Positions 1-64,000 of a stretch of 64,000 bases of DNA are shown one piece after another. The notes below the pieces were generated by a model that had not been told where the DNA came from, did no database searches, and worked only from the letters and a program-made list of their open reading frames with translations. This DNA comes from Sphingomonadales bacterium (GTDB lineage Bacteria; Pseudomonadota; Alphaproteobacteria; Sphingomonadales; Sphingomonadaceae): NCBI GenBank assembly GCA_025362295.1, contig JANYGX010000029.1, positions 62,001-126,000 of the forward strand, given 5' to 3'. Position numbers and translations under genes: made by a program. How positions within the stretch are numbered: the stretch's first letter is position 1; every line of letters begins with the position of its first letter.

Positions 1-491
1 GCTCGCCCGACCCGGTGGTGTTTCTGGAGAACGAGCTGCTGTATGGCAAAACGTTTGAGGTGCCGGAGGGCGATGTGGTCGTCCCCATTGGCAAGGCGCG
101 CATCATGCGGGAAGGTAGCGACGTGACGCTGGTGAGCTATTCGATTGGTGTGGCTTTGTCTTTGGAGGCAGCGGACAAACTCGCTGCTGAGGGCATTTCT
201 GCCGAAGTGGTTGATCTGCGCACGCTGCGGCCACTTGACCGCGATACAGTGCTGGCGTCCCTCAAAAAAACCAACCGCATGGTGGTGGTGGAGGAAGGCT
301 GGCCGCAATGTTCGATTGCATCAGAGATTACAGCGCTGGTGATGGAACACGGCTTTGATGATCTCGATGCGCCGGTACTGCGCGTGACAAACAAGGACGT
401 GCCGCTGCCCTATGCGAAAAATCTAGAGACGTTGGCATTGGTGAAAACAGATGATGTGATCGCAGCTGTCAAACACGTTATGTACAGGTAA
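1..491 (+). CDS. pdhB: Pyruvate dehydrogenase E1 component, beta subunit (C-terminal part)
   Basis: This is the 3' part of the E1-beta subunit of pyruvate dehydrogenase, which with E1-alpha decarboxylates pyruvate and passes the acetyl group to E2 lipoate in the cytoplasm. The frame is open from base 3 (the first in-frame codons read [15 protein letters not shown], a typical E1-beta stretch), so the start lies before the window. What remains is about 160 residues, including the transketolase C-terminal domain ([17 protein letters not shown], then [12 protein letters not shown], then the [16 protein letters not shown] segment). It ends 8 bases before the pdhC start, and a GGA ribosome site for pdhC follows its stop, so it is cotranscribed with pdhC. 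Identification is firm; only the truncation by the window edge limits it. Confidence 0.95.
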
Positions 492-499
492 GGAACTCT

Positions 500-1801
500 A
501 TGCCCATCAACATCCTCATGCCCGCCCTCTCGCCAACCATGGAAAAAGGCACGCTTGCCAAGTGGCTGATAAAAGCTGGCGACGTTGTAAAATCAGGCCA
601 GGTGATGGCCGAGATTGAAACTGACAAAGCCACGATGGAATATGAGGCGGTCGATGAGGGGACAATAGGCGCTATCCTGATTGCGGAAGGCAGCGAAGAT
701 GTGGCAGTGGGCGCAGCGATTGCGACATTGTTGGAAGACGGCGAGACTGCCGCTTCAACTAAACCCTCCCCTCCTGCCGGGGCGGGCGCGAGACTTAGCG
801 AGCCATCTTCGGCAAGATTAGTCGCAGCGGGAGAGGGGACTCTGCCTCTTGCCGCTCACCCCTCTCACGCCCCGGCGGGGCACCCTCTCCCGCAAGGCGA
901 GAAGGGAAGGATAGTAGCCTCCCCTCTCGCCAAACGTATTGCGTCCCAATCAAATATTAATCTTGCCAGCGTTAAAGGTTCTGGACCCAACGGCCGTATC
1001 GTCAAGGCTGATCTCGCTGATGCACCAAAGCAAGCCGCACCCGCAAAACAAGGGGCGCCAAAGCCCGTGCTGGTTACAGCACATGTACCCACAACACCTA
1101 CTGATGGCACCACGCCGTTCACGGAGGTCAAGCTCTCCGGCATGCGCAAGGTCATTGCGCGGCGGCTAACGGAATCGAAACAGCAGGTACCGCACATTTA
1201 TCTCAGCGTGGATATCCGGCTGGATGCGCTGCTGAAACTGCGCAGCGAACTCAACGCAGCTCTTGCAACGCGCCAGATCAAGCTCAGTGTCAACGACATG
1301 CTGATCAAGGCGCTGGGCCTCGCGCTGGTGCAGGTGCCTGTTTGCAACGTCTCGTTCATGGGCGACACAATGCTGCAATATACGCGTGCTGACATCTCGG
1401 TGGCCGTGAGCATTCCCGGCGGCTTGATCACGCCGATTGTTGTCGATGCTGGCCACAAATCACTCGCCACTGTTGCAACGGAAATGACCACACTTGCTGA
1501 AAAGGCCAAAGCCGGCAAACTGCAACCACACGAATACCAAGGCGGCACGGCAAGCCTCAGCAACATGGGCATGATGGGCATCAAGCAGTTCGAGGCGGTG
1601 ATCAACCCACCGCAGGGCATGATCATGGCCATCGGTGCCGGCGAGCAGCGGCCCTATGTGATTGATGGCATCCTGGCCGTGGCAACAGTGATGACCGCAA
1701 CTGGCAGCTTCGACCACCGCGCCATTGATGGCGCGGATGGGGCAATGCTGATGAAGGCATTCAAGGAGCTGGTGGAAATGCCGCTAGGGTTGGTGGCTTG
1801 A
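500..1801 (+). CDS. pdhC: Dihydrolipoamide acetyltransferase, E2 of pyruvate dehydrogenase
   Basis: E2 core enzyme of pyruvate dehydrogenase; it transfers acetyl from lipoate to CoA. It is 433 residues long. One lipoyl domain (about 3-77) carries the lipoylated lysine in ETDKAT (K43). The E3/E1-binding domain is at about 138-172 ([10 protein letters not shown] through NGRIVKADL). The catalytic acyltransferase domain runs from about 205 to the end, with the active-site motif [11 protein letters not shown] (H406, D410). The start ATG follows AAGGAACTCT. Unusually, the linker between lipoyl and binding domains (residues about 89-137) is encoded by a GC-rich palindromic repeat inserted in frame, giving a Pro/Ala/Gly-rich stretch unlike a normal Ala-Pro linker. 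As a flexible linker this insertion may be tolerated. The gene sits between pdhB and, after a DUF559 gene, lpd. Confidence 0.95.
764..909. repeat. Palindromic repeat inserted in frame within pdhC
   Basis: A roughly 146-base stretch built of hairpins: a CCCTCC...GGGAGAGGG outer pairing around an ATCTT/AAGAT stem, a perfect GCCCC-GGC-GGGGC stem at 869-881, then CCCTCTCCCGCAAGGCGAGAAGGG. The CCTCTCCC/GGGAGAGGG motif is the same as in the intergenic repeats at 1820-1916 and 2267-2304, and TCCCGCAAGGCGAGA recurs exactly near 26965. It is translated as residues about 89-137 of E2 without disrupting the frame. Confidence 0.8.
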
Positions 1802-1819
1802 TCGAATACTCTCATTTCA

Positions 1820-1916
1820 ACCCCTCTCCCGAAGTGAGAAAGGGGCTTAAGATTTTCCCTCTCCCCATGAGGGAGAGGGAGGGGCCCGCGTGCGCTTGCG
1901 CGCGGGAGGGTGAGGG
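1820..1916. repeat. Cluster of three palindromic hairpins upstream of the DUF559 gene
   Basis: Three consecutive stem-loops fill the pdhC-DUF559 gap. The first is imperfect (CCCCTCTCCC with GAGAAAGGGG, about 1820-1846). The second is perfect: ten bases TCCCTCTCCC (1856-1865) pair with GGGAGAGGGA (1871-1880) around a CATGA loop. The third is CCCGCG/CGCGGG with an inner GCG-CTT-GCG (1885-1906). The cluster ends with GGGTGAGGG (1908-1916), whose exact reverse complement CCCTCACCC stands on the far side of the DUF559 gene at 2267-2275. Confidence 0.85.
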
Positions 1917-1919
1917 CAC

Positions 1920-2330
1920 GTGACAGGTTACAGCAAAATTACCCTTAACCGCGCCAGAACTTTGCGCCATGTATTGACTGATGCCGAAGTAAAATTGTGG
2001 CATCGCTTGCGCAATCGACAATTGGCAAATGCAAAGTTTCGCAGGCAAGCGCCCATCGGGCCTTACATTGCCGACTTCTTTTGTGCCGACGCGAAGCTGA
2101 TTGTTGAAGTGGACGGCAGCCAACATGCAGAAAGTGCGCATGATACAAAGCGCGACGCATTTCTGCAGGCGCAAGGGTATCACGTGTTGCGTTTTTGGAA
2201 TGGCGAGATTTTTGATAATCTGGATGGCGTTTTGGAGACGCTATATTTGGCCCTCACCACAAAGAACCCTCACCCCAACCCCTCTCCCTCAAGGGGAGAG
2301 GGGCTAGACGCGGAGCGATACACAGCATGA
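1920..2330 (+). CDS. DUF559 domain protein (VSR-like endonuclease fold)
   Basis: A 136-residue protein of the DUF559 family, related in fold to very-short-patch-repair and PD-(D/E)XK nucleases; biochemical role in most members is unknown. Recognisable family motifs in order: ARTLRHVLTDAEVKLWHRLR (about 11-30), NAKFRRQAPIGPYIADFFC (about 37-55), KLIVEVDGSQH (about 59-69, holding the likely acidic metal ligands), and YHVLRFWN (about 89-96). It starts with GTG just after the left repeat. The C-terminal tail PHPNPSPSRGEG is simply the translated right-hand repeat, so the functional domain ends near residue 113. The last four bases overlap the lpd start (ATGA), which couples it to lpd translation. 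It is foreign to the pyruvate dehydrogenase pathway and probably a passenger. Family assignment is strong; nuclease activity is inferred. Confidence 0.85.
   Translation: MTGYSKITLNRARTLRHVLTDAEVKLWHRLRNRQLANAKFRRQAPIGPYIADFFCADAKLIVEVDGSQHAESAHDTKRDAFLQAQGYHVLRFWNGEIFDNLDGVLETLYLALTTKNPHPNPSPSRGEGLDAERYTA
2267..2304. repeat. Palindromic repeat at the 3' end of the DUF559 gene
   Basis: CCCTCACCCC followed by a perfect ten-base stem, CCCCTCTCCC (2279-2288) with GGGAGAGGGG (2294-2303) around TCAAG. It is in inverted orientation to the cluster at 1820-1916 and is translated as the last residues of the DUF559 protein. A second CCCTCACC lies at 2251-2258. Confidence 0.85.
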
Positions 2331-3721
2331 CCACATTCGACCTTATCATCCTAGGCTCCGGCCCCGGCGGTTATGTCGCTGCCATCCGCGCCGCGCAACT
2401 TGGCCTCAAAACGGCGATCATCGAGCGTGAGCGGCTCGGTGGTATTTGCCTCAACTGGGGCTGCATCCCGACCAAGGCATTGCTGCGGACATCCGAGATT
2501 TATCATTACATGCAGCACGCCAGTGACTACGGCCTTTCAGCCACTGACATCAAGTTCGATCTCAACAAGGTTGTTGAGCGTTCGCGCGGGGTGGCGGGCA
2601 AACTGAATGCCGGTGTGACACATTTGATGAAGAAGAACAAAATCGCTGTGTTCACTGGCACTGGCAAACTCACGGCACCAGGCAAAGTCACCGTGACCAG
2701 TGGCGATAAAAACGAGCTGCTGGAGGCCACAAACATCATCATTGCGACGGGTGCGCGGGCGCGCGATTTGCCGTTTGCCAAGGCAGATGGCAAGCGCATC
2801 TGGTCGTACCGTCACGCGATGGTGCCACCGGAAATGCCGACCAAGCTGCTGGTGATTGGTTCCGGTGCCATTGGCATCGAGTTCGCTAGTTTTTATGCGG
2901 ACATGGGTGCGAAAGTCACCATCATTGAAATGCTCGACCGGGTGTTGCCAGTTGAGGATGAGGAAGTCAGTGCGTTCATGAACAAGGCGCTGACCAAACA
3001 GGGCATGACCCTGCACGTGAAAACCGGCGTGCAAAAACTCACAGCCACGGACAAAGACGTGACCGCCGAGATCAAAGGCCCGGACGGCAAGATCATCACC
3101 GATACCTTCAGTCACGTGATTGTCGCCATCGGCATTGTGCCGAATATTGAAAACATCGGGCTACAGGACCTGAAGATCGAGCATGCCAAAAACACTCACA
3201 TTCAAACCGACGCCTATGGCCGCACCAATGTGCCCGGCATCTGGGCGATTGGCGATGTGACAGCGCCGCCGTGGCTGGCGCACAAGGCCAGCCACGAGGG
3301 TGTGATTGTGGTGGAAACCATTGCTGGCAAAAACCCGCACCCGCTTGATAAAGGCCAGATTCCAGGGTGCACATACTCCCGCCCACAGGTCGCCTCAGTA
3401 GGCCTCACCGAGGCCGCCGCCAAGGCTGCTGGTCACACGCTCAAGGTCGGCCGCTTCCCGTTTCAGGGCAACGGCAAGGCGATAGCGCTGGGTGAGCCGG
3501 AGGGTTTCATCAAAACGGTGTTTGACGCGAAAACTGGCGAATTGCTGGGTGCCCACATGATTGGTGCGGAGGTGACAGAGCTCATCCAAGGCTATACCAT
3601 CGCCCGCCAGTTAGAGACCACCGAGCAGGACCTCATGCATACGGTCTTCCCGCATCCGACGCTCTCCGAGATGATGCACGAGAGTGTGCTGGATGCTTAC
3701 GGGCAGGTCATTCATTTTTAG
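2327..3721 (+). CDS. lpd: Dihydrolipoyl dehydrogenase (E3)
   Basis: E3 of the pyruvate dehydrogenase complex: a FAD enzyme that reoxidises E2 dihydrolipoamide with NAD+. At 464 residues it is the usual length. Visible are the FAD-binding GSGPGGYVAAIRAAQLG (10-26), the redox-active disulfide CLNWGC (C41 and C46), the NAD-binding GSGAIGIEFASFY segment (about 180), the second FAD motif IWAIGDVT (about 305-312), and the C-terminal dimer-domain HPTLSE (H443, E448). The ATG overlaps the DUF559 stop, so the inserted gene has become part of the operon. It has no N-terminal lipoyl domain. Confidence 0.96.
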   Translation: MTTFDLIILGSGPGGYVAAIRAAQLGLKTAIIERERLGGICLNWGCIPTKALLRTSEIYHYMQHASDYGLSATDIKFDLNKVVERSRGVAGKLNAGVTHLMKKNKIAVFTGTGKLTAPGKVTVTSGDKNELLEATNIIIATGARARDLPFAKADGKRIWSYRHAMVPPEMPTKLLVIGSGAIGIEFASFYADMGAKVTIIEMLDRVLPVEDEEVSAFMNKALTKQGMTLHVKTGVQKLTATDKDVTAEIKGPDGKIITDTFSHVIVAIGIVPNIENIGLQDLKIEHAKNTHIQTDAYGRTNVPGIWAIGDVTAPPWLAHKASHEGVIVVETIAGKNPHPLDKGQIPGCTYSRPQVASVGLTEAAAKAAGHTLKVGRFPFQGNGKAIALGEPEGFIKTVFDAKTGELLGAHMIGAEVTELIQGYTIARQLETTEQDLMHTVFPHPTLSEMMHESVLDAYGQVIHF

Positions 3722-3782
3722 GGTGCTGGACAGCCTTGCTCAAATTGGGCATTAGAAAGCTTGGCTTTCGAGGTTTTCAGTT

Positions 3783-4175
3783 ATGGGATTATTAGCGCGT
3801 ACGTTCACCTGGTGGAAAGGGGCCACATGGGGCACATTGCTGTTCACCAGTCGCAAGGGTGAAAAGGTTGGCACGGACAAAGAAGGCAATAATTATTACC
3901 GCGAGCGCGGCGCTGATCGGCATACCGGCAAACGCTGGGTGGTTTACAACGGTACGGTTGAGGCAAGCCGAGTGCCGCCGGAGTGGAACGGCTGGCTCCA
4001 TAAAACAGTCGATGAAACACCGGAAGAACGCAGGCCGCTGATCAAGGCTTGGGAGAAACCGCATTTGGCAAACCTCACCGGATCGGATGCAGCCTATATG
4101 CCACCGGGTAGTTTGGCTTTGGGTGGGAAGCGCAAAAAAGCCACTGGTGATTATGAAGCCTGGAAGCCTGAGTAA
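3783..4175 (+). CDS. NADH:ubiquinone oxidoreductase NDUFA12-family subunit
   Basis: A 130-residue homologue of the mitochondrial complex I accessory subunit NDUFA12 (B17.2), found in alphaproteobacteria and thought to bind the peripheral arm of complex I at the inner membrane. Family signatures run through the chain: TWGTLLFTSRKGEKVGTDKEG near residue 18, YYRER, RWVVYNG (about 55), VPPEWNGWLH (about 68-77) and NLTGSDAAYMPPGSL near 100. It precedes mlaD with a gap of 12 bases that contains the mlaD ribosome site (AAGGAT next to its own stop), so the two are cotranscribed, as is usual in this class. It lies 61 bases after lpd and may have its own promoter. Confidence 0.92.
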   Translation: MGLLARTFTWWKGATWGTLLFTSRKGEKVGTDKEGNNYYRERGADRHTGKRWVVYNGTVEASRVPPEWNGWLHKTVDETPEERRPLIKAWEKPHLANLTGSDAAYMPPGSLALGGKRKKATGDYEAWKPE

Positions 4176-4187
4176 GGATATTAATGT

Positions 4188-4679
4188 ATGACACTGAAAG
4201 ATAATATGGTCGAAGCCATTATCGGGGCTTTGGTGCTGGCCGTGACGGTTTGGTTTGTGAGCTATGTTTACACGCACACCGAGCGCGGCCGCAGTGGTGG
4301 TTATCAACTGGTCGCGATATTTCCATCTGTTCAGGGTATTAACATCGGCTCTGATGTACGCATATCTGGCGTGAAGGTGGGCACAGTAACAACTTCAGAA
4401 TTGGACCCCAAAAGCTTTCAGGCGAAAATCAAGTTTACAGTGCCCAGCGATATCAAGTTGCCAACGGACACATCAGCTAAAATTACCTCGGAAGGGTTGC
4501 TTGGCGGTAATTTTATCGCTTTGTCTCCCGGCGGTTCTGAAGATAATCTGAAACCAGGCGAGCAGATCGAGCAAACACAAGGTTCGGTGGATTTGATGTC
4601 ACTGATCGGTCAAGCCATCTATCGTGTTGGCAACAAACCAGCTGATCCGGCAGCGCCAACCGCCAAGCCTGCCCAATAG
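4188..4679 (+). CDS. mlaD: MlaD-family phospholipid transport protein
   Basis: Substrate-binding MCE protein of the Mla pathway that moves phospholipids between the inner and outer membranes. Its 163 residues hold one N-terminal membrane helix (about 7-27, IIGALVLAVTVWFVSYVY) and one MCE domain (about 38-118) with VQGINIGSDVRISGVKVG and SEGLLGGNFIAL. The C-terminal part (SVDLMSLIGQAIYRVG) fits the amphipathic segment of MlaD. The permease and ATPase genes are not in this window; solitary mlaD beside the NDUFA12 gene is common in alphaproteobacteria. The stop TAG overlaps the GTG start of the next gene by one base. Confidence 0.9.
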   Translation: MTLKDNMVEAIIGALVLAVTVWFVSYVYTHTERGRSGGYQLVAIFPSVQGINIGSDVRISGVKVGTVTTSELDPKSFQAKIKFTVPSDIKLPTDTSAKITSEGLLGGNFIALSPGGSEDNLKPGEQIEQTQGSVDLMSLIGQAIYRVGNKPADPAAPTAKPAQ

Positions 4680-5413
4680 TGGCAACACGCGGCATTATTG
4701 TTGGCAGCGCATTGGCCACGATATTGTTTGGCGGCGTCGCTGCATGGTTTTGGCTAAAGCCGACTGCTAAAATTGTCGGTCATGACGTGCCGGGTTCAGT
4801 AGAGGTTAAAATTGCACCACTCAAAGAAGTGAAGATAATTGCTGCCCCAAATCAGCAACAACAACCACCTGTTGATTCAACCAGTGATCGAAAAGCTGTT
4901 ATCCGTGCGCTGGATAAGGTGACCATGCGAATGCAGGAATTCGAGATGGCCATGGACCAGACTGTGCATTTCGGTGCGCTTGATATTCGCGTGCGTACCT
5001 GTCAGGCCAACCCGCCTGAATTGCCGCCTGAAAACTCAGCCTTTTTGCAAATTTCAGAGACAAGACCCGATCATAAAAAAGTTCAGGTATTTTCTGGCTG
5101 GATGTATGGTTCAAGTCCAGCGTTGAACGCGCTTGAACACCCGGTTTATGACGTCTGGGTGATGACCTGCAAAATGAGCTTTCCTGACAAAGGCCCCGAT
5201 ACGATTGATGTGGCTTCGGCTTCCGCTATTGAAAAACGCGGCACGGGTAATGCGGATGAGGATGCCGTGGCGGCCTCAGACGAAATCAAACCCAAACGCA
5301 AGGCACGCAAACCCAAAGTTGAAGTTACCGCACCTGCAGAAACGGGTGCTGCACCATCGGATACACCGGCTGAAACGGCGCCTGCGCCGGCGGAGGGCAC
5401 CACAGACAATTGA
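4679..5413 (+). CDS. DUF2155 domain protein, exported
   Basis: A 244-residue protein with an N-terminal hydrophobic helix (about 5-22) and a DUF2155 domain at about 78-163 ([64 protein letters not shown]). The function is unknown; members are predicted periplasmic. Translation probably starts at GTG 4679, overlapping the mlaD stop (TAGTG), which implies translational coupling. The last 80 residues are a low-complexity Lys/Ala/Pro/Glu tail. That tail and the end of the domain lie opposite the 3' extension of aat on the other strand, an overlap of 268 bases. Confidence 0.85.
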
Positions 5414-6021
5414 AGCCGGTCAATCGCTGACCAATCTGCCTTATGTGCCATGGCGAAATGCAAGCGTTTTTGATAGGCTTTTTTGCTGATTTCAATCGCA
5501 CCAAAATGCGACAGATGGTCGGTGACAAATTGTGTATCAAGCAAGCTAAAGCTTCCAGTGCGCAGCCTTGCGACCAGGTACACCAACGCTACTTTTGATG
5601 CATCAGTTGCCCGAGAAAACATGCTCTCACCAAAAAATGCACCTTGCAAACACACACCATAAAGACCGCCAACCAGTTGATTGTCTTTCCACGTTTCTAC
5701 CGAATGTGCATAGCCTGCTGCGTGTAACTGTGTGTAACTCTCAAGTATGGAGGGGTTAATCCACGTATCGCGGCGTATGTCCGTTGCTTCGGCACACAAT
5801 TGCATCACATCCGTAAAGCACGTATTGATGCGCACTTCAAAGTGGTCTTGCCGGACAATTTTTGCCAGTGACCTTGAAATATGAAAATGATCCAGCGGGA
5901 GGATGCCGCGCTGCTTTGGTTCAACCCAAAAAATCTCAGGGTCATCAGCGCTGTTAGCCATTGGGAAAATGCCAGCTGCATAAGCGCGAATAAGAGTATC
6001 AGGAGATAGGGACTTGATCAT
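5146..6021 (-). CDS. aat: Leucyl/phenylalanyl-tRNA-protein transferase with antisense-derived tail
   Basis: Aat attaches Leu or Phe from aminoacyl-tRNA to proteins with N-terminal Lys or Arg, making N-degrons for ClpS/ClpAP. The core is complete in residues 1 to about 206: [10 protein letters not shown] (14-23), [35 protein letters not shown] (split over about 86-108), [14 protein letters not shown], and [12 protein letters not shown] near 180. Aat proteins usually end at about 220-240 residues. Here the frame stays open to 291, adding about 85 Ser/Ala/Gly/Val-rich residues that are the complement of the DUF2155 3' end. The start overlaps the acyltransferase stop by 23 bases. Either the original stop was lost or the tail is tolerated; the core is intact, so activity is likely. 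Confidence 0.9.
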
Positions 6022-7105
6022 ATAATTTTTTAGGATGTATCTTATTCCGTAGTATTAAACGCGCTGGTAATTCAAAATATTTATAAGAGAGGTGGGCAAT
6101 CAGGAGCACAAGTGGCACTGAAATAATCCATAAGAAAATGGCAGGCCACGAAGTAGCATTTTTTATGAAGCCGTGAACCATTGGTGAAAATAAAAAATTC
6201 AGAACCAAGACATGCCAGAGATAAAGAGAATATGAAATAGTTCCCAAATAAACACATATTCGATGTGACAACAATTTAGCAACGTAGCCCTCTTGATAGG
6301 AAAGTGAAAAAATAAGATAAGCCATGGCAAAGACTGCCACATAAGCGTTGGAAAATATAAGAGCGCAAAGCAATGTAAAAGTTGAGGCAGTTGTGGCAAG
6401 TGAATGTGAAAAAGACTGCGCCAGATGTTTTCGGCTGATAATATTGAGGCATATGCCGCAGATAAATTCACCTGTGCCGCGTATCAATCCGTAATCATAG
6501 GATGCCGACATATCTGATCGGTGGTATATGAATTTCAAAATACACATTGCAGATAAAAGACTGAAAATTGCTACGGCGCAAGCATACCACTTGTTAATTT
6601 TTCCCAGCGCCAAAGCCAGAAAAGGAAACAGCAAATATAAAAACCATTCAATGCTGATAGACCAGGAAGGCCCGTTCCAGGTCAATGTGGAAAACCCCCC
6701 CCAAGAATGAACGAGTAAAATATTAGCAAGCGCAGCAATAGCTGTATAAGATTCATGATTATGAATATTTGCGCCGGACACATTCTTTGCCATATATAAT
6801 ATAACGGCAGCTAAAAATGTGATTAAATGAAGTGGATAAATACGCGCTAAACGCAGCTGTATAAAAACTTTTATTTTATTCGCCAAGCTAATTTTATGAT
6901 CATTTATAAAATCATTAAGGTGAACATGAGCCAAAACAAACCCGCTCAAGATAAAGAACAGATCAACTCCTAGGTTTCCCATACGTATAAATCGCACTGG
7001 CGTCACGTGGAGTAAAGCAACAAAGAAATAGTTGTAGTGAAAACTCATGACGTAAAGAGCCGCAATGCCACGCAAGCCGGTCAGTGAGTCAACACGAGGT
7101 TTCAT
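5999..7105 (-). CDS. Acyltransferase 3 family membrane protein
   Basis: A 368-residue integral membrane acyltransferase of the OafA/NodX type, which O-acylates surface sugars such as O-antigen or exopolysaccharide. The N-terminus has the family pattern [20 protein letters not shown] (R and H being the conserved pair), then [18 protein letters not shown] (about 60) and about ten hydrophobic helices, including [18 protein letters not shown]. It lies between accC and aat, genes that are normally adjacent, and it is clearly more AT-rich than both, with many ATA, TTA and AAA codons, so it looks acquired. It sits 166 bases after accC and overlaps the aat start. The acceptor sugar cannot be told from the sequence. 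Confidence 0.88.
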
Positions 7106-7271
7106 ATTATACCAGATATATTATGATCTGGCATGGCATTGACATTCCAGTGAAGCAAACAAGGATGGACAAGGGTGCAACTAAAACTCAAGGCAGGAAA
7201 ATGGTTAATACTAATCATATAACTATTATAATACTTGTATACCTACAAGCAAACGAATTCAAATTAACCAT

Positions 7272-8615
7272 TTATTGAGTTTTCATCAGCCACTCTTCGA
7301 GCCACTTGATGGAATATGTTCCAGCGATAAATTCTTCGCTTTCTAGCAAATCTTTATGCAACGGAATGGTGGTTGATGGGCCTTGAATGATATATTCCTC
7401 CAATGCACGGCGAAGCCGCATCAGGCAATCGTTTCGGTCATCACCGTAAACAATCAATTTGGAAATGAGGCTGTCATAATACGGAGGTATTTTATAGCCA
7501 TTGTATAGTGCACTGTCGACGCGCACATGCAACCCTCCTGGTGTGTGGTAGCCGGTAACGGTGCCAGGTGATGGCGCAAAAGTGCGTGGGTCCTCGGCGT
7601 TGATACGGCATTCAATAGCATGGCCTTTTAGCGTCACTTGGTCTTGTGTGACAGACAAAGGCAATCCACTCGCCACCCGTATTTGTTCGCGCACCAGATC
7701 AAGCCCGGAAATCATTTCTGTGACCGGATGTTCAACTTGAAGCCGGGTATTCATTTCAATAAAAAAGAATTTGCCGTTTTCGTAAAGAAACTCAATCGTA
7801 CCGGCACCCAAATAGCCCATCTTTGCCATGGCATTGGCGACGATCCCGCCCATGTCAGCGCGCTGCGCAGCTGTAATGGCCGGAGAGGGGGCCTCCTCTA
7901 AAACTTTTTGATGACGACGCTGCAACGAACAATCCCGCTCGCCTAAATGAATCGCATTGCCATGGTTGTCGCCAAACACCTGAAATTCAATATGGCGAGG
8001 GTTGCCTAAATATTTTTCAAGATAAACCGTCGCATCACCAAACGCGGCCTTTGCCTCCGAGCGGGCCTGGCTTATTTGCGTTTCCAGTTCATTGGCTGAC
8101 GTGACAACTTTCATACCGCGGCCACCACCGCCAGATGCTGCTTTTATTAACACAGGATAACCAATTTCATTGGCTATTGTCTGAGCCTCATCAAGGTCAT
8201 CGAGAGGTCCGTCTGACCCGGGCACCAGCGGCAAGCCGAGTGCAGCTGCTGTTCGCTTGGCTTCCACTTTATCGCCCATCATGCGAATATGCTCAGCTTT
8301 GGGGCCGATGAAAGTCAGGCCGTGATCTTCAACAATTTCTGCAAACTTGGCGTTCTCGGAAAGAAAACCATAGCCCGGATGGATAGCATCAGCGCCAGAT
8401 ATTTCAGCTGCCGAAACAATTGCCGGAATATTGAGATAGCTTTCAGCTGCTGAGGGTGGCCCAATACAAATTGCCTCATCAGCCAGTCTCACATGCATGG
8501 CCTCGTTGTCCGCCGTCGAATGTACAGCAACTGTTTTAATGCCCATATCGTGGCAGGCGCGGTGAATGCGAAGTGCAATTTCACCACGATTGGCAATCAG
8601 TATTTTTTCAAACAT
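7272..8615 (-). CDS. accC: Acetyl-CoA carboxylase, biotin carboxylase subunit
   Basis: Biotin carboxylase of acetyl-CoA carboxylase; it uses ATP and bicarbonate to carboxylate biotin on AccB, the first step of fatty acid synthesis. The 447 residues match the family length. Seen are the N-terminal [14 protein letters not shown] (4-17), [15 protein letters not shown] (about 80-94), the ATP-grasp glycine loop [10 protein letters not shown] (about 160-169), [20 protein letters not shown] (about 228-247), the catalytic [14 protein letters not shown] (about 287-300) and [13 protein letters not shown]. Its ATG overlaps the accB stop by one base (TAATG). It is the third gene of an aroQ-accB-accC operon. 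Confidence 0.97.
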
Positions 8616-9076
8616 TATTCAATCACCAGCAATGGTTCACCATATTCAACCGGTGCTTCGTTTGCGATAAAAATCTGGGTGACCGTGCCTGCCCGGGGAG
8701 CCGTAATCGGGTTCATCACTTTCATGGCTTCTATGATGATAAGGGTGTCGCCCTCCTTTACCACTGAGCCAATATTTACAAAGGCAGGTTTGCCTGGCTC
8801 GGAACAGGTGTATGCCGTTCCAACCATTGGAGATGGCACCATACCAGGATGTTTTGCGGCATCCACAGGAGATTGAACTACGGAAGGTGTAGCTAAAGCG
8901 ACGGGAACAGTGTTGGCAACCGCGCTGGCGGCCACCATTTGCCTCGCCACGCGAATGCGTTTTTCACCATCGACCACCTCAATCTCGGAAAGATCGGTCT
9001 CTTTCAGCAAACCGGCCAGTTCACGCACCAGCGCGGTATCGACCTGCATTTTGTCATTTTGAATTTTGCTTGCCAT
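8615..9076 (-). CDS. accB: Acetyl-CoA carboxylase, biotin carboxyl carrier protein
   Basis: Carrier of the biotin that shuttles CO2 between biotin carboxylase and carboxyltransferase. It is 153 residues. The N-terminal helix ([23 protein letters not shown]) and basic segment (KRIRVAR) are followed by a variable Ala/Val linker. The biotinyl domain (about 82-153) begins [14 protein letters not shown] and carries the biotinylation motif EAMKVMNPI (K119). The 13-residue thumb-like stretch of the E. coli type is present ([16 protein letters not shown]). It is encoded 58 bases after aroQ and overlaps accC by one base. Confident. Confidence 0.96.
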
Positions 9077-9134
9077 CCGCTGCCTTTGTTTTTGTTGTAT
9101 GTAGCCTGCTTAAAACCAGATAAGGCAAATAAGA

Positions 9135-9584
9135 TCAACTCTTGACAATTCTGGCAGCCGCTTCCAGCGCCAAGGTATATCCATGAGCACCAAAACCGCA
9201 AATAACGCCCTTGACCACTGGTGACAGATAGCTTCGATGACGAAACCGCTCCCGAGCATGGGGGTTGCTCAGGTGCACCTCAATAACCGGTATAGCGATT
9301 GATTTGATGGCATCGTGCAGGGCTATTGAGCTGTGAGTATAGGCACCGGCATTCAAAATCACGGCGGCGTGCTTGATAGCGGCTTCCTGGAGCCAATCGA
9401 TAAGCTGGCCCTCGTGATTGCTTTGCCGAAAAGCAACTTCTAAACCGATTGTTTTACCGTGGCTTATTAAACTCACTTCAATCTGCTTGAGAGTCGTTGA
9501 GCCATAAATTTCCGGCTCTCGCGTACCCAGAAGGTTCAAATTCGGACCATTCAACACCAGAATGGAATGATATTTTTTTGCCAT
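9135..9584 (-). CDS. aroQ: 3-Dehydroquinate dehydratase, type II
   Basis: Cytoplasmic enzyme of the shikimate pathway; it dehydrates 3-dehydroquinate to 3-dehydroshikimate. The product is 149 residues if started at the ATG at 9584 ([11 protein letters not shown]). A longer frame opens at 9668 but its first 28 residues are unlike the family, so the internal start is preferred. Motifs: [18 protein letters not shown] (about 10-27, catalytic Tyr in YG), [17 protein letters not shown] (about 55-71), [16 protein letters not shown] (about 80-95), [20 protein letters not shown] (about 104-123) and [11 protein letters not shown]. First gene of the aroQ-accB-accC operon, divergent from thiSG across 76 bases. 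Confidence 0.95.
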
Positions 9585-9660
9585 AAACAGCCTTGTTGAA
9601 GCCTTAGTAAACTCTCTTATAGTGCTTGTAAGACCATGACGCAAAGGCGCTGATATCCAA

Positions 9661-10632
9661 ATGATCACAATCCAACTGAATGGTGACCCTTACACCTTGC
9701 AGGAGAACCAAAATCTAACCCAACTGATGCAAGAGCTTGCTATCGACCCAACAAAGGTAGCCATTGAGCAAAACCGCCAGATTGTCCCGAAATCACTCTA
9801 TGATAGCACGACGATAAGTATCGGCGATCAGTTGGAGGTGGTGCATTTCGTGGGTGGGGGTGATCATGAAATGTGGCAGGTGGCGGGTCGTACTTTTAAA
9901 TCGCGGCTGATTGTTGGTACTGGCAAATATAAAAGCTTTGAGCAAAATGCGGCTGCCGTTGCCGCTTCAGGCGCTGAAATCGTTACGATAGCGATAAGAC
10001 GCGTTAACGTGATGGACCGCAATCAACCTGTGTTGATGGACTATATCGACCCCAAGACAATTACCTATCTGCCAAACACGGCGGGTTGTTTTACCGCTGA
10101 AGATGCCATGCGCACGCTGCGTCTGGCGCGGGAAGCCGGTGGCTGGAACCTGGTGAAGCTGGAAGTGCTTGGCGATAAAAAAACGCTTTATCCCAATATG
10201 ATTGAAACCCTTGCTGCTACCAAAATACTGGTGAAGGAAGGGTTTGATGTCATGGCCTACTGCTCCGACGATCCGATTATCTGCAAGCAGGTGGAAGAGG
10301 CGGGGGCTTGCGCCATCATGCCGCTAGGCGCACCCATCGGCTCGGGCCTTGGACTGCAAAATCCCGTCGGCATCCGGCTGATTATTGAGCAATCAAAAGT
10401 GCCGGTGCTGGTTGATGCCGGTGTCGGCTGCGCCTCTGATGCCACTATCGCGATGGAACTTGGCTGCGACGGTGTGCTTATGAACACGGCAATTGCCGAG
10501 GCGAAGGATCCGGTGTTGATGGCACACGCTATGAAGCTCGCCGTTGAGTCTGGTCGGGCAAGTTACCTGGCAGGCCGAATGGCTAAGAAAAAATACGCGG
10601 ACCCGTCAAGCCCGTTGGCAGGGCTAATTTAA
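9661..10632 (+). CDS. thiSG: ThiS-ThiG fusion: sulfur carrier and thiazole synthase
   Basis: One 323-residue frame joins two thiamine genes. Residues 1-67 are ThiS ([13 protein letters not shown], then [12 protein letters not shown]), a ubiquitin-like carrier whose C-terminal Gly-Gly must normally be free to be thiocarboxylated. Residues 71-323 are ThiG ([20 protein letters not shown]), the synthase that makes the thiazole ring from deoxyxylulose phosphate and carrier-borne sulfur; AIRRVN, LPNTAGC and LVDAGVG are family motifs, with the Schiff-base lysine in the LVKLEVLGD segment. ThiS-ThiG fusions are known in databases as bifunctional proteins. ATG 9871 could also start ThiG alone, preceded by GGGGGTGA. 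No TPP riboswitch is evident in the 76-base upstream gap, and thiE, thiO and thiF are not nearby. Confidence 0.93.
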
Positions 10633-10662
10633 GAAAAACTGAGCGCTTAACTTATAAATTTT

Positions 10663-12024
10663 TTACAGGAAGCCCAGATTCCAGTCGCTCTGATTCCAGT
10701 TTGATATATTGGGCATAACATAGGGTAAATCACCGTTCGCAACACCAAACCAGGTTGCAAGCGTGGCGGCAAACTGATCAATGGAGGTTGATGGCAACAG
10801 CCGCCCTTGGCCAACATCATCTGGCCCATCATCCGCTACAACTGGTGCATGACCATAGAATTGCTTTCCTTTGACAGCACCGCCCAAAACGAAATGCATA
10901 CTGCCCCAACCGTGATCTGAACCATCTTTATTGGCTATCAACGTACGGCCAAAATCTGAACCGGTAAATGTGGTAATTTTATCCGCGACATTTAAAGCGA
11001 TTGTCGCATTATAGAATGCGCGTAGTGAACGGGCGACTTCATCAAGTAATTTCGGCTGTGCCGTTAGCAGAGAATCATGGTTGTCAAAACCACCGATTTG
11101 AACGTAAAAAATTTGTCGTTTTAATCCAAGGGCGGCACTTACCGAGATCAGTTTCGCCACCATCTTGAGTTGATCGGAAAGATAAGAGTTTGCAGGAAAC
11201 TGCGTTGGTATCACTGGTGCATTGGCAAGGGCAGAATTGAGCGTTGCATTGGCATCAAGTGCCCGTTTGGTTGTATTGGAATATTGTTGTTCCATCAAGT
11301 GTGTGCTGTTCGCTGTAATGGAAGCGCGCATGGCGTCTTTATAAACCGGATATTGAAGTGCATCCGGGATTGCTGCGCCGTAGGGCGAAACGGCGTATTG
11401 CAGCACATCAGCACCGGTAAGAAATACGGCAGACTGATCGAGGTTCAGGCTGGTGAAAACGGATTGTCCATTACCTGAATAGAGTAAATCTGCCATGCGC
11501 CCGCCCCATCCATCGACAGCACTTGCGTCCTGCATTGAAGACTGAAAGAAAGACACCTGATCACTGTGCGAGAAAAGTTTGGGAGGAAGCGGTGCACCTG
11601 CATTAAATTGTGCCTTTGTAGTTGGTTGTACAAGCGTCCCAAGGTTGAGCAAGGCAGCCATCTTGCCAGTATTAAAAACAGGCATCAGAGGCGCAAGTGA
11701 CGGCGCCAGAGCATATTGACGGTTATCGGGGAGCGCCGTGCGTGGTTTCAGAAGAGTAGGCGCAAGTTTCGCACGATCAATGGCCAAATTTGGGCGAAAA
11801 CCATTATACAAATTGTAACTTGGACTGTCATAATTGACGAGTGTGTTGGCATAATCGTTTCCGCCCTGAAGGAAAACGCACACAATGGCTTTATAATCGG
11901 TCGCGGTTGCTGCGGCGGCCTCGCTTATCGCAGCAAGATTTATAGCAAAGGGAGCAGCAACGCCTGCCGCTGCCAAGGTTGATGAATAGCGCAGAAAGGC
12001 ACGACGTGAAACTGTGTCAGTCAT
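10663..12024 (-). CDS. DUF1501 family protein, Tat-exported
   Basis: A 453-residue protein of the DUF1501 family, related to the alkaline phosphatase/sulfatase superfamily. It begins with a twin-arginine signal, TVSRRAFLRYSSTLAAAG, so it is probably exported folded. Family motifs: YKAIVCVFLQGGNDYANTLV (about 44-63), VSFFQSSMQDASAVDGWGG (split over about 156-174), FYVQIGGFDNHDSLL and TFTGSDFGRTLIANKDGSDHG split near 360, the last containing likely metal ligands. It lies 11 bases after the DUF1800 gene and is cotranscribed with it. This pair is widespread in Proteobacteria and Planctomycetes; its substrate is unknown. It converges with thiSG across 30 bases. Confidence 0.88.
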   Translation of the reverse strand: MTDTVSRRAFLRYSSTLAAAGVAAPFAINLAAISEAAAATATDYKAIVCVFLQGGNDYANTLVNYDSPSYNLYNGFRPNLAIDRAKLAPTLLKPRTALPDNRQYALAPSLAPLMPVFNTGKMAALLNLGTLVQPTTKAQFNAGAPLPPKLFSHSDQVSFFQSSMQDASAVDGWGGRMADLLYSGNGQSVFTSLNLDQSAVFLTGADVLQYAVSPYGAAIPDALQYPVYKDAMRASITANSTHLMEQQYSNTTKRALDANATLNSALANAPVIPTQFPANSYLSDQLKMVAKLISVSAALGLKRQIFYVQIGGFDNHDSLLTAQPKLLDEVARSLRAFYNATIALNVADKITTFTGSDFGRTLIANKDGSDHGWGSMHFVLGGAVKGKQFYGHAPVVADDGPDDVGQGRLLPSTSIDQFAATLATWFGVANGDLPYVMPNISNWNQSDWNLGFL

Positions 12025-12035
12025 TATCTTTTTCC

Positions 12036-13787
12036 TTACTTTAAGATGATGAATTCAGGTGAAGTCATAATAAGCAGTATGGCCGCCTTCACTTTGTCGA
12101 GCTTGCCGTTGAGATCAGATGTATTCAAAGAATTGATCGCTGTGGCAAATTCAGCAATCTGGCTATCGCTCACCTGTCCTGCTGCAATAACTAAGTTAAT
12201 TTCATCCAGTAACGCTTTGCTGTCACGGACCAACGAGATCAGTGATGAATAGTTGGCGATGCAGGGCGCAATACTGCCGTAGCCAAGTCCTGTGATTGTG
12301 TTGATGTAGCGGAAGATGTTTGTCTCGTTGGTAAGTTGGAACTCAGGCGCCACCAGACCCTGACTGGCCAGTTGGCTCTGCGGCGGGGTGTAGCTCGGTT
12401 TGAAAAAATTAAAGACTGTTCTGGATCTGTAAGGCAACTGGTTCAGGTCGATGTAAAAAGACCACAACTGGTCGGGCGAACGGACTTGCAGGGCGCGGGC
12501 CCAAGCTGTGAAACGCAATATTTCCTCGCGCTGCTTGCCTGTGTAATTGTCTGAAGGCGGATTTATGGCTTCGGGATCAAGCAACACAGCGTTTATAATC
12601 GCTTTCATATCACCGCGAATGCCAGCACCATTATCATTGAACGCAGCCGAAACGCGCGAAACATAGGCCGAAGATGGATTGCTTGTCACGAGACGCCGGA
12701 TAAGCCCAAGAGCAAGAAAAGGGCCGACATTTGGGTGATTAAAAATATAATTGAGTGCCAATTCCAGACTTGCCGGGCCATTTGTACCCGCTTGAATTGT
12801 TAATCCTAAAAACGATTTTTCGCCAAGTTCATGGCGATCTGAGTAGTGCTTCATAGGCAGACGGTGCGTTTCGGGCTTACTATCATCACAGTCCCAACCC
12901 GTCATGACACGAGCAAGGCCACTGATATCTTTCTGAGTGTAGGTCTCAATAATATTGCCGTTATTGAGTTGTGGCGTTCCATCCTGATTAAGTTGATACA
13001 ACCCGATCGTAAACAGCTGTAAAAGCTCGCGGGCAAAATTTTCGTCAGGCTCTGTTTTGCGCGATGCATCAGCCTTGTAATTGCCGCGCATGTTAAGGTA
13101 GGCACCCATCGCGCTACTGAGGGTAATCTTTTCCAAAATCGTACGAAAATTGCCAAAAACATTGACCTGCAAAATATCAACAAAGTTGCCCGCTGCAAAC
13201 GCAGGCCAACCTATGTTCAGGCTGTCTGCATTGATCACGAAGATGTTGGAGAGTGCGAATACTATACGTTGACGCAGTTGAGAGCTGGAAGTTATCATCA
13301 ATCGCCAGTTTGTTTGATAAAACGGGACTGAGTCAAACCTATGTGTTTCAGTGTTAAACTTTTGAGAAAAAAGTGAATTTACGGCCAAAGTCGGATAAGG
13401 TATTAAAAACTGATCTGTAATCCAGCCAGCATATGATCCAAACCCGATAAGCTTTGTAATATCTGATCTTTTTGTGCCCATCGTTGATTGCGCAAGAAAA
13501 CGGGCAGCGTCTTTGTTGGTATTTGGTCCAACCGATGCCAACGCCGATGTATTTTTTTGTGCAAAAGAATTTGATTTATGGATACTGAAACCGCGTGGTC
13601 TCCGTGATTTCATGAGATTGCTTGCATGAGCTGCGCTCGCCAGCGATCCAATAGCCGCTATCCCCATTGCGGTTTTGACGGCCACTAAACCGCCACTTGG
13701 TTGAGGCGAATGTACGATGCTTGCGGCTTCATCCTGTTCAACCGATTGAAAGCAATTGAGTGTTGTTGATTCAGTATCTGTTGTCAT
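12036..13787 (-). CDS. DUF1800 family protein
   Basis: A 583-residue DUF1800 protein, the usual upstream partner of DUF1501. The start at 13787 (MTTDTESTTLN) is chosen because GAGGAAA lies about 10 bases before it; the frame is open 15 codons further up without a ribosome site. The DUF1800 domain occupies most of the chain from about 90: KDAARFLAQSTMG, NFVDILQVNVFGNFRTILEK near 215, GNYKADASRKTEPDENFARE (conserved PDENFARELLQLFTIGLY near 255), GWD and KQREEILRF. An Ala-rich segment at about 45-60 could be a signal or anchor, though it is not a clean signal peptide. Enzymatic role unknown. Confidence 0.87.
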   Translation of the reverse strand: MTTDTESTTLNCFQSVEQDEAASIVHSPQPSGGLVAVKTAMGIAAIGSLASAAHASNLMKSRRPRGFSIHKSNSFAQKNTSALASVGPNTNKDAARFLAQSTMGTKRSDITKLIGFGSYAGWITDQFLIPYPTLAVNSLFSQKFNTETHRFDSVPFYQTNWRLMITSSSQLRQRIVFALSNIFVINADSLNIGWPAFAAGNFVDILQVNVFGNFRTILEKITLSSAMGAYLNMRGNYKADASRKTEPDENFARELLQLFTIGLYQLNQDGTPQLNNGNIIETYTQKDISGLARVMTGWDCDDSKPETHRLPMKHYSDRHELGEKSFLGLTIQAGTNGPASLELALNYIFNHPNVGPFLALGLIRRLVTSNPSSAYVSRVSAAFNDNGAGIRGDMKAIINAVLLDPEAINPPSDNYTGKQREEILRFTAWARALQVRSPDQLWSFYIDLNQLPYRSRTVFNFFKPSYTPPQSQLASQGLVAPEFQLTNETNIFRYINTITGLGYGSIAPCIANYSSLISLVRDSKALLDEINLVIAAGQVSDSQIAEFATAINSLNTSDLNGKLDKVKAAILLIMTSPEFIILK

Positions 13788-14213
13788 AAATAGCTTTCCT
13801 CGCAATGAAAGGGGTTGCCCCAGAAAAAGCAAAAACTTCTAACGGTGTTTAGTCACACTTGATGTTTCATGCTGCAAAGCAATTGATTTGATTTACTGAA
13901 TTCTCGTATGGTTAAGTTTGTCTTAACAGAACATGAATGAAAAACGGCTCTAAAAAAGTCAGATAGTAAATTTAAAATATTTTTTTGTTTCGGTTCAGCA
14001 ACAGCATCAGAACTGACAATGCCAAAACTCTTGTGTCAATTGAAAACCCAATTCTATATTAAACTAACACACACTGCATCTCAACATTTTCATAACGCAT
14101 GTGCGCGACTTGCTCACTCAGCATGTTCACATCCTGGAGTTCAACGGCAACAGCTGTTGCCTTAAGCTATACAAGGTAAGAAAAAAGCAAGGCGAAAATC
14201 TATCAGGAAAAAC
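13788..14213. other. AT-rich intergenic region between DUF1800 and tRNA-Ser
   Basis: About 430 bases without a credible gene. It must hold the promoter of the DUF1800-DUF1501 operon. Two inverted repeats stand out: GTTAAG-TTTGT-CTTAAC at 13911-13927 and a 16-base perfect palindrome at 14146-14161. No factor can be assigned to either. Confidence 0.5.
14146..14161. repeat. Perfect 16-base palindrome downstream of tRNA-Ser
   Basis: GGCAACAGCTGTTGCC, fully self-complementary without a loop, 52 bases past the tRNA-Ser 3' end in the direction of tRNA transcription. It could be a dyad operator or an RNA 3' structure; no poly-T run follows on either strand. Confidence 0.5.
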
Positions 14214-14303
14214 TGGCGGAGGGGGTGGGATTCGAACCCACGGAGAGCTTGCACCCTCGCTGGTTTTCAAGACCAGTTCCTTAAACCACTCGGACACCCC
14301 TCC
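14214..14303 (-). tRNA. tRNA-Ser(TGA)
   Basis: Class II tRNA with a long variable arm. On the minus strand the acceptor GGAGGGG pairs with CCCCTCC, then the discriminator G and an encoded CCA. The anticodon arm is CTGGT-CTTGAAA-ACCAG, anticodon TGA, reading UCN serine codons. The T arm is GTGGG-TTCGAAT-CCCAC. The encoded product is 90 bases including CCA. Confidence 0.97.
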
Positions 14304-14385
14304 AGATGTCTGTATTAGCGCAATAATCCAGCGCAAGCCTTGTGGCAATCTAATTCCACATTTTGAACGCTATGTTTAAACTGTT

Positions 14386-14685
14386 TTACTGATTTTGAAC
14401 GGGAGCGCCGGTTTGGGCTCCCGGAGCGGCCAGTTCCGTTGAATACCCGGCACCAGCGGCAGCATCCTGTCCAGGTGTTAAAGAGCTTTTATTGGTTTCT
14501 GAATTGCTTGTTATGCTGCTTGTGTTATTTTTGTTAGCGTCGCTGGCAACGACGGGACCAGTGGTTGAAGACTGCTCCCTGTGATATGTTGGATCAGTCA
14601 GTGGCTTAAGAAATATTCTGCCAGCGCTCGTAATGAGAAAAACAGCGATAAAACATATAATAAGCGATTTTATGAAAATATTCAT
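14386..14685 (-). CDS. Small single-pass membrane or exported protein, unknown
   Basis: A 99-residue frame with a strongly hydrophobic N-terminus (FIKSLIICFIAVFLITSAG, about 4-22) that reads as a signal anchor or signal peptide, followed by a low-complexity hydrophilic tail rich in Ser, Thr, Asn, Ala and Gly. A GGGAT lies 6 bases before the ATG. No family is recognised. It follows tRNA-Ser and faces away from the chemotaxis gene. The combination of ribosome site, hydrophobic leader and polar tail favours a real gene, but there is no conservation evidence here. Confidence 0.5.
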   Translation of the reverse strand: MNIFIKSLIICFIAVFLITSAGRIFLKPLTDPTYHREQSSTTGPVVASDANKNNTSSITSNSETNKSSLTPGQDAAAGAGYSTELAAPGAQTGAPVQNQ

Positions 14686-14874
14686 ATTTATCCCAATTCT
14701 ATTCCCAATTTATGTATTAACATTATGCATTTCTTATAAACGTATAGGTTGATATGGTCATAATATATATTGTTTTATAATAATCGCATGTATTTTGAAA
14801 TGGTCTTTACCGCAGATTAACCAAAGCCTTGTAACACAACAAATAGTAAAAAAATAGTTTTGGGAGTATTTTAT

Positions 14875-15240
14875 ATGTCAAATGGTGTCAGCGAAATGAT
14901 TGAACGTATTCACGTGACAATGAAATCCATTGAAAGCGAATTGCAGGGGCTGGTGACAGAACTCTCTAAAGTAGACAAAATTTCCAAGCAAATTGACGCC
15001 ATTGCCAGCCAGACAAATTTGCTGGCGCTTAATGCGACCATTGAGGCCGCGCGCGCTGGCGATGCCGGGCGTGGTTTTGCTGTCGTTGCGGGCGAGGTGA
15101 AAGCGCTTGCCAGCCAGACATCGACAGCAACCGGTGAAATTGCGGCGACGCTGCAAGCGCTGGTTGAAACCGCCAATCGTCTTGGTATGCTTGGCAAAGA
15201 TGGCACGAAGTCCGTTGAGCGCGCTATAGCTGCTGGCTGA
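14875..15240 (+). CDS. Minimal methyl-accepting chemotaxis signalling-domain protein
   Basis: A 121-residue cytoplasmic protein that is almost nothing but the highly conserved hairpin tip of chemoreceptors: [20 protein letters not shown], then [20 protein letters not shown] and [13 protein letters not shown] at about 42-93. This tip binds CheA and CheW. There is no transmembrane segment, ligand-binding domain or HAMP domain, and both coiled-coil arms are much shorter than in a normal receptor, whose signalling domain alone exceeds 200 residues. The ATG at 14875 is preferred because GGGAG lies 8 bases upstream; a TTG at 14860 is the alternative. It may be a remnant of a receptor gene or a soluble modulator of receptor arrays. 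It converges with the mobA-like gene. Confidence 0.8.
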
Positions 15241-15245
15241 GTTCT

Positions 15246-16844
15246 TCAGGCCTTTAGCATGGCTGCCCAAACCTCGGGGGTATCTATATCAAAGAGTATG
15301 GCAGCATCATCCACAGTAATGTCCACACAGGCGCTTTCAAGGCCCTGCAACAGCATCTTGCCACCAACATCTCCGGATATATCCTGAAATTTTGACCAGT
15401 GACGTCGCCCCCAAATTATGGGGTTACCGCGTGTTCCATCGTAGCTTGGTACAATCACATCGTGTCCGATTTCAGGTTTAAAGGCGTTTATCAAAGCGGT
15501 AAAAGTCTCCGGTTTAATGTGGGGCATATCAGCCAGCATGATGAGTGCACCGTCCCAGTCGGCCGGTGCCAGTGCGAGGCCAGCCCGAATGGATGTTGAC
15601 ATGCCAAATTTATGGTTTGGGTTATAAATCATAGGCAACGCCAGATCGATAACAGAGGCTGAAATTTTCTCGCTGTCTTGACCAAGCACGATAAACGTTT
15701 CTGAGATCGCCGATGCCAGTAATGATTGTGCTGTTTGCAACACCATAGCCCCCTTGCCGTCATCCAGCAGCAATTTATTGTCATGCCCCATGCGTGTTGA
15801 GCTGCCGGCTGCCAGTAAAATGGCACCAACTTTTTTGGGTCTTTCAGACGGCACAGAGTCTGCCAATCGGCGAGGGGAAGGGCGTTCCGGTGTTTCATCG
15901 AGAAGGCCGCCCACGCCCATGGCGGCACAGGTTTCTGTTGTGAGCGGCAGACCCGCAAAAAGCCGGTCCAGCACCCAGTCAAAACCATTGAGTTTTGGCG
16001 AGCGTGCACAGCCAGGCAAGCCAATGACAATATGATCATTCAAGCGACCAAGGCACAGAAGATTGCCTGGATCAACCGGCAGGCCAAGCCGAATAATTTC
16101 GCCACCTGCCTTTACAATAGCGGCAGGAACAACATCCTCTCGATCAGTAATGGCCGTTGCACCCATAATCAGTGTCGGCCCGTCGTGCGGTTGCGACAAT
16201 AGCATGGCAAGCGTATCAACCGAGTGGGCAGCCAGCGGACATATTGAAATTTTCCCGCCGTGTATATGGCAGATGCGTGCTCGCGTGATTGCCTCGGATT
16301 TTTCGTAAACAGCATGCTTGATATGCGGCAGGGTGGTTTGAATAAACCGCACATGCATTGATTTGAATGGATGAAGAGTGATGCGCGCGTCCGTTGGCAC
16401 ACGTTCAAGAAATTTCTGCGCAGCGAAGAAAGGAATAATTTTGACTGTGGCCACAAGTTGTCCGGCGTGGACTCTGGTGTAAGGCTGTACTGTCGCGCAG
16501 GTTATGGATTCGTCAACATGGTTCAGTGTGTCGATGGCTGCAGAATGAAAGCTGACCACACCGTCAGTGCCCGCATAAACGTTGCAGCGCCCTGTGGCGG
16601 CGTTGCCGAGCTTGAGGTTGTTGCCACACAACCGTGCTGCAATAATCTGTGCAGCCTCATTCTCATGCACATCACCTGTTTCGGCTTGCGCCACTAAAAC
16701 TGAGGTGTGGCCACTGGCAAGCAATAGGGAACACTGTGCTGCAGTTATTATCTCACCTTTGCGCAATCTGTTTTTTTCCAGATTTACGCTGTGTGCAAGA
16801 ATGGCACCCACAGCATTGTTAACCGGAACATGACCAAATTTCAT
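15246..16844 (-). CDS. Molybdopterin-binding / MobA-like nucleotidyltransferase fusion
   Basis: A 532-residue fusion involved in maturing the molybdenum cofactor of hydroxylases such as CO or xanthine dehydrogenase. Residues 1 to about 335 form a MoeA/MogA-like molybdopterin-binding region (GPTLIMGATAITDREDVVPA, about 222-241, and VIGLPGCARSPKLNGFDW, about 273-290). Residues 339-532 are a MobA/MocA-type nucleotidyltransferase with the NTP loop GAILLAAGSSTRMGHDNKLL (340-359), MLADMPHI and RGNPIIWGRRHW. The second half probably makes the cytosine dinucleotide form of the cofactor. The start overlaps the xdhC stop by four bases (ATGA), so it is the last gene of coxG-xdhC-mobA. This fusion is a known architecture. 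Confidence 0.88.
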   Translation of the reverse strand: MKFGHVPVNNAVGAILAHSVNLEKNRLRKGEIITAAQCSLLLASGHTSVLVAQAETGDVHENEAAQIIAARLCGNNLKLGNAATGRCNVYAGTDGVVSFHSAAIDTLNHVDESITCATVQPYTRVHAGQLVATVKIIPFFAAQKFLERVPTDARITLHPFKSMHVRFIQTTLPHIKHAVYEKSEAITRARICHIHGGKISICPLAAHSVDTLAMLLSQPHDGPTLIMGATAITDREDVVPAAIVKAGGEIIRLGLPVDPGNLLCLGRLNDHIVIGLPGCARSPKLNGFDWVLDRLFAGLPLTTETCAAMGVGGLLDETPERPSPRRLADSVPSERPKKVGAILLAAGSSTRMGHDNKLLLDDGKGAMVLQTAQSLLASAISETFIVLGQDSEKISASVIDLALPMIYNPNHKFGMSTSIRAGLALAPADWDGALIMLADMPHIKPETFTALINAFKPEIGHDVIVPSYDGTRGNPIIWGRRHWSKFQDISGDVGGKMLLQGLESACVDITVDDAAILFDIDTPEVWAAMLKA

Positions 16845-17812
16845 TTTTGACGAAGTGTTGCTGTCATTTGCGCCAATACTGAAATAGCAATTTCAGCCGG
16901 TGTCTGTGCACCGATAGACAAGCCCGCCGGACCATGAATGCGCTCAATATCTGTCGTTGAAAAACCCTCAGCGAGCAAGCGTTCAACACGCGCTGCATGG
17001 GTTTTTCGTGAGCCAAGCGCTGCAATATAAAAAGCTGGTGACCGCAAAGCGGCTATCAGTGCCGGATCATCGATTTTGGGATCATGACTGAGTGCAACAA
17101 CAGCTGAGCGTGTATCCAGCTTCCAGGTTGCTAAAGCCTCATCAGGCCAATCCGTATTCACGTGTATACCCGTGAATCGTTCCGCTGAAGCGAAATGGCT
17201 GCGTGGGTCAATCACTTGCACCGCGTAATCAAGCTGCTGTGCCATAGGTGCCAGGGTCTGTGAAATATGAACAGCGCCTATAAGCGCAAGGCGAAGCAGC
17301 GGGAAACAGGCACTATAAAATATAGCATCTGTAAGCACACATTTGTCATTTGCCGGCTGGTCAGACACGATAGTCAGGCCAGTTTCCAAATTGGTCATCA
17401 GAGCGATAGCTTGCCCGACAAGAGGCGCAACTACGGCTTGTTTCAAAACGCTTTCCGGAAAACCATCGTCACGAATAGATTGCACTAGAATACGAATACG
17501 GCCACCACAGGCAAGGCCAACCTCCCATGCCATTGCATTGCTGACACCATATTCAAGAATGCGGTGTTTGCCATCCTCAATAGCGGCCTGTGCTTCGAGT
17601 ATGACGGCCCCTTCAACGCAACCACCACTGACAGAACCTTCAAAATTGCCATCTTCGCACACCACGAGGTGGCTGCCTGCCTGACGGGGTGCAGAACCCC
17701 AGGTTTCAATAACAGTGGCCAGGGCGACCTTGCGGCCTGCTGCTAGCCAATCAAGCGCGTAGCCGAGTGTTGGTTTCGCAGAAAACAGTTTTAGTGATGT
17801 GGTTGTGTTCAT
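16841..17812 (-). CDS. xdhC: XdhC/CoxI family maturation protein
   Basis: A 323-residue XdhC-family protein that binds molybdenum cofactor, protects it during sulfuration and inserts it into xanthine- or CO-dehydrogenase-type enzymes. The N-terminal XdhC/CoxI domain has ALATVIETWGSAPRQAGSHL (about 30-49) and GSVSGGCVEGAVI (about 59-71); the C-terminal Rossmann-like domain has ALIGAVHISQTLAPMA (about 178-193) and YIAALGSRKTHAARVERL (about 264-281). The start at 17812 overlaps the coxG stop (ATGA); the frame is open 21 codons further but that part lies inside coxG. The structural dehydrogenase genes are not in the window. Confidence 0.92.
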   Translation of the reverse strand: MNTTTSLKLFSAKPTLGYALDWLAAGRKVALATVIETWGSAPRQAGSHLVVCEDGNFEGSVSGGCVEGAVILEAQAAIEDGKHRILEYGVSNAMAWEVGLACGGRIRILVQSIRDDGFPESVLKQAVVAPLVGQAIALMTNLETGLTIVSDQPANDKCVLTDAIFYSACFPLLRLALIGAVHISQTLAPMAQQLDYAVQVIDPRSHFASAERFTGIHVNTDWPDEALATWKLDTRSAVVALSHDPKIDDPALIAALRSPAFYIAALGSRKTHAARVERLLAEGFSTTDIERIHGPAGLSIGAQTPAEIAISVLAQMTATLRQK

Positions 17813-18417
17813 GAATGACTGAGATACACTAAAACAAGTGCACATAAAACAATTAGGCCGCCACCCCAGAGCCAAACGGGCAGTCCTGAACCGGATGTAG
17901 GGGGAAGAGAAGGAATTTTATCTGTTTTGCTTTCGTCCGCTGCGGCTGCGCTACTGATATGTTCTGCCGTATCACCCTGTTCAACGATGGTTTTAAATGT
18001 ATTGAAGAATTTTTGTGCGTAATCCCGCGCTGTGGCCTCAATCAATCGGGCACCCAGTTGCGCCAGTTTTCCACCGACGGCGGCATTGGCCGTATACTTT
18101 AAATCTGTTCCGCCGTTCCCAGTTGGCATCAGCATGACCCGTGCACTGCCTTTGGCAAACCCGGCAATGCCGCCTTTGCCTTCACCAACCAAAACATAAC
18201 TATTGGGAGCGTCAAGCTCCGTAAGTGTGACGACCCCCTGAAACGTCGCTTTGACGGGCCCGACCCTGGCGATAACGGCCCCTTCAAAGCGGTCTTCACC
18301 CAACCGCTCAAGTTTTTGGCAGCCATCAATGCAGCGGCTCAATATGACAGGGTCATTCAACGCATCCCAAACAGCTTGTTGTGACGCCAAAATGAACGTT
18401 TCACCACTAAGTTCCAT
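17809..18417 (-). CDS. coxG: CoxG-like SRPBCC protein with C-terminal membrane anchor
   Basis: A 202-residue homologue of carbon monoxide dehydrogenase subunit G. The SRPBCC domain (about 1-145) begins MELSGETFILASQQAVWDAL and includes FEGAVIARVGPVKATFQGVV (about 44-63) and AAVGGKLAQLGARLI. A Ser/Ala/Asp linker leads to one C-terminal transmembrane helix (LPVWLWGGGLIVLCALVLVY, about 179-198). In Oligotropha, CoxG recruits CO dehydrogenase to the membrane; more recently CoxG was linked to delivering quinone in respiration on CO or H2. First gene of the operon with xdhC and the mobA-like gene. Confidence 0.9.
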   Translation of the reverse strand: MELSGETFILASQQAVWDALNDPVILSRCIDGCQKLERLGEDRFEGAVIARVGPVKATFQGVVTLTELDAPNSYVLVGEGKGGIAGFAKGSARVMLMPTGNGGTDLKYTANAAVGGKLAQLGARLIEATARDYAQKFFNTFKTIVEQGDTAEHISSAAAADESKTDKIPSLPPTSGSGLPVWLWGGGLIVLCALVLVYLSHS

Positions 18418-18623
18418 TTTTTATCCTTAATAGACAATTATATAAAATATACATATCATTTAACGCTAATAATACCTTTATTTGAATTGTTCGAATCAAG
18501 ACTATTCAAAAAAAATTTTGCAGTTTTATACATAATCGAGCTATAACGTCGTGTTTTTCCAATACGAATATTTAATACTTTGTTAACGGAATGAATATGT
18601 ATAGCAGCTATTAGGAATATATT

Positions 18624-19208
18624 ATGTTGTTGGTAAGGGAATACGAGTTGTCGGACACCACCGAAGGGGAACGGCGGACACCCATTTTGCAGGATGATGG
18701 CGATATTGCTATCGGCACAGTCAAATGGTTTGATGCTGTAAAGGGCTTTGGATTTATCGCAGTGAACGATGGCGCTGGCGATATCCTTATACATTACAGT
18801 GCATTGCGCGAAATAGGGCGCCGCACGCTGCCAGAGGGCGCAACCCTTAAGGTCACGTTTACGTTCAGGGAGCGCGGGCGTCAGGCGTCTAAAATCCTCT
18901 TGGCTGACTTATCCACGGCTATTGGACCGGATATGGAAGCGCTGATCGAGCGTGCCAATCATCGTCCGAATACTGCCAAACTTATTGATAGTGCAGATGA
19001 TTTTGTCATGGTGACCGTCAAGTGGTTCAATCGCTTGCGTGGGTACGGGTTTGTCGCTGGGGAAAACAGTCAGCCAGATATATTTCTCCATATGGAAACG
19101 CTTAGAAAAGCTGGCATCATGGATGCGCAACCGGGAGACCAGTTCAGGGTGCGTATTGCGCCGGGTGAAAAGGGGCCTCTGGCTGTTGTGGTTGAGCAAC
19201 TCTCTTGA
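18624..19208 (+). CDS. Two-domain cold-shock protein
   Basis: A 194-residue protein with two cold-shock nucleic-acid-binding domains, each with RNP1- and RNP2-like motifs: first about 30-98 ([28 protein letters not shown]), second about 128-194 ([31 protein letters not shown]). It binds single-stranded RNA or DNA and probably melts structure in the cytoplasm. Such double-CSD proteins are typical of alphaproteobacteria, where several act in stationary phase. The 206-base gap before it is AT-rich and could hold a long untranslated leader, but no cold box was identified. It precedes the DUF192 gene by 30 bases, and the two are often adjacent. Confidence 0.93.
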
Positions 19209-19238
19209 CCTGACCGGCTTCCCTGCTGATAAGGCACT

Positions 19239-19745
19239 ATGAAATATAATGTTATTTATAGTGGCGTTGTAATTATGGGTTTGGTTGCAGGGGCACTAAC
19301 CTGTACTTGCGCAATTGCTCAGACTGAACAGGCGGAGCCCATGGGCATCGCGCAATCCTTGCCATTGACGACCATGATTGTGCACTCAGCCCACGGCAAA
19401 AAACACAGCTTTCATGTGCAGACAGCCAAAACTTTTGAGCAGCAGGAAATTGGCCTGATGTGGCGGCAATCCATGCCGGACACTGAAGGCATGTACTTCC
19501 CGTTTGATACAGAGCGGGAAGCCGCTTTCTGGATGAAAAACTGCTTTATGCCGATTGATATGCTGTTCATCAAAAAAGATGGCCGCATCGCCAATATCAT
19601 CACAGCGCCGCCCATGACACTTGAGCCGCGCAAATCAAATGGTGTTGTGATGGCGGTGCTAGAGCTGGGTGGAGGGGTTGCCGCAAAACAGGGCATCAAG
19701 CCTGGTGATAGGGTTCTGGCGGTTGATGGCCACACACACCGCTAG
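19239..19745 (+). CDS. DUF192 family exported protein
   Basis: A 168-residue DUF192 protein with an N-terminal signal peptide (VVIMGLVAGALTCTCAIAQ, cut near residue 28). The DUF192 domain (about 48-160) has the typical EQQEIGLMWRQSMPDTEGM (about 69-87), AAFWMKNCFMPIDMLFI (about 98-114) and PGDRVLAVDG. The role is unknown; related small beta proteins in archaea and bacteria have been solved without assigned activity. The last 20 bases overlap the start of the HprK-related kinase gene in another frame, so the downstream pair may be translated by coupling. Confidence 0.9.
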   Translation: MKYNVIYSGVVIMGLVAGALTCTCAIAQTEQAEPMGIAQSLPLTTMIVHSAHGKKHSFHVQTAKTFEQQEIGLMWRQSMPDTEGMYFPFDTEREAAFWMKNCFMPIDMLFIKKDGRIANIITAPPMTLEPRKSNGVVMAVLELGGGVAAKQGIKPGDRVLAVDGHTHR

Positions 19746-20625
19746 CGCTTCGTTTCCCTGCATTATAGAAATCGGCCCGTATCGCTACCGCATTGATACA
19801 CCGGTTGCCGCGCTGCGCCGTGATATTGCGAGGCTCTATGCAGAATTCCCGTGGCTCGACAGCAGCCACATCGCGGACTTCAGCATTCAGATCAAGGCCC
19901 CCTCAATCATCCGCAAGTTTTTCCGGCGCAATGTGCACGGCATCACCGATCTTGAAATGCCGTTCTTTCCGGTGCCGGTTCACCACGCGCTCACCTGCCT
20001 TGAAATGTCGATTAACTGGCAGACCGCAATGGGCAGCTTGCGGCATCTTATTCTTCATGCCTCAGGCGTGGCGCGCGGCGACGTATCCATCATCATGCCC
20101 GGCGAATCCGGTTCCGGCAAAAGCACCCTGGCCGCAGCGCTCGGCTACCGCAACGGCTGGCGCTTCATGGGTGACGAGTTTGCGCTGCTTGACCCCAATA
20201 CAGGCATGCACCAGCCTTATCCGCGCCCGGCATCACTGAAGAACGAGTCCATTCCGGTGATGCAAACCGAAGCGCCGGCCGAGCAGTTCAGCCAGATGTT
20301 CCACAACACCCACAAAGGCACGATTTGCTTTATCAAACCGCAAAAAACGGCCATCGAGGCCATGCATGTGCAAGCCAAACCAGTGATGATTGTGTTTCCG
20401 CATTTTGCCGCCAATGCAGAACCAAAACTGCACCCGCTCATGCAGGCGGAAGCATTCGTGAAGCTGGTGTCAGGCTCGGCAAATTATGATCGCATGGGCG
20501 AGGCAGGGTTTCGCCTGCTCAGCACCGTGGTCAAACAATGTAGCGCCTATGTGCTAACCTACAGCTCTTTCGATCAGGCCGAATCGTTGCTGCTCGGTGC
20601 GCTGAAAGAGCTTGGGCATGGCTGA
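19726..20625 (+). CDS. HprK-related kinase A
   Basis: A 299-residue P-loop protein resembling HPr kinase/phosphorylase. The Walker A motif GESGSGKST is at 126-134, preceded by LRHLILHASGVARGDVSIIM and followed by the FMGDEFALLD segment, with acidic residues in the expected Walker B region. It belongs to the HprK-related kinase A group, which occurs with a nucleotidyltransferase and usually a PqqD-like chaperone in a presumed peptide-modifying or surface-polymer system of unknown product. Here it overlaps DUF192 by 20 bases and the nucleotidyltransferase by 8. ATG 19726 is chosen because the open frame upstream (from 19669) lies inside DUF192. No PqqD-like gene is seen. Confidence 0.85.
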   Translation: MATHTASASFPCIIEIGPYRYRIDTPVAALRRDIARLYAEFPWLDSSHIADFSIQIKAPSIIRKFFRRNVHGITDLEMPFFPVPVHHALTCLEMSINWQTAMGSLRHLILHASGVARGDVSIIMPGESGSGKSTLAAALGYRNGWRFMGDEFALLDPNTGMHQPYPRPASLKNESIPVMQTEAPAEQFSQMFHNTHKGTICFIKPQKTAIEAMHVQAKPVMIVFPHFAANAEPKLHPLMQAEAFVKLVSGSANYDRMGEAGFRLLSTVVKQCSAYVLTYSSFDQAESLLLGALKELGHG

Positions 20626-21724
20626 ACACACCGGTGCCAAACTCATTAACGCCCTGCGCGCGCCAGGCCGCGTTGCCAGCTGGAATGCACGCACGTGGAC
20701 GGATGTGATATCGCTGGCCCGGCGCGAGCTCATGCTCGGTCATCTGGCGGCAGCCCTTGAAGCCGGGCATATTACGCCGCCCAAGCGTGTGCAGGAAAAC
20801 CTTGCCGATGCGCTGCGCGATACCTTTCACAACGCCCGCCGCAACCGGCAGGAGGCCGAGCGCTTGCTGGCGTTGCTGGCCCCACTGGGCTGTCCGGTGA
20901 TTGTGCTGAAGGGCACGGCGTACACCATGGCAGGCATTGCCGCCGGACAGGGTAGGCTGTCGGGTGATATCGATCTGCTGGTCCCGCGCGACCGGCTGGA
21001 TGTGGTTGAAGCGCGGTTGCTTGCCGATGGCTGGCTGATGCAAAAGACCGACCCTTACGACATGGCCTACTACCGCCACTGGATGCACGAGCTGCCCCCC
21101 ATGCAGCACGCCGAGCGTGGCACCAACCTCGATCTCCATCACACCATCATGCCGCTCACCGCCCGATTGCGGCCCGATGCCGCCGCACTGGTCGCCAGTG
21201 CTGTGCCGCTGGGCGATACCGGCCTCATACAGCTCTGCCCAGCGGATCAGGTGCTGCATTCCGCTGTGCATCTGTTTTACGATGGTGATCTCACCGGGGG
21301 CTTGCGCAACCTGCACGATCTCCACCGCTTGATCAGTGATTTTGGCACGACGTCAGAATTCTGGCAAAACCTTGCCGAACGTACAACGCTCCACGGTTTG
21401 TGTCGCCCGATGTTCTATGCGCTAAGATACGTGCAAGAATTTTTCGGGACACTTGATGGTCTTGATCCTCCCGCCCAACCTTACAAGAATGGGGGAGCGA
21501 GGGAGAATGTCTTTTATGCTAACCCGCCCATCTGGCCAGTCCTCGCACTCATGGACATCCTCGTTACCACTCGTCTCAAATCGGTTGATGCTGGCCCGCA
21601 CAGCTATCGTGTGCGCACATCAACGTTGCTCCTCTACATCCGCGCCCACTGGCTGAAAATGCCCCCCCGCATGCTGGCCAAACATTTATGGACCAAGTGG
21701 CGGAGGGGGAAGTCTGAGGGTTAG
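20618..21724 (+). CDS. Nucleotidyltransferase family protein, partner of the HprK-related kinase
   Basis: A 368-residue protein of the NTP_transf_5 group. The nucleotidyltransferase signature is VIVLKGTAY (about 96-104) followed by GDIDLLVPRD (116-125), where D117 and D119 would bind metal. Then come NLDLHHTIM and a helical C-terminal half with LHSAVHLF and NLHDLHRLI, usual for this family. The substrate is unknown; family members sit beside HprK-related kinases in polysaccharide or exosortase-linked loci. The ATG overlaps the kinase stop region (CATGGCTGA), so the two are translationally coupled. It converges with the TonB receptor gene with a one-base gap. Confidence 0.85.
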   Translation: MAEHTGAKLINALRAPGRVASWNARTWTDVISLARRELMLGHLAAALEAGHITPPKRVQENLADALRDTFHNARRNRQEAERLLALLAPLGCPVIVLKGTAYTMAGIAAGQGRLSGDIDLLVPRDRLDVVEARLLADGWLMQKTDPYDMAYYRHWMHELPPMQHAERGTNLDLHHTIMPLTARLRPDAAALVASAVPLGDTGLIQLCPADQVLHSAVHLFYDGDLTGGLRNLHDLHRLISDFGTTSEFWQNLAERTTLHGLCRPMFYALRYVQEFFGTLDGLDPPAQPYKNGGARENVFYANPPIWPVLALMDILVTTRLKSVDAGPHSYRVRTSTLLLYIRAHWLKMPPRMLAKHLWTKWRRGKSEG

Positions 21725-21725
21725 C

Positions 21726-24098
21726 TTAAATTTTGGCTTTCAATCCAAAGAAGAAGAACCTGCCGCGCGCATCATAAATACCACTTCCACCACTAATGCC
21801 GGATAGGCCATAAGGTGGTAGTTTATTGGTGAGATTGCTCACACCTAAATAAAAGTTAAGATGGCTGGTGGCCTCAAAATCAAGTCTGACATCATGGTAG
21901 AATACAGAGGGATAATACGTGATGGAAGCATAATCAGCATTCTGCGGCGGGCGACCCTGAACACTAAAAATGTTTTCATAACTATCAAGCAATTGTTTGC
22001 CGATATATTGCAGACCATAGTGCAGTGAAAAACGATCTCTCTTGATGCTTGAATCCCAACTGAAACGATCCTGCGGATCACCCAGTACACGGGTGATAAC
22101 CGTTGCGCGTCCTGGCTCGGCGGGGTTTAAAAACTGGTCATTCTGGAGAACATGTGTGTAGACCAAGCGTGTCGAGAATGTTCCAACTTTTTCAAAGTCG
22201 TGTGTATAATTTAATTCGGTATCAATACCACGTACTTTAAGTTTTGCGAAATTAAGAGAAGATTGCAGCAAGCTGCCTTCCAGAACCTGGAAAGGCACTT
22301 CATTTTTTGGACCTACAGCGTTTGGATCTGTCGTTATAAAACGTTTAAACAATCCACAAAATGCATTGTTCAACGTGGCTTGGTCGTAACATTGATCCAA
22401 AATTGTTTGTGCATCGACGCTGGAGATAACTTTATTGACTGTGATGCTGTAATAATCAACGGACAATGAAAGGCCAGGCACAAATCTTGGCTGGAATACA
22501 CCACCAACAGTAATGGATTTAGACGTTTCAGCTTTAAGGGCTGGGTTTCCACCAGAACGAATTTCAATAGATTGAGAATACGCAAAGTTATAATTTGCCG
22601 GTCTCCCGGCCGCTGCGCAGTTTGCTGCACGGGTTGCAGAGCCGGTAACAATATTATCAGCTGAGCAGGGGTCAACCACTGTCGCAAAGTTTTGTGATTG
22701 TGCACTGTAAAGTTCTACCAGATTGGGCGCGCGCGTTGCGCTCGCGTAATTGCCGCGAAATTTGAAATCTTGCACAGGCGCGAAATCTATGCCGCCATTG
22801 TAAGAATATACTGTGCCAGTTGAACCTTTATAGCGGGCGACTCGACCAGCGCCACTGAGTGTCAATTCTTCAATAAATTTCGCACCTTTAATAATGGGCA
22901 CGCGAAGCTCGCCGTAAGCTTCCTTGACTTCAAAAGACGGCGGCTTGAATGTTGGCAGCGCGTTATAAAAAGTGTACCCCTGTTCAACAAGCGGATCGGC
23001 TTGAAAAAAGTTCGTCTCTTTACGGTACTCGGCACCAACGGCCATGGCGACAGGGCCTCCAGGCAATGTGAACCATTTGCTTGTATCGCCACTCACATTG
23101 GCACTCACGTCAAATTGAGTGATTTTACCAACAGATGTTGTGTCCTGCAGCAAGTAGGCTTTCTGGGCCTGAGTGAATTGACCACCAAACAAATTGACGG
23201 GTACGCATGCTGCGACATCCGCATCCAGTATGGCTTGGTTAGGCACCGTTACGAAACCAATCGCTGCTGTAGGGTCAATTTTTGACCGGCAGACAATTTG
23301 GCCAGATGCAGGGTCTCTCGTGACATCAACACCCAGCAAAAAACGTTGCGTGTTAAGGTTGCCTAACACGCGGGTTTTTTCACGGAATTCACCGTAATTG
23401 GCGGCAAGTTCATATTTCCAATCACTGCTGATCTGGCCTCTGACGCCGACGACGGCACGGTATGTTTCCCGCTTGGCCTCTTCCAGACGATTGCCAAGAC
23501 CTTGCATATTAAGACGCAAAGAAAACTGCCTATCCGGCGCTGGTGCTGTACCGTTTGCAAGGGTCAACTGCTGAATAATTGTCGCTCGAGCTTGATCACT
23601 CAAATATGGGTTATCGAGATGGGGACGTTCACGATCACCATCCAGTGTCGAGCCGGTGATAAAGGCTGGTCCACTATTACCAGTACCCAAAGTTTTGGTT
23701 TGCACATACTTTGCTTCAATGAAAGGTACGAAAGCATTAGAAATGTCATAATGACCAATTATATTAAGACTGTAGCGGTCCAGCTTTGGCGAAAGCTGCA
23801 CTTGCGTGCCACTGCGAAAATTTTCCCCATTGCCACCGATGAAGTTTCCACTAGGGCCGATACCAACGCGTTTGCCCGTGAGTGGTACCAGAGTGCCATC
23901 AGTTTGAAAAATGAATGGCACATTATAAAAGCGTGGACCTATAGCCCCTGTGGTCGGGTTTACACCATTTGGGTTTCCATCGGTGCCTGCATTAAGATTT
24001 GCATTGCCGCCAAAGCGTATAACGCCTGTGTTGCTAAATCCAGCACTACGCACATCTTGAAAAAATTGCCTGTCCGGTATTCCATCGCTACCATTCAA
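21726..24098 (-). CDS. TonB-dependent receptor, C-terminal barrel fragment
   Basis: The barrel part of the same receptor, in the same frame as the N-terminal fragment. The first possible start after the internal stop is a TTG at 24098, with no convincing ribosome site, so independent translation is unlikely. The coding sequence itself continues upstream to 24170. FKFRGNYASATRAPNLVELY and NFYLGVSNLTNKLPP are typical barrel segments. Confidence 0.7.
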   Translation of the reverse strand: MNGSDGIPDRQFFQDVRSAGFSNTGVIRFGGNANLNAGTDGNPNGVNPTTGAIGPRFYNVPFIFQTDGTLVPLTGKRVGIGPSGNFIGGNGENFRSGTQVQLSPKLDRYSLNIIGHYDISNAFVPFIEAKYVQTKTLGTGNSGPAFITGSTLDGDRERPHLDNPYLSDQARATIIQQLTLANGTAPAPDRQFSLRLNMQGLGNRLEEAKRETYRAVVGVRGQISSDWKYELAANYGEFREKTRVLGNLNTQRFLLGVDVTRDPASGQIVCRSKIDPTAAIGFVTVPNQAILDADVAACVPVNLFGGQFTQAQKAYLLQDTTSVGKITQFDVSANVSGDTSKWFTLPGGPVAMAVGAEYRKETNFFQADPLVEQGYTFYNALPTFKPPSFEVKEAYGELRVPIIKGAKFIEELTLSGAGRVARYKGSTGTVYSYNGGIDFAPVQDFKFRGNYASATRAPNLVELYSAQSQNFATVVDPCSADNIVTGSATRAANCAAAGRPANYNFAYSQSIEIRSGGNPALKAETSKSITVGGVFQPRFVPGLSLSVDYYSITVNKVISSVDAQTILDQCYDQATLNNAFCGLFKRFITTDPNAVGPKNEVPFQVLEGSLLQSSLNFAKLKVRGIDTELNYTHDFEKVGTFSTRLVYTHVLQNDQFLNPAEPGRATVITRVLGDPQDRFSWDSSIKRDRFSLHYGLQYIGKQLLDSYENIFSVQGRPPQNADYASITYYPSVFYHDVRLDFEATSHLNFYLGVSNLTNKLPPYGLSGISGGSGIYDARGRFFFFGLKAKI

Positions 24099-24170
24099 AG
24101 CGCCATCAGGGTTTGTTTCGACTTGTAAAAAAGCATCCTGCCTTTTGTACGGGCGCTTACTCCCGAAATA

Positions 24171-24881
24171 TTAGTCTTGGCGAGCATATTCAAAATTAAC
24201 GGCGACATTACCTTTTCCTCCAGCGAAATTTGTTCCGGCCAACAGGCTTGCATAATATGAATTGGCATCCCCGTAATTGCTGGTGCCGCCTTGACCGCGC
24301 AGTTCAATGCCGCTGTAATTTTGTTTCAAGATAAAATTGACAACGCCAGCAATGGCGTCTGAGCCATAGATTGCAGAATTCCCACCGGTCACTATATCGA
24401 CGCGCTCAATAAGGTCCGTCGGAAACGTGTTTGTGTCTGGCGATACTGCATTGTTCAAAATATCACCGCCAACATGGCGACGGCCATTGACCAGCACAAG
24501 TGTACGTTGGGTGCCAAGCCCGCGAAGATCGAGCAAATTAAGGCCAGCGGTTCCCAAAAAGCGTGTTGAGTTTGCTTGGCTGTAGGTACTGCGTAATGAA
24601 GGCAATTTATTCAGCACATCACCGACAGAAATTATACCAGATTCCAGCAATGACTTTCCAGATATCGTCGTGATAGGCACTGTCGATGTTAAACCCGGCC
24701 TTGAAATGCGTGACCCTGTAACCACAATAGTTTCAAGATTAACTTCACTTTCAGTTTTTTTCTCAATTTTACTTTTAGCTTTAGCGACCGGTGCCGTTTG
24801 TGCGTGCACCCCGCTTGCAAAAATAGTACTTGTTAACAACGCAATAAGAATAGCAGAACGCTTGTTAATTTTAACTATCAT
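24171..24881 (-). CDS. TonB-dependent receptor, N-terminal fragment
   Basis: The first 236 codons of the interrupted receptor: signal peptide, TonB box and complete plug domain, ending EYARQD then TAA. If translated alone it would be an exported plug without a barrel. Confidence 0.7.
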   Translation of the reverse strand: MIVKINKRSAILIALLTSTIFASGVHAQTAPVAKAKSKIEKKTESEVNLETIVVTGSRISRPGLTSTVPITTISGKSLLESGIISVGDVLNKLPSLRSTYSQANSTRFLGTAGLNLLDLRGLGTQRTLVLVNGRRHVGGDILNNAVSPDTNTFPTDLIERVDIVTGGNSAIYGSDAIAGVVNFILKQNYSGIELRGQGGTSNYGDANSYYASLLAGTNFAGGKGNVAVNFEYARQD

Positions 24882-25077
24882 GGTGAAATTCCTAATGTTC
24901 GTTTACGAGAATCAGTTATGTAGAGAAGGATATAAGATAAACGGCCTTGTAGGAAAGGCTTAAATGCTTGCATTTTGAAAAATGTCTTGGTCGAGTTTTT
25001 AATTGTGTTAATTATGTCACAGGCTGGCTGGCGTAACAGTTCATGGTCAATTCAGCGTTCTGCGCCGCATACCGAGC

Positions 25078-25230
25078 TTGACAGCGCAAAGCGCTTCATG
25101 GTCTATGACTGCATGAGATGTTGTGACACAAAAAATATTTTTGCACGGCTCCTGCGACTTACACGCCCTTAGGCGCGGGTGGCATTGTGGCCTTTGGCCC
25201 CGGGTCGGCCAACGTTTAAGGGCCAACGTT
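25078..25230 (+). promoter_or_regulatory. Candidate leuA promoter and leucine attenuator leader
   Basis: TTGACA at 25078-25083 is a good -35 box, with a weak TCTATG about 18 bases on. A 19-codon frame with three leucine codons follows (25113-25172). Downstream, TTGGCC (25194-25199) can pair with GGCCAA (25207-25212) or, one base longer, with GGGCCAA (25220-25226), because GGCCAACGTT is repeated in tandem. Mutually exclusive hairpins after a leucine-rich leader suggest attenuation, but no terminator T-run is visible. Confidence 0.35.
25113..25172 (+). CDS. Possible leucine leader peptide of leuA
   Basis: A 19-residue frame, MRCCDTKNIFARLLRLTRP, ending 104 bases before leuA. Codons CTC, CTG and CTT fall near its end, as in leu operon leader peptides. 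Three leucines in 19 is suggestive only, and the ribosome site is weak. Confidence 0.3.
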   Translation: MRCCDTKNIFARLLRLTRP

Positions 25231-25276
25231 CAAGTCAAAGCCTGCCAACCCACCCCCGCACACACAGGACATCACC

Positions 25277-26944
25277 ATGCTCTCCGACCCCTCTGCCAAA
25301 TATCGCCCGTTTCCGCAGATTGATCTGCCCAACCGTCAATGGCCGGAACGCACCATCACCAAAGCGCCGCGCTGGCTTTCGACCGATATGCGCGATGGCA
25401 ATCAGGCGCTCATCGACCCCATGGACACCGAGAAAAAGCAGCGCATTTTCGATCTGCTGGTGAAAATAGGCGTTAAGGAGATCGAGGTTGGCTTCCCAAG
25501 TGCCGGGGCTACCGAGTTCGATTATATTGCGGGGTTGGTGCAGTCTGGCCGCATCCCGGATGATGTGGTGATTCAGGTGCTGACGCAAGCACGACAGGAT
25601 CTGATCGGCAAAAGCTTTGAATCGCTCAAAGGCGCCAAACGCGCGATTGTGCATCTCTATAACGCCGTGTCGCCGGCCTGGCGTCAGGTGGTTTTCAATC
25701 TGGACAGGGCAGGGGTGAAGGCCATCGCCGTGCAGGGGGCCAAGTGGCTGCGCGATGAAGCCGCCAAACAACCAGACACCGATTGGCATTTTGAATATTC
25801 GCCGGAAACCTTTTCAACTGCTGAACTCGATTTCAGTCTTGAGGTATGCGAGGCGGTGATGGATGTGCTGCTGCCAACGCCAAAGCGGCCGATCATTTTC
25901 AACCTACCGGCAACGATCGAGGCGGCAACGCCGAATATTTATGCGGATCAGATTGAATGGTTTGGCAATCACATTCGCAACCGCGATGCTGTTGTCATCA
26001 GCCTGCATCCACACAACGATCGCGGCACCGGAGTTGCGGCCGCTGAGCTTGGCCTGATGGCGGGTGGTGATCGTATCGAGGGTTGCCTGTTCGGCAACGG
26101 CGAGCGCACTGGCAATTGCGATCTGGTAACGCTGGCGCTGAACATGTACACGCAAGGCCTGTCGCCGGGGCTGGATTTTTCTGACATCGATGAAGTCATT
26201 CAAACCGTTGAATATTGCACTCAGCTTCCTGTGCACCAGCGCCATGCCTATGCCGGCGAGCTGGTGTTCACAGCCTTTTCTGGCTCGCATCAGGATGCCA
26301 TCAAAAAAGGCTTTGTCGCGCAGGAACAACGCAATGATGGTTTATGGAACGTGCCTTATCTGCCGATTGATCCAGCTGATTTGGGTCGCAGTTACGAGGC
26401 GGTGATCCGGGTGAATTCGCAGTCTGGTAAGGGCGGTGTCGCCTGGGTGCTGGAACAGGACAAGGGCTTCAAGCTGCCCAAGCGGTTACAGGCCCATTTC
26501 AGCACGGTGGTGCAAGCGCTGGCGGACGAAAGCAGCCGGGAATTGCACGCGGCAGATATCTGGGAGGCGTTTGCATCGTGCTATCGGCTGGAAGGTGCAC
26601 AGCAGATCAGCCTTGGTGACTATCAGGAAAGCAAGGCAGCCAACGGCGAGCGCATTTTCAGCGGCAAAATTAGTGTTGATGGTGCAGCGCGCTCGGTGAG
26701 CGGGCGCGGCAACGGGCTGATTTCGTCCGTGCTGGCAGCGCTAAAAGAGGCGTGCGGCATTTCGCTCGATATCGAGGATTACACCGAGCACGCTATCGGC
26801 CACGGCACGAATGTGAAAGCCGCAGCTTATGTAGAATGCCGCACGCCGGAAGGCAAAATAATCTGGGGTGTTGGCGTTGATGAAGACGTGGCGACGGCCA
26901 GCGTTCGCGCTGTTCTCAGCGCTGCGAATGGCATGGCATTCTAG
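25277..26944 (+). CDS. leuA: 2-Isopropylmalate synthase
   Basis: First committed enzyme of leucine synthesis; it condenses acetyl-CoA with 2-oxoisovalerate. The 555 residues and the N-terminus ([20 protein letters not shown]) mark the longer LeuA type also found in actinobacteria and many proteobacteria. The HMGL-like TIM barrel has [17 protein letters not shown] (about 36-52), with the metal-binding RDGNQ, then [20 protein letters not shown] (about 237-256) and [20 protein letters not shown] (about 271-290). The C-terminal regulatory domain for leucine feedback begins near 420. A possible attenuator lies upstream. It stands alone, followed by a repeat fragment and the convergent M20 gene. 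Confidence 0.96.
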
Positions 26945-26960
26945 TCAAGCTTAAATATTA

Positions 26961-26984
26961 TCTTTCCCGCAAGGCGAGAGAGGA
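26961..26984. repeat. Fragment of the CCCTCTCC palindromic repeat family
   Basis: TCTTTCCCGCAAGGCGAGAGA lies in the 43-base gap between leuA and the M20 peptidase gene. It shares TCCCGCAAGGCGAGA, 15 identical bases, with the copy inside pdhC. It could double as a bidirectional terminator hairpin. Confidence 0.6.
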
Positions 26985-26987
26985 TGT

Positions 26988-28352
26988 TTACTTTGCCAGT
27001 TCGGTTAGTAGCATATGCCACTGATCGAGTGCGCCTGGAATGTTGTCTTCGCGCACGCGCTCGTTGAGGCCATGCGCGAAATCATCCGAAGGATTCAGGA
27101 ACACACTTGAGACGCCGTAGGATGGAATGCCCGCATTGCGAAAATACAAACTGTCACTTGCACCAACGGACATTTGCGGCACAATGGGCAGACCCTTGAA
27201 ATGCTGATCAATGGCCTTGCGCACGGCTGTCGTAATATCATCCCGTAAAGGCGATGCATCGCTGGTGACCGGCACATCATGAAACTTGAGCTGGACAGCC
27301 GGATTATCAATGGCCTTGGCAAGAGTGTCCAGAACATCCTGCGGCTTCACGCCGGGGAATATCCGGCAATTGATAGTAACGTTTGCGCTTTGTGGCAAGG
27401 CATTCAGTGCATGGCCACCTTTAAGCATTGTGGCGACGCACGTCGTGCGGATTTGCCCGATATATTCAGGTTCGGCACTGAGAATGGCGATCGCTTGTTT
27501 GTCTGCTGGATTATTGGCGAAATCGAGCATGGCTTTGCCAAGGGGACCGCCGGTGCGCTTGCCGGTCATACGGAAAAACCCCTGTGTTAGCGCATTTGAC
27601 TGAGCCGGAAATTCATAGGCAGCGATTTTATCGATGGCATGTGCCAGATCATAAATCGCATTAGTTTTATTGGGTCGGCTGGAATGGCCGCCAGGGTTGG
27701 TCGTGCTGATATCAATATCAGCATAAGTTTTTTCAGCGGCCTGTATGTTGTAGGCAATAGGCTTTCCATTTTCATCCAGTGTGCCACCACCAGCATCGCC
27801 ATTGATAACAAACTCGGCTGTGGGGAACTGATGTGCAAGGGCGTTTGATGTTGCCATAAGAATTTCTTCATCGCCGGACAACGCAAGTATGATATCACGA
27901 CTGGGTTTAAAGCCCTCTTTTTTCAGGCGCGCCAAAGTTGTCACCATCATCGTCACATCAAACTTATTGTCGAGCACACCGCGACCGTAGAGATAGCCAT
28001 TGTCAGCTGTCATAGTGAACGGATCGCGCACCCAGTCTTTCGGCAACGCTTCGACCACATCCATATGTCCGGATAAAATCATCGGACGCTTTCCGCCAGT
28101 GCCGCGATAGGTTGCAACCAGTGTCGCGGTTTCACCCATGCGGCTGATCTTGATATCAGTATCAGCGTAACCGGATACTTTCAGGATGCCCGCCAGATAA
28201 GCCGCATATTGAGGCACAAGTCCATGCCCTTCGGCCGTATGAAAGCTGACGGACTTTGCCAGCGTGTCGCGCACTTGGGTGGCGTAAACATCTGCTTGCG
28301 CGGTTGAACAGTGAAGCAGTGTGATTGCTAAAAGAGGTGCTGTAAGCTTCAT
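26988..28352 (-). CDS. M20 family metallopeptidase, exported
   Basis: A 454-residue zinc-dependent peptidase of the M20 family (ArgE/DapE/CPG2 group) with a signal peptide (MKLTAPLLAITLLHCSTAQA, cut after A20), so probably periplasmic. Motifs: MILSGHMDVVEALP (about 91-104; H and D bind zinc and position it), YLYGRGVLDNKFDVTMMVT (about 121-139, bridging D), LSGDEEILM (about 163-171, catalytic E and metal E), and a late GASDSLYFRNAGIPSYGVS near 400 with an insertion-type dimerisation domain between. Likely a dipeptidase or carboxypeptidase; specificity cannot be read from the sequence. It stands alone between leuA and truA. Confidence 0.9.
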   Translation of the reverse strand: MKLTAPLLAITLLHCSTAQADVYATQVRDTLAKSVSFHTAEGHGLVPQYAAYLAGILKVSGYADTDIKISRMGETATLVATYRGTGGKRPMILSGHMDVVEALPKDWVRDPFTMTADNGYLYGRGVLDNKFDVTMMVTTLARLKKEGFKPSRDIILALSGDEEILMATSNALAHQFPTAEFVINGDAGGGTLDENGKPIAYNIQAAEKTYADIDISTTNPGGHSSRPNKTNAIYDLAHAIDKIAAYEFPAQSNALTQGFFRMTGKRTGGPLGKAMLDFANNPADKQAIAILSAEPEYIGQIRTTCVATMLKGGHALNALPQSANVTINCRIFPGVKPQDVLDTLAKAIDNPAVQLKFHDVPVTSDASPLRDDITTAVRKAIDQHFKGLPIVPQMSVGASDSLYFRNAGIPSYGVSSVFLNPSDDFAHGLNERVREDNIPGALDQWHMLLTELAK

Positions 28353-28420
28353 GTTTATACCTTTGAGTAATGTTGAACGGGGCGTTATTGGGTTGTCGGC
28401 AAGGGCTAGTATGGGGTAAT

Positions 28421-29182
28421 CTACACGTTATTATACTCTACTTTGACGAAGTATAGCCCATCTGGTGGCGCGTTAAAACCCAGGGCGTTGCGATCTCTGG
28501 CCTGCAAGGCTTTTTCAAGGGTTCGCGCAGTCCACTTGCGTTCGCCGACCAGTTTCAAACAGCCAACGATAGAGCGCACCTGATGATGCAGGAAAGAGCG
28601 TGCCTCGGCGGTGATAACAATTTCATCACCCCAACGCTGCACATCAAGCCGGTCAAGGGTTTTAACGGGTGAGGCGGATTGGCATTTGACCGAGCGAAAT
28701 GTGGTGAAGTCATGCTTGCCAATAAGGCATTGTGCAGCCTTGTGCATGGCCTCATGATCAAGCATTTTCACCACATGCCAAGCAAAACCGCGTTCAAGCG
28801 CCAATGGCGCACGGCGGTTGACAATGCGGTATTCATAAAAGCGTTTGGTGGCTGAAAAGCGCGCGTGAAAATCCGAGTCAACGATTTCGCAGTTCACCAC
28901 GGTAACAGCTGCCGGTGCAACCGTTGCCAGCATCAAATAGTGATTGAGTGCGCCAATCAAGCGGAACGGCGTGATGTTTTTTTCAATATCAGCATGGGCA
29001 ACCATGGCCAGTGCGTGCACGCCGGCATCGGTGCGGCCTGCGCCGAGCACCAGTGTTGTTTCACCAGTCACCTGTTTGATCGCGAGCTCAAGTGCCGATT
29101 GTATCGAAGGGCCATTGTCCTGCACTTGCCAGCCGACAAACGGCCGGCCATCATACTCAATGGTGAATTTAAACCGCCTCAC
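28421..29182 (-). CDS. truA: tRNA pseudouridine(38-40) synthase
   Basis: TruA makes pseudouridine at positions 38-40 of tRNA anticodon arms. The 253 residues are the normal length. The catalytic aspartate is D52 in [13 protein letters not shown]. Other signatures: [14 protein letters not shown] (about 8-21), [17 protein letters not shown] (about 109-125), HDFTTFRS and [18 protein letters not shown] near 204. The start overlaps the fmt stop by four bases (ATGA), so it is the last gene of def-fmt-truA, which links translation initiation with tRNA modification. Confident. Confidence 0.96.
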
Positions 29183-30093
29183 GCAAGCACGATGCCGACA
29201 GGTATCGGGAAGCCGCGCAGCAGTTCAGCTGTGGTAACCGGTGCACGGCCAGCCCGTTGAACAAGAGTGGGGCGAAGGCTTGAATGTTCGCTGCAAGCAA
29301 TTGTGAAATGCTCATCGATTGTGCCGCACATATGTTCACTGATGGCAGGCAGAGCGAATGCTGCGATCACTTTGATGCGTTCGCCGCCATATTCAAACCA
29401 TGCCCCCGGCGCTGGCTGCATGGCGCGTATCAATCGTTCCAGGTCGCGTGCTGGTCTGGAAAAATCCAGCCGCGCTTCGGCTTTATCTATTTTATGTGCA
29501 TAGGTTATGCCTTCAGCGGGCTGTATGGTCACAAGCAATTGATCGAGCCGGGCCAACGCTTCCACAATCATCCCGCCGCCCAGATAAGCAAGCTTGTCGT
29601 GGAGGCTGCCGGTGGTGTCGTCAGATGCAATTGCACAGATTTTTGAGATAAGCATCGGTCCTGTATCAAGACCAGTTTCCATTTGCATGATCGTAATGCC
29701 GGTTTCAGCATCGCCTGCCATAATCGCGCGGTGAATGGGGGCAGCGCCACGCCAGCGTGGCAACAGCGAGGCATGAATATTGATGCAGCCCTGGCGCGGC
29801 GCATCAAGAATGGCACGCGGCAGAATCTGGCCATAGGCGGCGACAATAGCAGCATCCAGATCAAGGGCTGCAAAAGCAGATGACTCATTTAAATCTTTGA
29901 GGCGCTCCGGCGTGCGCACCAGCAGGCCGTGCCTGTCTGCAAGATCATGCACAGCGCTTTTGGTTATAGACTTGCCGCGATTGGCCGGCCGTGGCGGTTG
30001 CGTATAGACGCAGGCAATATCGTGCCCAGCTTCTATAAGTGCTGCCAAAGCTGCCGCTGCAAAGGCCGGAGTGCCCATAAAGGCAATGCGCAT
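29179..30093 (-). CDS. fmt: Methionyl-tRNA formyltransferase
   Basis: Formylates initiator Met-tRNA with 10-formyltetrahydrofolate before translation begins. The 304 residues match the family. Seen: [19 protein letters not shown] (1-19), [20 protein letters not shown] then [20 protein letters not shown] (about 86-125, holding the catalytic N, H and later D), and [11 protein letters not shown] (about 138-148). The C-terminal OB-like domain (about 205-304) binds tRNA. It starts 3 bases after def and overlaps truA. Part of the def-fmt-truA operon. Confidence 0.96.
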
Positions 30094-30096
30094 GGT

Positions 30097-30612
30097 TTAT
30101 GTAACCGCCTCAAGCTTGCGGGCTTTTTCGAGTTTTTTGAGCACCATAGAGCGTTTGAGTCGCGACAGATGGTCGATGAACAAAATGCCATCAAGATGGT
30201 CTATTTCGTGCTGAATACAAGTTGCAAGTAAGCCAGTCATGGTTTGTTCTTGCTGATCACCATTATAATCCAAATACCGCACCTTTACAGTCGCTGGTCT
30301 CTCAATATCAGCATAATGTTCCGGCACAGACAGGCATCCTTCAGAATAAACGGCGAGCTCATCAGACGATGATATGATTTCCGGATTGACGACAAATAAA
30401 GGTTTCTTTTCATCATTTTCAGCAAGATCAATCACCAGAATGCGCTTGGAGGCACCCACCTGAATGGCCGCAAGGCCAATGCCCTTGGCCTCGTACATTG
30501 AGTCCAGCATATCATCCAAAAGCCTGCGCACACTGTCATCGACAGCCTCTACGGGTTTCGATTTCACTTTCAGCCGCGCATCAGGCGCTTCGATAATTTC
30601 CAGTATTGTCAT
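30097..30612 (-). CDS. def: Peptide deformylase
   Basis: Removes the formyl group from nascent proteins, using a metal (usually iron). The 171 residues contain all three family motifs: GIGLAAIQVG (44-53), EGCLSVP (about 91-97, metal-binding Cys) and QHEIDHLDG (about 133-141, the HExxH site). Initiation is at the ATG before TILEIIEAPDARL. First gene of def-fmt-truA, divergent from sodB across 109 bases, which must hold both promoters. Confidence 0.97.
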   Translation of the reverse strand: MTILEIIEAPDARLKVKSKPVEAVDDSVRRLLDDMLDSMYEAKGIGLAAIQVGASKRILVIDLAENDEKKPLFVVNPEIISSSDELAVYSEGCLSVPEHYADIERPATVKVRYLDYNGDQQEQTMTGLLATCIQHEIDHLDGILFIDHLSRLKRSMVLKKLEKARKLEAVT

Positions 30613-30721
30613 CGCTATTAGCTAAAACGAGTTTGTAGGCGGGTCAAGAATTACATGCTTCGCTTTTGGAACAAGCAGGGCTAAATAGATCTTTGTCGGA
30701 ATATCACTCAAAGGAATTGTT

Positions 30722-31315
30722 ATGACTTTCACACTCTCCCCACTGCCATACGCAACAGACGCACTTGCGCCGTACATGTCAGCCGAAACTTTCAGCTTTC
30801 ATCATGCCAAGCACCATCAAGCGTATGTGACCAATTTAAATGGTTTGCTTGAAGGCAAGCCACTTGCCAACGAGTCTCTTGAAGCTGTTATCACGACAGC
30901 CGCCAAAGACCCCGCCATGGCTGGTGTTTTCAATAACGCAGCGCAGGTCTGGAATCACACGTTCTTCTGGTCATCCATGAAACCCGGCGGCGGGGGCAAG
31001 CCAACTGGCAAGATCGCCGACATGATGGACCGCGATCTTGGTGGTTATGACGAATTTGTCAAAGCTTTCAAGGCCGCAGCCACCACACAGTTTGGCTCAG
31101 GTTGGGCTTGGCTGGTGCAGGATGGTGATAAACTTGCTGTTACAAAAACCGGTAATGCTGACCTGCCGCTTGTTCATGGGAAAAAAGCGCTGCTCACCTG
31201 CGATGTCTGGGAACACGCCTACTATATCGATTACCAAAATCGTCGCCCAGACTTTGTGCAAGCCTATCTCGATCATCTGGTGAATTGGGATTTTGCCAAC
31301 GTTAATCTTGGTTAA
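30722..31315 (+). CDS. sodB: Superoxide dismutase, Fe/Mn family
   Basis: Converts superoxide to hydrogen peroxide and oxygen in the cytoplasm. At 197 residues with no signal peptide it is the usual size. Metal ligands are in FHHAKHHQAYVTNLN (about 27-41; first His), NHTFFWSSMKPGG (about 78-90; second His) and DVWEHAYYIDYQNRRPDFV (about 160-178; Asp and third His). The Gly-side pattern QFGSGWAWL and overall sequence resemble the iron-type enzymes of alphaproteobacteria, but the metal is not certain. The start follows AAAGGAATTGTT. It is monocistronic; GTTAAA-CGT-TTTAAC at the stop codon (31311-31325) could be a weak 3' hairpin. Confidence 0.95.
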   Translation: MTFTLSPLPYATDALAPYMSAETFSFHHAKHHQAYVTNLNGLLEGKPLANESLEAVITTAAKDPAMAGVFNNAAQVWNHTFFWSSMKPGGGGKPTGKIADMMDRDLGGYDEFVKAFKAAATTQFGSGWAWLVQDGDKLAVTKTGNADLPLVHGKKALLTCDVWEHAYYIDYQNRRPDFVQAYLDHLVNWDFANVNLG

Positions 31316-31331
31316 ACGTTTTAACTAAAAA

Positions 31332-31406
31332 TGGTGACCCCTACGGAATTCGAATCCGTGTATCCACCGTGAAAGGGTGGTGTCCTAACCGCTAGACGAA
31401 GGGGCC
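31332..31406 (-). tRNA. tRNA-Glu(TTC)
   Basis: On the minus strand, acceptor GGCCCCT pairs with AGGGGTC (one G-U), discriminator A, then encoded CCA. The anticodon loop is CTTTCAC with anticodon TTC. D arm and T arm (ACGGATTCGAATTCCGT) fold normally. 75 bases including CCA, between sodB and recJ. Confidence 0.97.
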
Positions 31407-31482
31407 ATCTGGTGTTGTGAAAGAAGCGCAATATAGCCGGATGGTCCCAGCGTCAAGCTCAAGCGGTACTGTTTTTTAGATA

Positions 31483-33261
31483 TCAGTCACAATATGCTGC
31501 ATCTTCCAGCTGCAACTGGGCTTCGTCGCGGCCACCCCAGGTGTCTGGGGCGATACGACCGGCCAGATGAAAAGTTTGGCCGTTTTGGCCCATGAGGGCT
31601 GCGCCTATGGCCGTATTCGCATGGCGGAAAGCTATCGCCTTCAGGCGTGCACCGTCCGGCCCTGTGGCGATAATTCGCACGTGGTCGGCACCAACGATAT
31701 CCGCTTTGACAACGCGCACAGGTCCGCAGGCCAGGCGCGGTGCTGGCCAGCCTGAGCCATATGGGCCAGCCCCCTCAACGGTGCGGGCCAGCTCACCGGT
31801 GATCCCGCGCGGCGCGGTGCTGGCATCGATGAGCAAGCCGTGGCTGGCTTTGGCGCGTTCAATGTCGTCTTTAAGCTGATCATTGAGAAATTCAGTCAGC
31901 ACAGGTATATTCGAACGCGCAACGGTTAATCCGGCGGCCATCGCATGGCCACCGCCTGCACTGATCAAGCCTTCATCCTTGGCGGCGATTATAGCGGCAC
32001 CAAGATCGACTCCAGCAATCGAGCGGCCCGAGCCTTTGCCGATATTGCCGTCGAGGCCGATGACCACAGCGGGTCTGCCCGTGCGCTCCTTCAGGCGACC
32101 TGCCACAATGCCAATAACACCCGGGTGCCAAGCCTCTCCGGCTACCGTAACAACGGCTGAGGTCGATTGATCAGCCATGGCTTGCGCTTGCTCTTGCACC
32201 ATAGCCTCTATGGCTTTGCGCTCGGCATTCAGCACATCCAGCTGTTCTGCGATGTCGCGGGCCTCGCGCTCGCTGGTGGTGGTGAGCAGTCGCACTCCAA
32301 GATCAGACTTGCCAACCCGGCCACCGGCATTGATGCGGGGGCCAAGATGGAAGCCCAGGGCACCGGCATCTGGCGCTTTATCAAGTCCGGCGATATCCAT
32401 AAGCGCTGTCAGACCAATTTGACCCCGCCTGGCCATAATTTTCAGGCCTTGCGTGACGAACGCACGGTTGAGGCCAGTGAGCGGCACAACATCGCACACC
32501 GTGCCAAGTGCCACCACATCAAGAAGATCAAGCAGGGCCGGCTCAGACCGGTTGGCACCAAACCAGTGAACAGTGCGCAGTTGCCGGTTGAGGGCCACCA
32601 CCAGCAGGAACGCCACTCCAACCGCAGCCAGATGACCAAATGCTGATCCTTCCGTTTCATCAAACCGATTAGGATTGATAATGGCACAGGCAAGTGGCAG
32701 CTCGACAGATGCCTTATGATGATCGACCACAATAACATCCAGACCAACGGCATAGGCCGCAGCCAGTGCATCGTAACTCTGTGTGCCGCAATCGACTGTA
32801 ATCACCAGATCGGCGCCTTTTTGCTTCAAGCGTTCCAGCGCCTCAGCCGATGGGCCGTAGCCTTCCAGCATACGGTCGGGAATATATACTGTGCATTCAA
32901 CACCAACAGAGCGAAAATAGCGCACCATAAGCGCACTTGATGTCGCCCCATCGACATCATAGTCACCAAAAATAACAATATTCTGCTGGTTCATTATGGC
33001 ATGAACTATGCGTTCAGCCGCCGTAGCCATATCGCAAAAAATAGCTGGATCGGGGAGCAGCGTTCGCACTGTCGGGTTCAGCATAGTTTCGGCATCATCA
33101 AGAGTAACACCGCGCCCGACCAGCAAACGACCGATAATATCAGACACGCCGTGACGCTGGGCAATGGCTGATGCTGTCGTCTCCGAGCCACCACGCCATC
33201 GCCACGGCTGCCCCAACAAAGAGTGCGAAACACCCGATACATAGTCCATATTATGCTGCAT
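31483..33261 (-). CDS. recJ: Single-stranded-DNA exonuclease RecJ
   Basis: A 5'-3' single-strand exonuclease used in RecF recombination, mismatch repair and base excision repair. The 592 residues are usual. DHH-domain motifs: VIFGDYDVDGATSSALM (96-112, metal-binding DYDVD), VITVDCGTQSYDA, VVDHHKA (about 177-183, the DHH motif) and FGHLAAVGVAFLL. The DHHA1 part carries GKGSGRSIAGVDLGAAI and SAGGGHAMAAGLTV (about 435-448). The C-terminal OB fold ends the chain. Start ATG at 33261 or four codons later. It may be transcribed with the tRNA-Glu gene that follows. Confidence 0.95.
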   Translation of the reverse strand: MQHNMDYVSGVSHSLLGQPWRWRGGSETTASAIAQRHGVSDIIGRLLVGRGVTLDDAETMLNPTVRTLLPDPAIFCDMATAAERIVHAIMNQQNIVIFGDYDVDGATSSALMVRYFRSVGVECTVYIPDRMLEGYGPSAEALERLKQKGADLVITVDCGTQSYDALAAAYAVGLDVIVVDHHKASVELPLACAIINPNRFDETEGSAFGHLAAVGVAFLLVVALNRQLRTVHWFGANRSEPALLDLLDVVALGTVCDVVPLTGLNRAFVTQGLKIMARRGQIGLTALMDIAGLDKAPDAGALGFHLGPRINAGGRVGKSDLGVRLLTTTSEREARDIAEQLDVLNAERKAIEAMVQEQAQAMADQSTSAVVTVAGEAWHPGVIGIVAGRLKERTGRPAVVIGLDGNIGKGSGRSIAGVDLGAAIIAAKDEGLISAGGGHAMAAGLTVARSNIPVLTEFLNDQLKDDIERAKASHGLLIDASTAPRGITGELARTVEGAGPYGSGWPAPRLACGPVRVVKADIVGADHVRIIATGPDGARLKAIAFRHANTAIGAALMGQNGQTFHLAGRIAPDTWGGRDEAQLQLEDAAYCD

Positions 33262-33527
33262 GTAGTATATTATAAGCAGGTTTGAAATATGTGAAAGTGC
33301 ATTTGTTAAGTATAACGAATTGTGCCAAAATACTTCGTGATTGGGTTAAAACCACACAGAATTTATTGCATAAAAATGCTATATTTATTATTTAGGCTTT
33401 AAATCCGTCAAATTAATTAATTTCATATTAATAGAGTGAAAATGTGTTTTTCAAACGTATAACATTAGTTATAGCGCACCGTGCATTGGTTAACAATTAT
33501 CGGAATCCCCATAATATGGAATTGTTG

Positions 33528-34727
33528 ATGAAAAAATCCTACGCCGTTCCCGGAGTGCTGGCGACGGCATACCTTGTTTTGTGTGTCGTGCTCTCAGGGT
33601 GCAGCCCCAAACAATCTCCAGCGGATACACATAATAAGGGGGGCAGTCGCGGCGGCACGCCCACGGTTGCTATGGCCACTGTAGTTCAGGCGGATGTGCC
33701 GGTCACGTTAACGGCACTTGGCACGGCCATACCGGCTGCAACCGTGACGGTGCGAGCCCAGGTGGATGGCGCCTTGATGAGAGTGCTGTTTCAGGAAGGG
33801 CAGAGTGTACGCAAGGGAGAGGTGCTTGCGGAAATTGATCCGCGCACATTTCAGGCGCAGTATAACCAGGCGAAGGGGCAATATGCACGCGATCACTCGC
33901 AGCTTGTCAATGCGCAGCTGGACATGCTGCGATTTCTGAAATTGAGCAAGCAAGGCTGGGTAACCGGCCAGCAGGTGGATACCCAGCGCGCTCTGGTCAG
34001 TCAGTTTGAAGGCACGCTGGCGACTGATCAGGCACAAATTGCATCAGCCCGCGTGCAGCTTGGGTATACACGTATTCTGGCACCATCGAGTGGGCGCGTA
34101 GGCCTTCGGCAGATTGATCAGGGCAATATCATTCACTCCAGTGATCCCGCAGGTCTTGTGGTGCTCACAGAAACGCACCCGATTGATGTGCAGTTTACAC
34201 TGCCGCAAGACATGATTGCCAAGGTGGCACGGAAGTTCCAGGCGCATGAGACTTTGACAGCCGTAGCCCTCAATCGTGACAACACAGAGCCGCTGGCGAC
34301 AGGCACGTTGCATTCTATCGATAATCAAATTGATACAACGACAGGTACAGTGAAACTGAAAGCTCGTTTTACCAATCTGGATGATGCGCTGTTTCCCAAC
34401 CAGTTTGTCAATGTGCGCTTGCAGCTCGATGTGTTAAGCAAGGCAACAGTTGTGCCAGTCGCGGCCGTGCAGACCGGCCAGTCCGGCACATTTGTATATG
34501 TGATAAAGGGTGACAGCACCGTGCAGGTCCGCAAGGTGGTAACAGGACCAGTCGATGGTGACCGGCAAGTAATCGCTAGCGGCCTGAACCTTGGTGAAGT
34601 TGTGGTGACGGACGGACTTGATAAACTGAAAGACGGTGCGAAGGTGCGCGCTCTTGATGCAAAAGCTATGGCAAATGTTGCCACGCCAAGCGGTGGTCAG
34701 CATCATCATCATCATCGCGGTGGTTAG
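33528..34727 (+). CDS. mdtA: RND efflux periplasmic adaptor (MdtA-like lipoprotein)
   Basis: A 399-residue membrane-fusion protein that joins the two RND pumps to an outer-membrane channel. The start at 33528 (MKKSYAVPGVL) gives a clean lipoprotein signal with lipobox LSGC, so C25 should be lipidated; the open frame further up has no signal. Features: barrel/lipoyl part VRAQVDGALMRVLFQEGQSV (about 83-102), helical hairpin at about 115-165, second lipoyl half ILAPSSGRVGLRQIDQGNI, and the C-terminal KVVTGPVDGDRQVIASGL region. The tail is HHHHHRGG, five histidines from a CAT run, which is unusual for this family. The adaptor is followed by mdtB after 63 bases. Confidence 0.92.
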   Translation: MKKSYAVPGVLATAYLVLCVVLSGCSPKQSPADTHNKGGSRGGTPTVAMATVVQADVPVTLTALGTAIPAATVTVRAQVDGALMRVLFQEGQSVRKGEVLAEIDPRTFQAQYNQAKGQYARDHSQLVNAQLDMLRFLKLSKQGWVTGQQVDTQRALVSQFEGTLATDQAQIASARVQLGYTRILAPSSGRVGLRQIDQGNIIHSSDPAGLVVLTETHPIDVQFTLPQDMIAKVARKFQAHETLTAVALNRDNTEPLATGTLHSIDNQIDTTTGTVKLKARFTNLDDALFPNQFVNVRLQLDVLSKATVVPVAAVQTGQSGTFVYVIKGDSTVQVRKVVTGPVDGDRQVIASGLNLGEVVVTDGLDKLKDGAKVRALDAKAMANVATPSGGQHHHHHRGG

Positions 34728-34790
34728 TGTGGCAAATTCTGAATTGGTTGCCTCAAAATCCGCCCTGAAGAGAAAAAAGCGGCACATCGC

Positions 34791-37700
34791 ATGAACCCAT
34801 CCCGCCTGTTCATTCTGCGACCTGTGGCCACAACGCTTTTGATGCTGGCAATCTTACTCGTTGGTGGTTTGGCCTATCGCTTGCTGCCTGTATCAGCATT
34901 GCCGCAGGTGGATTATCCTATCATTCAAGTGGTGACACTCTATCCCGGTGCTGGGCCGGACGAAATGGCCTCGCTGGTGACCGCTCCGCTAGAGCGGCAG
35001 CTGGGCCAGATGCCGGGGCTTGTACGGTTATCGTCATCCAGTTCCGGTGGCGCATCAGTGATTACGCTGCAATTCAGCCTTGGTCTGTCGCTTGATATCG
35101 CTGAGCAGGAGGTGCAGGCGGCGATTAATGCAGCCAGCAATCTGTTGCCAACTGACCTGCCGTCACCGCCAATCTATAATAAAGTCAATCCAGCGGACGC
35201 GCCTATCCTCACGCTGGCGGTGCTTTCCAAAACACTGCCACTGCCAAAACTAGAAGATGCTGTTGAAACGCGGCTGGCACAGAAACTCAGCCAGATTTCT
35301 GGCGTTGGTTTGGTGTCGATCAATGGTGGCCAACGGCCAGCCGTGCGTATTCGTGCCAACCCGCAAGCGCTGGCGGCTATGGGCCTGTCGCTGCAGGATG
35401 TGCAAACAGCCGTGGCAGCATCAAATGTCAATCAGGCCAAAGGTAATTTTGACGGCGCAGCGCGTGCTTCCACCATATCGGCTAACGATCAGCTGAAATC
35501 AGCACAAGAGTATAAAAGCCTGATTATAGCCTATAAAAAAGGTGTGCCTGTGCGGCTCTCTGATGTGGCCGATATTGCGGATGACGCGGAGAATGTACGA
35601 TTGGCTGCGTGGGCGAACACATCACCGGCTGTTATTCTCAATATTCAACGCCAACCCGGTGCCAATGTGATTGCTGTGGTCGATGCCATCAAGGCTTTGC
35701 TGCCACAAGTGCAGTCTGGCTTGCCGGGCAGTGTAGATGTTATTGTTTTGGCAGATCGCACCATCACCATTCGTGCTTCTGTGGCAGATGTTGAGTTTGA
35801 ACTCATGCTGTCAGTGGTGCTGGTGGTGCTGGTCATTTTTGTGTTTTTGGGCACATGGCGCGCAACATGTATTCCGGCAGTTGCCGTGCCACTGTCGCTT
35901 ATTGGCACATTCAGCCTTATGTATCTGGCCGAGTTTTCCATCAACAATCTCACACTTATGGCACTCACCATTGCAACGGGCTTTGTGGTTGATGATGCTG
36001 TGGTAATGATCGAAAATATAGCCCGCTACATAGAGGCTGGCGAAACGCCCAAAGAAGCAGCGTTAAAGGGTGCAAAGCAAATCGGCTTTACTATCATCTC
36101 GCTCACGGTGTCGCTCATTGCCGTGCTTATTCCACTGTTGTTCATGAGCGATATTGTCGGCAGGTTGTTTCGTGAATTTGCCATTACACTGGCTGTTGCC
36201 ATTTTGATTTCGGCCTTTGTTTCGCTCACACTCACGCCAATGATGTGCGCACGATTGCTGAAATCAAAACGAGAAACGAAAAGCAGCCGCTTCGCTATCG
36301 CCGCAGGGCGTAGTATTGATAAGACCATTGTACACTACGGCAGAATGCTGAATTGGGTGCTGGACCGTCAGCGGCTTGTATTGCTTTTCACGATGACAAC
36401 GTTTGTGTTGACTGTGGTGTTATATCTTGCAGTGCCAAAGGGTTTTTTTCCTGTGCAGGATACAGGCGTTATTCTGGGTATATCAGAAACACCACAATCG
36501 GTGTCGTTTGCAGATATGGCCAAACGTCAGCAACGGCTGGCTGATTTGGTGCTGGCCGATCCGGCGGTTGAAAGTCTATCTTCAAGTATTGGTGTGGATG
36601 GCACCAACGCAACCCTGAATGCCGGACGAATGCTGATCACGTTAAAACCATTGGCAACACGAGGCTTGAGTGCATCAAAAATTATTGATCGACTGCAACC
36701 AACGCTCGCCTCACTTCCGGGCACAAGATTGTATCTGCAACCTGTGCAGGATTTAACCATTGCAGACTCAGTGTCGCGGACACCCTATCAACTCAGTCTG
36801 ACAGACCCCAACCCGGACGAACTCAACCTCTGGACAACCAAACTTGTTGACAGGCTCCAGCATGTGCCCGAACTTATCGATGTTAGCAGCGATCTGCAGA
36901 ATCAGGGCCAGCAAGCCTATGTGGACATCGACCGTGAGACCGCCGGTCGATTGGGCGTTACGATCGCCGCAGTTGATAACGCCTTGTACAATGCTTTCGG
37001 GCAGCGATTGATTTCGACAATTTACACACAAACGAGCCAATACCGTGTTGTGCTTGAAATCAACCAGCACGACAGTATGAATGGATTGGCAGCACTCAAT
37101 ATGCTGTATGTGCCTAGTGTTAATGGCACACAAGTGTCGCTCTCCGCCATTGCCCGTGTTGTTGAACGCCAAGGCAATTTATCTGTCAATCATGTGGCGC
37201 AATTCCCGGCTGCAACCGTGTCGTTTAATCTGGCAAAAGGCGCATCGCTTGGCGCTGCCACCAAAGCGATACAGGCAGCGGCACTGGAGATTGCCATGCC
37301 TGCCAGCGTACAATCAGAGTTTCAGGGTGCAGCGCTGGCGTTCAGGGCGTCCCTTGCCAATACGTTGTGGTTGATTTTGGCAGCATTGGTGACAGTCTAT
37401 CTCGTTCTGGGTGTGCTTTATGAAAGTTTCATTCATCCGCTCACTATTTTATCGACGTTGCCATCAGCGGCAATCGGTGCGTTTCTGGCATTGCTGCTTT
37501 CTGGTCAGGAGCTGGGCATTATAGGCATCATCGGCATAATCCTGTTGATAGGCATTGTGAAAAAGAATGCCATCATGATGATTGATTTTGCCCTGGAGGC
37601 AGAGCGGGCGCATGGCAAATCACCGCGTGCGGCTATTTATGAAGCATGCCTGCTGCGCTTTCGGCCCATTTTGATGACGACACTGGCGGCCTTGCTGGCA

Positions 37701-37877
37701 GCCTTGCCACTCATGCTCGGGCACGGTGTGGGTTCGGAGCTGCGTCACCCACTGGGGCTTACGCTGGTCGGTGGTTTGCTGGTGAGCCAGTTGCTGACAC
37801 TGTTTACGACGCCCGTGATCTATCTGGCGTTTGACAGTTTGAGCGCACGAATGAAGCGTGAGAAGGTTCTGCCATGA
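34791..37877 (+). CDS. mdtB: RND efflux permease, MdtB-like
   Basis: A 1028-residue inner-membrane proton/drug antiporter of the RND (AcrB) superfamily. The N-terminus [20 protein letters not shown] and [20 protein letters not shown] are characteristic of MdtB. Twelve membrane helices and two large periplasmic loops are arranged as usual. TM4 contains [14 protein letters not shown] (about 396-409; the two Asp residues relay protons) and TM10 has [18 protein letters not shown] near 920. With MdtC it forms a mixed trimer in Enterobacteria, exporting bile salts, novobiocin and similar compounds; the substrate here is not known. Its stop overlaps the mdtC start by four bases. Confidence 0.94.
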
Positions 37878-40800
37878 ACATCCCGCGCCTGTTCATCCTT
37901 CGGCCAGTGGCGACCACCTTGCTCACTATTGGTGTTGCTTTGGCAGGTATTGTGGCATTTTTGCATTTGCCAGCCGCACCGTTGCCACAGGTTGATATTC
38001 CCACAATCTCGGTGTCTGCAACCTTGCCGGGGGCAAACCCTGACACCATGGCGGCAACAGTCGCGACACCACTTGAGCGCTCACTGGGTGTGATTGCCGG
38101 TGTGACGGAAATGACATCGACATCCAGCCTTGGCAACACACGGGTGACGTTGCAGTTTGATCTCAATCGCAACATTGATGGTGCCGCGCGTGATGTGCAG
38201 GCCGCCATCAATGCTGCGCGCACATTGTTGCCAACTGGCCTCCCCAGCAACCCCACCTATCGCAAGGTTAACCCTGCGGATGCGCCAATCATGATACTGG
38301 CGCTCACATCCGACACGGCAACGCGCGGTGAAATGTATGATGCGGCTTCAACGGTGCTGGCGCAAAAAATTGCGCAAGTGAGCGGTGTTGGCCAGGTAAC
38401 CGTCGGCGGTGGTGCGTTACCCGCCGTGCGGGTGGAGCTCAACCCGCGTCAACTGAATGCCGCTCGTCTTGATGTCGAGCAGGTGCGTGCAGCTATTGGC
38501 ACATTCAATGCCAACCGCCCCAAAGGTAATGTTGATGCCAGGGATGGTAACTGGCAAATTGCCGCCAACGATCAGGCACGCCGTGCGGCTGATTATGTGC
38601 CGCTGATTATAAAATATAGTGCTGGCGCACCTGTGAGGCTGGGGGATGTTGCCAGTGTGTCAGATTCTGTGCAGGATATTCGAAATGCTGGCCTGTTCAA
38701 TGGCAAGCAAGCCATTTTGCTGATCATTAGCAAACAACCTGGTGCAAATATTATTGATACTGTCGATGCTGTTACCGCCTTGCTGCCGCAATTGCAGGCA
38801 ACGTTGCCGGGCAGCGTTAAACTGTCGCTGGCGCTTGACCGGACACCGACCATTCGCGCGTCGCTCCGCGATGTGGAGCGCACACTCATTATCTCGACTG
38901 TTCTGGTGATACTGGTTGTATTTTTGTTTTTAAGGCACGGCAGGGCAGCGATTATTCCAGCTGTCGCCGTACCGGTATCATTGCTTGGCACATTCAGCAT
39001 CATGTATTTATGCGGCTATAGCCTTGATAATCTCTCATTGATGGCGCTGACAGTCGCCACCGGTTTTGTGGTTGATGATGCCGTGGTAGTGCTGGAAAAC
39101 ATATCCCGGCACATCGAGGCGGGTATGGAGCCGCTGGCGGCAGCCCTGAAGGGAACCAGCGAGGTTGCCTTCACTGTCATTTCCATGAGTCTGTCGCTGA
39201 TCGCTGTGTTTGTGCCCATACTGTTGATGGGCGGCCTTGTAGGGCGACTGTTCCATGAATTTGCCGTGACACTTTCGGCGTCTATACTGATATCGCTGGT
39301 GGTCTCACTCACCACGACTCCTATGATGTGTGCATTACTGTTGCGCCCGCAGGGCACTCAGAAATCTGGCAGATTTTTTACAACACTGCAATCAGCCTAT
39401 GGGCGCAGTTTAAGCCTTGTGCTGGCGCATCCTGTCGTGACTCTCATGGTTCTGTGCCTTACAATCGGATTGAATGTTTATCTGTACGGTATTGTGCCAA
39501 AGGGTTTTTTTCCGCAGCAGGATATCGGCCGTTTGTCCGGTAACATTCAGGCAGATCAAGGCACATCGTTTCAATCCATGCAACAAAAAATCACGGCTTA
39601 TATGGCCATCGTCCGGCAGGATAAGGATGTCGAAAATGTCATCGCTTTTACCGGTGGCAGCGGTGGTCAGGGCGGCGGCGGCACCAACAGTGGTCAGATG
39701 TTTGTAACGCTGAAACCGCTCAGCCAACGCACGGATACAGCCGAGCAGGTGATCACACGGCTGCGCAAGGCAACGGCGCGTGTCGCTGGCGCCAGTCTGT
39801 TTTTTCAGGCCCAGCAGGATATTCGCGTTGGCGGACGACAAGGCAACGCCCAGTATCAATACGCCTTACAGGCCGATGATCTCGTTACCCTGCGTTTATG
39901 GGCACCACGCATCCACGATGCCTTGATGGCAACTAAAGAAATTATTGATGTCAGCAGTGATCAGCAGGACAAGGGCCAACAAACCTCTATCACAGTCGAT
40001 CGCGACAGCGCAACGCGGCTTGGAGTAAGTATGCGCCAGATTGATGCAACACTGAACGATCTGTTTGGCCAGCGCCAGGTGGCGACAATCTACAATACCC
40101 TGAACCAGTACCGCGTGGTGATGGAAGCGGCCCCTGAATTTCTGCAAAATCCCACAGCACTGAATGATGTTTATATTGCCAGCAGCTCAGGCCAATCCGT
40201 GCCGCTGTCGGCTATAGCGCATGTAAAGAATAATACAGCACCACTCGCGATTGCGCATCAGGGACAATTTGTGACAACGACAATCGCTTTTAATTTGAGC
40301 CCTGGCACGTCGATTGGCACAGCCACGATCGCCATCAACAATGTTTTCAACACAATTGGCGTGCCGGCAAGCGTGCGAGGTGAATTTGCTGGTACGGCCA
40401 AAATATTTCAGGATTCGTTTAAAAATCAGCCCTATCTTATTCTGGCTGCTTTTGTTGCCATTTATGTTGTGCTGGGTATTCTTTACGAAAGTTATGCGCA
40501 CCCCATCACAATTCTATCGACTCTGCCTTCAGCCGGGCTTGGCGCACTGCTCACATTGCTAGTGTTCAAAACAGATTTGAGCCTGATTGCCATTATTGGC
40601 ATTATTTTGTTGATCGGCATTGTGAAAAAAAACGCCATACTGATGATCGATTTTGCCCTTGATGCCGAGCGCACGCGCGGTTTGTCGCCACGCGAAGCAA
40701 TCCACGAAGCGTGCATTACCCGCCTGCGGCCCATTTTAATGACAACATGCGCAGCTTTGTTTGGAGCCCTGCCGCTGGCCCTTGGCCATGGGGACGGCGC

Positions 40801-40972
40801 TGAGCTTCGCCAGCCGCTGGGTCTTGCTATTATGGGGGGGCTGATCGTAAGCCAGATACTCACACTTTATACCACACCTGTCGTCTATTTGCAGATAGAA
40901 CGACTGAGCAACCGACTCTCTAAAAACAACACACGTGCGTTGGTTGGCCTTGAAAAACAGGTATCCACGTAA
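37874..40972 (+). CDS. mdtC: RND efflux permease, MdtC-like
   Basis: Second RND permease of the operon, 1032 residues. MdtC features are [40 protein letters not shown] and [22 protein letters not shown]4 has [20 protein letters not shown] (about 394-413) and TM10 [19 protein letters not shown] glycine-rich loop [14 protein letters not shown] (near 595) lies in the porter domain. ATGA overlap with mdtB implies equal translation for a mixed pump. No outer-membrane channel, no MdtD and no two-component regulator follow; the dps gene starts 40 bases later. The channel is presumably a TolC encoded elsewhere. Confidence 0.94.
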
Positions 40973-41012
40973 CTATATAAATTTAGTATTCATGCAATAA
41001 AAGGTCGACAAC

Positions 41013-41516
41013 ATGCCCAAAACATCCAAATCCGCACCAGCCTCCAGCATTAATATTGGCATCAGCGAGAAAGATCGCGCGGCTATTGCTACCAGCCTCG
41101 GCAATTTGCTGGCCGATACCTACACACTGTACCTCACCACCCATAATTTTCACTGGAACGTCACCGGACCCATGTTCAACACATTGCACCAGATGTTTAT
41201 GGTGCAATATACAGAGCTCTGGAATGCCGTTGATCCGGTTGCAGAACGCATTCGTTCGCTTGGCCATGCAGCACCTGGCTCCTATGCCCAGTTTGGCAAG
41301 CTCGCCTCAATAAAAGATGCGCCAGCGACGCCGCCCAAGGCCCTAGAGATGGTGCGCATTCTGGTTGATGGGCATGAATCTGTTGCAAGAACTGCCCGCA
41401 AAATTTTCCCGATAGCGGAAAAAGCTGGCGATGAACCAACGGCAGATTTACTCACGCAGCGCCTGACTGTGCATGAGCAAACCGCCTGGATGTTGCGGAG
41501 TTTGCTTGAGGCATGA
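41013..41516 (+). CDS. dps: Dps family DNA-binding ferritin
   Basis: A 167-residue Dps protein: a 12-mer that oxidises and stores iron with hydrogen peroxide and condenses DNA in starved or oxidatively stressed cells. The ferroxidase-site motif is [19 protein letters not shown] (about 50-68) followed by [15 protein letters not shown] (about 77-91); the His, Asp and Glu residues are those of Dps. A short Lys/Ser-rich N-terminus (PKTSKSAP) could bind DNA. AAAGG lies 7 bases before the ATG. A hairpin follows the stop (41530-41558). Confidence 0.94.
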
Positions 41517-41529
41517 ACCATAGCGAGCC

Positions 41530-41558
41530 CCCGATACAATGAGCTTCATTTTATCGGG
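41530..41558. terminator. Hairpin after dps
   Basis: CCCGATA (41530-41536) pairs with TATCGGG (41552-41558); inside, AATGA-GCT-TCATT extends the stem after one C/T mismatch, giving twelve pairs and a three-base loop. It stands 14 bases after the dps stop but lacks a T-run, so it is a probable 3' end structure rather than a classical terminator. Confidence 0.5.
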
Positions 41559-41581
41559 ACAAGGCGAACGATAACAAAGAG

Positions 41582-41626
41582 CTATAATGAAGTTCATATG
41601 ATCAATTTATATGAACTTCATTATAG
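41582..41626. promoter_or_regulatory. Perfect 18-bp inverted repeat between dps and crcB
   Basis: CTATAATGAAGTTCATAT (41582-41599) and its exact reverse complement (41609-41626) surround a nine-base loop, GATCAATTT. The 18-bp AT-rich stem is followed by TGTGCGGCTTTTAT. It lies about 100 bases before crcB. It may be an operator, a bidirectional terminator or a recombination remnant; no family is recognised. Confidence 0.6.
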
Positions 41627-41724
41627 TGTGCGGCTTTTATGCATATTTAATATTTCGTGGCTTTCACTGGCGAAGTGCAACCTTGCAGGTTATGAAGGCA
41701 GCATAAGCACTGAAAGGATAAATC

Positions 41725-42108
41725 ATGCTGAGAAGTGCCGTTCTGGCTATATTTACAGGCGGCGGAATTGGTGCGGTTTCGCGTTATGGCTTTCAGCAAC
41801 TGGCACTGCGTTTTCTAGGCACTGGTTTTCCATGGGGAACCTTAGGTGTTAACGCAGTGGGTGGGCTGGCTATAGGTCTCATTTCCGGCTGGTATATCAG
41901 CCAAGGCAACCCCACAACACCTCTGCGACTCTTCCTAATCACTGGCGTATTGGGCGGTTTTACAACGTTTTCAGCCTTCAGCCTCGACGCGGCACAGATG
42001 ATTGAACGGGGTGACTTGCTGCATGCGGCTGTTTATTGCACCGCCTCGGTGGTGCTCAGCATCGCGGCTGTCTTTTTAGGGCTTGGCCTGCTAAAAGCCG
42101 TTTCATGA
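41725..42108 (+). CDS. crcB: Fluoride efflux channel CrcB/Fluc
   Basis: A 127-residue protein with four membrane helices forming half of a dual-topology fluoride channel in the inner membrane. Family motifs are GGGIGAVSRYGFQ (about 12-24), PWGTLGVNAVGGLAIGLISG (about 39-58, with the conserved Asn) and GGFTTFSAFSLDA (about 77-89, with the Phe-box and sodium-site backbone). The ATG follows GAAAGGATAAATC. Its stop overlaps the next gene's start (ATGA). A fluoride riboswitch could not be found in the upstream gap. Confidence 0.94.
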   Translation: MLRSAVLAIFTGGGIGAVSRYGFQQLALRFLGTGFPWGTLGVNAVGGLAIGLISGWYISQGNPTTPLRLFLITGVLGGFTTFSAFSLDAAQMIERGDLLHAAVYCTASVVLSIAAVFLGLGLLKAVS

Positions 42109-43232
42109 ACGAATATTATGTCAAAGCCGATGATGATGGTGTGCGGCTGGACCGCTGGATCAAGCGCAACCTACCGCAAATCAGTTTCATTTTGGTGGCT
42201 AAGTGGGCCCGCACGGGTCAGCTGCGTGTCGATGGTAAGCGTTCAGCACCGGGGGACCGGTTGAGCACGGGCAATATGGTGCGGTTACCGCCAATTGATC
42301 TCGCGCCTTCAACGCCAGCTATTTTTGCAGCGCAATCCACGCTGAGTGATCTTGAAATTGAAGAAGCCGAGGCGATGGTTATTCACCGCGACAGTGATTG
42401 CATTGTGCTGAACAAACCCCCAGGTTTGGCGACACAAGGCGGCACTGGCACCACCCATCACGTAGACCGGTTGCTGTCCGCCTTGTGTTTTGAGAAAATC
42501 GACAAGCCGCGCCTGGTGCACCGGCTTGATAAGGATACCTCTGGTGTTCTTCTGCTTGCACGCACCGCTAAGGCGGCGGCGTTTTTTTCCGAGCATTTTC
42601 GTGGCCGCACAGCTCAAAAAACCTACTGGGCATTACTGCTTGGTGTGCCGCATCTTGATGATGGCTTGATATCTGCGCCGCTTGCCAAACAGCTGGGCAC
42701 GGGTGGTGAAAAAATGTGCGTAGACGAGAAAAACGGTTTGGCTGCCAAAACGGAATATCAGGTGCTTGAACGCGCTGGCAATCGCGCGGCCTGGGTTGAG
42801 CTGCGCCCGCTCACGGGGCGCACCCATCAGTTGCGAGTTCACTGCGCGACCATTGGCCATGCAATTGTGGGTGATGCTAAATATGCTGGCAAGGAAGCTT
42901 TTTTAACCGGTGGTATATCGCGTAAAATGCATTTGCATGCGCACCGGTTGGTCATTCCGCATCCCGCTGGTCATATGATTGATGTGATTGCTAATCTGCC
43001 TACGCACATGTTGGAAAGTTTTGAGATGCTGGGTTTTGAAACGCCTGAGCACGCTGTGCCGGAATTCGATCCGCTGGTGCAAATGGCCAAAGCGCCAGCG
43101 ACATCCGGCAAGCCAGGCAATGCAAAACCAAAGCGCTCATTCAAGGAAAAACCTGCGAACAAAGAAGTCGCCCGGCGTGCCTGGAACAAGGATGCCACAA
43201 AACCGCGACGTGGCGGCAAGCGCTCAAAATGA
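42105..43232 (+). CDS. RluA-family rRNA pseudouridine synthase (RluC-like)
   Basis: A 375-residue pseudouridine synthase of the RluA family, most likely modifying 23S rRNA like RluC. An S4 RNA-binding domain (about 12-70: VRLDRWIKRNLPQ, RTGQLRVDGKR) precedes the catalytic domain (about 85-300) with IVLNKPPGLATQGG (about 98-111) and HRLDKDTSGVLLLARTAKAA (about 143-162), whose Asp in LDKD is the catalytic residue. RPLTGRTHQLRVH is also present. The last 45 residues are a Lys/Arg/Pro-rich tail (PKRSFKEKP to RRGGKRSK) that probably adds RNA affinity. The start at 42105 overlaps crcB by four bases; it overlaps the following HAD gene by four. Confidence 0.92.
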   Translation: MNEYYVKADDDGVRLDRWIKRNLPQISFILVAKWARTGQLRVDGKRSAPGDRLSTGNMVRLPPIDLAPSTPAIFAAQSTLSDLEIEEAEAMVIHRDSDCIVLNKPPGLATQGGTGTTHHVDRLLSALCFEKIDKPRLVHRLDKDTSGVLLLARTAKAAAFFSEHFRGRTAQKTYWALLLGVPHLDDGLISAPLAKQLGTGGEKMCVDEKNGLAAKTEYQVLERAGNRAAWVELRPLTGRTHQLRVHCATIGHAIVGDAKYAGKEAFLTGGISRKMHLHAHRLVIPHPAGHMIDVIANLPTHMLESFEMLGFETPEHAVPEFDPLVQMAKAPATSGKPGNAKPKRSFKEKPANKEVARRAWNKDATKPRRGGKRSK

Positions 43233-43885
43233 CCAAGCTTGTTGTGTTTGATTGTGATGGCACACTGGTTGATAGCCAGGCCAACATCATCAATGCCATG
43301 CGCGAGAGTTTCATCAATCACGGGTTCAAACCGCCAGCTGATAAAGCCATACGCGGTGTTGTTGGTTTGTCATTGCTTGAAACCATGCAGACGCTATTGC
43401 CTGAAGCCGAACTTTCTGTGCAGACACACATGGCAGAAGATTATAAAACTTCATTTCAGCGTTTGCGCAAACTTGGCAGGCTTGAAATTGAACCGCTGTT
43501 TCCGGGCATCAAGGATACGTTGGTTGCCTTTCAGGACCATGGCTTTACACTCGGTGTGGCCACCGGAAAATCTGTCCGAGGCCTTAATATGTGCCTTGAG
43601 CATCACCAATTAGCGCATCATTTTTCGACTCTTCAAACAGCCGATCATCACCCGAGCAAACCGCACCCATCCATGTTGCAGCAGGCTATGCTGGAGTGTG
43701 CAGCCACTCCAGAAAACACAATGATGATTGGTGATACGATTTACGATATCACCATGGCATGCAATGCACATGTTCGTGCTATTGGTGTATCTTGGGGATA
43801 TCATGATGACGATGCCTTGCACGCTGCCGGAGCGTATGCCGTGGCTGAATATGCTGCAGAATTACAGCAATTAATTTTGGCATGA
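43229..43885 (+). CDS. HAD-family phosphatase, phosphoglycolate-phosphatase-like
   Basis: A 218-residue HAD hydrolase. Motif I, VFDCDGTLVDSQAN (5-18), holds the nucleophile D8 and D10; motif II is GVATGKSVRGL; motif III/IV is SKPHPSM and MIGDTIYDITMACNAHV (about 167-183). A C1 helical cap lies between. Many neighbours of RluC in alphaproteobacteria are similar phosphatases; phosphoglycolate or nucleotides are possible substrates, not proven. ATGA overlap with the pseudouridine synthase and a seven-base gap to the ATP12 gene make one operon from crcB to ATP12. Confidence 0.88.
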   Translation: MTKLVVFDCDGTLVDSQANIINAMRESFINHGFKPPADKAIRGVVGLSLLETMQTLLPEAELSVQTHMAEDYKTSFQRLRKLGRLEIEPLFPGIKDTLVAFQDHGFTLGVATGKSVRGLNMCLEHHQLAHHFSTLQTADHHPSKPHPSMLQQAMLECAATPENTMMIGDTIYDITMACNAHVRAIGVSWGYHDDDALHAAGAYAVAEYAAELQQLILA

Positions 43886-43892
43886 TGCAAAA

Positions 43893-44585
43893 ATGAAACG
43901 TTTTTACACGCATGTTATAGTTGAAAAAAGCACTGCAGGCTATCACGTGCATCTCGATGGCAAAGCCATTCTTACTCCGGGACGTATTAAACTTGTTGTA
44001 GTATCTGAAACTCTGGCCAAGGCGATTGCCAGTGAATGGTCTGTGCAGGGTGAAAATATTGATCCCAAGTCAATGCCGTTTACACGACATGCAAACTCTG
44101 TACTTGATCGCATAAAGACGAGGCGAGCAGAAGTGGTTGCCGAAATTGCCGCTTTTGCTGGATCGGATAGTCTATGCTACCGGGCAAAATTTCCTGATGA
44201 TCTTGTGCAAAAACAATGTGAAAAATGGGACCATTTGCTTGAGTGGGCTTTCCTAAAATATAATATCAGCCTCAAGACTACGCAGGGTGTAGAGCCGGTA
44301 CAGCAATCGATTTCAAGTCTCTCGGAGCTTTTGAAGGCCGTGGATGTTTTTTCCGTTTGGCAGCTATCTGCTTTACACACAATTGTTCATATTTCTGGCT
44401 CGCTGATTATTGGGCTAGCTATGGTGTTGAATGAAATTACGCTGGAAGACGCATGGCAAGCGGCACAACTTGAAGAAATATATCAGATAGAGCGCTGGGG
44501 TTCTGACGAGCTTGCTATTGCTACTCTTGCAGCCAAACGCTTCGATTTTGAGAAAGCAGTGCAGTGGTTGAAATTGCTAGTTTGA
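43893..44585 (+). CDS. ATP12-family F1-ATPase assembly chaperone
   Basis: A 230-residue ATP12 family protein. In mitochondria Atp12 binds the F1 alpha subunit until it joins beta; alphaproteobacteria keep the same chaperone. Signatures: RFYTHVIVEKSTAGYHVHLD (3-22), GRIKLVVVSETLAKAIASEW (about 31-50), MPFTRHANSVLDRI (about 61-74) and SDSLCYRA (about 90-97), and the C-terminal half has WQLSALHTIVHISGSLIIGL. The start is only seven bases after the phosphatase, so it ends that operon. Linked with RluC and HAD genes as is usual in the class. Confidence 0.93.
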   Translation: MKRFYTHVIVEKSTAGYHVHLDGKAILTPGRIKLVVVSETLAKAIASEWSVQGENIDPKSMPFTRHANSVLDRIKTRRAEVVAEIAAFAGSDSLCYRAKFPDDLVQKQCEKWDHLLEWAFLKYNISLKTTQGVEPVQQSISSLSELLKAVDVFSVWQLSALHTIVHISGSLIIGLAMVLNEITLEDAWQAAQLEEIYQIERWGSDELAIATLAAKRFDFEKAVQWLKLLV

Positions 44586-44700
44586 TTTATACAAGAAAAA
44601 CACAATTGCAAAAGCTCAAAAGATTGACTTATGTTCTTCATTGCTGTGAAGGTTTGGATGACAGTTGGCGCTATGACTGTGAGTGAATGAATAGGGTTTT

Positions 44701-44710
44701 TGGTATACCA
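44701..44710. promoter_or_regulatory. GntR/FadR-type palindrome upstream of pccB
   Basis: TGGTATACCA is a perfect ten-base palindrome 66 bases before the pccB start. It fits the GT-N-AC pattern of FadR-subfamily GntR operators, which often control fatty-acid and propionate genes. No regulator gene is adjacent, and ten bases can arise by chance. Confidence 0.3.
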
Positions 44711-44776
44711 GTATGATTGATACAGCTTTATAAATGAGCCGATTGTTCTAAAAAGCAAAGAAAAGAATAGAATGTT

Positions 44777-46309
44777 ATGAAAAGTGTTTTGGATGAATTG
44801 GAAAGTCGGCGTGCTGCAGCGAGATTGGGTGGTGGCCAAGACCGTATCGATGCACAGCATCGTAAGGGGCGGCTAACAGCGCGCGAGCGTGTTGAGCTGT
44901 TGCTTGATCCTCACTCGTTTGAAGAAACCGGTATGTACGTTGAGCACAACTGTGTTGATTTCGGCATGGCAGGGAGTAAAATTCCAGGGGATGGTGTGGT
45001 CACAGGGTCTGGCACAATCAACGGTCGTTTGGTGTTTGTTTTCAGTCAGGATTTTACCGTGTTTGGTGGCTCACTTTCCGAGCGACATGCGGAAAAAATT
45101 TGCAAAATGATGGACCAAGCTATCAAAGTCGGCGCGCCTATTATCGGCATGAACGATTCTGGCGGAGCACGTATTCAGGAGGGCGTGGCCTCGCTTGGCG
45201 GCTATGCAGAAGTGTTTCAGCGCAATGTGCTGGCATCAGGCGTGGTGCCGCAAATATCTCTCATCATGGGGCCGTGCGCTGGAGGCGCTGTTTATTCACC
45301 GGCCATGACAGATTTTATTTTCATGGTGAAAGACTCCAGCTACATGTTTGTTACTGGCCCAGATGTAGTCAAAACAGTCACCAATGAAATTGTCACGCAG
45401 GAAGAATTGGGTGGTGCCATCACACACAGCACAAAATCAGGTGTTGCCGATTTGGCTTGCGAAAATGATATTGAGGCGATTTTTACGACCCGCCGTTTTT
45501 TTAATTTTCTGCCACTGAGCAATCGTGAGGCTGTGCCCTTCCGGCCAAGCCATGATGATCCTTCAAGAGTGGACATGTCGCTGGATACGCTGGTGCCGAC
45601 GAATGCAAACAAGCCCTATGATATTAAAGAGCTTATTCATAAAACCGTTGACGATGCTGATTTTTTTGAGGTGCAACCGGGATATGCTGGTAACATTATT
45701 ATTGGTTTTGGCCGTATAGAAGGCCACAGTGTTGGCATCGTTGCCAATCAACCAATGGTGCTGGCGGGGTGTCTTGATATTGCGTCTTCAAAAAAAGCTG
45801 CGCGCTTTGTTCGGTTTTGCGATGCTTTTAATATACCGATTATTACATTCGTTGATGTGCCTGGTTTTTTGCCCGGAGTTGCACAGGAACACAACGGTAT
45901 TATCAAAAACGGCGCCAAGCTTTTGTTTGCCTATGGCGAAGCAACAGTGCCAAAAATTACCGTGATAACCCGCAAGGCTTATGGCGGCGCCTATGATGTT
46001 ATGGCGTCCAAACATTTGCGCGGTGATCTGAATTATGCATGGCCAACGGCTGAAATTGCTGTGATGGGTGCAAAAGGTGCTGTTGAAATTATATTCCGCA
46101 AGGATATTGGTAATGCGGACGCTATTGCTCAGCGCACAGCGGAATATCAAGCGCAATTTGCCAACCCTTTTGTCGCTGCGAGTAAAGGCTTTATTGACGA
46201 AGTCATCATGCCACATTCAACCCGCAAGCGCATTGTCATAGGCCTTAGAAAATTGCGCGGCAAGCAGTTGGAAAATCCATGGAAAAAACACGATAACATG
46301 CCGCTTTAA
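44777..46309 (+). CDS. pccB: Propionyl-CoA carboxylase beta subunit
   Basis: Carboxyltransferase of propionyl-CoA carboxylase; it moves CO2 from biotin to propionyl-CoA to make methylmalonyl-CoA. The 510 residues match PccB. The N half has [20 protein letters not shown] (about 20-39), [20 protein letters not shown] (about 96-115), [20 protein letters not shown] (about 125-144) and [16 protein letters not shown] (about 168-183). The C half has [36 protein letters not shown] and [13 protein letters not shown]. It is followed by pccA after 28 bases. A GntR-type palindrome lies upstream. Methylmalonyl-CoA mutase is not in this window. Confidence 0.95.
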
Positions 46310-46337
46310 TGCTGCGTTATTTTAAGAGAGCAAATAT

Positions 46338-48335
46338 ATGTTCAATAAAATTTTAATTGCCAATCGTGGTGAAATTGCTTGTCGCATTATAAAAACAGCG
46401 CGCGCAATGGGTATTAAAACAGTTGCTGTCTATTCTGATGCGGATGCGACGGCGCTGCATGTCGAAATGGCGGATGAAGCTGTGCATCTGGGGCCATCGC
46501 CAGCAGCGCAATCGTATCTGTTGGGTGAGAAGATCATTGAAGCTTGCAAGGCAACGGGTGCTGAAGCTGTTCACCCAGGCTACGGTTTTTTGTCGGAACG
46601 TGCATGGTTTGCCAAAGCGCTTGATGATGCTCACATTACCTTCATCGGTCCGCCTGCAAACGCCATTGCTGCGATGGGAGACAAGATTGAATCAAAAAAA
46701 CTCGCCATCAAAGCTGGTGTGTCTGTCGTGCCCGGCTATGTCGGAGAAATCGCTGATGATATCGAGGCTGTTAAAATTGCCAAAGATATAGGCTATCCAG
46801 TCATGATCAAAGCCTCGGCTGGTGGTGGCGGCAAAGGGATGCGTGTTGCCTATACTGAAACAGAAGTGCGCGAAGGGTTCAAGGGTGCACGTCATGAAGC
46901 CATTGCAAGCTTCGGCGACGATCGTATATTTATTGAAAAATTTGTTGAAGAGCCGCGTCACATCGAGATTCAGCTGATCGGCGATAAGCATGACAACATA
47001 ATGTATCTCGGTGAACGTGAATGTTCCATTCAGCGACGCCATCAAAAAGTGATTGAGGAGGCGCCAAGCCCATTTGTAACGCCAGACATGCGTAGGGCGA
47101 TGGGTGAGCAAGCTGTGCAACTGGCAAAGGCGGTGGGGTATTATTCTGCGGGCACAGTCGAATTTATTGCTGGTAAAAATCGTGAATTTTACTTTCTTGA
47201 AATGAACACGCGTTTGCAAGTTGAACATCCTGTGACTGAATTAGTGACTGGCTATGATCTGGTAGAGCTCATGATCCGTGCAGCTGCTGGCGAAAAATTT
47301 TCATTCACACAAAGTGATATAAAACTAAACGGCTGGGCAATGGAAAGTCGTATATATGCGGAAGACCCTTACCGCGGATTTTTGCCCTCTATCGGTCGTC
47401 TGGTCAGATATCAGCAACCTAAAGAATTTTCATCGGCCAACGAGACAGTGCGTGTTGATTCAGGCGTTGTTGAGGGGTCGGAAATTTCAATGTTTTATGA
47501 TCCCATGATAGCCAAGCTTGTCAGCCATGCCACAAGCCGGCACGCCGCGATAGATCTACAAATCAAAGCCTTGGATGAATATCATATTCAGGGAATCAGC
47601 CACAATGGTCATTTTGTTTCAGCCGTTATGCAGCATGAAAAATTTCGCTCTGGCACATTCACTACGGCGTTTATTGCCGAAGAGTATCCAGATGGCTTTC
47701 ATGGCAACCCTACATCATCTGAGAGCAAGCAAAAATTAATGGCAGCCGCAGCTGTCATGAAAGTTCTGACCATACGCCGAGAAAGCCTGATCGATGGCCA
47801 ACTGAATGGGCACGACGCCATATTCGATGATAACTGGGTTGTCACGCTTGATAAAATGCAAACAAGCGTGAAAGTGATGGAACTGTCCAATGAATTTACA
47901 GTTAAAGCCGAGGCTTGGCAGCATAAAATTATCACGGGCTGGAAAGTAGGTTCACCACAGTTTAAGGCTTTGATTGATAATGAAGCCTTGACCGTAGAGG
48001 TTGATTATAAATCTGTTGACGTGAAATTATCGTTTCGTGGCGCCTCACACACTATTTCTGTTCAAACACCGTTCGCAGCGTTGCTTGCAGGTTACATGGT
48101 TGAGAAAATAAAGCCAGATATGTCAAACTATTTGCTTTGCCCAATGCCTGGCCTCGTGGTCTCCATTGACGTGACCGTTGGCGAAAAAGTTGAAACAGGT
48201 CAGACTCTTGCTGTGGTCGAAGCCATGAAAATGGAAAACATATTGCGTGCCCAGAAGCCGGCAACAGTTAAAGAAATATTAGTGGATAAAGGCCAGTCTC
48301 TAGCCTTGGACTCTATTATTCTTACCTTTGAGTAA
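46338..48335 (+). CDS. pccA: Propionyl-CoA carboxylase alpha subunit (biotin carboxylase plus BCCP)
   Basis: A 665-residue subunit that carries biotin and carboxylates it with ATP and bicarbonate. The N-terminal biotin carboxylase (about 1-445) shows [15 protein letters not shown] (3-17), [28 protein letters not shown] (about 160-171), ECSIQRRHQKVIEEAPSP and [20 protein letters not shown]. The middle region is the BT/linker domain. The C-terminal biotinyl domain ends with VVEAMKMENIL, with K631 carrying biotin. Length and the pccB neighbour favour propionyl-CoA over acetyl-CoA carboxylase, whose subunits are separately encoded at 7.3-9.1 kb. Confidence 0.95.
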   Translation: MFNKILIANRGEIACRIIKTARAMGIKTVAVYSDADATALHVEMADEAVHLGPSPAAQSYLLGEKIIEACKATGAEAVHPGYGFLSERAWFAKALDDAHITFIGPPANAIAAMGDKIESKKLAIKAGVSVVPGYVGEIADDIEAVKIAKDIGYPVMIKASAGGGGKGMRVAYTETEVREGFKGARHEAIASFGDDRIFIEKFVEEPRHIEIQLIGDKHDNIMYLGERECSIQRRHQKVIEEAPSPFVTPDMRRAMGEQAVQLAKAVGYYSAGTVEFIAGKNREFYFLEMNTRLQVEHPVTELVTGYDLVELMIRAAAGEKFSFTQSDIKLNGWAMESRIYAEDPYRGFLPSIGRLVRYQQPKEFSSANETVRVDSGVVEGSEISMFYDPMIAKLVSHATSRHAAIDLQIKALDEYHIQGISHNGHFVSAVMQHEKFRSGTFTTAFIAEEYPDGFHGNPTSSESKQKLMAAAAVMKVLTIRRESLIDGQLNGHDAIFDDNWVVTLDKMQTSVKVMELSNEFTVKAEAWQHKIITGWKVGSPQFKALIDNEALTVEVDYKSVDVKLSFRGASHTISVQTPFAALLAGYMVEKIKPDMSNYLLCPMPGLVVSIDVTVGEKVETGQTLAVVEAMKMENILRAQKPATVKEILVDKGQSLALDSIILTFE

Positions 48336-48434
48336 ATTGTATTCAAATACAAATCATTTCCATATCAGATTTTATAAAATATTTACCAATGTTGTTAAGG
48401 GTATATTCGGCTAATATAATTTATAGACTAGTTT

Positions 48435-50090
48435 ATGGATTATACATCACACGCACTCACTGAAACGGCATCCACTGAATGGTCTCATTCAGATAAAAGG
48501 ATGATTAATCTTGGCCGCATCATCTCAATAACAGGCAGCCAGATGATCACGCTGCTTGACGATCAGGTTTGTGGAGCTGGCAGTCAATTTGAATTGCGCA
48601 AAGGCGCGCTGATCAAGATGATCAGTAATAATTGCACAGTTTTTGGTATTGTTACGGGTTTATCGATTCCAGTCCCTGATCCGCAGCAAAGTGTCGAAGA
48701 AATTTTATTGTGCGAGCTGGATCTGGTTGGCGAAGCGCCACTTGATGGCAGTTGCGGATTTCGCCGTGGTGTATCTTTGCCACCCGCTTTGGGTGAAATA
48801 ATCTATGCCGCCACCGACGAAGATCTGGGGCTGGTCTATCAATCGAATTCGCCGGACATGCTGCGTATTGGCACAGTGTATCAAGCGGATAACCGTGCAT
48901 CAATGATCTCCACTGATGGCTTGCTGGGCAAGCATTTTACTATTGTTGGCACAACAGGATCAGGTAAATCTTGCGCCGTTGCGCTTATCTTACAAAGATT
49001 GCTCGAATCTAATAGCAAGGCACATATCTTGTTGCTTGATCCGCATAGTGAATACAGCACAGCTTTCGAAGGCAAAGCAGAAATTCTGACGCCACAAAAC
49101 CTTGATCTTCCGTTTTGGTTATTGAATGCAGATGAAATTTCCGAAGTCATATCCGGTGGGCGCTACAGCGGTGAATTTGTATCAGAGGGGCTAACGATCC
49201 TTAAGGATTTAATTCCGCTAGCCAGGCGAAAATATTTTAAATCATCCAACCGTGATTCCGTGGACAACTTCATTACAGTAGATACACCAATACCATATAC
49301 CCTGACCGAAATTACCAGATTGATTGACGAGCAACTGAGCAAACTTGAAAAATCTGTGCCACCTGGGCCTTACAAATGGCTGAAGGGCCGAATAGAAACT
49401 TTGCGATCCGACAGTCGATACAGTTTTATGTTTGGCGGTATGGCGGTGCGAGATACAATGGCTGAAATATTGGGTCGCCTGTTCCGCATTCCTGTAGCCA
49501 ATAAACCGATAACCATTGTAGATTTATCTGGCTTGCCTTCTGAAGTGCTCAACGTTGTTGTGTCGGTTTTGTCACGTATGAGTTTTGATTTTGCTTTATG
49601 GAGCAAAGGTGCCGTGCCGATACTACTGGTTTGCGAGGAGGCTCACCGCTATGCCCCGGCTGACAGTGCGCTTGGTTTTGAACCAACCAAAGAGGCACTT
49701 GCGCGTATTGCAAAAGAAGGCAGGAAATATGGTGTGTCCCTGGCGATCATAACACAACGACCGTCTGAGATTGCACCAACGATACTATCCCAGTGTAACA
49801 CTGTTATTGCCTTCCGAATGACATCGGTAAAAGATCAGGATATTATCCGTGGTATTGTAACAGATTCTGCATTTGGATTGCTGGATTTCTTGCCATCGCT
49901 TGGTAATGGCGAAGCTATTATTGCGGGTGAAGCCGTTACCGTGCCGCAGCGTGTGCGCCTGGACGTACTGGAAAACAACAGTCGTCCACGCAGCGCTACG
50001 GCAAGCTTTAGCAAGGCGTGGAACACAGAAGCGGTTGATTCGAACAATTTGGTGGCTGTGGTGGACCGTTGGCGGCGGCAGATAAGATAG
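48435..50090 (+). CDS. HerA-like ATPase (DUF87 family)
   Basis: A 551-residue hexameric-type ATPase of the HerA/FtsK group. It has a HAS-barrel-like N-terminus (about 25-150: NLGRIISITGSQMITLL and CELDLVGEAP), Walker A VGTTGSGKSC (171-180), Walker B ILLVCEEAHRYAP (about 394-406) and a late NTVIAFRMTSVKDQDIIRGI arginine-finger region. In archaea HerA works with the nuclease NurA at DNA ends; here no NurA, Sir2 or DUF4297 partner is adjacent. It follows pccA by 99 bases, perhaps with its own promoter, and converges with the patatin gene. A DNA-pumping role is inferred from the family. Confidence 0.88.
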   Translation: MDYTSHALTETASTEWSHSDKRMINLGRIISITGSQMITLLDDQVCGAGSQFELRKGALIKMISNNCTVFGIVTGLSIPVPDPQQSVEEILLCELDLVGEAPLDGSCGFRRGVSLPPALGEIIYAATDEDLGLVYQSNSPDMLRIGTVYQADNRASMISTDGLLGKHFTIVGTTGSGKSCAVALILQRLLESNSKAHILLLDPHSEYSTAFEGKAEILTPQNLDLPFWLLNADEISEVISGGRYSGEFVSEGLTILKDLIPLARRKYFKSSNRDSVDNFITVDTPIPYTLTEITRLIDEQLSKLEKSVPPGPYKWLKGRIETLRSDSRYSFMFGGMAVRDTMAEILGRLFRIPVANKPITIVDLSGLPSEVLNVVVSVLSRMSFDFALWSKGAVPILLVCEEAHRYAPADSALGFEPTKEALARIAKEGRKYGVSLAIITQRPSEIAPTILSQCNTVIAFRMTSVKDQDIIRGIVTDSAFGLLDFLPSLGNGEAIIAGEAVTVPQRVRLDVLENNSRPRSATASFSKAWNTEAVDSNNLVAVVDRWRRQIR

Positions 50091-50123
50091 CTCGCCGTGC
50101 AACAGTACTGTGGTCGGCTTTAT

Positions 50124-52520
50124 TTAGCTTTGAATAAGGTCTATTTCTTTTTCAAGTGCACTAAAAACATCATCAATCTCTTTTAAGTGCGCACGTTCTG
50201 CAATTAATATTGATTTAAACAATTGTTTTTTTATACTTTTGAAATTGATGTTTTGTTTTATTTCTGGGACTGATGAGATTACTAGATCAACAAGCCTATC
50301 CGCTGCGTGAAGTCTGCCCCAAAGATAATCATTTTCGCGGTACGCGCGAGAAAAAAAGGCCCCAAAAGATCCAAAGTTTATGCCTTTCAGGCAACTTTGA
50401 GCGCCGCCTTTGCGTATGGCCACAGCATCCTCCGGCGATATGCGATCAACCTTTATTTCCTCAAGACTTTCGATAACATTATCTTGATGCTTAGAGTTTG
50501 CAGCATTAATTTGCATGGGTAATGTCGCAATATCAAAGAAAGAAAACCCGACATACGAGAGAAGCAGATCGCGACGGATAGCTGGGTGAGAAATTTTTAA
50601 CAATGCATCCGCCAGTTTGTCATCTGTTTGACTATCTGAATCTGTCAAACGGAGCCGCTCAGAAAAAGACAAAATAGCCTTGTCGATATGTATCATATCC
50701 GTAACATCATAAATCTTATTGTAATTATTACTTATTACAAAAAAACCAAGACAATCATACAGAGTTTTTTTAAAATCATCCAACTCTTTTGAGTTGTTTG
50801 CATTCGCCTGGTCCATAAGCCGGGTTTGAGTGTATAAGGCATTAACGCGCCGAATTAAAAATCGAAGGCGACGAATACGAAAACCCTGATCCAATTGGCT
50901 TAAAAACTTTATCCACGGCGTTGTATTATTTTTCAAAGACAATATATCAAAACGCTCCACAGGCAGTATAGCATTTTGTTTGGCCCAGGCGTGAGTAAGG
51001 TCATATATTGAATGACCGCCGGCAGATATTTTTGATTGAAAGAAAGCAGAAATAAAATCTGCCAGAGAATCCAGAACAGCATATAATTTTGTATCGACAT
51101 AAGGCGTATAAGCAAAGCCTGAGGATGTTGCAGCCTCTATATGCCCCAGTTGTCGCCACTCTTTCAAGTTTGTACCAGTTAATGTGCTGAGTGAGATGTG
51201 CGCTCCCAATTTTGATTCAATGGCATCGGTTACATCGTCACGCATATTTTCAATAATTATATTGATACGTTGCGCTCGCTTTGACTGATTTTGAAGCCAC
51301 TCGAGATCATCATGGATAGGTTGATTGCGGGGAATATCAGAAAGAGCCGCGCGAATAGTGCCAAAAAAGCTCGGATTACTATGAATTATATTGTCATGAG
51401 TGTTTCGTGGATTGGGTTCTATGTAAACTATCCGGCGATCAACCTCGCGGTATGCAGTATGGCGAGGCAATGCTTCAATAGCTTCCCTGAAAGGTTTGTT
51501 ATTGAGCACAGATCCGTCAATGAAAGCCGAATGCAGTGGGCTGCCACCTTGCTCTATCAACTGGCTAAAGGTGCGTTCGGTAAAACCCTGATAACTTTCC
51601 CATGCATCATTATGCTTCAGGGCTACAGCTTTCATCTCGTCAAGCGTAGCAGGCGGAAACATTCCGGGAAAACTTGCTGTGGCTCTTGCTGCAAACGCCA
51701 GATCAGCAATACTGCCGATTTGACGTTGTCGGTTCTCCTGCATACCTCTATCGTTAAAGCTGATCACAAGCCGGTGTTCAATTTCTTTTATTGTATTGGG
51801 TGAGTGCAATTTCAGGGCATGCGCATAGCCATGATAGTCTGTAACAGTCACAAACAAATCCAGTGGATGCCCAGCCGGCAGTAGCGCCTCCTTGCTGCCA
51901 CCACCACCCATATTCATGGTTGCTTCATACAGAATGTTTGCAAAACCGGAACCGGAAAATGGCGGCTCAAACCACCGCGAGCGCAAGAACTTTGAAAGCT
52001 TCATGCGCATTTCAAGGCTTGAATTCTTGCCTATCATTTCACTAATATGCTGGCTTTGCAAATGTCCGCTCAACCAAAGCAAGGGTCTAATATAAAATTT
52101 ACTCCACTTTCCTGGTGCTGCGTTCTTGTCCAGCAATTGTTCAACGTCCGCATTGGCCAGCCACATCTCTCTCAGTGGATCCAGTGGCAAATCTTCGGCT
52201 ATGGCTCGCGCCAGAAAAATGCCGTTTATACCACCAGCCGAAGCACCGGCAATAATATCAACAAAAACGCGCAAATTAACATCGTGCCCAATTTGTTTCA
52301 AAAGCTCATAGTATATAATTTCAGTATCGGTTTCGCGGTTGTTATCTTCATTTTTACCAATATATGAATTATCTTTTTGCTCTACTTTTTTATGGTATAT
52401 TTTTGAAGCACGCAGCAATTTCTGGAATTCTTTGGTAATGCCGTGCATGTAAATGGCGAGTGAAATGCCGCCGTAACAGACGAGTGCCAATCGCAATTCT
52501 TTTTGTTTCACAAAACGCAT
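50124..52520 (-). CDS. Large patatin-like protein (DUF3376 group)
   Basis: A 798-residue patatin-like phospholipase. The N-terminus ELRLALVCYGGISLAIYMHG gives the oxyanion-hole glycines; the nucleophile elbow is IIAGASAGGINGIFLARAIA (89-108) with Ser94; the catalytic Asp lies in AFIDGSVLNNKPF near residue 337 (DGS where DGG/DGA is more common). The remaining 450 residues are the helical DUF3376 type, distinguishing it from short patatins such as CapV. It is AT-richer than its neighbours. The family is thought to act on lipids at the membrane, substrate unknown. It stands alone and converges with the HerA-like gene. Confidence 0.88.
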   Translation of the reverse strand: MRFVKQKELRLALVCYGGISLAIYMHGITKEFQKLLRASKIYHKKVEQKDNSYIGKNEDNNRETDTEIIYYELLKQIGHDVNLRVFVDIIAGASAGGINGIFLARAIAEDLPLDPLREMWLANADVEQLLDKNAAPGKWSKFYIRPLLWLSGHLQSQHISEMIGKNSSLEMRMKLSKFLRSRWFEPPFSGSGFANILYEATMNMGGGGSKEALLPAGHPLDLFVTVTDYHGYAHALKLHSPNTIKEIEHRLVISFNDRGMQENRQRQIGSIADLAFAARATASFPGMFPPATLDEMKAVALKHNDAWESYQGFTERTFSQLIEQGGSPLHSAFIDGSVLNNKPFREAIEALPRHTAYREVDRRIVYIEPNPRNTHDNIIHSNPSFFGTIRAALSDIPRNQPIHDDLEWLQNQSKRAQRINIIIENMRDDVTDAIESKLGAHISLSTLTGTNLKEWRQLGHIEAATSSGFAYTPYVDTKLYAVLDSLADFISAFFQSKISAGGHSIYDLTHAWAKQNAILPVERFDILSLKNNTTPWIKFLSQLDQGFRIRRLRFLIRRVNALYTQTRLMDQANANNSKELDDFKKTLYDCLGFFVISNNYNKIYDVTDMIHIDKAILSFSERLRLTDSDSQTDDKLADALLKISHPAIRRDLLLSYVGFSFFDIATLPMQINAANSKHQDNVIESLEEIKVDRISPEDAVAIRKGGAQSCLKGINFGSFGAFFSRAYRENDYLWGRLHAADRLVDLVISSVPEIKQNINFKSIKKQLFKSILIAERAHLKEIDDVFSALEKEIDLIQS

Positions 52521-52568
52521 CCTTCAAATACGCTCGAGAGATTGGCGTTGATGGGTGTGAAAGTCAAT

Positions 52569-54362
52569 CTAGGCGGCTATGCGTGCAACCGTTCTGTTTG
52601 ATGATAATATCCACTGATTGAGCAAATCAGGGGTTAACGACGGGGATATGCAAAATCCCTGAGCAATATCACATTCCAGATGGGCCAAGGTTTCTATGTG
52701 CTCCAGGCTCTCGACGCCTTCAGCAACCACTGTCAACCCCAGATTGTGCGCAAGATCGATTGTTGATCGCACAATCACCCCATCGTTATGAGAATCTAGC
52801 AAGCCAAACACAAAAGACTTGTCGATCTTCAACTCGTCAAGTGGAAGTTTTTGCAGATATGACAACGAAGAATAGCCTGTGCCAAAATCATCTATTGATA
52901 ATTTTATGCCAAGGTTAGCAAGTTTTTTCAAAGCCTCACGCGCGGCTTCTGGGTCTGCCATTAAAGCGGATTCTGTAATTTCGAGCGTGAGCAGCTGCGG
53001 ACGGATCGCATAGCCGGACAGCATTTCCTTAAGTTGATCCGCCACCTGATTATCCTGCAGCAGTTTTGCTGATAGATTTATGGCGAGGCTCAAGTTCAGG
53101 TTTTGATTCTGCCACTCTGTCAGTTGCTCAAGCGCACGCACAAATGTCCACTGTGTCAGTTCGCGAATAATTCCGGCCTGTTCGGCATTTTTGATGAATT
53201 CATCCGGGGATACATATCCAAGCCGCGGATGCCGCCAGCGTGCCAGCCCTTCCACTGAGCAAATCACCTGCTGGCTAAGATCGAGTTGAGGTTGAAATTC
53301 CATGGTGAGCAGCTTGTCCTGAATCGACTGTCGCAATTCTCCGGAAAGAGTGAGTTGCCTGAGTGAGTTGGTGTCTTTTGTTGAATCGTAATGCATAATT
53401 TTTATCGTGCCGGATTTTGCTGCATACATCGCAACATCTGCACATTGCATGATCTTCGCAGCATCATCACCGTGAGTGGGGTACATGGCAATGCCTATTG
53501 AGCAGCCAACTTCAAGTTGCAAATCCTCGCTTAACTGGAACGGCGTGGCAAACACATCCATCACCCGGCTTGCCATTTCATGTGCCTGTTTTTCATCCTC
53601 GACCATGGGCAATAAAATAGCAAATTCATCACCACCCAGTCGTGCCACTGTATCACTGGCGCGAATGGCATCTTTCAATCGCAAGGCAAGATCCTGCAGC
53701 AACAGGTCGCCCACATGATGACCAAGCGTATCATTGACCTCTTTAAAACGATCAAGATCCAGCAACATAAGCGCCACAACATTTTTATTGCGCTCTGCAA
53801 GGGCGAGGGCATGTTCTATTCGATTGGCCAGCAGCACGCGATTGGGAAGCCCCGTGAGCGCATCGTGCAGCGCTTGATGCTCAAGCTGCTTTTGCTGTTC
53901 TCTGAGTTCAGTGATATCGCGCGCCACCAGTACATGTATTGAGTCAGCACCAATGCGAGCAATATCAATTACAATATCAACGGGAAATTGCTTGCCATCA
54001 TATGTATTGCCAATAGTTTCCCTGTGACCTTGCCCGACTGCACAATGTATATGTTCCTTATTGGTAAAATCGTTGTAATGTGGCAAAATTTTCAGAACGG
54101 ATAAACCGGAAAGTTGCTCTATGCTATGGCCGAATGTGCGTTCGGCGGCTGTATTGGCTTTTACAATACGGCCATCAGATTTGATAGTCAGAACGGCATC
54201 AAATGTGGCTTCGACAACCTTTCCCATCACATCAAGCTCAACACCTTGCACATCGGCCAACGTGGCACCGCGACGCTGCAATTCACTCACCATGCGGCGT
54301 TGATAGCCAGCCAGCGCCGAGCTTTTTTGACGCAACAAATACGAATAGTCAGCCTGAACCAA
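52569..54362 (-). CDS. PAS-GGDEF-EAL protein (cyclic-di-GMP turnover)
   Basis: A 597-residue signalling protein without membrane segments. A PAS domain (about 48-150: EATFDAVLTIKSDGRIVKAN, VLVARDITELREQ) leads to a GGDEF domain (about 158-330) whose active site RLGGDEFAIL (242-250) is intact, then an EAL domain (about 340-590). There the EAL motif reads EGL (371-373), keeping the essential Glu; other catalytic motifs are standard (EITESALM, DDFGTGYSSL, LKIDKSFV, VAEGVES, AQGF). It could make and break cyclic di-GMP, controlling motility or biofilm. The start is a TTG at 54362 with GGGG upstream; an ATG at 54293 is the alternative but has no ribosome site. Confidence 0.92.
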   Translation of the reverse strand: MVQADYSYLLRQKSSALAGYQRRMVSELQRRGATLADVQGVELDVMGKVVEATFDAVLTIKSDGRIVKANTAAERTFGHSIEQLSGLSVLKILPHYNDFTNKEHIHCAVGQGHRETIGNTYDGKQFPVDIVIDIARIGADSIHVLVARDITELREQQKQLEHQALHDALTGLPNRVLLANRIEHALALAERNKNVVALMLLDLDRFKEVNDTLGHHVGDLLLQDLALRLKDAIRASDTVARLGGDEFAILLPMVEDEKQAHEMASRVMDVFATPFQLSEDLQLEVGCSIGIAMYPTHGDDAAKIMQCADVAMYAAKSGTIKIMHYDSTKDTNSLRQLTLSGELRQSIQDKLLTMEFQPQLDLSQQVICSVEGLARWRHPRLGYVSPDEFIKNAEQAGIIRELTQWTFVRALEQLTEWQNQNLNLSLAINLSAKLLQDNQVADQLKEMLSGYAIRPQLLTLEITESALMADPEAAREALKKLANLGIKLSIDDFGTGYSSLSYLQKLPLDELKIDKSFVFGLLDSHNDGVIVRSTIDLAHNLGLTVVAEGVESLEHIETLAHLECDIAQGFCISPSLTPDLLNQWILSSNRTVARIAA

Positions 54363-54463
54363 GGGAACCCCTACAATAATATAATATAGTCTTGTAAGCC
54401 CCTGCTCACCAACAAGCCGTTAATGAAGACAGAAAAATAAAAAATAATTGGTTAAGAAACTAC

Positions 54464-55093
54464 TTATAAAACGGTATCGAATATAGCCGAAAAATGTTTG
54501 ATAAGGTGTTCATCGAGCATGGCGAGGTCCACAGACTTGCCAAGTGCCGCAAGGCTGGTGACTCCAAACTGGCTTATGCCGCAGGGTATAATGCCGTTAT
54601 AAGCGGACAGGTCAGGCGCCACATTGATAGCAAAGCCGTGAAAACTAACCCAGCGCCGCAAGCGAATACCAATGGCTGCTATTTTTGCCTCGCTACCATC
54701 ATCGAGCTTGACCCATACCCCAACACGGCCTTTGCGGCGCTCACCGACAACGCTAAATTCCTGCAGCACATTGATAATACACTGCTCCAGAGACGTGACA
54801 AATTGGTGAACATTGCGACCACGCTTTGCCAGATTGAGCTGCACATAAACCACCCGCTGGCCCGGCCCGTGATAGGTATATTGGCCGCCCCGGCCTGTGG
54901 CAAAGACCGGCAGTTTGTCTTTATCAACCAGATCAACCTCTTGTGCGCTGGTTCCGGCAGTATAGAGGGCAGGGTGCTCCAGCAGCCAGACCCGTTCGGT
55001 TGCTGTGCCATCAGCAATGCTCTTTGCGCGTTCCTCCATATCGGTAACGGTTGCAAGATAAGGTTGCAGTGTATGTGTGATTTTCCATTCCAT
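54464..55093 (-). CDS. lipB: Octanoyl-[ACP]:protein N-octanoyltransferase
   Basis: LipB moves octanoyl from acyl carrier protein to the lipoyl domains of E2 enzymes and GcvH, the first step of lipoate synthesis; the pdhC product in this window is a target. The 209 residues are usual. Motifs are [20 protein letters not shown] (about 35-54), [20 protein letters not shown] (about 66-85), [20 protein letters not shown] (about 136-155, catalytic Lys) and [13 protein letters not shown] (about 169-181, catalytic Cys). It is monocistronic and divergent from fliN across 72 bases. Confidence 0.95.
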
Positions 55094-55165
55094 ATATTTT
55101 ATATCTGTTCATACATTATTGACCAAGACATGTGAATATAGCGGCTAACAACAAGGATTGCCATT

Positions 55166-55399
55166 ATGACTTCCATGCCACGCGTCAAGATTGAAATTTC
55201 GGTGGTTATAGGCCGCACGCATATGGCCGTGCGACAGCTGCTGAAAATGGGGCGCGGTGCGGTTATCGATTTAGACGCGCGCTTTGATGATCCAGTCTGG
55301 ATTTATGCCAACAATGAGCTGATTGCACGTGGTGAAATTGTGTTGGTGGGCGACAGGGTTGGTGTGTCAATCACCGAGCAAATTATGCGTGCTGCCTGA
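55166..55399 (+). CDS. fliN: Flagellar motor switch protein FliN
   Basis: A short FliN of 77 residues consisting of one SpoA (surface presentation of antigens) domain: VKIEISVVIGRTHMAVRQLL (about 7-26), DLDARFDDPVWIYANNELIA (about 37-56) and RGEIVLVGDRVGVSI. FliN forms the base of the C-ring and binds CheY-P with FliM. It starts after AAGGATTGCCATT. It is isolated from other flagellar genes: lipB is upstream on the other strand and the SRPBCC gene converges after two bases. Orphan placement is not rare in alphaproteobacteria, whose flagellar genes are scattered. Confidence 0.92.
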   Translation: MTSMPRVKIEISVVIGRTHMAVRQLLKMGRGAVIDLDARFDDPVWIYANNELIARGEIVLVGDRVGVSITEQIMRAA

Positions 55400-55401
55400 T
55401 T

Positions 55402-56214
55402 TCATTTAACCGGTAAATAAACAATCTTTTCCGCAGGCTTTTCAGGATATGGGCTGGCATATATGTGTCCGACAGCCTCAAGCCCAGCTGTTTGCCGGAA
55501 CGCTTCCAGCTTGGCTGTAACGCTCCCAAGTGTCTCGCCATTGCCGGTGACGGCGCGCAGCATAGGGGTGTGATTGTCAATCACACCATCAATCATCAGG
55601 CCGGAAAAATCTTTTTCAGGCAGTGACATCGCCAGTTTTTTCAGGTTGGCGAGCGCTAAATCGTAATCACTGCCAATATCTTTTTTCATACCCAAAACGC
55701 CCGCCCAGCGCAGAAATGGATTGGCTTTGGTATCCAGCGTGTAGCGCATTGTAACGACAGATGTATGAACATAAGGATCTATGGTGACTTCGCTTTTTGC
55801 CTCACCCATGCCAGCATATTTGACGCGAGAGATAATCTGATGGTTTTGGGTGGCGGCTATGACTGTGTGACTGCCCGATCCGACAGCCTTATTGTAAGAT
55901 GTCCATTCCATGCTGGCACCAACACCAATGGGTGGACCGGAATACGTATAGTGTACCTTGGGATCCAGATAGGAACGCGCAGACCAACGGATAAAGCTGC
56001 GCGGGCCGGAAACCAGCGCGTAGAGAGTGTGTGCAGATCGTTCAATTTCAATCGTGCGCACAACCTCAACCTCCTGCGGCAGCGCTGTGTAAGTGATGAA
56101 TAATGGTGTGAGGATAACGGCTGCAATAATCACCAGCCAGCGGCGCAGTTTATGGTCGCGAGGCGGTGTGACATCCGGGCCTTGCCAAAGTCTAGGTGTT
56201 TCTGCGTCAGTCAT
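55402..56214 (-). CDS. Membrane-anchored SRPBCC family protein
   Basis: A 270-residue protein with one N-terminal membrane helix (WLVIIAAVILTPLFITYTAL, about 26-45) and a periplasmic SRPBCC/polyketide-cyclase-like domain (about 55-200: EVVRTIEIERSAHTLYALVS, FIRWSARSYLDPKVHYTYSG). The C-terminal 70 residues (TPMLRAVTGNGETLGSVTAK) have no clear assignment. SRPBCC domains bind lipids or hydrophobic ligands; the role here is unknown. The ATG overlaps the pabBC stop (ATGA), so it is cotranscribed with it, and it converges with fliN. Confidence 0.82.
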   Translation of the reverse strand: MTDAETPRLWQGPDVTPPRDHKLRRWLVIIAAVILTPLFITYTALPQEVEVVRTIEIERSAHTLYALVSGPRSFIRWSARSYLDPKVHYTYSGPPIGVGASMEWTSYNKAVGSGSHTVIAATQNHQIISRVKYAGMGEAKSEVTIDPYVHTSVVTMRYTLDTKANPFLRWAGVLGMKKDIGSDYDLALANLKKLAMSLPEKDFSGLMIDGVIDNHTPMLRAVTGNGETLGSVTAKLEAFRQTAGLEAVGHIYASPYPEKPAEKIVYLPVK

Positions 56215-58127
56215 TCTATCACCTTAAGCTTTGCTGGCAGCAGGCCTCTCACGGCATTGCCGACAAAGAACGCATCGGCTTTATGAATATCGTTCAGCCA
56301 TATCACGGCTTCACATGCCTGGCCAGTCTCCAGCAGGTGTTTTCTGAATATGCCGGGGAGCACACCCGATTTTAGAGGCGGTGTGTAGAGTTTGCCGCCT
56401 CGTTTGATAAACAGGCTCGTGAAAGAGCCCTCGGTGATTTCAGTGCGCTCATTCATAAAAATGCAATCAAAGCACTCTGTTTTTTTTTGAAGGCGTTTGC
56501 GCGGAGCATCATAAAAATCCCGGTGGCTGGTTTTATGATAGAGAAACAGATTATTGCTGTTCATACGGTCTTCTGCAACGATGATCGGAACGGGTTTATC
56601 AGGAACCAGTGGCAAAGCGGATGCATGAATGGCGCAACTATCTGTGCGCGACACCACAAGTCGAACACGCATGGGGGCTGTGAAAGTTTTGGCCTCATTA
56701 AGCAGAATATTTTTCCAGGTAGCCAAGTCTGGCACAAAGCCAAAACGATTTGCGGAAGCTTCCAGCCGCTCCAGATGTTCATCCAGCAACCAGTAGCCTT
56801 TGTCAGGCTCAAAACGCATGGTTTCGATAAGATCAAACGGTGGTGTCTGTTGTGTCAGAAATCTTGATTTCAGCAGGCATTCTGCATATTCGTCCGCCGC
56901 TACACTATCGGCGATAATGGCACTGCCAAGGCCAAGCGTGGCTTTGCCTGGCGCTGTGATAGACAGGGTGCGGATGGCAACATTCATCACAGCATTACCG
57001 TCTGGGCCTAAATAGCCAATGCTACCGCAATACTGTTGACGAGGTTGAGATTCCAGTTCGTGAATAATTTCCATAGCGCGTATTTTTGGGGCGCCGGTGA
57101 CAGAACCGCAGGGAAACAAGGCTTTCATGATATCAACAGCGCCTAACCCATCTGTCAAATCGGCGCTCACGCCAGAGGTCATTTGATGGACTGTGGCATA
57201 GCTTTCAATGGTATAAAGATTATGCGTGTGAACGCTGCCGGGCGTTGCAATCTTGGATAAATCATTGCGCAATAAATCTACAATCATCAAATTTTCTGCA
57301 CGATTTTTAGGGTCATTGTGCAGCATCTCTGCAAGTTGTTTGTCTTCAGCCGGAATGTTTGAGCGCGGCGCTGTGCCTTTCATGGGTCTTGTTAAAATAT
57401 GATTGTTCCTCTGACTGTCATCCCGACGAAGGCCGGGTTCCATTTTTTTTATTGTCTCAGCAGACAAAACGGTGGATCCCAGCCTTCGCTGGGATGCCAA
57501 GAGTGGATCAGTTGCAAGAGCTTCCGGTGTAAGCTCAAAAAACAGTTCTGGCGAAAAAGATAACACCCACTCATCACCGGTGTTGATCAGCGCGCTGTAT
57601 TTCACCCGCTGGTTTTCTCGCAGATGTTTAAACAGGGCCAGTGGCTCACCTTCAAAATTCACAACAGCCGGAAACGTCAGATTGATCTGATAGATATCAC
57701 CAGCCCGAATATACGCCTGAGCGCGCTCAAAGCGCTGGCGATACGCGTCTTCTGTCCAGAGTGGTTTTATGTCTGTGATTCGTGCTGATACAGGCGTTGC
57801 CACGGGTGAACGCCACAACGCTTCGATATCGCGGCCATTCAAGCGCTCGCGTTTGTGAAAAAGGCCAAACCACAGCAGCGATGCGGTTGGCGGCGGCAAA
57901 TTTGCTAACCTGTCTTCAAAACCATAGCCCGCTTCATAGCCAAGCCAGCCTGCGGCCCACAACCCGCTTGCAACGCCGTCTCTTACCTCGTCGAGTGCCT
58001 TCGACAGGGTGCTTGCATCTGCAGACACAGTTTTTGCAAGCTTAGTGAACAACAAGCTTGGCCCGTCGTCACTCAGATTTTGCTCAAGCAGAACAAAGGG
58101 CAGCTTTGGATTGAACGGTAATTCCAT
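56211..58127 (-). CDS. pabB: Aminodeoxychorismate synthase component I / aminodeoxychorismate lyase fusion
   Basis: A 638-residue PabB-PabC fusion making 4-aminobenzoate for folate. Residues 1 to about 425 are the chorismate-binding PabB half: YRQRFERAQAYIRAGDIYQI (about 129-148), LSFSPELFFEL, TRPMKGTAPR (246-255), LRNDLSKIA, FPCGSVTGAPKIRAMEIIHE and AIIADSVAADEYAECLLKS. Residues about 435-638 are a class IV aminotransferase-like PabC half (IETMRFEPDKGYWLLDEHLE, MNERTEITEGSFTSLFI). Between FFEL and TRPMKGT, residues about 206-242 are extra compared with the family, and positions 57417-57498 there form a palindromic repeat inserted without breaking the frame. The Gln amidotransferase PabA is elsewhere. 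Cotranscribed with the SRPBCC gene. Confidence 0.93.
   Translation of the reverse strand: MELPFNPKLPFVLLEQNLSDDGPSLLFTKLAKTVSADASTLSKALDEVRDGVASGLWAAGWLGYEAGYGFEDRLANLPPPTASLLWFGLFHKRERLNGRDIEALWRSPVATPVSARITDIKPLWTEDAYRQRFERAQAYIRAGDIYQINLTFPAVVNFEGEPLALFKHLRENQRVKYSALINTGDEWVLSFSPELFFELTPEALATDPLLASQRRLGSTVLSAETIKKMEPGLRRDDSQRNNHILTRPMKGTAPRSNIPAEDKQLAEMLHNDPKNRAENLMIVDLLRNDLSKIATPGSVHTHNLYTIESYATVHQMTSGVSADLTDGLGAVDIMKALFPCGSVTGAPKIRAMEIIHELESQPRQQYCGSIGYLGPDGNAVMNVAIRTLSITAPGKATLGLGSAIIADSVAADEYAECLLKSRFLTQQTPPFDLIETMRFEPDKGYWLLDEHLERLEASANRFGFVPDLATWKNILLNEAKTFTAPMRVRLVVSRTDSCAIHASALPLVPDKPVPIIVAEDRMNSNNLFLYHKTSHRDFYDAPRKRLQKKTECFDCIFMNERTEITEGSFTSLFIKRGGKLYTPPLKSGVLPGIFRKHLLETGQACEAVIWLNDIHKADAFFVGNAVRGLLPAKLKVIE
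57417..57498. repeat. Palindromic repeat inserted in frame within pabB
   Basis: Two arms, GTCATCCCGACGAAGGCCGGG-TTCCA (57417-57442) and TGGATCCCAGCCTTCGCTGGGATGCC (57473-57498), face each other around 30 bases with a T8 run. Each arm holds its own GAAGGC/GCCTTC hairpin. Translated on the minus strand it gives KKMEPGLRRDDSQ within residues 210-237. This GTCATCCCG family is distinct from the CCCTCTCC family in pdhC. Confidence 0.8.
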
Positions 58128-58204
58128 AATGATAGTAGTTCTAATAACTTTGTTTGCGCATTAAAGTGTCTATATAGGCATGTGACCAACTTGAGGGAAT
58201 ACCC

Positions 58205-58870
58205 ATGCAAACATCAGAACAACCGCTTCAGGCCATGATCATCCCGGTCACGGCCTTTCAGCAAAATTGCTCACTGATCTGGTGTACCAAAACCATGCGC
58301 GGCGCGTTTGTCGATCCGGGTGGCGATATTGAAAAACTGGCAGCTATCCCGGCCCAGCACAATGTCACAATCGAGAAAATTCTCATCACGCACGGCCATA
58401 TCGATCACTGCGGGATGTCCGGCGTTTTGGCAGAGCGTTTGGGTGTACCGATTGAGGGGCCACACCTTGATGACAAGTTCTGGATTGATCAATCTGCCGA
58501 AGTTGGAGCCAATTACGGTATTCCGGGAAAGCCCTTCACGCCGGATCGCTGGCTCGTTGATGGTGATGTTGTGACCGTCGGTGAGCTTGAACTTTCGGTG
58601 GTGCATTGTCCGGGCCACACGCCGGGGCATGTGGTGTTGATCCATGAAGGCGCAAAAATTGCCTTTGTGGGTGATGTTATTTTTCAGGGTTCGATAGGCC
58701 GCACAGATTTTCCGCGTGGCAATCATCAAGATCTGCTCGATTCGATCACCAAGAAACTTTGGCCTTACGGAAATGACATGAACTTCGTGCCGGGTCATGG
58801 TGCGATGTCCACGTTTGGCGCCGAGCGAAAAAACAATCCGTTTGTGAGCGATGCTGTGATGGGTCGCTAG
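58205..58870 (+). CDS. Metallo-beta-lactamase-fold hydrolase (YcbL/GloB-like)
   Basis: A 221-residue MBL-fold hydrolase. The zinc site is ILITHGHIDHCGMSGVLAER (about 60-79; HxHxDH), with further ligands in VVHCPGHTPGHVVLIHEG (about 133-150), FVGDVIFQGSIGRTDFPRGN (about 157-176) and NFVPGHGAMSTFGAERKNNP (about 197-216). The last motif is typical of YcbL and glyoxalase II-type enzymes, so it may hydrolyse S-lactoylglutathione-like thioesters. It lies divergent from pabBC over 77 bases, and is monocistronic. Confidence 0.9.
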   Translation: MQTSEQPLQAMIIPVTAFQQNCSLIWCTKTMRGAFVDPGGDIEKLAAIPAQHNVTIEKILITHGHIDHCGMSGVLAERLGVPIEGPHLDDKFWIDQSAEVGANYGIPGKPFTPDRWLVDGDVVTVGELELSVVHCPGHTPGHVVLIHEGAKIAFVGDVIFQGSIGRTDFPRGNHQDLLDSITKKLWPYGNDMNFVPGHGAMSTFGAERKNNPFVSDAVMGR

Positions 58871-58939
58871 TGTGATGCGTGGGTTGACGTATCATTGCGC
58901 ATAGCATCATTCGCGGGATGATGATTGCTATCACCCGTC

Positions 58940-58959
58940 ATGCCGACGCATGTCGGCAT
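58940..58959. repeat. Palindromic repeat downstream of the MBL-fold gene
   Basis: ATGCCGAC-GCAT-GTCGGCAT, an eight-base stem with a four-base loop, within CCCGTCATGCCGACGCATG and preceding GCATAACGAAGGG. It resembles one arm of the GTCATCCCG family inserted in pabB. It lies 70 bases after the MBL stop. Confidence 0.6.
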
Positions 58960-59066
58960 AACGAAGGGAGGTGTATATCAATGAGTTCCCAAACCAAGTC
59001 ACGTCATCGGGCGTTTAGTATAAGCCGTACTAGTGAGTTAATCGGATAGACTTTTTTTGGCGTATC

Positions 59067-59465
59067 TTACCGCGCCAGCACAAACGCATAAACACTTAAA
59101 CATACCAGCACAATAAATGTTCCCATCGCGCCACTGGCCCTGAAAATATTCGGCGCCTTCATGGGCATCCCTATGGCGTGCAGCACACGTGTCACAACAG
59201 CCGCACCACCGGCAATTTTCAGCCACAAACTATTGCCGCCGTCCGCCTCAATCAGGGCCATGAGGATGAGAATCAGTGGGATGTATTCCGAGAAGTTGCC
59301 GTGGGTGCGCATCCGGTTAAGGAGCTCCGGGTGGCCGCCGTCGCCGATAGGGACAATGCCCTTAAGACGCAGCTGCACGACCCGAAAAGACAGTATGAAA
59401 AAAAGCAGGCCGCAGATTCCTGCGGTGGCCATAGTGATGGGTAAATGCAACATGATTCTCTCCAT
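59067..59465 (-). CDS. MAPEG family membrane protein
   Basis: A 132-residue MAPEG protein (membrane-associated proteins in eicosanoid and glutathione metabolism) with four hydrophobic segments (about 8-26, 55-72, 76-98, 110-130). Signatures are LRLKGIVPIGDGGHPELLNR (about 32-51) and MRTHGNFSEYIPLILILMAL (about 52-71). Bacterial members are poorly characterised; some have glutathione transferase activity. It is isolated between the MBL gene and cheY. A start at the fifth codon is also possible. Confidence 0.88.
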   Translation of the reverse strand: MERIMLHLPITMATAGICGLLFFILSFRVVQLRLKGIVPIGDGGHPELLNRMRTHGNFSEYIPLILILMALIEADGGNSLWLKIAGGAAVVTRVLHAIGMPMKAPNIFRASGAMGTFIVLVCLSVYAFVLAR

Positions 59466-59565
59466 TGGTTATTTATTATGGAGTGATGTTACCTTAATAA
59501 TTTGTAAAGAGCAAGCAAAAAATGCTCATTCATGAAAAATAATTTAACCAATTCGTTGAATGCGC

Positions 59566-59952
59566 CTAAAAATCCCCTAAAACAGCCTTTAATTTACCCT
59601 TGAGAGTTTCAGCATTAAACGGCTTCACGATGTAATTGTTCACGCCTGCCTTCTTGGCAGCAATCACATTGTCGGTTTTTGATTCGGCGGTAACCATTAT
59701 GAACGGGGTTTCTTTCAGGCCACTATCCGCGCGCACTTCTTTCAGCAGCTCAAAGCCTGTCATCGGCTCCATGTTCCAGTCCGAGATCACCAAACCGTAG
59801 CGCTTGTTGCGCATTTTTGAAAGCGCTACCGAGCCGTCTGTCGCTTCATCGACATTATCAAAACCAATCTGCTTCAGCAGATTATTTACAATGCGCAGCA
59901 TGGTTTTATAATCATCGACGATAAGGATAGGCATGGACAGATCAACACTCAT
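59566..59952 (-). CDS. cheY: Chemotaxis response regulator CheY
   Basis: A 128-residue single receiver domain. The acid pocket is IVDDYKTMLRIVNNLLKQIG (D13, D14), the phosphorylated Asp is D58 in LVISDWNMEPMTG, the switch Thr is in FIMVTAES (about 84-91), and the Lys is in YIVKPFNAETL (about 106-116). When phosphorylated by CheA it binds FliM/FliN to change motor rotation; a fliN gene and a minimal chemoreceptor gene are in this window. It stands apart from any che operon and is divergent from ribF across 107 bases. Confidence 0.92.
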   Translation of the reverse strand: MSVDLSMPILIVDDYKTMLRIVNNLLKQIGFDNVDEATDGSVALSKMRNKRYGLVISDWNMEPMTGFELLKEVRADSGLKETPFIMVTAESKTDNVIAAKKAGVNNYIVKPFNAETLKGKLKAVLGDF

Positions 59953-60059
59953 AAGACATTACCTTGAACTGATGGTTTAATTTATATTCACCAGAACATA
60001 GCCTTGAGGGATTAAATAAACCGTAAAGCTTCAGGCCAATATGCGACCAGAGGATAATA

Positions 60060-61031
60060 ATGCAGGTTTTTGATGGCTCCGGCCGGCTGCCGGACTCGCT
60101 CAGGGGGGGTGTTGTGGCCCTTGGAAATTTTGACGGGTTTCACCGTGGCCATCAGGCGGTTGTCGGGGCAGCGGGGAGGGTGGCCGGCAATAAGCCTCTG
60201 GGAATGCTGACCTTCACCCCGCACCCTGTGCGCTATTTCAAGCCCGAACTGCCGCCCTTCATGCTGTCGTCCGATCATCAGAAGGCGGATTTATTACGCC
60301 AATTTGGCGCTGATTATGCAGTTTTTATGCCTTTTAATCAGTTGCTTGCAGAGGTAACGGCGGAAGAGTTTGCAAGCCTTATACTGGTTGATCAGCTGGG
60401 TTGTTCTCATGTGGTGTGCGGCGATGATTTCACCTATGGTCACAAGCGTGGCGGCTCGGCGAAATTGCTGATCGAGCAAGGCGCAAGGTTAGGATTTGGG
60501 GTCACAGCCCTTGCACCGGTCGGCACCAGTCATCAGAGCGCCTATGCTTCAACCGTTGTGCGCAAGGCTCTTGAGGCGGGCCAGCCAAAGGCTGCGGCGG
60601 AAAGTCTGGGTCGCTGGTGGTCTATTGAAGGCATTGTTGAACACGGCGACGCGCGGGGCCGGACCATTGGATTTCCGACGGCCAATCTCGGTCTGAGTGA
60701 CTATCAGCGGCCCCACTATGGAGTTTATGCGGTGCGGCTGGAGGTAGCTGGGCGAATGTATGATGGGGTCGCCAACATTGGCACGAAGCCCACATTCAAC
60801 CCGCCACGGGAGCTGGTCGAAGTGCATATTTTTGATTTTGCTGACGATATTTATGAAAAAGTTGTGCAGGTGGAATTGGTTGAGTTCATTCGGAAGGAGC
60901 AGCGATTTGATGGACTGGACGCGCTGAAACAGCAGATCGCGATTGATTCGGCGACAGCACGAAAAATCCTGCGCCAGCAGGGGTATAGCCAGAACAGGTT
61001 TCCGGTGGTGACACGCGCTAATTTTGCCTGA
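60060..61031 (+). CDS. ribF: Bifunctional riboflavin kinase / FAD synthetase
   Basis: Makes FMN from riboflavin and then FAD from FMN. The 323 residues hold an N-terminal adenylyltransferase (1 to about 180) with GNFDGFHRGHQAVV (23-36), HVVCGDDFTYGHKRGGS and the SSxxVR-like ASTVVRKALEAGQ (about 163-175), and a C-terminal kinase (about 185-310) with GRTIGFPTANLGLSDYQRP (about 200-218) and GVYAVRLE. The ATG follows AGAGGATAATA. No FMN riboswitch is seen. With ileS and lspA it forms a common proteobacterial operon. Confidence 0.95.
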   Translation: MQVFDGSGRLPDSLRGGVVALGNFDGFHRGHQAVVGAAGRVAGNKPLGMLTFTPHPVRYFKPELPPFMLSSDHQKADLLRQFGADYAVFMPFNQLLAEVTAEEFASLILVDQLGCSHVVCGDDFTYGHKRGGSAKLLIEQGARLGFGVTALAPVGTSHQSAYASTVVRKALEAGQPKAAAESLGRWWSIEGIVEHGDARGRTIGFPTANLGLSDYQRPHYGVYAVRLEVAGRMYDGVANIGTKPTFNPPRELVEVHIFDFADDIYEKVVQVELVEFIRKEQRFDGLDALKQQIAIDSATARKILRQQGYSQNRFPVVTRANFA

Positions 61032-61069
61032 GCTTGCTTTTAGGGAAGGGGGACCGCTAAAAGCCGGTT

Positions 61070-63925
61070 ATGACTGAAAAACCCGATTACCGCTCGACTG
61101 TCTTCCTCCCCACCACCGATTTCCCCATGAAAGCCGGGCTGGCTGAGCAGGAGCCCAAGTGGCTTGCTCATTGGGCGGCGACCGATGCCTATGGCAAGTT
61201 GCGCACAGCTCGCAAAGGCCGGGAAAAGTTCATCCTGCATGACGGCCCACCTTATGCCAATGGCGACATCCACATCGGCCATGCGCTCAATAAGACGCTG
61301 AAAGATGTGGTGGTGCGCACCCAATCCATGCTGGGGAAAGACGCGCCCTACGTGCCCGGCTGGGACTGCCACGGCTTGCCGATTGAATGGAAAATCGAAG
61401 AGAAATACCGCGCCAAGAAATTGAACAAGGACGAGGTTGATCCGGTTGAGTTCCGCCGCGAGTGCCGCGAGTTCGCTGCCCATTGGGTGGGGGTGCAGCG
61501 CGAACAGTTCAAGCGGCTGGGCATCTGGGGCGATTGGGACAATCCGTACCTGACGATGAATTATGATTCAGAAGCCGTGATTGTGTCGGAGCTGTTGAAG
61601 TTCGCCGACAATGGCACGCTATACCGCGGGGCCAAGCCGGTGATGTGGTCGCCAGTGGAGAAAACAGCGCTCGCTGATGCTGAAATTGAATACAAGGATA
61701 TAATCAGCACGCAGATTGATGTGGGGTTTGAGATTGTCTCGTCGCCCAACTGCTCTAAAATTCAGACGCACATCAACGAGGGTAAGAAAGTGCACGCGGT
61801 CATCTGGACGACAACGCCGTGGACAATACCTGTGAATCAGGCGATCGCTTATGGGCCAGAGTTGGAGTACACACTTATTCATGTCGTTGCCGCTATGGGT
61901 GATGAGCGAGACGCCAATACTGGCAAAATTATTCAGCCGGGCGCATTGGTTGAGCCCGGCGGTGACTACTTAATCGCTAGAAGCCTATTTGAAGAATTTA
62001 GGGAGCGCAGTCGGCTGCTCTTTACAAAAGACAATATAATTTGGGAAGGCAAAGGTTCCGAACTCGCTGGCACCGTCGCTCGCCATCCGATGCACCATCT
62101 TGGCGGATTCTTTGCAGAGCCCCGCCCGTTCCTGCCTGGCGATTTCGTCACTACCGAGCAAGGCACCGGCCTTGTTCACATGGCACCGGACCATGGCGAG
62201 GATGATTTTGCCTTGTGCAAGATGCACGGCATCAACCCGGTGTTCGCCGTTACTGCTGACGGCAAATATCGCGACGATTGGCTATGGCTTGCTGGGCAGG
62301 GACCGGTGATCAACCCGAAGTTGAATGCGCCGGATGGGCCGATCTGCTCGGATTTGCGGGAGAGCGGTGGGCTGATGGCGCCGCCACAATATTACCCGCA
62401 CAGCTACCCGCATAGTTGGCGATCCAAGGCTAAGGTGATTTACCGCTGCACGCCGCAGTGGTTTGTGCGGATGGATGGGGCAGCGCCAAGCTTGCGCCAA
62501 ACCGCCCTTACGGCCATCGCCGATACCCGCTGGGTGCCAGAGAAAGGCGAGAACCGCATCCGCTCGATGGTGGAAGGCCGCCCAGACTGGGTGCTCTCCC
62601 GCCAGCGCGCCTGGGGTGCGCCGATCACGTTGATTGTCGAAAAAGCGACGGGCACCATCCTCAACGACGAGGCCACCAACCAGCGCATCATCGCCGCCAT
62701 CAACGCCGACGGCGCCGATGCCTGGTACACCCGCGATGTGAAAGAATTTTATCCAGCGTTTGATCCCGCCATCCACGAGCAAGTCTTCGATATTCTCGAT
62801 GTGTGGTTCGACAGCGGTTGCACCCATGCGTTTTGTGTCGAAAAGCGTGACGACCTCAAGCGCGAAACTGGCACCACCATCATGTATCTCGAAGGCAGCG
62901 ACCAGCATCGTGGCTGGTTTCAATCTTCGCTCTTAGAAAGTTGCGGCACGCGCGGGCGTGCACCATATGATGTGGTGCTCACCCACGGCATGACGCTCGA
63001 TGGCAAGGGCATCAAAATGTCCAAGTCGCTTGGCAACACCGTCGATCCGCTGCTGGTCATCAAGGACAACGGCGCCGATATTTTGCGCCTGTGGGTAGTT
63101 AGTGTCGATTATCAGGAAGACAATCGCATCAGCAAGGATATCCTGACCGGTTGCGTTGATAGCTACCGCAAATTGCGCAACACGTTGCGCTATCTGATGG
63201 GTGGCTTGCATGGGTTTACCGATGCTGAAATGTTGCCATACGAGCAAATGCCAGAGCTGGAACAATGGGTGCTCAACCGTGTGGCAGAAGTTGATGCCGT
63301 GGTGCGCCAATCAACAGCGGATTTCGATTTCACCAGCCTCTACACCACAGTCTATCAATTCTGCATTCAGGACCTGTCGGCTTTCTATTTCGATGTCCGC
63401 AAAGATAGCCTCTATTGCGACGGCAAAAACGCAGTCCGCCGCCGTGCCAACCGCACGGTGATGAACATAGTGTTTGATTGCCTCGTCACATGGCTGGCAC
63501 CCATATTGGTGTTCACAGCCGAAGAGGCGTGGCAAGCACGCTACCCGGACAGCGACTCTGTTCATGAGCAAGAATGGATGACAATTCCAGCCGCGTGGCT
63601 GAACCAGACGCTCGCCGAAAAATGGGCGCGCATCCGCACCATCCGCAGCGAGGTAACCGCAGCCCTTGAAGTAGAGCGGCGCGAAAAACGCATAGGCTCA
63701 TCGCTGGAAAGCGCGCCAGTGATTGCCGGGCTTGGTGATTTGGCGGAACTCGACTGGGCAGAAATTTGCATCACGTCAGGGTTCACAGCCTTGGACGCGG
63801 ATCGTGTCTCCATCACGCACCAAGCCGCGTCTGGCCACAAATGCGCGCGCTGCTGGCGGATTTTGCCAGAGGTGAATGCGCGGGAATTATGTTTGCGCTG
63901 CGATGCTGTGGTCGGCACATCATGA
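61070..63925 (+). CDS. ileS: Isoleucyl-tRNA synthetase
   Basis: Charges tRNA-Ile with isoleucine and edits valine. The 951 residues are usual for the bacterial type. HIGH signature [10 protein letters not shown] (66-75, HIGH at 68-71), editing domain with [20 protein letters not shown] (about 243-262), tRNA-stem [13 protein letters not shown] near 505, and KMSKS at 649-653 in [14 protein letters not shown]. The C-terminal zinc finger is complete: HKCARCWRI and [10 protein letters not shown] (four Cys), which marks the mupirocin-sensitive class. It starts 38 bases after ribF, and overlaps lspA by four bases (ATGA). Confidence 0.97.
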
Positions 63926-64000
63926 ACGCTGATCATGTGACACCCACTCAAAGCGGGCGAGCGAAGACTATCATCTTTACATATCTGCTCTCCCTGATCG
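63922..64000 (+). CDS. lspA: Lipoprotein signal peptidase, N-terminal part
   Basis: The first 26 codons of a gene starting at the ATG overlapping the ileS stop. The visible product begins [19 protein letters not shown] and then a hydrophobic helix (TYLLSLI). The ileS-lspA order is conserved in Proteobacteria, and a short polar N-terminus before a first membrane helix fits LspA. The catalytic Asp pair lies beyond the window, so identity rests on context. Confidence 0.7.

Follow-up and report, generated by a model that had tools for sequence, protein, structure and literature searches.

TonB-dependent outer-membrane receptors combine a Plug domain (PF07715) with a beta-barrel domain (PF00593), and the gene described here is like them in having both domains, in the same order and over a similar length. 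It differs from them in that an in-frame stop codon parts the plug from the barrel. The closest solved structure by sequence is BtuB (PDB 3rgm), with which the Plug region aligns at an E-value of 1.5e-16 over residues 48-205; the barrel match is marginal (a second stretch of 4.2 bits) and offers no basis for inferring a substrate. The locus also shares with known single-nonsense pseudogenes a single stop in an otherwise intact frame and the presence of intact relatives elsewhere.

The window, that is, the whole stretch of 64,000 nucleotides that was analysed, holds the receptor gene on its minus strand (24881..21726). Direct reading gives 1052 codons, 1050 of them sense, in a frame that opens with an ATG at the 24881 end, is interrupted by a single internal TAA and closes with a terminal TAA at 21728..21726. 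The parts are as follows.

24174..24881, minus strand: 5' piece of 236 codons, with a signal-peptide-like N-terminus (judged by eye), the Plug domain (PF07715, E 9e-20, residues 66-180) and the start of the barrel

24171..24173, minus strand: in-frame TAA, codon 237, read directly and also reported by the genome search, which lists "1 TAA" within the match

21726..24170, minus strand: 3' piece of 814 beta-barrel codons (PF00593, E 7.6e-28) plus the terminal TAA

Both domains were assigned by profile search, and none of the listed NCBIfam models passed its own cut-off with either piece. By eye, the N-terminus is a putative signal peptide and the motif ETIVVTG a putative TonB box. Both domains of a TonB-dependent receptor are thus present and one continuous protein is not; judged from its sequence, the gene is a broken member of the family and may make no working receptor. 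In 2000 single-base shuffles of the gene, the 1050 codons contained 56 stops on average and never fewer than 34, indicating that the open frame on both sides of the TAA is not due to chance. A scan for promoters and terminators returned 4 and 7 sites, respectively, compared with averages of 5.6 and 4.9 in shuffled sequence.

The closest relative found (G062), retrieved with a query carrying X at the stop, is 62% identical over residues 12-1050 and has no stop, and the 3' piece alone is 53% identical to another intact relative (G028) over residues 2-810. The earlier note had described the locus as one TonB-dependent receptor with one in-frame TAA and no damage to the frame, and this is borne out by the shared frame, by the Plug before and the barrel after the stop, by the unbroken relative at 62% identity and by the 1050 sense codons that are otherwise open. 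We aligned 19 relatives across the stop site, these being the best matches returned by a search of 397 genomes, with the own locus left out, as placed by tblastn. The protein is continuous in all of them, with open frames of 1044-1135 residues, to which the total length of the present gene is similar, and none of the 19 carries a stop at the position of codon 237. Relative to these intact homologues the stop is premature, as in a nonsense pseudogene. The residue aligned to it is D in nine relatives, K in four, P in three and A, R and S in one each, which means that the relatives do not reveal what the codon was before; the CAA-to-TAA change proposed in the earlier note is conceivable but draws no support from them, with six other residues and no glutamine at this position. 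The stop lies in a variable stretch, probably just past the first barrel strand.

Searches further afield returned little. There was no DNA match to the receptor gene among the plasmid sequences and no exact match to the one 27-base pattern sought in viral contigs, and a genome contig scan gave a single relative at 47% identity. When, in search of a conserved neighbourhood that might hint at the substrate, 18 hand-selected non-receptor ORFs from window positions 12036-40972 were compared with seven 17-20 kb stretches surrounding relatives, none matched at E 1e-8, and the receptor pieces were the only matches. The listings and abstract openings returned by a literature search contained nothing evidently concerning this receptor gene.

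The genome itself gives 20 matches to the barrel domain and 21 to the Plug. Each of the 19 barrel genes besides this receptor has a frame of 674-994 residues that also holds a Plug match, and the split receptor is the only one of the 20 whose barrel frame is without a Plug. Its Plug lies in a frame of 243, the shortest among the 21 Plug matches, the others lying in frames of at least 674. The best other match to the receptor within this genome is 30% identical over most of the query, and the second is 35% identical over residues 348-614. Since no own copy is closer than 30%, a collapsed repeat or chimeric assembly is unlikely to have produced the stop. A separate observation concerns another of the genome's own receptor genes (L042; G000 C7, about 7333-9798), whose frame contains no ATG among its first 385 codons; translation would have to begin at a different codon, for instance the TTG with which the frame opens.

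How long the stop has been present can be bounded from the absence of a second one. A random substitution in this gene has a chance of about 2.6-3.5% of creating a stop, and the lack of any further stop sets a 95% bound of about 2.8-3.7% neutral divergence, the point at which three further stops would be expected, a figure that counts stops only and assumes neutrality. On that assumption, the stop probably arose more recently than this bound. The result is consistent with the recent event suggested in the earlier note, and the same absence of stops would fit a gene that is still maintained.

The further statement that no other damage is visible holds for the reading frame, which has neither a second stop nor a frameshift, but not for every conserved residue. 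Among columns invariant in the 19 relatives, all 53 upstream of the stop, from residue 50 onwards, are kept and 121 of 126 after it, the five changed residues being 257, 714, 932, 958 and 1044. The last residue is I, in place of F in 18 of the 19 relatives and M in the remaining one; elsewhere in the genome, 14 of the 19 remaining barrel genes have F or Y as the final residue and 5 do not. The fraction of downstream invariant columns kept, 0.960, lies within the range of the relatives in a leave-one-out comparison (mean 0.976, minimum 0.933), and the five changes therefore do not distinguish decay from ordinary divergence. The mean distance to 18 relatives, given as the ratio of this gene to its closest relative, is 0.95 before the stop and 1.08 after it, and the median after/before ratio is 1.55 for this gene versus 1.43 among relatives (range 1.05-2.83). 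The slightly greater distance after the stop leans towards relaxed constraint, but it lies within the spread of the relatives, and faster change after the stop is too weakly marked to call.

To place the stop among its relatives, we counted stop-bearing copies in 397 genomes of the same family, the own genome included, scoring at most two candidates per genome at E <= 1e-150. The search gave 106 matches in 100 of the 397 genomes, 104 of them without an internal stop, a count in which many matches span only a portion of the query and any stop beyond the aligned region goes unscored. The two exceptions are the present gene and a copy in another genome (L112; G342 C4:25527-27686), each with one TAA. 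The latter stop falls at a different, conserved place in the Plug region of a frame that is otherwise open, and its different position marks it as an independent event. An earlier and wider search took the 3' piece as query against 59 genomes; at E <= 1e-50 it found 74 matches, spread over 41 of these genomes. One match has a stop, a TGA; this is a distant receptor match of 46% identity near a contig end (L019; G010 C39:307-1218). As a control of comparable length we used another gene of the same window (1028 residues), which we take to be an RND-type efflux pump. Under the same limit of two candidates per genome, 118 matches to it came from 82 of the 397 genomes, one of the matches with a stop (TAG). 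Single-stop copies make up about 1% of each set and look like background, and an excess of broken receptors of the kind selection might leave is not seen (2/106, or 1/105 without the present case, versus 1/118 in the control and 1/74 in the wider search), though with numbers this small a modest difference could go unnoticed. The closest relative and 104 of the 106 family matches are stop-free; no genome of the same genus was among the 58 other genomes of the wider search.

The reading we favour, at a probability of roughly 0.7, is that one TonB-dependent receptor gene has been inactivated by a single nonsense substitution and is now either a pseudogene of recent origin or an allele that segregates within the species. 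Translation would end at residue 236 and yield a plug fragment without a barrel, unable to act as a receptor; the barrel piece beyond the stop would either not be made or stay unexported for want of a signal peptide, and the loss may be tolerated in a cell with 19 other barrel genes. The main rival to recent inactivation is a base error in sequencing or assembly, the real gene being intact, which we consider unlikely yet credible. Such an error would account for a frame otherwise open over 1050 codons and for invariant columns kept on both sides of the stop about as they are in intact relatives, and the one stop-bearing copy of the control gene does come from an assembly that is itself fragmented (G408; 880 contigs, contamination 7). 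Here, however, the TAA site contains no homopolymer and is situated well inside a large contig (C7:86171-86173, with other matches on C7 extending to 160866), there is no near-identical paralogue to produce a mixed consensus, and the assembly is listed with completeness 100 and contamination 0. A stop favoured by selection is a further, very improbable explanation. Outer-membrane receptors can serve as phage receptors, and losing this one might protect the cell from a phage or bacteriocin that depends on it; the single independent TAA in the G342 family member would fit such a history, but the family counts, present case included, show no visible excess over the control, within what such small numbers can reveal.

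The intact sequence downstream, 814 open codons under apparently near-normal constraint, would also be expected if the stop were read through or if the two pieces were made separately as a split receptor, and bypass of the stop had been raised in the earlier note. We find this very unlikely. None of the 36 tRNAs found in the genome (ARAGORN applied to tRNA matches) reads UAA, in a list that may miss a few: Ala-TGC and Ile-GAT, which are usual in rRNA operons, are not in it. TAA terminates 9 of 34 window ORFs hand-picked as likely genes and is a normal stop in this genome. The 3' piece begins inside the mature protein and has no evident signal peptide or other export signal; the first codon in it that could serve as a start is a TTG, 24 codons past the stop, and its first ATG comes about 221 codons in. 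From what outer-membrane protein biogenesis demands, a barrel started within this piece would not be expected to be exported normally. The rarity of stops among the family matches, their absence at this site in all 19 relatives and the different position of the G342 stop argue against conserved recoding. The tRNA set, the start sites and the lack of conservation of the stop thus all disfavour recoding and split-gene function. Least probable of all, in our estimate, is a leaky stop that supplies a low level of receptor from the intact downstream frame and so keeps a costly or phage-exposed receptor rare.

Under the favoured reading of a single inactivating substitution, annotation should treat the two pieces as a single disrupted gene and not as two proteins, and the stop, if confirmed in reads, would mean that this lineage has recently lost one uptake route. 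Inactivation of this kind is an ordinary event that adds nothing beyond the known single-nonsense pseudogenes and opens no general question.

Several other genes in the window were recorded alongside the receptor. On the plus strand, an HprK-related kinase A gene (TIGR04352, 8.6e-87) is directly followed by an NTP_transf_5 nucleotidyltransferase gene (PF14907), the two spanning 19669-21724, with G+C of 0.57 and 0.61, respectively, versus about 0.46 for the receptor gene. Also on the plus strand, 18624-19208 encodes a protein with two stretches matching cold-shock models, the best of which scores below its curated cut-off. On the minus strand, an acyltransferase gene (PF01757, 5999-7105) has a low G+C of 0.39 and overlaps the gene for a Leu/Phe-tRNA protein transferase (5146-6021) by 23 bases, and a patatin-like protein with a DUF3376 region is encoded at 50124-52520, also at a low G+C of 0.42.
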